A stretch of DNA of 31,070 bases from a virus, in IMG/VR virus record IMGVR_UViG_3300044641_001797, positions 1-31,070 of that record; one strand, written 5' to 3'. Positions 1 to 31,070 of this stretch are shown piece by piece (positions within the stretch are counted from its first letter, which is position 1; each line of letters begins with the position of its first letter). The notes under the pieces are model-generated. The model did not search any database and had not been told where the DNA came from. It saw only the letters and a program-made list of their open reading frames with translations. Made by a program: the position numbers and the translations under genes.

Positions 1-454
1 GTCTAAAATCGCCTCTAAAGCCCCAAAAAAGGGTATTCTTAGGTTTCTCTACATAAAGTTGCTTGGTAATGATGGTTTTTTCAGTCAAATTAGCCTTAAA
101 AGACCTAGAAAGTATCTTATTTTGGCTTATAGTGTCTGTAATCACAAAGTTATTACTATCCTGATAAATAGTGTCATTATAGGCTCTAATTGCATAATAG
201 TCGTTTAGAACCTTAATAGTGTCATGGATATATACCTTCTCAGTATCGGTTAAAATGATATACGATTGTATATCTTTTCCTTGTTTGTACTTAGTGATAG
301 TTTTCTGTTGGTAAACTGTATCGTGGATTTCTGCCACCTTTTTATAGTTGCTCAGGTTTTTAGGGCTTCCTACATAGGTAGCATCCTTAAAAAACAATAG
401 CCATAATACGATTAATACTATGGCTACCAATAAAATGTCCTTAATTCGGATCAT
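1..454 (-). CDS. Membrane-anchored phage protein, partial at window edge
   Basis: The reading frame starts at the ATG at 454 and runs off the left edge, so about 151 residues are visible and the C-terminus is missing. Residues 4-22 form one hydrophobic segment (ILLVAIVLIVLWLLFF) preceded by a short positively charged start, as in a signal anchor with the rest outside the cytoplasm. The remainder is polar, with repeated 'DTI/DTV' motifs (HDTVYQ, HDTIKV, NDTIYQ, TDTISQ) of the kind seen in rod-like or beta-repeat envelope proteins. It lies one base after the small gene at 456-596, at the end of the tail-fibre block where phages often keep lysis genes. A spanin-like or other envelope role is only an inference from position and topology. 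Function unknown. Confidence 0.7.
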   Translation of the reverse strand, partial: MIRIKDILLVAIVLIVLWLLFFKDATYVGSPKNLSNYKKVAEIHDTVYQQKTITKYKQGKDIQSYIILTDTEKVYIHDTIKVLNDYYAIRAYNDTIYQDSNNFVITDTISQNKILSRSFKANLTEKTIITKQLYVEKPKNTLFWGFRGDFR

Positions 455-455
455 C

Positions 456-596
456 TTAGTCAGCTTTTACTTCTTCTTTAGGTGCTTGTTCTTGAGCAGC
501 CTTTTGTAAGATGTTTAAAATAGGTTGAGCATAACGGAATGGCGTCTCAAGGAGTATCGCCTCTAACTGTTGTAATTGTTCGTTGCTTAATGTCAT
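456..596 (-). CDS. Small hypothetical protein (46 aa)
   Basis: ATG at 596 and TAA at 456-458 give 46 residues, beginning MTLSNEQLQQLEAILLE and ending in a charged KEEVKAD tail. It looks like a small soluble, mostly helical protein. The stop codon is one base from the ATG of the membrane-anchored protein, which suggests translational coupling. The frame is uninterrupted and fills the gap between the fibre gene and the membrane protein exactly, which supports it being real. I do not recognise a family. Confidence 0.6.
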   Translation of the reverse strand: MTLSNEQLQQLEAILLETPFRYAQPILNILQKAAQEQAPKEEVKAD

Positions 597-610
597 ATGA
601 TTATTTTTTA

Positions 611-618
611 CAAATTTA
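611..618 (-). promoter_or_regulatory. Possible promoter box TAAATTTG before the small gene
   Basis: On the minus strand TAAATTTG matches the Bacteroidetes -7 box TAnnTTTG and is followed by TAAAAAA, as at two other boxes on this strand. It overlaps the stop codon of the upstream fibre gene and lies 15 bases before the ATG at 596. No TTG is seen at a good -33 distance, so this may be chance in AT-rich DNA. Confidence 0.25.
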
Positions 619-2010
619 TGATTTATTCTCTAATGCTGATACTTCAAATTTTTCTTCTTCATTTTTAATTGGCTTTAAAGGCTCAACTATTACTCTACCA
701 TTTTCATCTGTCCAATCAGTATCCATCATATGCTTATCTTGTCTTTCTCCAATAACTAACCAAGATACAATTGCATTTGATTCTTCATTTTGACATTCTA
801 TATGCAATATATTGCCAATTACATTTCCTCTTACTGCATGCCAATCTGTTTCATTAGATGTATATGTATGTATTTCTCTATTTAAAAGTACAAATGTACC
901 TTCTGTCATTGTAGAAACTTCATCTAAATTAACCTCTGCTTTACCATTTATTAATTGTACTTTACCTCTATAAATGTTATTAGCTTGAGGAGATTCAACA
1001 AATGAATGTACTAAATGGTGTGTTTCTGTCATTGATTCTAATGGATGGTCAATTTTAAATGAGCCAGAGCCTTTAGATAAAGCACCCCTTACTGCCAAAT
1101 TACCATTATCATACATTATAACATTATTAAAAGCATCTGTTGAGTTATTAAATCTATAACCATTAGTACCACAAATACAATATGCAGAATTTGACCAAGT
1201 AATTGCACCATTACTTGCATAAGACATTATCACTCCACTTGATGAAGAAATGTCTAAAATCTTACGACCACTATTATTCTCATTTAAATGTATTAACATA
1301 GCATGAGAAATATTATTATTACTTGCTCCTCTTATTTCGGCAACATAATTTCCAGTAAAATTCCCAGTTGCTGATGTAGCATAGTTTCTTGCTAATAATA
1401 TTTGAGTATTTCCACTATTTTCGCTTGATACTTGTAAAATTCCAGATGGGCTTCCAGTTCCAATTCCTACATTACCATTCCCCTGAACTTTGAATAAATT
1501 AGCAGTTCTTGTTGAATCAGTACAATATAAAGCATGATTTGTTCCACTACCAGCACCTATATATAATCCATAACTATTAGCGTTACTATTATATAATACC
1601 ATTACATTATCACCAGCTACTGAATTTGCAGTAGTTTGTAATAATTGCGCATTAGTTCCAGACATAACAATGTTTCTACTAAATGTAGTATCTCCATTAG
1701 TAGCAATAGATAAACCAGTAGTTCCACTTACTCCATTAGGATTAAGATTTAATGCCTTACCAGTAGCAGCAACTAAATAAGAATTAGAGCCACCCCAAGT
1801 CCAAAATCCACCATCTGTTGATGCCAATCCTAATTGAATTGTATCTCCACTTGTAAAAGTGCTTGCAGTTCTTAATGCACCAGTAAATAAACTTGCACCA
1901 GTTACTTGTAACTTATAGCTACCAGAAGGAGAGCCACCTATACCAATGTTATTAGATGCGTCTGTAAATATTGCTAAAGGGATTGTACCTAATCGTTGTG
2001 TAACGCCCAT
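616..2010 (-). CDS. Tail fibre-like protein with shared C-terminal domain (464 aa)
   Basis: This is a structural, probably receptor-proximal, tail protein. The first ~330 residues are low-complexity, Gly/Ser/Asn/Thr-rich beta-repeat sequence with NxGIG motifs (NNIGIGGSPSG, GNVGIGTGSP) like those in the neighbouring long fibre. The last ~130 residues are different and better conserved. They begin near GSFKIDHPL and contain HHLVHSFVE, the IYRGKVQL strand, MTEGTFVLL, WLVIGER and DTDWTDENG. From memory this C-terminal module recurs in tail fibres of aquatic phages, where it follows varied repeat regions. ATG at 2010 is 6 bases after the stop of the long fibre. Fibre-end or adhesin function is inferred. 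Confidence 0.7.
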   Translation of the reverse strand: MGVTQRLGTIPLAIFTDASNNIGIGGSPSGSYKLQVTGASLFTGALRTASTFTSGDTIQLGLASTDGGFWTWGGSNSYLVAATGKALNLNPNGVSGTTGLSIATNGDTTFSRNIVMSGTNAQLLQTTANSVAGDNVMVLYNSNANSYGLYIGAGSGTNHALYCTDSTRTANLFKVQGNGNVGIGTGSPSGILQVSSENSGNTQILLARNYATSATGNFTGNYVAEIRGASNNNISHAMLIHLNENNSGRKILDISSSSGVIMSYASNGAITWSNSAYCICGTNGYRFNNSTDAFNNVIMYDNGNLAVRGALSKGSGSFKIDHPLESMTETHHLVHSFVESPQANNIYRGKVQLINGKAEVNLDEVSTMTEGTFVLLNREIHTYTSNETDWHAVRGNVIGNILHIECQNEESNAIVSWLVIGERQDKHMMDTDWTDENGRVIVEPLKPIKNEEEKFEVSALENKS

Positions 2011-2016
2011 AATATT

Positions 2017-5000
2017 TTATTTTACTAATTGTTTTAATTCTTCGATTTGCTTTTGCTGCTCTTGGATTGCTTTGGTTAATAAAGCTATCATATTTTGGTA
2101 AGCCAATGCATCTGGGCTACCATCATCTGCATATGTAACAAATTCATTTAACCCTAATGCATCTATTTCCTCTGCTATTAATCCAGCGAATTGTTTATCT
2201 CCATCACTTTCACTTTTACCTTTATAATAAACTGGTCGCATTGCCATTACCTCTGCTAATCCTTTATCGTAATCTCTTACTTCTTTTTTATACTTTAAAG
2301 AAGATGTAGACCTTTCTATAAAACCACTTGATGAAATACTTAAATTTGCTGCATTTGAAGTTGTATTATTAAAGGTATTTCCTGCATTTACATATCCATC
2401 ATTTCTTAAATAAAATAAATTTGTTCCAGCACTATTTTGAGCAAGAAATGTAGTATCTACATTTGATGTTGAACTACCTCTAACAAAAAGTCTGTTACCA
2501 GTACTACCACTTGTGCCAATACCAATATCACCAGCACTTGAAATACGCATTCTTTCAGTACCTCCATTAAGGAATCTCAAATCATTAGAACCATTCACAA
2601 ATCTAATAACTGCTTCAGCAGTATTATTTGTATCACCAAAGAATATATCAGCAGAATCATTTGTAGCAGCTATAACACTAAATACTGCTTGACCAGATGT
2701 GTTACTTATTTGTAATAATCTATCTGGTGAACTTGTACCTATTCCTACATTACCATTATCTCCATCCATTGTTATAACTGGAGTAGCAGTAGCATTCATG
2801 TTTCTCATAAATGAAACATATCTATTGTCAGCGGCTGGTCTTTGGAAACCCCATCTAAGAAGATTGCCAAATCTTAGCATTGTTACGCTTGTATCTATTG
2901 ATAAAGTATCAGTAAATCTACCAGTACCAGATACATCTAATTTATAAGTTGTATTTGTATTACCTATGCCTACATTAGTTCCATTGTCAAAGATTTGACT
3001 ATTATTTAATACCCCAGTTGCAGTCCACTTAGAGATATAGTTTGTAGTACCACTACCACCGATACCACCACCAGTTACAGATACAACCGCTTGTACTATG
3101 TCATTAGCTTGACAAGCAGTAGCTAAAACAAATGTAGTGCCATTAGTAGCAGTAAACTCATTAGATGCTAACTTAGAACCATTATAGAACACCGCTAATT
3201 GACCAACTGTATAACCACCAGTAACTGTGAAAGTTGTTTGAGCAGCAGTTGCAGTATAGTCTTGAGTATTAGTAGCGTTTACATTCGGAGTGATTGTCCA
3301 GCTTCTATCAGCACTTAAATCATATGTAGTTCCGTTGATGCTTAATGTTCTTGTACTTGGAACTTTGTTGTTAAACGTTGTCCAATCAGCAGCAGATAAG
3401 AAACCAGCTTGTGAACCGCTTGATTGTTGAATTGAGAATACACCAGTTGTATTATCGTATAATAAAGGACTTGTTGCACTTAAAGATGTTAAGTTGATAC
3501 CACCTAAACCAGATAAAGTATAAGTAGGAATATTTAAAGTGTTAGAAACAAAAGTACTCGCACCATTGTTTCCAGTAGTTGTTAATGTTATTGCGTCTTG
3601 CTTTGCATTCCAAGTTGTTGCACTTGCTATGTAAGCATCAGCTAAATCAGTTGTTAAATGTAATTCACTCAATAATGTAACACCACCAGTAATACTTGCA
3701 GCATTACCACTTCCACTTGACTTAACCACAGTTAAAGCCTCACCACTACCACCTTTAGTGATTGATGCAGCTACACCGCTTCCGCTTGTATGATTTACAA
3801 CTAAGTTAGCAGCACTTAAAGTATGAGTACCTAAATTTACGTTAGTTGTTGCACCAGTATATGGAACATATCCAGCTAATGTAGCACTTGAAACTTTATT
3901 ATTAAATGTGTTCCAATCTATACTGCTTAAATACCCATCGGTAGAAGTAGTAGCTTGTGTTATGCTTAAATTTGGAGTTGCACCTCCAGTTGATGATATA
4001 GGTAAAGATGCACTTACACTTGTTACAGTTCCTACATATTGGTCGTTACTTGTTATAGTAAAGTTTGGATAAGTTCCGCTTATTGATGTTGTACCAGCAC
4101 CAGTTAAAGATACAGTCTGGTCTGGGGCAGTATTTGTTATTGTGAAACTTGGGTAAGTTCCAGTTGCACTAATTCCAGTACCACTTGTTAAACTTACAGT
4201 TTGGTCTGGTGCAGTATTAGTAATCGTGAAGTTAGGATATGTACCACTCGTAGAAATACCAGTTGATGCAGTCAAGCTAACTGTTTGGTCTGGTGCAGAG
4301 TTCGTAATAACACCAGTTGTTGAGTTATAGCTTATGCCAGTTCCAGCACTTACACTACCTCTTGCTCTTGCATCGGTATAATAAAGATTTGTTCCTTCGC
4401 TAATGTTTGATGTAGTCAAAGAAACCGCACCAGTAAATCCGTTTACGCTTACAACGGCATCTGTGTTATCTACTTGTTGCCAAGCAGTACCATCATAGAT
4501 TGCCCAGTCTCCCACATTCCAATCTGTAATGCCATCTAAGTTAGTAGTACCAGCCACACTAACAATGTAGTAATAACCTTTAGTTCCCACACCACTTGCT
4601 AAAGCTGGAGTGTTTGTTGATGCGTTCCAAGTGCCTTGATAAATTGAACCACCGATTAATCCGTTGATTTGGTTTTGTACTTTACCAAATGCATCTAAGA
4701 TAGAATCAGTAGCAGTTACCGAACCACCAGTAACGTTTAAGCCAGTTAAAACTTTACCAGTTACGGCAGAGTTTACTAAAGAAGGAGAAGCGTATGTTCC
4801 GCTTAATTCACCACCAGCAGCTATACCTTCAATAGTTGTTAAATATGTTGAGTTATCGTAAGTAACAGTTGTGCCACTTACTTTAACAAATCCAGTTCCG
4901 TTTAATTGTGCTTGTTTAGCATTAAATGTACTCCAATCACTTGAAGTCAACAAACCAGTTACACTTGATGTAGCAGTAGGAATAGCCGTTTGACTTGCAG

Positions 5001-6330
5001 CCGTTACTAATCCTTTTGCGTTTACAGTTATAGTAGGTACAGTAACTGAATCACCATAAGCACCTACGTTAGAGTTTACAGTAGCTAAAGTTAGAGTAGT
5101 GTCAGAACCAGTATTACCAGTTCCAGTTACATCACCTATAAAACTTAAAGCACCAGATGGGATAAACACCGCCTCTGTGCTTATTGCAGTTATTAAACCT
5201 TTGCCATTAACTGTTATTTTAGGAATTGCAGTAGATGAACCAAATTGACCAACGTTACTATTTACAGTTGCTAATGTCAATGTAGAGCCACTACCCACAA
5301 CCGCACCAGTTCCACCAGTTACAGTTATATCAGAACTTGTTAAGTTGCCTAAAGTTAAAGCAGCTTGTTTTGCGTTAAATGTGTTCCAGTCAGCACTACT
5401 TAAATAACCATTTGTAGATGGACCAGATTGGCTAATAGAAACCACACCACTTGCTACGCTAATAGGAGCAGTTCCGCTTATTGCAGCTTGTGCTCTTGCA
5501 GTCGTAAAATATAAATTAGTTCCTTCTCCTATGTCAGTTGTAGTTAAGGTAGTAGAGCCACCTAAAGCAACTGTCTTACTATTAATTGTAACTGAATCAT
5601 TGAATAAACTTGTATTTGGAATATCATCTAAAGCTATAATGCCAGTAGTGTTAGAATAAACCACACCGCTTGTAGCATCACCACTTATTGCAAATCTTGC
5701 TCTTTGGTCGGTAAAGTATAAGTTAGTATTCTCTGTTACTTGTAAAGTATTGTAGTCTCCACTTTGAGCAGTAATAGCACCAGTTCTACCAAACACCGAT
5801 GTAACTGGAGCAGTATCATAATCACTCCAACTTGCAGTAATTGTTCCGCCATCTTGTTGGTTAAGTGTTAAAGTCTTAGTAGTTGTTCCAGTTACAGATG
5901 CACTATTAATCTTGTCGTTATAAGCAGTAGTCCATAATGCTTGGTTAGCATCTGTTGGGATTGAATAACCTGCTTGTAAACCAACAGCTAAAGTGCCTGA
6001 TGTTGTAATTGGTGATCCAGTTACAGTTAGTCCTGTAGGTGTAGTCATTGCTACTGATGTAACAGTACCTACATAAGACTCAGTTGAGTTTACCCATGTT
6101 GTACCATTGTATCTTAATACTTGACCAGTAGCAGGGCTTGTAATGGTTACATCTCCTAACTGAGTTAGGTTGTAGTCACCATCTTGTGCCACTACGTTAC
6201 CAGTCCTTCCATATACTGAATAAACACCAGTAGGTAAAGGATAAGCCCCTGATGGAGCTTCAATCACAATTACATCTTCTTGTACGTTTATTTCTACTAT
6301 GTCGTTAACTACAGTTATTTCTGTACTCAT
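2017..6330 (-). CDS. Long tail fibre with C-terminal S74 chaperone (1437 aa)
   Basis: This is the largest protein in the window and probably the main receptor-binding fibre. It is a chain of recurring modules: GRTGxxxAQxGDYN (near 40 and 180), TNLYFT/TNLYYTxxRAR, and GYLSSxDWNTFNxKQ repeated about five times. It also has three tandem 28-residue repeats starting APDQTVSLT and a FYNGSKLASNEF beta domain. The last ~97 residues (from about 1341) form a peptidase S74 intramolecular chaperone: SSLKYKKEV carries the Ser/Lys pair, followed by FAGLIAEEID and a C-terminal coiled coil. In this family the chaperone trimerises the fibre and is then cut off just before the Ser. ATG at 6330 overlaps the previous stop by one base. 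Confidence 0.9.
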   Translation of the reverse strand: MSTEITVVNDIVEINVQEDVIVIEAPSGAYPLPTGVYSVYGRTGNVVAQDGDYNLTQLGDVTITSPATGQVLRYNGTTWVNSTESYVGTVTSVAMTTPTGLTVTGSPITTSGTLAVGLQAGYSIPTDANQALWTTAYNDKINSASVTGTTTKTLTLNQQDGGTITASWSDYDTAPVTSVFGRTGAITAQSGDYNTLQVTENTNLYFTDQRARFAISGDATSGVVYSNTTGIIALDDIPNTSLFNDSVTINSKTVALGGSTTLTTTDIGEGTNLYFTTARAQAAISGTAPISVASGVVSISQSGPSTNGYLSSADWNTFNAKQAALTLGNLTSSDITVTGGTGAVVGSGSTLTLATVNSNVGQFGSSTAIPKITVNGKGLITAISTEAVFIPSGALSFIGDVTGTGNTGSDTTLTLATVNSNVGAYGDSVTVPTITVNAKGLVTAASQTAIPTATSSVTGLLTSSDWSTFNAKQAQLNGTGFVKVSGTTVTYDNSTYLTTIEGIAAGGELSGTYASPSLVNSAVTGKVLTGLNVTGGSVTATDSILDAFGKVQNQINGLIGGSIYQGTWNASTNTPALASGVGTKGYYYIVSVAGTTNLDGITDWNVGDWAIYDGTAWQQVDNTDAVVSVNGFTGAVSLTTSNISEGTNLYYTDARARGSVSAGTGISYNSTTGVITNSAPDQTVSLTASTGISTSGTYPNFTITNTAPDQTVSLTSGTGISATGTYPSFTITNTAPDQTVSLTGAGTTSISGTYPNFTITSNDQYVGTVTSVSASLPISSTGGATPNLSITQATTSTDGYLSSIDWNTFNNKVSSATLAGYVPYTGATTNVNLGTHTLSAANLVVNHTSGSGVAASITKGGSGEALTVVKSSGSGNAASITGGVTLLSELHLTTDLADAYIASATTWNAKQDAITLTTTGNNGASTFVSNTLNIPTYTLSGLGGINLTSLSATSPLLYDNTTGVFSIQQSSGSQAGFLSAADWTTFNNKVPSTRTLSINGTTYDLSADRSWTITPNVNATNTQDYTATAAQTTFTVTGGYTVGQLAVFYNGSKLASNEFTATNGTTFVLATACQANDIVQAVVSVTGGGIGGSGTTNYISKWTATGVLNNSQIFDNGTNVGIGNTNTTYKLDVSGTGRFTDTLSIDTSVTMLRFGNLLRWGFQRPAADNRYVSFMRNMNATATPVITMDGDNGNVGIGTSSPDRLLQISNTSGQAVFSVIAATNDSADIFFGDTNNTAEAVIRFVNGSNDLRFLNGGTERMRISSAGDIGIGTSGSTGNRLFVRGSSTSNVDTTFLAQNSAGTNLFYLRNDGYVNAGNTFNNTTSNAANLSISSSGFIERSTSSLKYKKEVRDYDKGLAEVMAMRPVYYKGKSESDGDKQFAGLIAEEIDALGLNEFVTYADDGSPDALAYQNMIALLTKAIQEQQKQIEELKQLVK
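4040..4305 (-). repeat. Three tandem 84-bp repeats inside the long fibre gene
   Basis: The string GGTCTGG on the plus strand recurs at 4119, 4203 and 4287, exactly 84 bases apart. The repeat unit encodes 28 residues (APDQTVSLT... TYPNFTIT). The copies are diverged at the base level but keep frame and length, so they are an internal protein repeat that can change fibre length by recombination. Confidence 0.85.
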
Positions 6331-6698
6331 TATATCTTAGTTATATCTTCGTAAACAATAAAATTACCCCATATGTAAGTCTTTTCATTTCCATTAGGAA
6401 ACACTACAACCATGTCATAAACATAGGTTCCAGCAGCTATATCAACAGGATAATTAATGGTGATTTGGTTATTATTAACACCTCCTACTGTGATGCCTCC
6501 GTTTTGTTCGGTAAGCGTCATTTCAGCATCAGTAGAATTAGGCTTCTTTCTTACTTGAATCTCTACTTCAGAACCTACTAAACTAACAGGTACTTCATTA
6601 GCAGTAATTACCATTACCTGACTCCAAGTATCATTTCGCCATATCGAGATGTTGTATTGTGCTGGTCTAAAATCAGCATTTGTACTTAAACAAGACAT
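6330..6698 (-). CDS. Small tail/baseplate accessory protein (122 aa)
   Basis: This is a compact beta-rich protein of 122 residues. It opens with MSCLSTNADFRPAQYNISIWRN, then shows alternating hydrophobic strands (WSQVMVITAN, VEIQVRKKP, ITINYP, GTYVYDMVVVFPNG, YIWGNFIVYED). The pattern resembles the N-terminal beta-sandwich of baseplate upper proteins (BppU-type) that attach fibres to the tail tip, but I cannot confirm homology. ATG at 6698; its stop overlaps the ATG of the long fibre, so the two are probably translated together. An adaptor for the fibre is inferred from position. Confidence 0.65.
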   Translation of the reverse strand: MSCLSTNADFRPAQYNISIWRNDTWSQVMVITANEVPVSLVGSEVEIQVRKKPNSTDAEMTLTEQNGGITVGGVNNNQITINYPVDIAAGTYVYDMVVVFPNGNEKTYIWGNFIVYEDITKI

Positions 6699-6714
6699 TA
6701 TATATATATTTCTA

Positions 6715-6748
6715 CAAAAATAACCAATTATTAGACAATGCCTAACAA
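6715..6748 (-). promoter_or_regulatory. Candidate promoter for the fibre genes
   Basis: On the minus strand TATTTTTG (6715-6722) fits the Bacteroidetes -7 box TAnnTTTG. A TTG at 6746-6748 lies 23 bases upstream, at the long end of the known -33 spacing. The box is followed by TAGAAA and then the ATG at 6698, leaving a leader of only about 10 bases. It would allow separate transcription of the adaptor and long fibres. Confidence 0.35.
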
Positions 6749-7236
6749 GCTACAACAAGACTGTTTATAGTAGAGGTTGCCAAGTTAAATCTTGCTCTAA
6801 AACCAGCACCTGTAGTATTCCAAGTTCTAAAGTGTAAGAATAGACCGCTATAGCCACTCATAGGGAATATCGTTGTCAATGTATAATCTTCATAAAACAC
6901 AGTTCCAGCTACAGGGGTTGCCGTATTAGTCCAAGCTATTGTATAAATGTCTAAAAACAAAGAACAAGCAGTTAGGGAAGATGTATCTCCATTAGAAGAT
7001 AGCTCCCACTTGTAAACACCTGTTATTGGAGTTAAGTCGGATTTAACAGGCAATTGGTTTAGGGCTTTGGATGTAATCGGATTAATCACCACATAAGCCT
7101 CAGCCTCGTTTCTTGTAACCATAAGGCTACCAGGAGGAGTAGATGATCCAGCTAATTGGAATACCCCAGTATTAACAGCATCCAAAAGGTTATTTCTGCT
7201 TATACATTGATTATTTGCTAATCCTGCCCAACTCAT
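6742..7236 (-). CDS. Hypothetical tail-associated protein (164 aa)
   Basis: The 164-residue protein begins MSWAGLANNQCISRNNLLDAV and is otherwise rich in Thr, Ala and beta-strand-like stretches, without membrane segments. It overlaps the end of the S74 fibre gene at 7211 by 26 bases and lies among fibre genes, so a virion tail or adhesion role is likely. No family is recognised. ATG at 7236 is clear, and the overlap suggests translational coupling. Confidence 0.6.
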   Translation of the reverse strand: MSWAGLANNQCISRNNLLDAVNTGVFQLAGSSTPPGSLMVTRNEAEAYVVINPITSKALNQLPVKSDLTPITGVYKWELSSNGDTSSLTACSLFLDIYTIAWTNTATPVAGTVFYEDYTLTTIFPMSGYSGLFLHFRTWNTTGAGFRARFNLATSTINSLVVAC

Positions 7237-8455
7237 GTTCTAAATCTTTTAGTTTATTTTCTAAGTATTGAACCTTTGACACTAAGACTTGGTTATAGGC
7301 TACTGCCAAGAAACCATCTTTACCTTCAGCTACTGCATAAGGCATAATCTCAGATACCTCTTGTGCGTAATATCCTACCTCAATTTTGCCGTCTTTTTGG
7401 TAAAGGTAGGTTTGTATATCCTGAATGTTTTTAGGGGCATAATTCGCCTCTATTTGCTTTTTAAGACGCTTATCTGATGACTCGAAGAAACCTGTTGCCG
7501 TTAGGTTGCCTGATAGGGTTCCTCCAGTTAAAGGCAAGTAGGTGCTTGAAGCAGCAGAAGTAGTTAGGTAGGTACTATTGTCATATGATACACTTGTGCC
7601 ACTAACCTTTACAAACCCATTACCACTTAATTGATTTTGCTTACCATTAAAAGTATTCCAATCTGTGCTACTCAGGAATCCATTAGAGCCTGAACCTGCC
7701 TGACTAATGCTGAATACACCAGTAGAACTATTATAAGATAAAGGAGCTGTAGCTGAAAAGAAACCAGCAGCTACATAGGTTGGTGTAAAGTTAATCCAGC
7801 CGCCTAGAGTATATCTTAATAATTGACCATTAGAAGGACTTGTTATAGTCACGTCTGTTAAATCTTCTAAAGCTGGTGCAGGTGGAGTTGACCACGTTAA
7901 ATCACCTCTTAGATATTGGCTTGTTGTTCCTGTTCCTAAAGACTGTTGTTTAGCATCCCAATAGTTATAATCGGCAGCCGTAACATATCCAGCAGTAGAA
8001 CTACTTGCAGCATTTAAGGTAAATCTACCTGTTGAGTTATTGTAAGTTAACGCAGAAAATGGGTTAGCACTTAAAGCTAATCTTGCTCTTGTGTTAGTAT
8101 AATATAGGTTGTTAGTTCCTTCTGTAACTAAGTCTGTATTATAATCACCAGCTACGGCCACTACAGCACCAGTACGACCAAACACGCTTGTAACAGTTCC
8201 AGCGCCAGCAGAATATATAGGAATATTTAATACGCCTGTACTACTATTATAGGTGGCAGCTCCACTTGTTCCTGTAGTGGTTAATGTTAACGCTACAGCA
8301 CTACCAGTAGAGGTAAGCACACCACCACTCAATGTTAAACCTGCACCTATTGTTATTTTAGTTAATGTACCAGCATTTGTTCCACCAGCAATTACATTAC
8401 CTGATCCTGCAAGTGTAGAAAAATTAGCTGAATTTACTATCTGTAATTGACTCAT
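7211..8455 (-). CDS. Tail fibre with C-terminal S74 chaperone (414 aa)
   Basis: This is a shorter fibre built from the same modules as the 1437-aa fibre: VFGRTGAVVAVAGDYN (~90), NNLYYTNTRAR, DVTITSPSNGQLLRY, FLSSTDWNTFNGKQ, and GFVKVSGTSVSYDNSTYLTT, nearly identical to the long fibre. The C-terminal ~89 residues (from about 326) are a peptidase S74 chaperone. SSDKRLKKQI carries the Ser and Lys expected for self-cleavage, followed by GYYAQEVSEIMP and a terminal coiled coil. It probably forms a second trimeric fibre or tail-tip spike. ATG at 8455 lies two bases after the preceding stop. Confidence 0.88.
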   Translation of the reverse strand: MSQLQIVNSANFSTLAGSGNVIAGGTNAGTLTKITIGAGLTLSGGVLTSTGSAVALTLTTTGTSGAATYNSSTGVLNIPIYSAGAGTVTSVFGRTGAVVAVAGDYNTDLVTEGTNNLYYTNTRARLALSANPFSALTYNNSTGRFTLNAASSSTAGYVTAADYNYWDAKQQSLGTGTTSQYLRGDLTWSTPPAPALEDLTDVTITSPSNGQLLRYTLGGWINFTPTYVAAGFFSATAPLSYNSSTGVFSISQAGSGSNGFLSSTDWNTFNGKQNQLSGNGFVKVSGTSVSYDNSTYLTTSAASSTYLPLTGGTLSGNLTATGFFESSDKRLKKQIEANYAPKNIQDIQTYLYQKDGKIEVGYYAQEVSEIMPYAVAEGKDGFLAVAYNQVLVSKVQYLENKLKDLEHELGRISK

Positions 8456-8457
8456 AA

Positions 8458-9165
8458 TTATTTAAATAATGCTCTAACATGCTCAGAAGCTACTAAAGCA
8501 GTTCCAAAAGTTATTATACCTGTTGTAGTATCAAATTTAACATTGTCTCCAGTAGGAGTTCCACTTGTTAAAATGTCTTGTACCTCTACGCCACCTCTAC
8601 TAACACTAAAGCAAGTAAATCCAATTGATCCAGGAAACGTTACAGTTGATGTAGGGCCAGGAGCTGTATAGTCAAACATTTTAACAATTTGGCTACTGAT
8701 ATTAATGCTTTCCTGTGTTACCTCTACTCCGTCTATAGAATAACCACCTGTACCTTGTAGTGTTACACTATAAGTAGATGCGCCTTCTACTGGTCCAGTT
8801 AATGATACGTTCGTTACATTAGCTTGTCCTGTAACAATAGTATATCCTAATAATCCACTACCAGTTCCGTTATCGTTATCTATAGAAAATTTTATTGTTA
8901 TTGGCGTTCTGTCTAAGACTAACTGTAATAGATAAGCATAGTTGTAATTGTCACTAAGAGATACGAATCCATCGCAAGTAACTGACCAGCTAATAAAATC
9001 GTTTTTAAATTCCTTAAACCACGCTGATGACTGACTCGATACCTCTATTTGTTCTACAGTTGTATCAAAAGAACAACTTGTTGCAGCACCAAATGGAACA
9101 GCAGTGCTTGTTGCAGGGTTAAAGTAGTATAAGACTATATTGGTTCCGTTAATTACTGATGCCAT
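8458..9165 (-). CDS. Second tail-tube-like protein (235 aa)
   Basis: The first ~150 residues are a paralogue of the major tail protein at 13509-13949. Both have ATSCS near residue 28, an aromatic W plus 'DG' region, RTPITIKF (86-93; RTPVTVKF in the major tail protein) and a closing TYSVTLQGTG (TYSATFTGTG). The remaining ~85 residues are an added beta domain (SRGGVEVQDI ... ITFGTALVASEHVRALF) similar to a domain inside the long fibre. It lies after the tail-tip gene rather than beside the tube gene, so it may cap the tube end or form a ring at the tail tip. Function inferred from paralogy. Confidence 0.75.
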   Translation of the reverse strand: MASVINGTNIVLYYFNPATSTAVPFGAATSCSFDTTVEQIEVSSQSSAWFKEFKNDFISWSVTCDGFVSLSDNYNYAYLLQLVLDRTPITIKFSIDNDNGTGSGLLGYTIVTGQANVTNVSLTGPVEGASTYSVTLQGTGGYSIDGVEVTQESINISSQIVKMFDYTAPGPTSTVTFPGSIGFTCFSVSRGGVEVQDILTSGTPTGDNVKFDTTTGIITFGTALVASEHVRALFK

Positions 9166-9179
9166 GTGACAAATTTAAT

Positions 9180-11066
9180 TTATTTAAAGTTTTGTATATA
9201 ATTTATAGTTGCTGATACATCTGTATTACTAATTTCTAATAAAGTACCATTCATAGAGTTGCCAACATAATCTATTGATGAATTTCCTAACATATAAGAA
9301 TTGTTAGATATGTTTATCTGTGCTGGATCTGAATCTACAGATTTGATCATTTTGGAAGCATTTAAATATGGATAACTTGCATTGGTAGTAACAAAACTAC
9401 TTATAGCTCCATCTATATTAATAACATTGCTACCATAAGAGTTTATATATTGCCTCATTAATAATTCATTCATAGAGCTATATAATCCAGTTTTACCAAA
9501 TCTATACCAGTTTAATAAAGGTGCGCTACTTGCATTTAAAAATACACCAACAGATGTAGGGAAACCAGCAATTCCCTGATAACCCAAAGGAATGTCTGCT
9601 TGTTTTTTATACTCTTTATTGTTGTTTGTATATGCGAAGTATTGCACACTTTCGTATGTATAATCCACTGTTGTAGCAAAGTTAGTTACAGTACAAGTGT
9701 TGCCCACCTGATTATTAAATTCTATTGTTAACTGACCAGCTATTGGGCATGGTTTAGCTGTAATACTATAAACTCCATTATCCCCTTCTGGTATTGTGTG
9801 TCCAGCAGTTACAGCAGTTTGCCAATTTAAATCATTGTTTAAATAATAAGTAGTAGTTCCATCGGAAACATTCATTGATATATAACCTCTTGTGCCACTA
9901 CCTCCTATTAAAAATAACATAGAAAATTTGATAACTCCGTATGCACTAATCTTAGGCATAAAGTTGTTAATCATTCTTGTATAACCACCACCTGCTGCCC
10001 TGACCATTGTTAATTGAGCATAAGAATCAGTTGCATTGTCAACTAAATAATAAGAAGAACCCACTCCAATATTAAGAAGTGTCCATGATTGTATTGGGCC
10101 TGTAAGGGCTCCATAAATCTTTAAGTTGCCATTATCAACTAAATTCTTTGAGTAGTCAATTTGTTTGGTTGATTCGATTCTATTAAAACCTTTAAGTATT
10201 AACTTAAACTGCTCGTTGTTTATAAAATACAATCCGCTTGTGTTTCCTGAGTAAGCCTGTATTGTACTTAAAGTATTTAAATTGCTTCCGCTTGAAACGA
10301 CTGTGCCAGTATATGAATATTGAGTAAAATAATTAGTTGTATTAGCAAATTCGTTAATTGCTATTATCCACCATTTTCCACCAGCTTGAAACAATCTACA
10401 ACCAAAAGACTTTATGATTTTTTCTAATACATCATAGCTTGTTTCGTATGTATAGTCATCGTTTTTAAAAGTCCTTAATGGCAAATATGTTTGGCTAAAT
10501 GGCTCATTCGCATTCCCAGTGCTTCTGTCTGCCATACCAGTTGCATAGTATGAGCAAGATGTCATCAAGTTAGGATTGGTAGGAAAATTTAATGAATTTA
10601 AACAAGTTAAGATATAAGTAAGTAAACTTAAAGGAGTGTTTGTTCTGTTGCCAACGCTACTAATATTTAAAGGTATATTTCTTAGCATACCTAACCCATC
10701 TACACAAGTAAATGACATTTGCTTCCTTCCAGAAGAGTAACTTATAGATACATTATCACTCAACGTATATCCTGTCCATTCTAAATCAGTGCCTAAAAAT
10801 AATTTAGCAAAATACTTTCTGTCGTTTAAAGTAACAAAATCTGGAATATTTGCTATGTTGTCTGTAACATCAATAGTGCAAGATAATTCACTTGCGTAAA
10901 TTGGTTCATAAATTTCATCGCCGCTTGGGATGTACTGTAAAGATAAATCTACACCAATATATTCTATAACAGTAGGCGCAGATGCTAAATCCTCTTGTAA
11001 ATATAAATAAGCAGTCTTGCTTGTTTTAGTAGCAAATGTTATTTTGTATTTATCGTAATATGCCAT
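9180..11066 (-). CDS. Tail-tip / baseplate hub protein (628 aa)
   Basis: It is the gene directly after the tape measure, where long-tailed phages keep the distal tail or hub protein. The N-terminal ~150 residues are beta-rich (YKITFATKTSKTAYLYLQED, LEWTGYTLSDN, MSFTCVDGLGMLRNIPL). The middle has a conserved-looking helix and strand (YDVLEKIIKSFGCRLFQAGGKWWIIAI, about 208-234) typical of hub proteins that adopt a gp27-like fold. No lysozyme or peptidase motif is visible. ATG at 11066 overlaps the tape-measure stop as TAATG, so translation is coupled. The hub assignment rests on gene order and pattern, not on a proven domain match. Confidence 0.7.
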   Translation of the reverse strand: MAYYDKYKITFATKTSKTAYLYLQEDLASAPTVIEYIGVDLSLQYIPSGDEIYEPIYASELSCTIDVTDNIANIPDFVTLNDRKYFAKLFLGTDLEWTGYTLSDNVSISYSSGRKQMSFTCVDGLGMLRNIPLNISSVGNRTNTPLSLLTYILTCLNSLNFPTNPNLMTSCSYYATGMADRSTGNANEPFSQTYLPLRTFKNDDYTYETSYDVLEKIIKSFGCRLFQAGGKWWIIAINEFANTTNYFTQYSYTGTVVSSGSNLNTLSTIQAYSGNTSGLYFINNEQFKLILKGFNRIESTKQIDYSKNLVDNGNLKIYGALTGPIQSWTLLNIGVGSSYYLVDNATDSYAQLTMVRAAGGGYTRMINNFMPKISAYGVIKFSMLFLIGGSGTRGYISMNVSDGTTTYYLNNDLNWQTAVTAGHTIPEGDNGVYSITAKPCPIAGQLTIEFNNQVGNTCTVTNFATTVDYTYESVQYFAYTNNNKEYKKQADIPLGYQGIAGFPTSVGVFLNASSAPLLNWYRFGKTGLYSSMNELLMRQYINSYGSNVINIDGAISSFVTTNASYPYLNASKMIKSVDSDPAQINISNNSYMLGNSSIDYVGNSMNGTLLEISNTDVSATINYIQNFK

Positions 11067-12805
11067 TACCCTCTTTTATATTTTAAATTACTTTCACTTC
11101 TGTTCATTGCCAATACAAGGTCTTGTCCTTTGATTGTAAATGTACCACCACCTGATGCTGAATCTGATGCAGGTGATATGCTATTTGATACACCTTGAGC
11201 TGTGTTAGTTGCAGCACCTCCAGCGCCTGATCCAAACAAGTTAGCTCCTAATCCCATACCCTGTCCTACTAAGTTTCCAGCAAACTTCATTGCGCCACCA
11301 GCATTCTTTAATATAGCTGGGTTTAGTATTGCAATAATAGCTACAGCTACAGCGGCTGCAATTGCTAATTTAACAAACTTTTTTATCAAATCTGTGATTA
11401 CTTGAGATAAAACTTCCCCAATACTTGATCCTTTTTCTAAAAGCATATCTAAAGAAGGTCCAAGTGTATTCATAATACCAATGCCGATATTAATAATACT
11501 CTTCATTGCTTCCTCTGAAATAGCTTTATTGTTGTCTGCCCACTTTTTATATATATCAGAAAATATATCACCTACATCACCAGCATACATTCCAAAAGTT
11601 TCATAGAAGTAAACTAAATCTTGCATTTGTTGTTCAAGTATGCCTTTTTGAGCTTCCCTGTCTCCAGCAGCTAATTGTAATTTGTTAGCATAGAAGGTTT
11701 TAAAATCTGTAATGTTTTGATTATACCCTTCTATTTCTAACTTTCTTTTTTCTGCTGCAGCTTGATCTAAAGCCCTTTGAGAGTCGGCAAGAAACTTCGC
11801 CTCCATTTGTTGTAGGTATAATTGAGCCTTCTTCTGTCTTTCTAACTCTTTATCTATTTCTTTTTGAGTATTATCTTTTTTAGGCTTGCCTGGCTTTGTA
11901 TCACTAATGTTAGCAGCGTCATTGTTTTTAATCTGCTCTGCCGTATTAGCCTTTAAAGCTGTATTATAAAGCTTTAATCTTGCTTGTGCATCAGTTATAT
12001 TTTTCGATTGGCTATTGAAAGCGTCAGAAACAGCCATTGAAGATGCCCCAAATCCAGACATACCTCCTTTAACTAATGCTAAGGTTGTTTTCATAAAACC
12101 TAAGTTTTTTACAACCTCTTCTCCTCTTTGTGTTTGTAGCTTTAATATTTCAGCCTCTTCTTTAGCGATTAATTCTGCAAATGCTTGAGCTTTAGCTTTT
12201 CTAATTAAAGCTTCAGATATACTGTTTATGATTTGAACTAACTTAGCTCCGTCATTAATATCTGTTTTTTGTAATTGTAAATTACCTTCGTATCTTGATT
12301 TTAATTCAGTTAATGCCCTTTGTCTTTCGTTTGTTGATTTAGTAACATCGTTTACTATTGTTAATAAAGCTTGATCAGATGCTATTTGCGCCTTAGCTTG
12401 CCCAACATTCTCAGCAATTGCTTTGTTCATTGCTTGATGTGCTCTACCTAAATCATCTATGCCATAAATAAGTTGAACAATCTCTTTCTCATAAGCTGTA
12501 ACTAATGCAATAATACCAGAAAATGCAAGATAAATTGCCCCTGTTGCACCCGCTACACTACCAACTAATGCTGGCAAGTTGTTCTGAATACCTCTAAAAC
12601 CATAAGGTAAATCCTGAAGAATTAATGCAAGATTAGTCCATTGTTGGTTAGATTTCTTTACAGAATCGCCACTTTGTTTCATCTTGTCTCTTGTAATATC
12701 AGCTTGCTTACCAATTCCCGCTAATGCTTTTTCTACAGCAGCAGAAACTATTTTAAATTGCTCAGCGTCAGCCTGTATCCTAATTTTAATTTGTTCGTCA
12801 GCCAT
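11066..12805 (-). CDS. Tail tape measure protein (579 aa)
   Basis: It sets tail length and is carried inside the tube. It has a charged, helical N-terminus (MADEQIKIRIQADAEQF), then QDLPYGFRGIQNNLPAL and a hydrophobic stretch at about 78-104. A long coiled-coil-like middle rich in Lys, Glu and Gln (about 300-400) follows, then a second hydrophobic stretch at 479-499 (KLAIAAAVAVAIIAILNPAIL is its core) and a Gly/Ala/Ser-rich C-terminus. Such membrane-like segments are usual in tape measures that help DNA cross the host membrane. At the usual ~1.5 Å per residue the tail would be roughly 85-90 nm. Its ATG overlaps the stop of the chaperone extension as TAATG. Confidence 0.85.
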   Translation of the reverse strand: MADEQIKIRIQADAEQFKIVSAAVEKALAGIGKQADITRDKMKQSGDSVKKSNQQWTNLALILQDLPYGFRGIQNNLPALVGSVAGATGAIYLAFSGIIALVTAYEKEIVQLIYGIDDLGRAHQAMNKAIAENVGQAKAQIASDQALLTIVNDVTKSTNERQRALTELKSRYEGNLQLQKTDINDGAKLVQIINSISEALIRKAKAQAFAELIAKEEAEILKLQTQRGEEVVKNLGFMKTTLALVKGGMSGFGASSMAVSDAFNSQSKNITDAQARLKLYNTALKANTAEQIKNNDAANISDTKPGKPKKDNTQKEIDKELERQKKAQLYLQQMEAKFLADSQRALDQAAAEKRKLEIEGYNQNITDFKTFYANKLQLAAGDREAQKGILEQQMQDLVYFYETFGMYAGDVGDIFSDIYKKWADNNKAISEEAMKSIINIGIGIMNTLGPSLDMLLEKGSSIGEVLSQVITDLIKKFVKLAIAAAVAVAIIAILNPAILKNAGGAMKFAGNLVGQGMGLGANLFGSGAGGAATNTAQGVSNSISPASDSASGGGTFTIKGQDLVLAMNRSESNLKYKRG

Positions 12806-13092
12806 TATCCTATTGGTTTAGCGTTTTCGTATTTTTTTAGTAATTCGTTAACTTCCTCTTGCGACATTACCTTTTGTTTCACAAAGTTACGATTATCTAT
12901 GTCGAGTTCAAGAAGGTCTTGTGGTTTTAGTTTTTTTCCTTTAGGCAATTGCAAATTAACTAATAATGTGGTTTGCCATCTCCATTTAACCCAGTCTTGT
13001 TCTTCTTGATGTCTATAACCATACCATATAAAATCTAACTCGGCCATCGTCATATCCCAAAACAAATGGGGAAGCACTTGGCACTCCCCCAT
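12805..13092 (-). CDS. Tail assembly chaperone, downstream (gpT-like) frame
   Basis: This frame encodes about 95 residues from the ATG at 13092 (MGECQVLPHLFWDMTMAELD), containing the LPHLFWDMTMAEL helix that resembles the core motif of phage tail-assembly chaperone C-terminal parts. The frame is open upstream of that ATG as far as the A9 run at 13123-13131, through LEWIDIERFT. It is therefore more likely translated as an extension of the gene before it than from its own start. Its stop overlaps the ATG of the tape measure, the protein such chaperones bind. Confidence 0.7.
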   Translation of the reverse strand: MGECQVLPHLFWDMTMAELDFIWYGYRHQEEQDWVKWRWQTTLLVNLQLPKGKKLKPQDLLELDIDNRNFVKQKVMSQEEVNELLKKYENAKPIG

Positions 13093-13487
13093 TGTAAATC
13101 TCTCTATATCAATCCACTCTAATTTTTTTTTACTCCGTCTTTTTTAGACTTTGTAGGTTGTTGTTCTAATCCGCTATTCATACTATCGGCTAAAGCAGTC
13201 ATTACCTCTTGAAACTTCTTTCCAGCTATGCCCCCCATATCGTCAATCCAGTCGCACACATCTATGTCTGTAAAGTTAGGAGTATATCCTTCTTTATACA
13301 AAGGATATTCTGCTGCTGCTCTTAACAAATTAGAAATAGCTTCTAAAGAACTGTTTCCTGATATTGCTTCTCCAATTTCAGATGGTCCGATACCTTGTAA
13401 CTGACAAAATCTTTTTAAAGACCATGTGCAGAAACGCATAGGTATTATTTTACCATCCGAAAGTGTTAGTTCGTAATGTCCTCTCAT
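12805..13487 (-). CDS. Frameshift fusion of tail assembly chaperone (gpG-gpT type)
   Basis: Predicted product of -1 frameshifting: 121 codons in the frame of 13487 up to base 13125, then base 13125 is re-read and 106 codons follow to 12805, giving about 227 residues. The zero-frame reads GTA AAA AAA AAT TAG. Slipping back one base gives AAA TTA GAG TGG ATT with no stop through the whole second frame. In lambda and many long-tailed phages the short and fused forms are made in a fixed ratio, and the fusion folds the tape measure while recruiting tube subunits. The position between major tail protein and tape measure is exactly as expected. Confidence 0.75.
13119..13487 (-). CDS. Tail assembly chaperone, short form (gpG-like, 122 aa)
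   Basis: The 122-residue helical protein begins MRGHYELTLSDGKIIPMRF and contains WSLKRFCQLQGIGPSEIGEAI and LLRAAAEYPLYKEGY. This matches the general shape of tail-assembly chaperone N-terminal parts, which have a beta hairpin then helices. It ends in a Lys-rich tail (TKSKKDGVKKN) encoded by the slippery A-rich stretch. It sits between the major tail protein and the tape measure. ATG at 13487. Confidence 0.75.
   Translation of the reverse strand: MRGHYELTLSDGKIIPMRFCTWSLKRFCQLQGIGPSEIGEAISGNSSLEAISNLLRAAAEYPLYKEGYTPNFTDIDVCDWIDDMGGIAGKKFQEVMTALADSMNSGLEQQPTKSKKDGVKKN
13125..13131 (-). promoter_or_regulatory. -1 ribosomal frameshift slippery site A AAA AAA
   Basis: On the minus strand a run of nine A (13123-13131) follows GT. 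The heptamer A AAA AAA sits in the correct register (X XXY YYZ) for tandem slippage. The zero-frame stop TAG comes two codons later. No downstream stimulatory structure was worked out. Confidence 0.75.
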
Positions 13488-13508
13488 ATATGTTGTTGTT
13501 TTTGGTTA

Positions 13509-13949
13509 TTATGCGTTAGTAGCCTGAGTCAATACTCCTGTTCCTGTGAAAGTAGCAGAGTAAGTTACTGGAGACTCCATGTCAGCAGTAATTTCCATAC
13601 TTTCGATGAAAGCAGAACCAGACCAGATTAAGTCACCGCTTACTACTGTAGTTCCAGACACTGTAGTGAATTTAACTGTTACAGGAGTTCTGTTAGCGAT
13701 AGCTGTCATTAACTCACCTGTAGTGTAGTAAGAAGCTGTAGCAGCAGGATCAACTGTAGCTAAGCCATCTGTAGTCAAAGTCCAAGATTTAGCACCGCCA
13801 ATATGATCCACCCAACCAGCACTTTGCTTTGTTGTGCTTTCTGGTAAATCTACTGAAAAACTTAAAGAACAAGATGTAGCGTGAGCTACTACTTCTGTTC
13901 CAACTAATACAACCAATGAGGTTCCGTTAAATACACCTGTTGTTGCCAT
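13509..13949 (-). CDS. Major tail (tube) protein (146 aa)
   Basis: This is a small beta-sandwich tube protein of the TP901-1/lambda-V type. ATSCS lies at 24-28, followed by a Trp-Val/Ser-Trp pair and DGLAT, then RTPVTVKF (87-94) and a final YSATFTGTG strand. It lies between the tail terminator and the chaperone pair, the canonical place for the tube gene. ATG at 13949. The sequence is relatively GC-richer and more regular in codon use than its neighbours, as expected for a highly expressed virion protein. The protein at 8458-9165 is a paralogue. Confidence 0.85.
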   Translation of the reverse strand: MATTGVFNGTSLVVLVGTEVVAHATSCSLSFSVDLPESTTKQSAGWVDHIGGAKSWTLTTDGLATVDPAATASYYTTGELMTAIANRTPVTVKFTTVSGTTVVSGDLIWSGSAFIESMEITADMESPVTYSATFTGTGVLTQATNA

Positions 13950-13970
13950 TTTATTTTATTTTATCTTTTT

Positions 13971-14399
13971 TTATAATGTTTGAGTCACAAAATGTTCAAA
14001 TACAATCACCCTTCTAAAAATGTAAGCCTGATCAATGTAATCAAATACAGCTTGATTAGAACCTATTTTTCTTGTTACTATTTTAAAGTTTGGACCAGCA
14101 TCAGGGTAATCTTTAGGATAAACACCAATGATTTCTAATAACTCATTAGCATAATCGTCAACAGATTTCTGACCTACTTCTCCTACCTTAGAACTTTTAA
14201 AAACTATATCAAATTGAATAGTAACATCTTGATGGTAACTCATTTTGTCACTATTCTCTGCTGATGTCTGACTGCTTATAATCAAATAAGGAGGGTTTAC
14301 TGAGTCTGGAGCTATAGTATCATATGCATCCAGAGAGTAAGACTCTTCATTTAGCTTATCAAAATAAGCCTTCCTTATAGCTAATCCGCAGTCTTTCAT
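13971..14399 (-). CDS. Tail terminator / tail completion protein (142 aa)
   Basis: The 142-residue alpha/beta protein has an N-terminal helix (IRKAYFDKLNEES), then PPYLIISSQTSAENSD, YHQDVTIQFDIVF, a helix around VDDYANELLEII and the closing strand RRVIVFEHFV. This is the layout of DUF3168/gpU-like tail terminators that cap the tube and join it to the head. Its place between the gp10-like gene and the tube gene agrees. ATG at 14399. Confidence 0.7.
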   Translation of the reverse strand: MKDCGLAIRKAYFDKLNEESYSLDAYDTIAPDSVNPPYLIISSQTSAENSDKMSYHQDVTIQFDIVFKSSKVGEVGQKSVDDYANELLEIIGVYPKDYPDAGPNFKIVTRKIGSNQAVFDYIDQAYIFRRVIVFEHFVTQTL

Positions 14400-14423
14400 T
14401 TACACAAATTTAGTCAAATTTAT

Positions 14424-14879
14424 TTATATCTTGATACCCTTTATCCTCTTAATCATATTACTATATACTTCGTAATAAGCTAAGAATAAGAATGGCCTAT
14501 GTGGTAAATTTACCTGTTTTTTGGGATTGTTCTTTTTAAAGGTAAAAGCGTAGTCACTTAAATTGTTTAAATTAGCACCAGGATAAGCTGGTATCTGGAA
14601 TCTTGCCCCAGTACCAAATTCTACATAAGGAGCATATTTCACATTGTTATTATTGCCTGCCATTAACATTGCACCACTTTTGTAATTAAAAGGCTTATGT
14701 GTAATGCTTGCCCTTAATGCCCCAGTTTTTACAGGAGCATGAGCTTTAGCCCTATTCTGCATCTGAATAACAGATTCGTCAATTATCTTCTTAATCTGGT
14801 TTTCAACTACGTCAGGGGCTTGCTTAAATCTGTTTTTAAGTTCAGATATTCCTGTAGTGGTTAAATTAAATGTAGCCAT
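14424..14879 (-). CDS. HK97 gp10-like head-tail protein (151 aa)
   Basis: It begins MATFNLTTTGISELKNRF and contains AKAHAPVKTGALRASI and VKYAPYVEFGTGARF, the two hallmark motifs of the HK97 gp10 family of neck or head-tail joining proteins, then PHRPFLFLAYYE. I chose the ATG at 14879: the frame can be extended to a TTG at 14897, but the ATG overlaps the stop of the previous gene as TAATG, the pattern used throughout this operon. Confidence 0.85.
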   Translation of the reverse strand: MATFNLTTTGISELKNRFKQAPDVVENQIKKIIDESVIQMQNRAKAHAPVKTGALRASITHKPFNYKSGAMLMAGNNNNVKYAPYVEFGTGARFQIPAYPGANLNNLSDYAFTFKKNNPKKQVNLPHRPFLFLAYYEVYSNMIKRIKGIKI

Positions 14880-15199
14880 TATAACAATGTTGCACAACCA
14901 ATAAGGAAATACTTGTTCTTGTCTCCTTCATTGATTACTGAGTTAATAAGATATTTCTTATTATTAAAATTTATAATAAGCTTATTATCAAAGGTTTTTG
15001 ATGTAGTGTATCTTATTCTAAATATGATATTATCGTCTAAGTTGTCCTTAAGGGCAATATTGTCTTTATTTTGATTTTGACGCACTATTTCGGCCCAACA
15101 AGTGTAATAGGTAGTCTCTGTATTAACATATCCACCAGCCCCGTCAGAAGTCCCAGAAAGGCTTTTAAACGTAATCCTATTGTGTAGTTTACCTATCAT
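14879..15199 (-). CDS. Head-tail adaptor protein (106 aa)
   Basis: The 106-residue protein begins MIGKLHNRITFKS and contains SDGAGGYVNTETTYYTCWAEI, the signature of the phage head-tail joining (SPP1 gp16/HK97-type stopper) family, whose members show 'D..GG....W..W'-type N-termini and a small beta barrel. It sits between the gp6-like connector and the gp10-like protein and overlaps both by one base (TAATG at each end), so translation is coupled. Confidence 0.85.
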   Translation of the reverse strand: MIGKLHNRITFKSLSGTSDGAGGYVNTETTYYTCWAEIVRQNQNKDNIALKDNLDDNIIFRIRYTTSKTFDNKLIINFNNKKYLINSVINEGDKNKYFLIGCATLL

Positions 15200-15744
15200 T
15201 ATAAAATGTAATTTATTCTCTTATAAGGCTTCATTAATTCATATGCGGTAGTTAGGTTGGCACTTGGCTTACTTGACTCTACGCTTGACTCTCTGTACTC
15301 ATACAAATCAGCTAACATCTTAAAACAAGCTGTTCTCATTGTAGGAGTTGGATCGCAATATCCGCAAGTGTAAGTAAATCTATATTCGCCTCCTGGATAA
15401 GATACACTATATACTTTCATTGTATTTGTGCCTAAAGTATAATAATCGCCTTCTTCTAATGTTAACCAATCTTGTCCATTCCAATACTCAACTGACATCA
15501 AAACACCAACTGGAACATATGGAAGTTCAATAAACTCACTCATAAAAGCAACTACTTGTAAATTTCTTTGTGTCATAGCCACACCAGCATATTGTTCTAA
15601 CCTTACTCTTGCTGAGGTGATTAAAGCTTCAATTAATGCGTCATCTTCAGGGTAATCTACCCTTAAATAGTTTTTAGCCTCTGCTAAGGTTATTGCTTCT
15701 GAAACAGTATCAGATAAAACAGCTATATCTCGTACAATTTGCAT
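15199..15744 (-). CDS. Head-tail connector protein, gp6-like (181 aa)
   Basis: The helix ITLAEAKNYLRVDYPEDDALIEALITSAR is the hallmark of the phage gp6-like connector family that forms a ring under the portal. VRLEQYAGVAMTQRN and a C-terminal helix bundle (MRTACFKMLADLYEYRES) follow. The length, 181 residues, is usual for the longer members. ATG at 15744 is the first gene after the capsid terminator and probably starts a new transcription unit for the neck and tail. Confidence 0.88.
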   Translation of the reverse strand: MQIVRDIAVLSDTVSEAITLAEAKNYLRVDYPEDDALIEALITSARVRLEQYAGVAMTQRNLQVVAFMSEFIELPYVPVGVLMSVEYWNGQDWLTLEEGDYYTLGTNTMKVYSVSYPGGEYRFTYTCGYCDPTPTMRTACFKMLADLYEYRESSVESSKPSANLTTAYELMKPYKRINYIL

Positions 15745-15759
15745 CCTGTATGTTTTTTA

Positions 15760-15767
15760 CAAAAATA
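15760..15767 (-). promoter_or_regulatory. Candidate promoter for the connector and tail operon
   Basis: On the minus strand TATTTTTG matches TAnnTTTG and is followed by TAAAAAACAT, closely resembling the sequence at the box before the portal gene. It lies about 15 bases before the ATG at 15744 and directly after the capsid terminator. The -33 position falls in the terminator T-run and lacks a clear TTG. Confidence 0.4.
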
Positions 15768-15785
15768 GTCAAAATTTAACGCATT

Positions 15786-15814
15786 AAAAAAGGGGTAGTT
15801 TTTGGCTACCCCTT
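15786..15814 (-). terminator. Intrinsic terminator after the major capsid gene
   Basis: A perfect 9-bp stem, AAGGGGTAG at 15790-15798 with CTACCCCTT at 15806-15814 and a 7-base loop, is followed on the minus strand by a run of T (complement of 15786-15791). It ends the terminase-to-capsid unit and should raise capsid mRNA over the downstream neck genes. Confidence 0.85.
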
Positions 15815-15835
15815 ATATTTTAGATTAGTCTAAGA

Positions 15836-17002
15836 CTAAGCTACGTTACCGAAATCACCATATACAAACGCACTGTTGTAGTAGATAGGGAATGCAATAC
15901 GAGCTTCAACTCTTACAGTAATCAAGTTCTTTTGGAAGTTATCGCTATCAAATTCAGAGAACTGAACAGAGATACCTTGATTTTGCATGATTTGAGCACC
16001 CATTGCCCAGTCGCCTACTAAGAACTTATCAGCAGCGATTGCTGTAGATTGGAATACAGGGATACCAGCGATAGTTAAAGAACCATCAGTAGTAACAACT
16101 GTAGAACCTGGAAGGCTATAAGCAGAGTTAGTATTCTTAGTGTTCATAATGTTAGCCCAATCAGTTGGGTTGATCAAGATACCGTTAGCAGAATAATTGC
16201 TAGCAGAAACTTGTGCAATAGCTTGTACTAATTGCTCAACATCTACAGTTGCAGCACCAGTTGGAGCAGCAGCGTTGATAGTCAAACCAGTTAAGTTTGG
16301 AGCTGTACCGTTACCGTTTAATAACTGAGCATCTTCAGCTAATAAATATTTCTCTAACAAACGAGCTTGTAAGAAAGAAGTCATTGCAGGAACGTCATCC
16401 AACATTTGACGAGAGATTCTTACGAAACCAGCGATGTACTGAGCAGGAGCATCAGTCATTGTGATATCGAAATCTAATTGAGCTTTAGAGCTACCTTGTA
16501 CTTGTGGAGCTACATCACCTTCACCACCAGTTTCCTTAGGGAAAGTAAATAAACCTGTAGAGATTGTACCTACTGGTAACAAACTTCTAACATGTACTTT
16601 ACGATTAGGAAGAGCATATACTTGTGGAGCATATTGACGAGGAATATCACCAGTTAAGTTAACTGCTTCTGTCATGTTACCTACAGCCTTAGTGTCTAAT
16701 ACAAAGCCAGAACGCTTTACTTCACCACGACCTAATTTTGCGATGCTGTCAGCATTCTTCTCGATTGCTTCAGCAAGAGTTACGTTGAACCCTTTTACTT
16801 GATTTTCGTTCATTTTAATACGATTGTTTTTTGCTTCAAGTTTGTCTGCAGCATCTTTAACTACAGCTACTTGAGATTTTAATTCTTCTAATTCAGACTT
16901 AACCGCATCTACTGCAGCTACGTTTTCAGCTTTAGCAGCATCAAATTGTCCGTTTAATTCAGACTTGATACCTTCGAAAGCACTTTTAATTTCTTCTACC
17001 AT
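15836..17002 (-). CDS. Major capsid protein, HK97 fold (388 aa)
   Basis: Residues 1 to about 65 are a charged coiled coil (MVEEIKSAFEGIKSEL ... KLEAKNN), matching the delta/scaffold domain that the protease removes in HK97-type heads. The shell domain follows, with VRSLLPVGTISTG (from ~138), FPKETGGEGDVAPQVQGS, QYIAGFVRISRQMLDD (~188-203) and LLNGNGTAPNLTGL, all typical of HK97 gp5 relatives. The final strand ARIAFPIYYNSAFVYGDF is the usual end of this family. ATG at 17002 overlaps the protease stop. Codon use and GC content look optimised for high expression. Confidence 0.95.
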   Translation of the reverse strand: MVEEIKSAFEGIKSELNGQFDAAKAENVAAVDAVKSELEELKSQVAVVKDAADKLEAKNNRIKMNENQVKGFNVTLAEAIEKNADSIAKLGRGEVKRSGFVLDTKAVGNMTEAVNLTGDIPRQYAPQVYALPNRKVHVRSLLPVGTISTGLFTFPKETGGEGDVAPQVQGSSKAQLDFDITMTDAPAQYIAGFVRISRQMLDDVPAMTSFLQARLLEKYLLAEDAQLLNGNGTAPNLTGLTINAAAPTGAATVDVEQLVQAIAQVSASNYSANGILINPTDWANIMNTKNTNSAYSLPGSTVVTTDGSLTIAGIPVFQSTAIAADKFLVGDWAMGAQIMQNQGISVQFSEFDSDNFQKNLITVRVEARIAFPIYYNSAFVYGDFGNVA

Positions 17003-17775
17003 TAGTTGAAAATTTTAAATGTTTGTAAATATTTGTTTATCTCGATTTCAATAGAAACAGTCGGGTTTTCTTCTTCTTCCAATGCCTCGTCTTCTGATTC
17101 ACCTTCTGGTTGCAATTCAGATGGTTCTTCTGTAGGCGGTTGTTCTTCTGAAGGAACTGACTCTTCGTCTTCCATTTCTGCAAGATATTGTTGTAATTGC
17201 TTAAGTTTTAATTCTAACAAACCGAATGTCTCGTCTGTATAAAAACCATTTTTTAAAGACTTGATAGTTTTGCCCATCTCATCAATAAGAGTAGCTTTAA
17301 TTTCAGATTTAACCATTACTGTTGGTGTATTAGAATTAGCTCCCCATAAAACAGAGGAACCCTCAAACAATTTAATTTCTGATATTTCGTTATAACCTGA
17401 CTTAGCTTGAGACTTCACAGTTTGGAAGCCAATGCTATGCTCGGTGATATGCCCATCTTTATACAACTCATAAGTATCTCTACCTAAAGTTGTGTTTGGC
17501 ATTTTAACGTAAGCTTTTAGACCGAAGCCATCTTCTGCCATATCAAATGGTTTAGCAATAGGCTTGTCTGTAGAATGGTTAAACAAATGCCAAATTCTAT
17601 TCTTGGCTTTTGGACCATTCTCTTTTAAAGATTTAGTAAATGCACCAGGCGTAATTACATCGCCATCGCTATCTACATTACCAAATGCGGAGTAGTAAAC
17701 AACTACTGTTCTTGAGTCATCCGACATATCTATCGGTGCACCACTTACTCCTTTTCTGTTATAAAAATTACTCAT
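17002..17775 (-). CDS. Prohead protease, S78 family (257 aa)
   Basis: It cleaves the scaffold domain during head maturation. VVVYYSAFGNVDSDGDVITPGAF (~25-46) opens the fold, IWHLFNHSTDKPIA (61-74) carries the active-site His (about 67), and ITEHSIGF carries the Ser (about 114). The last ~60 residues are very acidic and Pro/Glu-rich (EEQPPTEEPSE), which may be a scaffold-like tail. I place the start at the ATG at 17775; the frame can be stretched to a TTG at 17793 that overlaps the previous gene, but that is less likely. Confidence 0.9.
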   Translation of the reverse strand: MSNFYNRKGVSGAPIDMSDDSRTVVVYYSAFGNVDSDGDVITPGAFTKSLKENGPKAKNRIWHLFNHSTDKPIAKPFDMAEDGFGLKAYVKMPNTTLGRDTYELYKDGHITEHSIGFQTVKSQAKSGYNEISEIKLFEGSSVLWGANSNTPTVMVKSEIKATLIDEMGKTIKSLKNGFYTDETFGLLELKLKQLQQYLAEMEDEESVPSEEQPPTEEPSELQPEGESEDEALEEEENPTVSIEIEINKYLQTFKIFN

Positions 17776-17785
17776 ATTTATTTGT

Positions 17786-18616
17786 TTACGCAATATACAC
17801 CGTACAGCATCTGCAGTTGCAGTTATTTATAGCACCGCCAATAGCGTCATGTGCGTATTGCATTTGTATCATCCCTCTGTTTGGCGTGTTCACCATAAAT
17901 GGCTGATCCACCAATAATCTCGTTCCGTTTGTGTCAGGGTTAGTTTGTCTATCCAAATCTAAATGCCACAATCGAGGAGCTGCCATGTACTCAGAATGTA
18001 TCCATTGTTTTAACACTGGAACTACAGAATACTTGGTTGCACCAAATGCACCTGTGCTTAAAGCTTGATGTGATTCGGTACGAGCAATCAATAAACTTCT
18101 TGAAGCATTAATCTTTGTATCTGTTAGCCATTTAATTGCTAATTCATTTACCTCGTTTTGAGTAAGATTATTCTCCTGACCATAACGTATTGCGTTATTA
18201 ATGATTCTCGCTATTTCTGTTTCGGTAGTGTTTTCAATACCAAACATCTTAGTGCCGCTTATAGCTGTCCAATAAGACAGCATAAAAGCCAACCATTCAT
18301 CTGCAATTTCAGATGGATCAAAGTCTATAGACTCTTGTTTTTTAAACCTGTCAAATATCTTCTGATAACGCATTGCAGTATAGCCGCCTACGTTTTCATA
18401 CAAATTTCGTAAAATATTATTAATCGATTGTGAGTCGAATAAAGCTTGTCTGTTATTTACGGTTTGCTGAGCACCCATTTGGCTAACTAACTCAGCAGCT
18501 TTATCAAAATCCTTCTGTAATACTGCCTTTATTTTTGGCTGGTATTCTCTGATTGATTTCCTTGCAATTTTTTGTTGCAAAGCAAATTGTTGTGAAGGAT
18601 AAAGAATTTTAGTCAT
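17786..18616 (-). CDS. Minor head protein, Mu F / SPP1 gp7 type (276 aa)
   Basis: The C-terminal half has the family signature: SRSLLIARTESHQALSTGAF, then QWIHSEYMAAPRLWHLDLDR with the conserved W..H, and a final Cys-rich NNCNCRCCTVYIA resembling the 'NCRC' end of Mu F-like proteins. The N-terminal half is helical. These proteins bind the portal and may enter with DNA. I chose the ATG at 18616 (MTKILYPSQQ); it overlaps the previous stop by 8 bases. The frame extends to a TTG at 18631, which is less likely. Confidence 0.85.
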   Translation of the reverse strand: MTKILYPSQQFALQQKIARKSIREYQPKIKAVLQKDFDKAAELVSQMGAQQTVNNRQALFDSQSINNILRNLYENVGGYTAMRYQKIFDRFKKQESIDFDPSEIADEWLAFMLSYWTAISGTKMFGIENTTETEIARIINNAIRYGQENNLTQNEVNELAIKWLTDTKINASRSLLIARTESHQALSTGAFGATKYSVVPVLKQWIHSEYMAAPRLWHLDLDRQTNPDTNGTRLLVDQPFMVNTPNRGMIQMQYAHDAIGGAINNCNCRCCTVYIA

Positions 18617-19016
18617 TCTCCTCTCCGTCAATTTTTACAATCATCTTGCCAGCAGCAGCAAAAATAGATTTTAATCCTCTTTGAGCAGATCTTTGACGGA
18701 TAGCTCTTAAAGCTTGTCTATCTACAGTCTTAAAGTCAGAAGTGTAAATATATCCGTAATGACCTTTAGTCTCATTGCCTTCTGATGGATCTACTCCTAA
18801 GAACCATTTAGAAAACTCGCCCCATCCATTTTCCTTAATGTAAGCATTCTCCATTTCTACAGATGGTCTTTCCCATGAAGATGGAGTTTTAACCTTACCA
18901 GCTTCAATCAAGCTGTTTGCATGAGAAACGCCTTTTGAGTTTAACTTACTTACCGCTTTTTCTTCTAAGTCTATTTCTATTAACTTTAATAGATTGTCTA
19001 ATGATTTAAATTCCAT
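18609..19016 (-). CDS. Hypothetical head-region protein (135 aa)
   Basis: The 135-residue, mostly helical protein begins MEFKSLDNLLKLIEIDLEEKAVSKL and has a middle motif SWERPSVEMENAYIKENGWGEFSKWFLG. The end (YIYTSDFKTVDRQALRAIRQRSAQRGLKSIFAAAGKMIVKID) resembles the short 'helical, Ala-rich, ending in a hydrophobic helix' modules found in phage head genes, but I cannot name a family. It sits between portal and minor head protein, so a head-assembly role is likely. ATG at 19016. Confidence 0.6.
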   Translation of the reverse strand: MEFKSLDNLLKLIEIDLEEKAVSKLNSKGVSHANSLIEAGKVKTPSSWERPSVEMENAYIKENGWGEFSKWFLGVDPSEGNETKGHYGYIYTSDFKTVDRQALRAIRQRSAQRGLKSIFAAAGKMIVKIDGEEND

Positions 19017-19021
19017 ATTTT

Positions 19022-20431
19022 TTATTTTACTGGTGGTCTATTGTAGTCACTTTGCTGTTGTGCGTCACGAGGATCTTGCAACATAGTCAATTCGTCTATA
19101 GGTAAGTAGCCTGCAGGTATAAAGATTTCATTCATTACTTCATCTTCCATAGTCTCATAACGCATAGCCACACGCTTTTCGTTAGGAGTAATCCACCAAG
19201 ACTGAGAAAGGATTGAGCTTAACTCTTTCATATCCTCTTGTAATTCAGGGAACACAGTTAAGTCAAAGTCAATGTAAGTATCTCTACCCATCTCATTTGC
19301 AAAGAATCTATTTAACGCATCACGAATAGCTACTAACTCAGGAAGTACAACTTGCGTTAACATTTCCTTCTTAGCTTCCTTCATGTTGTTATAGGTCTTG
19401 TTATCAGGATCGTTAAACAACGCTGAGTTTACTCCATATACGTTACAAAGTTCTCTAAGTGTAATCTTCTCTGATTCTAATAACTGCAAGTCTACTGGAG
19501 ACAAGCCCATATTTAACCAGCCTAACTCTGCACCTGCTATTAATATTCTTCCAGCGTTCTGAACAATTCCTGGTTGAGTTTTAGTTCCATATTGATTGTA
19601 GAAATCTTCTTTTAGTTTACCTGCTGCCTCTGGTCCGAAATCATTGTTACCTTCTTTAGCATACAAGATACCTTTAGGACCTTGATTCTGCAACATACCA
19701 ACAGATGTGTCTTTTGCATCGTTAGAACGTTGTACTGTTCTAAATGCAGCTTGTAAAGGTGACAATCCGTATAATTGCTGACCATTAGTGTCAAAGTAAG
19801 GGTTGAAGTACTTAAGATGTATTACATCACTTGCTGGTAAATTATCCCATCCTACCAAAGTAAATGTGTACGCTTCAACCCCATTAATAGTGCCATCAGA
19901 AACGATAGCCACATATTGGGATGGGAGAACTACTAATTCTTGCACCTTACCATTAGACAATCTATTTGCCCATATGTAAGTATTACCTGTTATTAGTTTG
20001 TAACCAACCATGTTCTCCATTAACTCGGAGAATGATTGATATTCATTTGGTTGTTGTAATAAATCATTTAGCGGAGAATCAGCAACTTCTTCAATTGCTT
20101 TTACTCTAACTAACTCAGCTTTAGCCAAATCAGCTACTGAATTTGCGTTTGCGATTAATGACTTGTATTGATTAAACGCTTTTTTGTTTTTAACGCTATA
20201 AACGTAGAAAGGAACTGTAGATACAGTCTTAGCTATTCTTTTGATGATAGCATATACTTCGCTATTGTTACAATAGTCATTTACATATTTCTTTTGATTT
20301 ATCTCAGGATATAAAACTCTTCCTTGAATTAAACCTGCAAAGTCGGCTAAAGGATTACTTGAGAAACCTATATTAGTTGCCGCTTTCTTTTTGAAGGGAA
20401 TGATACCTCCTATAAATTCAGTAAATTTCAC
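19022..20431 (-). CDS. Portal protein, HK97 type (469 aa)
   Basis: It forms the dodecameric DNA channel at the head vertex. Typical stretches are NNSEVYAIIKRIAKTVSTVPFYVY, DLLQQPNEYQSFSELMENMVGYKLITGNTYIW, VIHLKYFNPYFDTNGQQLYGLSPLQAA, QNQGPKGILYA, and LRELCNVYGVNSALFNDPDNKTYNNMKEA with the conserved YNN. No ATG is available at the front. I chose the GTG at 20431 (residues then read VKFTEFIGGI) because a promoter-like -7 box lies at 20449-20456, upstream of it but downstream of the other candidate, a TTG at 20461. Confidence 0.9.
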   Translation of the reverse strand: MKFTEFIGGIIPFKKKAATNIGFSSNPLADFAGLIQGRVLYPEINQKKYVNDYCNNSEVYAIIKRIAKTVSTVPFYVYSVKNKKAFNQYKSLIANANSVADLAKAELVRVKAIEEVADSPLNDLLQQPNEYQSFSELMENMVGYKLITGNTYIWANRLSNGKVQELVVLPSQYVAIVSDGTINGVEAYTFTLVGWDNLPASDVIHLKYFNPYFDTNGQQLYGLSPLQAAFRTVQRSNDAKDTSVGMLQNQGPKGILYAKEGNNDFGPEAAGKLKEDFYNQYGTKTQPGIVQNAGRILIAGAELGWLNMGLSPVDLQLLESEKITLRELCNVYGVNSALFNDPDNKTYNNMKEAKKEMLTQVVLPELVAIRDALNRFFANEMGRDTYIDFDLTVFPELQEDMKELSSILSQSWWITPNEKRVAMRYETMEDEVMNEIFIPAGYLPIDELTMLQDPRDAQQQSDYNRPPVK

Positions 20432-20448
20432 GCTATAAGATGTTTTTA

Positions 20449-20477
20449 CAAAAGTAAACAATTTTTAACCTATACAA
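20449..20477 (-). promoter_or_regulatory. Candidate promoter at the end of the large terminase gene
   Basis: On the minus strand TACTTTTG (20449-20456) fits TAnnTTTG, with a TTG at 20475-20477 and an 18-base spacer, which is in the accepted range for Bacteroidetes housekeeping promoters. The -33 part lies in the last codons of the terminase gene. A start site near 20443 would give a leader of about 12 bases before the portal GTG. Confidence 0.45.
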
Positions 20478-21606
20478 CCCATCCTCTTTTAGGTTTAGCA
20501 AATTTTGTGTATATAGCATACCTCATTGCATCCATTAAGTGGTCTCTATATTTAACAGGTTCATCCAAAGTATTGCCATCCGTATCTGTTTTCCATTTGT
20601 AATTCTTTACTTCATCTAACAAATCCAAAGAATCACTTTTAATTACTAGCGGAAAGGATTTAACCTTATTGATTCCTGCAAACACATCCTTTACTGCACT
20701 CTTCAAATTAAATCCTGCTTTGTTCACTTCCGAGATTGTTTTCGGTTCTGCAGGATCGGCATAGATTTCCGAGTTCCTATCTAAGCCCAATGCCCTCATC
20801 CTATCGATTAAAAGGGCTGTTGACATTTTAGTGTCGTAAATGAGCTGGTCCACATACATTTCGTTATCGTAGAGTTTGACACGAACGAGTGCTGTCTGAT
20901 TGTTGAAGCCAAAGTCCAAACCATAAAATATATCCCCTCCTTCTGGGAAAGTTCTTCTGCGTTTCCAATGAGTATAAATAGTCGCTTCCGAGATGGCTCT
21001 TTCTCCTAAACCATACACTCTCCAGTATTCATGGTCAGCATCTTTAAGCCTTTCAATCTCCTCAACGATAGATTTTTCTAAAAATGGGTTATCTCGGTAG
21101 GTAGTGATGGTAAAGTCAGCATCCTCACGAGGAATTACCTTGTCATATATCCAAGAGTAGTAGTCCGATGGGTTATAGTCAATCACAATCTTCTCAGTTG
21201 TACGAAGGGCTAACTGCATCCAAGATTCGTAGTTAACTTCATTCGCCTCATTAATGAAAAGGTAGTTACGCTTACGACCTCTAATCTTTTGGGGCTGATC
21301 TGTAGATACGAACTCTACGGTGTTGCCTCCTAGAAAATACAAACTTTCTGATTTGTTGTGTTTGTCTTCTGAGTAAAGCCCATATTTCGAAAGTATCTCT
21401 ATGAAGTCTCTCATTACAGAACCCTTGATAGACGGTAGCGAGGAACGGCAGATAGTCAAAGTCTTTCCCTTTTCTTGTAACAGTTTTACGATAAACCATG
21501 TCAAGATATTGTATGTCTTGCCACTTCTTGTTCCTCCTTGCATAACTGAGATTTTTTTTGGACTCTCTTGCAAGATTTGGAATACTTTGTTGGTAGTTAC
21601 GTTCAT
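20470..21606 (-). CDS. terL: Terminase large subunit (378 aa)
   Basis: This is the DNA-packaging motor. The ATPase has Walker A GGTRSGKT (24-31) and a Walker B region NYLFINEANE (114-123) with the catalytic Glu near 120. The nuclease domain carries its acidic residues in YGLDFGF (Asp 231), YADPAEPKT (Asp 284) and YRDHLMDAMRY (Asp 355, Asp 359). At 378 residues it is compact, but both domains are complete. ATG at 21606. A 115-base gap separates it from the small subunit and contains only a weak 5-bp hairpin (21622-21634). Confidence 0.95.
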   Translation of the reverse strand: MNVTTNKVFQILQESPKKISVMQGGTRSGKTYNILTWFIVKLLQEKGKTLTICRSSLPSIKGSVMRDFIEILSKYGLYSEDKHNKSESLYFLGGNTVEFVSTDQPQKIRGRKRNYLFINEANEVNYESWMQLALRTTEKIVIDYNPSDYYSWIYDKVIPREDADFTITTYRDNPFLEKSIVEEIERLKDADHEYWRVYGLGERAISEATIYTHWKRRRTFPEGGDIFYGLDFGFNNQTALVRVKLYDNEMYVDQLIYDTKMSTALLIDRMRALGLDRNSEIYADPAEPKTISEVNKAGFNLKSAVKDVFAGINKVKSFPLVIKSDSLDLLDEVKNYKWKTDTDGNTLDEPVKYRDHLMDAMRYAIYTKFAKPKRGWVV

Positions 21607-21721
21607 TCATGTTGATTTTAAGGCTTTTTAAGCCATTATTTTCTCTTTTTGGTATTATGGTACTATTTTATATTAAAAGTGTCTTAAATCGTCTCTAAAT
21701 GCCCTTTAAATTGATTTTAGG

Positions 21722-22279
21722 TTACTCTTCGTATTCATCTTGGTCATTTAGGTCTAAATATTCGCCTTTATCATGGTCATACAAAGGAATTTCATCGATT
21801 TCACTAGCCATTGTAGCTGGAATCACCATTCCTGGTTCTACTTGAGTATCAAAATTAATAATTTCCCCTTCAGGTAACTCTTTGTGCTCATCACCATCTA
21901 ACTGCTTTTGAATATTCGGTAGTTCTTCTGGTCTAACTACATTCACCGTAATCTGCTTCACTACATCTCCTTCGTGAGCAACCTCTTGTTTCTCAATATA
22001 GCCTCTACGCTTTCCTTTGGTTTTGAGTAGGAACATCGTAGCTAACGTATCACCCCTTGCAATTCTCTCCATTAGCTTCTGCTCTCCGAAGTCTAACATA
22101 ATCTCTTCAGGCTCGATTTCAGCCAAACGCTTTCTGAACTCAGGATCTTTCTCACACCAAGATTTATACATCCCTCTTGATACCCCTGCTGCTTCACATG
22201 AAATAGTGATATTGCCAAAGTTCTCCTTATAGGCTATGATAAAAGCCTCTTTACTTATCTCTTTAAATTCTGCGTTCAT
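21722..22279 (-). CDS. Terminase small subunit, probable (185 aa)
   Basis: The N-terminal ~60 residues form a helix-turn-helix: FGNITISCEAAGVSRGMYKSW, followed by EKDPEFRKRL, as in DNA-recognising small terminase subunits. A central helix (LDFGEQKLMERIARGDTLATMFLLKTKGKRRGY) would oligomerise, and the C-terminal ~70 residues are very acidic (ending DLNDQDEYEE). It is the first gene of the leftward unit, directly before the large terminase. ATG at 22279. Confidence 0.85.
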   Translation of the reverse strand: MNAEFKEISKEAFIIAYKENFGNITISCEAAGVSRGMYKSWCEKDPEFRKRLAEIEPEEIMLDFGEQKLMERIARGDTLATMFLLKTKGKRRGYIEKQEVAHEGDVVKQITVNVVRPEELPNIQKQLDGDEHKELPEGEIINFDTQVEPGMVIPATMASEIDEIPLYDHDKGEYLDLNDQDEYEE

Positions 22280-22612
22280 TTTTGTTGTGTTGTTATATTA
22301 TATTTTATTTTAATATGTCTATTACAAAATAAAAAAAATCAAAATACAAAAAAGTTAAAGTCATTGTTTGGTATCAGAATTTTAGGGGGCACAAGGCACC
22401 CTTCAATCCTTTTACACGAATTAAACGGGTAGGGGGTTATTAATACCTTTCTACCTAACAGATAATATATATTATGTTAAATAGATCAACCTATCCCCTC
22501 CCCTATCAGGGGCAAAGCTAATGATAAATTTAATGACTTCAAACTCACTCAACCCCGCCAACTAAGAACTAATAAGACTAATTAATTAGTAATACACTAC
22601 TAACTATATCTT

Positions 22613-22656
22613 TATTGTATATAGTTTATATATAAGTATCTCTACTATATACAATA
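22613..22656. repeat. 13-bp perfect inverted repeat
   Basis: TATTGTATATAGT at 22613-22625 is the exact reverse complement of ACTATATACAATA at 22644-22656, with an 18-base spacer. It could be a pair of protein-binding half sites or a cruciform arm. It directly abuts the 30-bp palindrome. Confidence 0.75.
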
Positions 22657-22686
22657 TATAAGATATATTATATAATGTATCTTATA
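22657..22686. repeat. 30-bp near-perfect palindrome
   Basis: Every base from 22657 pairs with its partner back from 22686 except one T/G pair (22666 with 22677), which would still wobble-pair in RNA. The centre is TTATATAA. Likely an operator dimer site or a melted-DNA element; the AT-only makeup makes chance more likely than for a mixed sequence. Confidence 0.7.
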
Positions 22687-22699
22687 ATACCTATTATAA
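22682..22699. repeat. 7-bp inverted repeat TTATAAT / ATTATAA
   Basis: TTATAAT (22682-22688) and ATTATAA (22693-22699) are separated by ACCT. It overlaps the end of the 30-bp palindrome. Confidence 0.5.
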
Positions 22700-22767
22700 T
22701 ATACATAAATAAATATATATGTTAAAGACTTGTTAACTTTAAACTTTTTTTAAAATATTTATACTTT

Positions 22768-22801
22768 TTTGTACTTTGTATCATTTTATATATTATCTTT
22801 G
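22768..22801 (+). promoter_or_regulatory. Candidate early rightward promoter
   Basis: TATCTTTG (22794-22801) matches the Bacteroidetes -7 box TAnnTTTG. A TTTG at 22768-22771 lies 22 bases upstream (a second TTTG at 22775-22778 is closer, 15 bases). Start would be near 22807, giving a ~25-base A-rich leader to the first early gene at 22832. Confidence 0.5.
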
Positions 22802-22831
22802 ATCTATCAAATAACAATTAAAACAAAAACT

Positions 22832-22936
22832 ATGAACACTTTATCAATCGCAATTCAAATTTTAGGAGCTTCAATCTTAACAGGTTTTATCTTTAATTTA
22901 GTACGTTTAATCATTAACGTAACATTTAACAAGTAA
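22832..22936 (+). CDS. Tiny membrane protein (34 aa), first paralogue
   Basis: The 34-residue frame begins MNTLSIAIQILGASILTGF and ends in NVTFNK. Almost the whole length is one hydrophobic segment, so it is a single-pass inner-membrane peptide. It aligns without gaps to the next gene (22969-23073), sharing S, IQ, GA, T, F, N and LIIN at the same places and the same length. The leader ACAAAAACTATGAA before it resembles that of the gene at 25035. It is the first gene after the probable early promoter. Function unknown. Confidence 0.65.
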   Translation: MNTLSIAIQILGASILTGFIFNLVRLIINVTFNK

Positions 22937-22953
22937 TCAATTAACTAATCAAA

Positions 22954-22971
22954 TTAAACTTTACAACTATG
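22954..22971 (+). repeat. Repeated 18-base gene leader, copy 1
   Basis: TTAAACTTTACAACTATG, ending in the start codon of the gene at 22969, recurs exactly at 23464-23481, ending in the start codon of the gene at 23479. It has no Shine-Dalgarno sequence and is A-rich as usual for this host group. Confidence 0.8.
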
Positions 22972-23073
22972 CAAAACATCTCTTTATTTATCCAATTGTT
23001 CGGAGCTTTAGTATTCACAGCGTTTTTATATAACGTTGCTTTATTAATCATTAACCAATTAAAAACAAAGTAA
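22969..23073 (+). CDS. Tiny membrane protein (34 aa), second paralogue
   Basis: It begins MQNISLFIQLFGALVFTAF and ends NQLKTK, with one membrane segment of about 20 residues and a basic C-terminus. Gap-free similarity to the preceding 34-residue protein (IQ..GA...T.F..N...LIIN) and identical length point to a tandem duplication. It has the repeated 18-base leader. Possible roles are superinfection exclusion, membrane anchoring of replication or holin-like activity; none can be chosen from sequence. Confidence 0.65.
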   Translation: MQNISLFIQLFGALVFTAFLYNVALLIINQLKTK

Positions 23074-23074
23074 A

Positions 23075-23194
23075 ATGAACCAATTTATTACATTAACCGA
23101 GTTAATCGCTATCCTCATTATTTGTATTCCTGTTTATGCTTTGGGTAAAACAATAATCGAGACAATCAAAGAAAATTCAAACAATAACCAATAA
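23075..23194 (+). CDS. Tiny membrane protein (39 aa)
   Basis: The frame starts one base after the previous stop and begins MNQFITLTELIAILIICIPVY, followed by ALGKTIIETIKENS and an Asn-rich end. One membrane segment at about 10-24. It is not clearly a paralogue of the two 34-residue proteins but has similar size and topology and is co-transcribed. Function unknown. Confidence 0.6.
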   Translation: MNQFITLTELIAILIICIPVYALGKTIIETIKENSNNNQ

Positions 23195-23205
23195 AATCAA
23201 ATATT

Positions 23206-23457
23206 ATGCAAGACTTAACACAAAAAAAGGAATTTAGAGTACAAGTAGATCAACTTTGTACGATTTGGACAAGTAGTATAAAATTTATTGAGGCTACATC
23301 TCAAGAGGAGGCGGATAAAATTGCCCTTGATATGTACAATGATGGCGAACTATTCGGTGATTTAGACGAGTTTGAATATGTTTATGACACTTTACAGGAA
23401 ACAAGTACAATAGATATTTTAAACCAACAAGGAAACACAATAATAAAAGTAAATTAA
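23206..23457 (+). CDS. Hypothetical early protein (83 aa)
   Basis: This is a small soluble acidic protein: MQDLTQKKEFRVQVDQLCTIW, then ATSQEEADKIALDMYNDGELFG and an Asp/Glu-rich stretch (DLDEFEYVYDTLQETS). The strand-helix-strand pattern with 'EEADKIAL' resembles small phage proteins of unknown function. No family recognised. ATG at 23206, 11 bases after the preceding stop. Confidence 0.65.
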   Translation: MQDLTQKKEFRVQVDQLCTIWTSSIKFIEATSQEEADKIALDMYNDGELFGDLDEFEYVYDTLQETSTIDILNQQGNTIIKVN

Positions 23458-23463
23458 TAAAAT

Positions 23464-23481
23464 TTAAACTTTACAACTATG
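23464..23481 (+). repeat. Repeated 18-base gene leader, copy 2
   Basis: Exact copy of the leader at 22954-22971, again ending in the start codon. The two genes it serves are otherwise unrelated, so the leader has been kept or copied on its own. Confidence 0.8.
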
Positions 23482-24369
23482 AGAACAAAATTTAGCAATT
23501 CAGAACTAACTCACATTTGGGCAAATCAAACTCAAACACATGGCAAAGGCTCAAACATGTTTTTTGAATATGACAGTATTTATTCATATGGATATCACTT
23601 TAAATTAGCTCAACACATAACAAACAAAGACGGCAAAAAATGTGTATTTTTAAATGACAGGAGCTATTCAAATACAACTAGTAAACATCAAAGACTAGTT
23701 TGGAGATCTATTCCCGCAAATGTTGAGTTTTTTAAAGTACAAACTTTTTTTAATGATATTGAGAACTCGTCAACCGCACATTTAGAGAATTTAAAATCTT
23801 ATTTAGTATATGCAAAAGACAGTCAAGCAAAAACACTGACGGCAACTAAGTTAAAAAACGGATACATAGAACAAACAAAAATATTAATTGACATTTTTGA
23901 AAAATATGTCTCTTTTTTTGGCTTAAGTGAGTTTTTGTGGGAATATAAAACCTTGCAAAATAGATATAACGAGTTAACCAATTGGATATTTGAATACCAA
24001 AACTCGGAGGAGTTCAAAACATGGCAAATAAAAAAAGCCGAGAACGAAAAAAAGGCGGAGCAAAAGCGACTAGAAAAAGCAAAAGATGACATTTTACAAT
24101 TTAGATCCTTTAAAATATCATCAATTTATAATTTAGGTACATATTTTTTAAGATACAATAAAGAAACCGACAATATTGAGACAAGCGGAGGCGTAAAAAT
24201 GTCAAAAAATGTTTTTTTATCAGCTTACAACCGTTTTAAAAATAATGTTTTACAAGTTGGTCAACATGTCGGTGATTTTACATATAACGGAATAAAAGAC
24301 GGTTTTTTATCGGTTGGTTGCCATAAAATCAGCGTTGATGAGGTTGAGAATTTAGTACATATTTTATAG
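23479..24369 (+). CDS. Protein of unknown function (296 aa) upstream of the ribozyme
   Basis: The N-terminus carries a conserved-looking block: FSNSELTHIWANQTQ, then MFFEYDSIYSYGYHFKLAQHI and CVFLNDRSYSNTTSKHQ. This resembles a family of unknown function common in phages and small circular elements of Bacteroidetes (I recall it as DUF8033; not checked). The middle is a charged helix (EFKTWQIKKAENEKKAEQKRLEKAKDD) and the end, ETSGGVKMSKNVFL ... GCHKISVDEVENLV, forms a second conserved block. No catalytic motif is evident. The TAG stop (24367-24369) is immediately followed by the hammerhead ribozyme, and the stop lies in the predicted bulge of extended stem I. Confidence 0.75.
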   Translation: MRTKFSNSELTHIWANQTQTHGKGSNMFFEYDSIYSYGYHFKLAQHITNKDGKKCVFLNDRSYSNTTSKHQRLVWRSIPANVEFFKVQTFFNDIENSSTAHLENLKSYLVYAKDSQAKTLTATKLKNGYIEQTKILIDIFEKYVSFFGLSEFLWEYKTLQNRYNELTNWIFEYQNSEEFKTWQIKKAENEKKAEQKRLEKAKDDILQFRSFKISSIYNLGTYFLRYNKETDNIETSGGVKMSKNVFLSAYNRFKNNVLQVGQHVGDFTYNGIKDGFLSVGCHKISVDEVENLVHIL

Positions 24370-24433
24370 GGTTAACTGACGAGCTGTTAAATTCAGCGAA
24401 ATAAAGGGGCTATTTAGCCCTTTTATATTAACC
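24370..24433 (+). ncRNA. Type I hammerhead self-cleaving ribozyme
   Basis: All parts of the hammerhead consensus are present in order. Stem I 5' strand GGTTAA is at 24370-24375 and the core CTGACGA at 24376-24382. Stem II is GCTG/CAGC (24383-24386 with 24394-24397) with a 7-base loop and the required G-C first pair. Core GAAA follows at 24398-24401. Stem III pairs 24402-24411 with 24416-24425 (10 bp, one G-T wobble, loop ATTT). The A at 24401 pairs with T 24426, and A 24427 is the H17 cleavage-site base. Stem I 3' strand TTAACC (24428-24433) pairs exactly with the 5' strand. Cleavage is expected between 24427 and 24428. Stem I may continue past a bulge (24366-24369) through ATTTT (24361-24365) with AAAAT (24434-24438). 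Both ends leave through stem I, so it is type I. Stem III by itself looks like a terminator, but the complete core explains more. Confidence 0.93.
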
Positions 24434-24446
24434 AAAATAAATAACA

Positions 24447-24674
24447 ATGTTTACAAGGATTAACAATGACACAAACGGCAACCCTCGTTATTGTGTACAT
24501 TATTTACAAATTGCGGACACATATGAAAGAGCCCTTTTTTTAGCTCGTCATTTAGGAGGTCGTAAATTCCACAATAAGCAATACGGCGGAGGTATTGCTT
24601 TTCAGTCTTACAATACCGACCAATTAGCCGAAAAGATAGCTAAAATAAAACAAGACGAGTTTTTAGCAAAATAA
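24447..24674 (+). CDS. Hypothetical early protein (75 aa) downstream of the ribozyme
   Basis: It reads MFTRINNDTNGNPRYCVHYL, then YERALFLARHLGGRKFHNKQYGGGIAFQSY and a helix (LAEKIAKIKQDEF). The basic HNKQYGGG block suggests a conserved small protein; similar ones occur in Bacteroidetes phages next to the 296-aa family, from memory. Its start codon lies 19 bases after the predicted ribozyme cut, so the cleaved message would carry a 5'-hydroxyl and a very short leader. Function unknown. Confidence 0.75.
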   Translation: MFTRINNDTNGNPRYCVHYLQIADTYERALFLARHLGGRKFHNKQYGGGIAFQSYNTDQLAEKIAKIKQDEFLAK

Positions 24675-24751
24675 GACTAAATAAAGGCTTTATTTTTTAG
24701 GTTGGTATGTCTATACTAATCACAAAAGATAATCCAATTTTAGGGGTATAA

Positions 24752-24778
24752 ATAGGCAAAAATATGTCTTTTGCCTAT
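24752..24778 (+). promoter_or_regulatory. Perfect 10-bp inverted repeat (operator or RNA hairpin)
   Basis: ATAGGCAAAA (24752-24761) and TTTTGCCTAT (24769-24778) are exact reverse complements around the 7-base loop ATATGTC. No T-run follows, so it is not a standard terminator. It could bind a dimeric protein or fold in RNA. Confidence 0.6.
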
Positions 24779-24874
24779 GGCTTAGTATGTCAATTAACCA
24801 ATTTGCTTAGTGTATTTTGTACACATACGATTGTTAGTTAATATGCAAACTAATTGCAACTATTTAACAGTCGC

Positions 24875-24992
24875 AAAAACCCGCCAAAAACCCTATGCAA
24901 AAACTCCCCAAAAACTTTCCAAAAACCCCGCAAAAATCTTTTGTGATTTCCTTAACAAAAAACCTGCTAAAAACTTCAAAATATAACAAAAA
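24875..24992 (+). other. Helically phased A-tract array, probable bent DNA
   Basis: Runs of five A begin at 24875, 24886, 24899, 24910, 24921 and 24932, then 24957 (A6), 24969, 24978 (A4) and 24988. Most spacings are 10-13 bases, close to one helical turn, separated by C-rich bases. Phased A tracts of this kind are known to curve DNA and occur at origins and strong promoters. It ends about 40 bases before the gene at 25035. Confidence 0.65.
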
Positions 24993-25034
24993 CTTCCTAA
25001 TTTTACCAAATATTTTAAACTTAAACAAAAAACT

Positions 25035-25235
25035 ATGAAAAAATTTGAATTTATCTGTAAGACAGATTTAATCACAGGTCAAACCTGTTGGTTAACAAGA
25101 GAAGACGGACTTTACGTTCCAAGTAGCTTAAGATTAAGCAAAGATGAAGCCTATGAAATTTTCGTAAAGCTATCAAATCAAGACCCGTTGGAAATGTTCG
25201 AAATCATCGAGACAAAAACTTCCCCCAACGAATAA
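25035..25235 (+). CDS. Hypothetical early protein (66 aa)
   Basis: This is a small soluble protein, MKKFEFICKTDLITGQTCWL, then EDGLYVPSSLRLSKDEAYEIF and LEMFEIIETKTS. The beta-hairpin then helix pattern is plausible for a small phage regulatory or inhibitor protein, but no family is recognised. First gene after the bent-DNA region; leader ACAAAAAACTATGAA is like that of the gene at 22832. Confidence 0.6.
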   Translation: MKKFEFICKTDLITGQTCWLTREDGLYVPSSLRLSKDEAYEIFVKLSNQDPLEMFEIIETKTSPNE

Positions 25236-25256
25236 AACAAAAACCCCTAAAAACCC

Positions 25257-25484
25257 ATGAACAAGATTACTCAAGACTTAAAAAGAAAAGGAGTTAAAGA
25301 AGAACTAACCTATGTAAATTCCAATGGTAAAATTTCAAAGCGTTTTACCTACAAAGGAATGATTATAAAATGGGATAATTTTATCCTAAATGGTAAATTC
25401 TATTATTGGCGAGCTTCTTTCTATGCGAGTCTTGAGGCTTGCGTGGCTGGAATTGAAAGACACATTAACCATTTTAAAAAGTAA
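25257..25484 (+). CDS. Hypothetical early protein (75 aa)
   Basis: It reads MNKITQDLKRKGVKEELTYV, then SKRFTYKGMIIKWDNFILNGKFYYW and a C-terminal helix (SLEACVAGIERHINHFKK). Basic and aromatic with a strand-rich middle, perhaps nucleic-acid binding. It lies 21 bases after the previous stop and 3 bases before the next gene, in one operon. No family recognised. Confidence 0.6.
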   Translation: MNKITQDLKRKGVKEELTYVNSNGKISKRFTYKGMIIKWDNFILNGKFYYWRASFYASLEACVAGIERHINHFKK

Positions 25485-25487
25485 ACT

Positions 25488-25688
25488 ATGAATGAGGTAA
25501 AAGATTATAGATCCATGATTAGACATGGAGATATCAAAAATCTTATGCGATTAACAGGCTTTAGCCGTTATTTAATTGAGACAAGAATTGAAAAAGGTGA
25601 TTGGGAAATGAACGAAATCCTAAAAACCTACTTTGAAAAGAGATTGCAAACGCTAAAAAACCAACTAAATGACTACACCGAAAGCTAA
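25488..25688 (+). CDS. Small helix-turn-helix-like protein (66 aa)
   Basis: The stretch YRSMIRHGDIKNLMRLTGFSRYLIETRIEKGDW (about 7-39) reads like a helix-turn-helix, with the 'LTGFSRYLIETRI' part as turn and recognition helix, followed by a helical, basic end. It could be a small transcription or replication regulator. It overlaps the DnaA domain-IV gene by 20 bases, so the two are translated together. Family not certain. Confidence 0.55.
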   Translation: MNEVKDYRSMIRHGDIKNLMRLTGFSRYLIETRIEKGDWEMNEILKTYFEKRLQTLKNQLNDYTES

Positions 25689-26049
25689 AAGAGTTCCAAG
25701 AGGCACATTGCTGGCGCACAAAAGACTTGAATTAGATCACGAAGTTTATAATCAAGTGATTGAAATCGTGGCGAATGAATTTGGATTGCCTGTAAATAAA
25801 ATGATTTGTAGAAGGAGAAATTTTGAGCTCGTTTTAGCAAGAAACATGGCTTTTTATATTTTACACACAACTTACAGACAAAGAGCATCGCAAATTGCGC
25901 CATATTTTCACAGAGACAGAACAACAGTTTTACACGCTGTAAATAATTTTAGCAGAGATTTAAGATTTATTCCTTTTTATATGGAAAGATATGAGTCAAT
26001 TTTAAAAACTCTTGGCAGATTACCAGAAGTTATTTACGCCTTACAATAA
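25669..26049 (+). CDS. Standalone DnaA domain-IV-like protein (126 aa)
   Basis: Residues ~27-95 follow the C-terminal DNA-binding domain of the bacterial initiator DnaA: VIEIVANEFGLPVNKMICRRR, then VLARNMAFYILHTTY, RASQIAPYFHRDRTTVLHAV. The last part matches the DnaA signature (RDHTTVLHA in the host protein; DRTTVLHAV at 83-91 here). There is no room for the AAA+ ATPase or DnaB-binding domains, so it can bind DNA but not open an origin alone. It may guide the phage initiator or block host DnaA. No perfect DnaA box (TTATCCACA) was found in the window. Confidence 0.8.
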   Translation: MTTPKAKRVPRGTLLAHKRLELDHEVYNQVIEIVANEFGLPVNKMICRRRNFELVLARNMAFYILHTTYRQRASQIAPYFHRDRTTVLHAVNNFSRDLRFIPFYMERYESILKTLGRLPEVIYALQ

Positions 26050-26067
26050 ACCATAAACCAACACAAT

Positions 26068-26262
26068 ATGTTATCATCATTTCATTTAATGTCTGACAAC
26101 GACAAAAAACTCCTCGTTGCAAAAATCTTGCACGAAATAAATTATTCTCAAGCTTCATTTGATTTAATTACTTCGTTAATTAAAGTTTGGGAACAATATC
26201 CAACAAGACAAGCGCAATTCTTTAACACACAAAACACATACAATGGAATTACAAAAAACTAA
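26068..26262 (+). CDS. Hypothetical early protein (64 aa)
   Basis: This is a 64-residue helical protein: MLSSFHLMSDNDKKLLVAKI, then HEINYSQASFDLITSLIKVWEQY. It overlaps the next gene by 20 bases, as do other pairs in this operon. No family recognised; position suggests a replication or recombination accessory. Confidence 0.6.
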   Translation: MLSSFHLMSDNDKKLLVAKILHEINYSQASFDLITSLIKVWEQYPTRQAQFFNTQNTYNGITKN

Positions 26263-26929
26263 TCCGAGCTACGAATTAATTAACAAAGATTCGATGCTTC
26301 AGCTTTCAAATGAATTAAGCAAATTAATTAAAGAAAAAGGATTAAGCTCAAATATTCAAGGAAAGCAATTCGTAAACGTTGAAGGCTGGCAATTTGCTGG
26401 AGCTTCGTTAGGCCTTATGCCGATAATTACTGACACAAAAGATTTATCCAATGAAAATACTATTAAGTACATGGCTACTTGTGAAGTTCGTAATATTAAC
26501 ACTGGCTTGGTCGTTGCAACTGGTATTGCTTTGTGTTCCAATGCAGAAAAAACTAAGCGTTATTTTGATGAATACGCTATTTTGTCAATGGCTCAGACTC
26601 GAGCAATTGGCAAGGCGTATCGTAACCTTTTAGCTTGGCTTATGAAAGCTGCAGGATTTGAAGCTACACCAGCAGAGGAGATGGACTTTGCAGTACAAGA
26701 AGTAAAAATAAAGGTACCATCAGAACCAGAAAACCATAGCATAAAAGAAGTTTTTGCTGAGATAGTAGAAGAAGGACCAAGTAAAGAAGAAATAATGTTT
26801 GAGATTGCTAAATGTACTAAGCTAAAGCAATTAACTGACTTGTATTATGGATATAAACAAGCATTTGATTCTGATGAAAATTTAATGTCAGTATTGAAAG
26901 CTAAAAAAGATAATTTAACCAAAAAATAA
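26243..26929 (+). CDS. Possible recombination or ssDNA-annealing protein (228 aa)
   Basis: The core has VEGWQFAGASLGLMPI (~47-62), an AT(C)EVRN-type strand, GLVVATGIALCS, and DEYAILSMAQTRAIGKAYRNLLAWLMKAAGFEATPAEEM (~108-146). This 'AxxSMAQTRAIxKAxR...AGxEATPAEEM' block recurs in many phage proteins encoded beside replication genes, and some are thought to be Rad52/ERF-like annealing proteins, but the family role is not settled. C-terminal ~80 residues are a charged helical region. It precedes a helical protein and the replisome genes, which suits a role in DNA metabolism. Confidence 0.5.
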   Translation: MELQKTNPSYELINKDSMLQLSNELSKLIKEKGLSSNIQGKQFVNVEGWQFAGASLGLMPIITDTKDLSNENTIKYMATCEVRNINTGLVVATGIALCSNAEKTKRYFDEYAILSMAQTRAIGKAYRNLLAWLMKAAGFEATPAEEMDFAVQEVKIKVPSEPENHSIKEVFAEIVEEGPSKEEIMFEIAKCTKLKQLTDLYYGYKQAFDSDENLMSVLKAKKDNLTKK

Positions 26930-26933
26930 AAAC

Positions 26934-27398
26934 ATGAGTTTAGAATTATTACCCAAAATTGAATTGAGTAGCATTGAGCCTACAAAATTTAACATCGAAT
27001 TATTAAAGCAAACAATCGTTTCTCATTTTAGAGAATCAGGCGCATCGCCTTTAGAAATGCTTGTTAAGTCTGAAGCTTTACAACAGCTTTTAGATGGAAT
27101 TAGAGCAGAATTAAAAGAAGATGTGATTGCTGAGTTAGAAAAATATCCTCAAGGCAAAGCAGATATTTTAGGAGCCGAGTTATCCAAAATGGAATCAGGC
27201 GTAAAGTATGCTTACGATGGAGATTACACATGGCAAAAACTTAATCAGGAAGTTGAGGCTGTTAAGTACAAATTAAAAGAAAGGGAAGGTTTACTTAAGG
27301 CAATCAAAGAACCTTTGGTTGATCCTGAAACTGGTGAGATGATTTATCCTGCACCAAAGTACAGCACTACTACTTTTAAAATAAGCCTAAAAAAATAG
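26934..27398 (+). CDS. Conserved-looking helical protein (154 aa), function unknown
   Basis: The 154-residue protein opens MSLELLPKIELSSIEPTKF. A helical middle contains DILGAELSKMESGVKYAYDGDYTWQKL, then VKYKLKEREGLLKAIKEP, ending in a beta strand YSTTTFKISLKK. The 'GVKYAYDGDYTW ... KEREGLLKAI ... STTTFKISL' pattern recurs in Bacteroidetes phages, from memory, always as a hypothetical protein beside recombination genes. No nuclease or polymerase motif seen. Confidence 0.6.
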   Translation: MSLELLPKIELSSIEPTKFNIELLKQTIVSHFRESGASPLEMLVKSEALQQLLDGIRAELKEDVIAELEKYPQGKADILGAELSKMESGVKYAYDGDYTWQKLNQEVEAVKYKLKEREGLLKAIKEPLVDPETGEMIYPAPKYSTTTFKISLKK

Positions 27399-27400
27399 CC

Positions 27401-27595
27401 ATGAGATTAGGAACCTACACCGACACACTTGAATTAGAAAACGAGATGTTAAGAGACAAGGTTAAAAAACTTCAAGAGCAGCTTACGCCTTATCTTGAGG
27501 CTGAAAAAAATATGATGAATATAATTAATGAGTCTCAGAAATTAGATCAAGGAATAAACAACATGATGAATTTCTATAGACAAAAAACTTTATAA
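27401..27595 (+). CDS. Small coiled-coil protein (64 aa)
   Basis: It begins MRLGTYTDTLELENEMLRDK, with a heptad-like stretch (LELENEMLRDKVKKLQEQL) at about 10-28 and a Met/Asn-rich end (NNMMNFYRQ). Probably a dimeric coiled coil. Its ATG is two bases after the previous stop. Function unknown. Confidence 0.6.
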   Translation: MRLGTYTDTLELENEMLRDKVKKLQEQLTPYLEAEKNMMNIINESQKLDQGINNMMNFYRQKTL

Positions 27596-27601
27596 ACTTA
27601 T

Positions 27602-27664
27602 AGCCCCCTACAATTATTATTTAACTTAGTGGTGTGAGTTATGTTTCAAAAGGGGGCTTTTTTA
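27602..27664 (+). terminator. Terminator-like hairpin with a long loop before a short gene
   Basis: AGCCCCCT (27602-27609) pairs with AGGGGGCT (27651-27658) and six T follow, with a 41-base loop. The loop holds TTTAACTTAGTGGTGTGAG, which resembles the promoter-like stretch TTTAACTTTGTAGTGAG at 27979. The T-run ends 5 bases before the ATG at 27669, so termination and the next leader overlap. Confidence 0.55.
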
Positions 27665-27668
27665 TTTT

Positions 27669-27785
27669 ATGAAATACATTAAATTTTTTTTGATTAGTGC
27701 TCCATTAGCAATAGCTTTACTTATAACAGCACACATTTATTTTGAATTAAAACGATTATATAATGGGTTTAGAATTAGAGCCTAA
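27669..27785 (+). CDS. Tiny membrane protein (38 aa)
   Basis: It begins MKYIKFFLISAPLAIALLIT, has one hydrophobic segment of about 18 residues after a basic start, and ends AHIYFELKRLYNGFRIRA. Topology fits a short inner-membrane peptide. It overlaps the next gene by 23 bases and begins right after the terminator-like hairpin. TTTTATTTTATGAA at its start is shared with the gene at 28080. Function unknown. Confidence 0.5.
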   Translation: MKYIKFFLISAPLAIALLITAHIYFELKRLYNGFRIRA

Positions 27786-27978
27786 TGGATTTGAAAATAA
27801 TATACCTATACGAATTATATTTACAGATGATAAGTCAGAAATATTGTTTCAATCTATAGCGGCAGCGAGTAGAAAGACAGGGATTAACCCTAAGACTATA
27901 AGGGATAGCTTAAATCCTATAGCTAAGAAGAAGTTTAAATATGAAGAAAGGCCTATAGTTTTTAGGATTAAGAAATAG
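27763..27978 (+). CDS. Orphan modular DNA-binding domain, NUMOD1-like (71 aa)
   Basis: The stretch ILFQSIAAASRKTGINPKTIRDSLNP (27-52) looks like NUMOD1/IENR1, the small helix-turn-helix module usually attached to HNH or GIY-YIG homing endonucleases, followed by FKYEERPIVFRI. Here it makes up nearly the whole protein, and no nuclease motif is present. It could be a relic of a homing endonuclease or a stand-alone DNA-binding regulator. Confidence 0.55.
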   Translation: MGLELEPNGFENNIPIRIIFTDDKSEILFQSIAAASRKTGINPKTIRDSLNPIAKKKFKYEERPIVFRIKK

Positions 27979-27980
27979 TT

Positions 27981-27988
27981 TAACTTTG
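27981..27988 (+). promoter_or_regulatory. Possible promoter box TAACTTTG before the kissing-loop leader
   Basis: TAACTTTG matches TAnnTTTG. A start 5-7 bases further on would place the transcript 5' end almost exactly at hairpin 1 (27992). No clear -33 TTG is present. Confidence 0.35.
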
Positions 27989-27991
27989 TAG

Positions 27992-28079
27992 TGAGTGTCG
28001 GATACTCATTTAGAACTTATTGCCCTTGAGATGAACCCCCAATCCGACTGGGGGGAATTTGATAGGGCTCTTTTATTTT
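27992..28079 (+). ncRNA. Structured leader RNA with a predicted kissing loop
   Basis: Hairpin 1 is TGAGT (27992-27996) with ACTCA (28004-28008) around the 7-base loop GTCGGAT. Hairpin 2 is CCCCCA (28036-28041) with TGGGGG (28049-28054) around the 7-base loop ATCCGAC. The two loops are exact reverse complements. Hairpin 2 is enclosed by GCCCT (28022-28026) with AGGGC (28064-28068), after which comes a U-rich CTCTTTTATTTT leading into the ATG at 28080. It may be a regulated leader or a short RNA ending at the U-run. It does not fit a riboswitch or ribozyme class that I know. Confidence 0.55.
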
Positions 28080-28694
28080 ATGAATCACAATTGGTACGCA
28101 GTATTACCTGCAAAAGTTTTACTAAGCAAAGAACTTACAGACAAACAAAAATTGCTTATCGCCTTAGTTTCTAATCTTTCTAACGAAAGAGGTTATTGCT
28201 TTGCATCTAACAAGTATTTAGGTGATTGCTTAGATTGTTCAGAATCTACAATTAAAGAACACCTCAAAAAACTCGAAGACTTAGGGATATTAGGTAGGAT
28301 TGTAAAGCTAAAACAAAATGGTGAAGTAGAGTTCAGATCATTGGTCATTAACATAGAGATACCCCAGCCAGAAAATACTACCACCCCAGCCGAAAAATCA
28401 ACCCACCCCCCAGCCGAAAAACTGGCCCATAATAACAAAGAATATAATAACAAAGTTAATAAGATATATAATAGCAAAGATGCCTTTGTTGGTAGGGTTA
28501 ATGAGTTTAGAGATAAACTTGGAAACCAATATCAGGCGTTCATAGACTATTGGACTGAAGCTAATGATAAAGGTAAAATGAGATTCCAGGACCAAAAATT
28601 CTTTGACATCAGTAGAAGAATAGCTACATGGGTAAAGAACTCAAAAAACTTTCAGCCAATAAATCAAGACGTACCTAAAATAAAACTCAAATGA
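28080..28694 (+). CDS. Replication initiator / helicase loader with winged helix (204 aa)
   Basis: Residues ~18-78 form a winged helix-turn-helix: ELTDKQKLLIALVSNLSNERG, then FASNKYLGDCLDCSESTIKEHLKKLEDLGIL, as in phage replication initiators. A Pro/Thr-rich linker (about 95-135) leads to a C-terminal block QAFIDYWTEANDKGKMRFQDQKFFDISRRIATWVKN that resembles helicase-loader ends. It overlaps the DnaB gene as ATGA, which supports partnership. I chose the ATG at 28080 (MNHNWYAVLP); an upstream TTG at 28059 falls inside the leader hairpins. Confidence 0.8.
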   Translation: MNHNWYAVLPAKVLLSKELTDKQKLLIALVSNLSNERGYCFASNKYLGDCLDCSESTIKEHLKKLEDLGILGRIVKLKQNGEVEFRSLVINIEIPQPENTTTPAEKSTHPPAEKLAHNNKEYNNKVNKIYNSKDAFVGRVNEFRDKLGNQYQAFIDYWTEANDKGKMRFQDQKFFDISRRIATWVKNSKNFQPINQDVPKIKLK

Positions 28695-30031
28695 TAGAAG
28701 CTACTAACCTACCCAAAAATACCGAACTCGAAAAGAACATACTTGGATCATTATTAATAGATAAGAATGCCTTACCATTAGTAATTGGATTATTGAATGA
28801 AGATGTATTCTATGACCTAAAACATAAGAAGATATTTTCTACTATAAAATCTATGTTTGATAAGCACATATCCATAGACATAACAACCATAGCCCAAAAA
28901 TTAAAAGGTGATAAATCCTTAAATGAAGTTGGTGGAGCTTATTACCTAAGTAAACTTACGGACAATATCGTACATACTAATCATTTAAATACGCATATTG
29001 AAATGGTTGTTGAGTTGTATAAGAAACGTCAGGCGTATTTAACATTGATACAAAAATCTAGTGAGTTCTTACACCCTGATACTGAGTCACTTGAGTCAAT
29101 AAGTTCACTAATTAGTAAACTTTTAGGTTTACAAGAGTTTGGAAATATCTACGAACAGACTATAGACCAAATAGTTATGCAAGTAATTACTAAGCGTGAC
29201 ATGGCTAATAAAGGTGAGTTATTAGGGTTTGATACAGGATTTACCGAGCTAAATACTACTATTGGTGGATGGTGTGCCCCTGATATGGTTGTGGTAGCTG
29301 CTAGACCAGGTGCAGGTAAGACTGCCTTTATGCTTTCTTCGGTTTATCACTTAGCTATCTTAAAAAACGTTTCTACGGCTATTTTTAGCCTCGAAATGAG
29401 CTCCGAACAGCTAGTTGAAAGGTTAGAGTCAATAAGCTCACAAGTGCCCTTAAAACGTCTTAGAATGAATATTTTGAATGACTATGAAAAAGACGTAGTT
29501 ATGAAGGCTGATGACAAGATAATACAAGCTCCTATCTACATAGACGATACAGGTGGGTTAAATATCAGTCAGTTAAGGGCTAAAGCTACCATTTTGAAGC
29601 AGAAATATGGCATTAAGGTGATTTTTATAGACTATTTACAGCTAATGTCAGGTCAAGGTAAGTCTAATCAGAATAGAGAACAAGAGGTTAGCACAATAAG
29701 TAGGAACATAAAAGCGTTAGCTAAAGAACTAGAAGTACCTATTATAGCTTTGTCTCAGCTAAGTAGAAGAGTTGAGGAAAGGGCTGACAAGATACCACAG
29801 CTTTCTGACCTTAGAGAATCAGGATCAATTGAACAAGACGCTGACATCGTAGTGATGCTTATGCGACCTGAATACTATGAGATGCAAGAGTCAGTAGAAA
29901 TTAAGGGTAAAGAATACCATCCTAATGGGCTTGTTATCTGTAAGGTAGAAAAGAATAGACATGGCATAACAACAAACATTCCTTTAAGATTTATAGGAGA
30001 AACAATAACCATACAAAACCACAACGAATGA
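28691..30031 (+). CDS. dnaB: Replicative DNA helicase (446 aa)
   Basis: This is a full-length DnaB-type hexameric 5'-3' helicase. The N-terminal domain (1 to about 150) starts PKNTELEKNILGSLLIDKNAL, and the RecA-like domain has Walker A ARPGAGKT (204-211), SLEMSSEQL, Walker B IFIDYLQLM (311-319) and LSQLSRRVEERADKIPQLSDL followed by RESGSIEQDAD. All ATPase motifs are intact. It unwinds the phage replication fork, loaded by the product of the overlapping gene upstream. Confidence 0.95.
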   Translation: MIEATNLPKNTELEKNILGSLLIDKNALPLVIGLLNEDVFYDLKHKKIFSTIKSMFDKHISIDITTIAQKLKGDKSLNEVGGAYYLSKLTDNIVHTNHLNTHIEMVVELYKKRQAYLTLIQKSSEFLHPDTESLESISSLISKLLGLQEFGNIYEQTIDQIVMQVITKRDMANKGELLGFDTGFTELNTTIGGWCAPDMVVVAARPGAGKTAFMLSSVYHLAILKNVSTAIFSLEMSSEQLVERLESISSQVPLKRLRMNILNDYEKDVVMKADDKIIQAPIYIDDTGGLNISQLRAKATILKQKYGIKVIFIDYLQLMSGQGKSNQNREQEVSTISRNIKALAKELEVPIIALSQLSRRVEERADKIPQLSDLRESGSIEQDADIVVMLMRPEYYEMQESVEIKGKEYHPNGLVICKVEKNRHGITTNIPLRFIGETITIQNHNE

Positions 30032-30222
30032 GAGAACAATTTATCCAAATCCATGATGCCGTAGTAAACATAAAACTACGAGCTGATATAAATGAAATAG
30101 AATTAAAAAGACTTACTGAGCAGTTGTCAAATATCTTATATAAAAAACAAGACAATGGAGAAACCAAATCCAGGAAACTACCGAAACAAAAGAAAGTTCG
30201 AGATAGACCTAGCAAAATATGA
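30028..30222 (+). CDS. Small charged protein (64 aa)
   Basis: It begins MREQFIQIHDAVVNIKLRAD, is helical in the first half (INEIELKRLTEQLSNILYKK) and strongly basic at the end (SRKLPKQKKVRDRPSK). Its ATG overlaps the helicase stop (ATGA). The next gene starts inside it, 68 bases before its stop and in another frame, so the basic tail may be less constrained. Function unknown. Confidence 0.5.
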   Translation: MREQFIQIHDAVVNIKLRADINEIELKRLTEQLSNILYKKQDNGETKSRKLPKQKKVRDRPSKI

Positions 30223-30532
30223 GGATGGTACATATAATGCACTAAGGCTATTTGCTAAGAATACTAAGATAATGGTTATCACAGACCTAAAAGCCTTACA
30301 AAGAGGTTATATATGGCTTGAGTATGAAAGGGATGGTAAGCCATCAGGCATAGCAGATATGAGAGTAGAGTTCTTTGCAATCAACTTAGATGTTAGACAT
30401 AGAATATACTTTATGAGAGCAGATTTACTAAGACAAAAAGCTCGTAGATACTTTAAGATTAGTAAGCTAAAATACAAGGATAAAGTAAGATATGTGAAGA
30501 TGCATATGACTGAGTTCATCCGTTACGATTAA
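30155..30532 (+). CDS. Hypothetical protein (125 aa)
   Basis: This is a 125-residue basic protein: MEKPNPGNYRNKRKFEIDLAK, then LKALQRGYIWLEYERDGKPSG, DMRVEFFAINLDVRHRIYFM and a basic C-terminal helix (LRQKARRYFKISKLKYKDKVRYVKMH). The many Lys/Arg and aromatic residues suggest nucleic-acid binding. No family recognised. It overlaps the preceding small gene by 68 bases. Confidence 0.6.
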   Translation: MEKPNPGNYRNKRKFEIDLAKYEDGTYNALRLFAKNTKIMVITDLKALQRGYIWLEYERDGKPSGIADMRVEFFAINLDVRHRIYFMRADLLRQKARRYFKISKLKYKDKVRYVKMHMTEFIRYD

Positions 30533-30563
30533 ATATATTAATAATATATTGTAATTTTGATTC

Positions 30564-30938
30564 ATGGCATACATGACAGCAAGTGATTTAACCAAGATGA
30601 TGCTAGAATATTTAAAGAGTAGAGGTAATGATGTTTGGAGGAATAATAATCTAGCAGTTAAGGGTAGATCATTTATAGGAAGGAAAGGAGTACCTGATGT
30701 GATTGGTTACTCTAAAAAGTATGGTCAGTTTATAGCTTGTGAAGTAAAGGCTATAGGTGATAGAATAAGCCCTGACCAGATGTTGTTCCTTACTAACTTA
30801 GCAATAGCAGGAGGTATTGCAATGATATGTCAGCAGGTTAGAGACGAATCAATAATTGTAAAAATATTTAATAACGATGGCGAAAGCAAAGACTATGAGT
30901 TCGCAGAAGGTGAACTTCGGAAAAAGGAAAATGGGTAA
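30564..30938 (+). CDS. VRR-NUC / PD-(D/E)xK nuclease (124 aa)
   Basis: The compact nuclease core is intact: GRKGVPDVIGYSKKYGQFIACEVKA gives Asp 45, Glu 60 and Lys 62, and DRISPDQMLFLTNLAIAGG supplies the conserved Gln (72) and Gly. This is the phage VRR-NUC fold, which cleaves branched or structured DNA during recombination or replication, e.g. Holliday junctions. At 124 residues it is a stand-alone domain. A TAATTTTG box occurs 15 bases before its ATG but leaves almost no leader. Confidence 0.8.
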   Translation: MAYMTASDLTKMMLEYLKSRGNDVWRNNNLAVKGRSFIGRKGVPDVIGYSKKYGQFIACEVKAIGDRISPDQMLFLTNLAIAGGIAMICQQVRDESIIVKIFNNDGESKDYEFAEGELRKKENG

Positions 30939-31002
30939 GGCAAAGAAATCTTATAATAAACACTCCCCTAAGCCAAAAGATTATAGAGGTCAGGGTAGAT
31001 AA
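30877..31002 (+). CDS. Small basic protein overlapping the nuclease gene (41 aa)
   Basis: In a frame different from the nuclease, ATG at 30877 (or the in-frame ATG at 30895) opens MAKAKTMSSQKVNFGKRK, then KAKKSYNKHSPKPKDYRGQGR before TAA at 31000-31002. It is rich in Lys/Arg with no acidic residue but one Asp, so it likely binds nucleic acid. The closing 'NKHSPKPKDYRGQGR' looks like a conserved short phage peptide. The first 62 bases overlap the nuclease gene. Confidence 0.5.
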   Translation: MAKAKTMSSQKVNFGKRKMGKAKKSYNKHSPKPKDYRGQGR

Positions 31003-31012
31003 AACAAATAAT

Positions 31013-31070
31013 ATGGAAAATATAGAATTAGAAAACAAAGAACTAAAAGTACCTAAAGTAACTAAAAAGC
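31013..31070 (+). CDS. Start of a further early gene, cut by the window edge
   Basis: ATG at 31013 opens MENIELENKELKVPKVTKK (19 residues) and continues past the right edge. It is highly charged, spaced 10 bases after the previous stop and in the same direction. Too short to assign. Confidence 0.5.
   Translation, partial: MENIELENKELKVPKVTKK

Follow-up and report, generated by a model that had tools for sequence, protein, structure and literature searches.

The stretch of DNA analysed here, referred to as the window, is a virus record of 31,070 bases from a tailed phage, with structural genes (portal, terminase, capsid) on its minus strand and with small early genes and replication genes on its plus strand. 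Between two plus-strand genes without assigned function, encoding proteins of 296 and 75 amino acids, lies a type I hammerhead ribozyme (Table 1). The 75-aa gene has distant homologues in Staphylococcus and Aeromonas phages, and the operon is presumed to be early in view of the replication genes located downstream. Two sites in the divergent structural/early region resemble Bacteroidetes-type promoters, one at 22513-22543 on the minus strand and one at 22768-22801 on the plus strand, the latter of which precedes the early genes; over the whole window such promoters number four matches against 2.5 expected, which is not significant. The host may be a species of Bacteroidota, judging from the A-rich leaders devoid of Shine-Dalgarno motifs and from the related hammerhead in Flavobacterium phages. 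A BLASTN search of the hammerhead region against known phages returned no match.

Table 1 Features of the hammerhead locus in window coordinates
Feature	Position	Strand	Basis or remark
Upstream gene, 296 aa, phrog_7247, no assigned function	23479..24369	+	Stop codon abuts the ribozyme
Type I hammerhead ribozyme, whole element	24370..24433	+	Sequence, fold, covariance model, ortholog covariation
Stem I, 5' strand GGUUAA	24370..24375	+	6 bp with 24428-24433 (TTAACC); sequence and fold
Core CUGACGA (C3 U4 G5 A6 N7 G8 A9)	24376..24382	+	Sequence; invariant in orthologs except N7
Stem II GCUG/CAGC with 7-nt loop UUAAAUU	24383..24397 (24383-24386 / 24394-24397)	+	Sequence, fold; 3 of 4 pairs covary
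Core GAA (G12 A13 A14)	24398..24400	+	Sequence; ortholog conservation
Stem III with AUUU loop	24401..24426 (24401-24411 / 24416-24426)	+	11 bp counting A15.1-U16.1; sequence, fold
Predicted cleavage site	24427..24428	+	After A17 = 24427; hammerhead rule
19-nt A-rich leader UUAACCAAAAUAAAUAACA of the downstream message	24428..24446	+	Includes the 3' strand of stem I
Downstream gene, 75 aa, phrog_3164, no assigned function	24447..24674	+	Orthologs in IMG/VR

The RNA of the element (24370-24433) reads GGUUAA CUGACGA GCUG-UUAAAUU-CAGC GAA AUAAAGGGGCU-AUUU-AGCCCUUUUAU A UUAACC, and all nucleotides that define a hammerhead are present. The A15.1-U16.1 pair is formed by A24401 and U24426, stem III continues beyond it for 10 bp, one of which is a G-U pair, and the H17 position is occupied by A24427. 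The loop of stem II has U as its first and A as its third base. Stem I is open at its end and stems II and III are closed by loops, which in both sequence and fold is the type I topology. The TAG stop codon of the upstream gene (24367-24369) directly precedes the ribozyme and the next ATG is found at 24447; the sequence thus agrees with the first-pass annotation, which had the element begin on the base after a stop codon and placed the predicted cut between 24427 and 24428, 19 nt before the ATG of the 75-aa gene.

The MFE fold of the element is exactly the hammerhead three-way junction (-20.9 kcal/mol, z -4.1), with none of 200 shuffled sequences folding equally well, and the junction is retained when the element is folded within 161 nt of context. 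Scanning with a generic type I descriptor picked out this site alone in the window, and 400 simulated windows (12.4 Mb, searched on both strands) contained no match at all. With a type II/III descriptor relaxed to very lenient criteria, the window yielded one match, which is again the core at 24376 and hence no separate element. A covariance model, R1, was built from 40 hammerheads that precede other phage genes, with the window and its orthologs excluded; in the window it gives the hammerhead 47.8 bits (E 6e-9), the runner-up match having an E value of 0.71, and a covariance-model search of random sequence gave no match. A search with Infernal had been suggested as a check on the first reading and its outcome is divided: this purpose-built model finds the site, whereas the stock hammerhead models of Rfam release 15, at gathering as well as permissive thresholds, give no hammerhead match there. 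The same models also miss complete hammerheads at other phage loci, and a classical hammerhead in L047 that served as a sensitivity control scores no more than 15.6 bits where the cut-off is 52. Since clear phage hammerheads are overlooked in this way, the Rfam miss carries little weight, and current Rfam models overlook a large population of phage hammerheads.

The 75-aa gene was followed through 48 partly redundant IMG/VR loci in which the protein is at least 69% identical, and in 39 of these the equivalent position, 18-20 nt ahead of the start codon, is occupied by a hammerhead (a count that takes in five copies whose stem III bears a long insert and two in which an additional base separates A9 from stem II). 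Across the 26 distinct simple sequences among them the core is invariant except for N7, paired cells hold standard pairs in 96.9% of cases and both-sided changes occur at 10 pairs. The resulting covariation score of 0.451 compares with 0.184 for shuffled alignments (0/500 as high) and with at most 0.132 when pairing partners were slid. Stem I appears as GGUUAA/UUAACC, GGUUUA/UAAACC and GGUUUG/CAAACC, its two core-proximal pairs showing A-U to U-A, G-U and G-C changes; stem II appears as GCUG/CAGC, GGCU/AGCC, GUCU/AGAC and GCUA/UAGC; and stem III, which covaries throughout, has both-sided changes at five of eight counted pairs. The initial description of a complete type I hammerhead with a mismatch-free core is therefore upheld by sequence, fold, the R1 score and ortholog covariation, and the covariation in stems I-III that had been proposed as a check in related phages is indeed seen, together with the near-invariant core. 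Relatives of the 75-aa protein below 69% identity showed no upstream hammerhead core in a simple pattern search. In relatives of the upstream 296-aa gene the reading frame likewise stops at a hammerhead, including cases in which a different gene follows (L284, L285), and one of them (L286) has an imperfect copy of the hammerhead at its end.

Upstream of the 75-aa gene in L207, L208, L209, L217 and L218, stem III contains a conserved three-way-junction insert (GAGAGCUA...CGGCUC), which is possibly an aptamer or a mere insertion; searches for the insert of L207, L217 and L218 elsewhere found it only before the same 75-aa gene. The remaining nine of the 48 loci have a different small, covarying structured RNA in place of the hammerhead (L225:2931-2985, L230, L231, L232, L233, L235, L236, L237 and L244). 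This compact RNA of about 42 nt consists of a 7-bp P1, a CGCU-NNA-GGCG hairpin (CGCUNNAGGCG), an NNN-UUCGAU-NNN hairpin and a closing AA, and it also occurs before other genes, with further loci in L292, L294, L295, L297 and L299. It has no match in Rfam, no hammerhead was found at the loci that carry it, and it is considered a candidate for a new processed or self-cleaving RNA. An exchange of a hammerhead for another structured RNA at one site was not found described in the searchable literature, the scope of which leaves subscription journals largely outside. The phage contig L002 (6534-7861), in which a pistol ribozyme (Rfam, 61.8 bits) is situated between two hammerheads, is another region where ribozyme classes are mixed, the second such case.

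The element of the window belongs to a wider subfamily. The stem I pattern GGUUAA/UUAACC was found in at least 120 IMG/VR stretches before many different genes, with up to five matches per contig among the matches listed. It accounts for 117 of the 168 distinct complete hammerheads that pattern scans collected among the matches listed, a share biased by the search pattern itself, and it is recurrent also in a scan that left stem I free. In GTDB genomes most of the 24 pattern matches proved on inspection to be due to chance. Among the matches listed, the distance from the cut to the ATG is 18-24 nt in 94 of the 118 subfamily members with a downstream ATG, as compared with about 11% (230/2173) of random positions with a downstream ATG; the majority of copies start no more than a few nucleotides from the preceding stop codon. 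The first-pass annotation had regarded the precise intercistronic placement as a distinguishing feature of this phage. The intercistronic position is supported by ortholog covariation and by the conserved ATG spacing in orthologs and subfamily alike, so that the spacing itself is confirmed, but it is less singular than claimed, being the rule across the GGUUAA subfamily. No description of this subfamily with its 18-24 nt rule was found in the searchable literature, outside the scope of which most subscription-journal papers fall.

Subfamily leaders among the matches listed contain 52% A and 4% G, and Shine-Dalgarno-like motifs are present in 14 of 112 of them versus 27 of 32 leaders of the other collected hammerheads. 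Loop II is usually U-N-A-N-U across 124 members among the matches listed, in 118 of which stem I is preceded by an A and in 120 of which it is followed by one, with AA coming next; the window deviates in having G at the 5' flank of stem I. This combination may point to a tertiary contact between loop II and the tail, of the kind needed for fast cleavage at physiological Mg2+, since Pelagibacter and Flavobacterium phages share the loop and the flanks despite other stem I sequences. In all 168 elements among the matches listed H17 is C or A and never G, and N7 varies freely. The 40 members located before other genes are 100% paired with a covariation score of 0.552 versus 0.118. Arrays of several to about 10 hammerheads within a few kb, placed between successive small genes, were observed in L185 (1-2522), L052 (6256-9600), L119 and L118. 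In a further recurrent variant A9 and stem II are separated by one inserted base, a U in nearly all copies (CUGANGA-U-GG..CC-GAAA); it is probably tolerated or functional, given that about 20 distinct copies exist, at L238, L239, L286, L059, L062, L081, L088, L108, L109, L115, L119, L142, L152, L163, L190 and other loci.

The element is proposed to function as a type I hammerhead that cuts the early polycistronic transcript in cis, uncouples the cistrons and provides a short fixed leader, a reading that is given a probability of roughly 0.8. The polycistronic early RNA would be cut co-transcriptionally between A24427 and U24428. Of the two resulting messages, the one with the 296-aa gene would then end in a 2',3'-cyclic phosphate right behind the 11-bp stem III hairpin, and the message from the 75-aa gene onward would start with a 5'-OH and the 19-nt A-rich leader, which may suit initiation in the absence of a Shine-Dalgarno sequence. 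The likely benefit would be independent stability and translation for either cistron, together with a fixed short leader for the downstream gene. The mean unpaired probability of the start region rises from 0.62 to 0.67 upon predicted cleavage, a modest change that is expected from removing upstream sequence; with so small a predicted gain, unmasking of the start codon is not the obvious purpose of cleavage, and separation of the messages, stability or a defined leader are therefore likelier. Several observations count against the proposal. Stem I of the window is 6 bp long and open, so that the classical loop-loop contact cannot be drawn, and its 5' flank is G where nearly all of the subfamily have A; four of 18 consensus hammerheads gave no in vitro cleavage (PMC3088659); and nine ortholog loci have no hammerhead, although another structured RNA is present in them. 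In its favour, prophage hammerheads that occur in clusters are cleaved both in E. coli and in vitro, and the RNA end mapped at the halovirus HF1/HF2 hammerhead agrees closely with the cut there (PMC3088659). The role of bacterial and phage hammerheads has been described as an open question (PMC6155905).

Three other explanations have to be weighed. The hammerhead might be real and cleaving but owe its persistence chiefly to being a selfish module, mobile or prone to recombination, that lands in phage intergenic gaps and has no role in expressing the genes beside it. Near-identical 5' halves (GGUUAACUGA) do precede many unrelated small genes, several copies may share a contig (L118, L119, L125, L142) and the identity of the flanking genes varies, as reported for prophage hammerheads (PMC3088659). 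Pure insertion would however not be expected to yield a fixed distance of 18-24 nt to the ATG or abutment on a stop codon, orthologous sites are retained while their stems covary, and no insertion footprints or flank repeats were seen on reading the sequences. A selfish module is accordingly judged unlikely, although it is the most plausible of the three.

Stem III could alternatively be the conserved part, acting as a terminator or attenuator hairpin to which the likeness to a hammerhead is secondary, and in the window GGGGCU-AUUU-AGCCC is indeed followed by UUUUAUAUU. This is very improbable, as the nucleotides that never change belong to the catalytic core, dispensable for a terminator, and as orthologs L197, L212, L213, L199 and L217 keep the hammerhead geometry and lose the U-run; no terminator-like site was called on the plus strand at the locus. 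An intrinsic terminator in the strict sense, with a G+C-rich hairpin and a conserved U-run, was rejected because the U-run is missing in many orthologs. Just as improbable is a catalytically silent leader that adopts the hammerhead fold and affects translation or stability without cutting. In its favour, the leader UUAACCAAAA is itself conserved and present in some loci that have no hammerhead (L225, L297). Against this, the junction is maintained by compensatory changes, and a strict core with free N7 and with H17 restricted to C or A is what catalysis would require and reads as a signature of selection for it.

Beyond the preferred reading of a cis-cutting hammerhead, it may tentatively be speculated that the cutting between genes is itself under selection and that self-cleaving RNAs are exchangeable at one site. 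The RNA of about 42 nt would then represent a new class, either self-cleaving or processed in some other way, and the GGUUAA hammerhead together with the A-rich leader of 18-24 nt would form a portable cassette for Shine-Dalgarno-independent phage genes; this broader scheme is a doubtful one. The locus offers a clean test case, with dozens of orthologous sites that have compensatory changes and a fixed distance to the start codon, and with a natural core-insertion variant and a non-hammerhead replacement at the same position. Because related elements occur in cultured Flavobacterium and Pelagibacter phages, cleavage, message ends and protein output are directly testable.

Hammerheads flanking small phage genes were already described in 2011 (Perreault et al. 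2011, PMC3088659), and the window element joins them as part of a well-defined subfamily with a positional rule. It shares with the described prophage and phage hammerheads the core, the type I architecture and the intergenic position in phage operons; in some relatives there are likewise several copies per operon, and the role proposed for the earlier set is likewise the splitting of long phage messages (PMC3088659). Unlike that set, the subfamily has a near-fixed stem I (GGUUAA/UUAACC) with A on both sides, a UNANU-like loop II, A-rich leaders and the 18-24 nt ATG rule. The HHphage hammerhead of haloviruses HF1 and HF2 precedes the start codon of an early gene by 13 nt, akin to the window, and the RNA 5' end mapped there is no more than 3 nt away from its cleavage site (PMC3088659); it differs in having core insertions near C3 and a haloarchaeal host, the window core being of the consensus type. 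Theta (HDV-like) ribozymes of gut phages are likewise self-cleaving RNAs of tailed phages with a proposed role in RNA processing, but they belong to another ribozyme class, are associated with tRNA genes and are proposed to trim tRNA 3' trailers (PMC10879173). Among cultured phages, related hammerheads occur in the Pelagibacter phages HTVC019P, HTVC131P and Jormungand and in the Flavobacterium phage elemoB, which R1 matches with E values of 6e-7 to 5e-9; their UNAAU loop II and A-flanked stem I are as in the window subfamily, whereas the sequence of stem I is different, for instance GCAAAA/UUUUGC.
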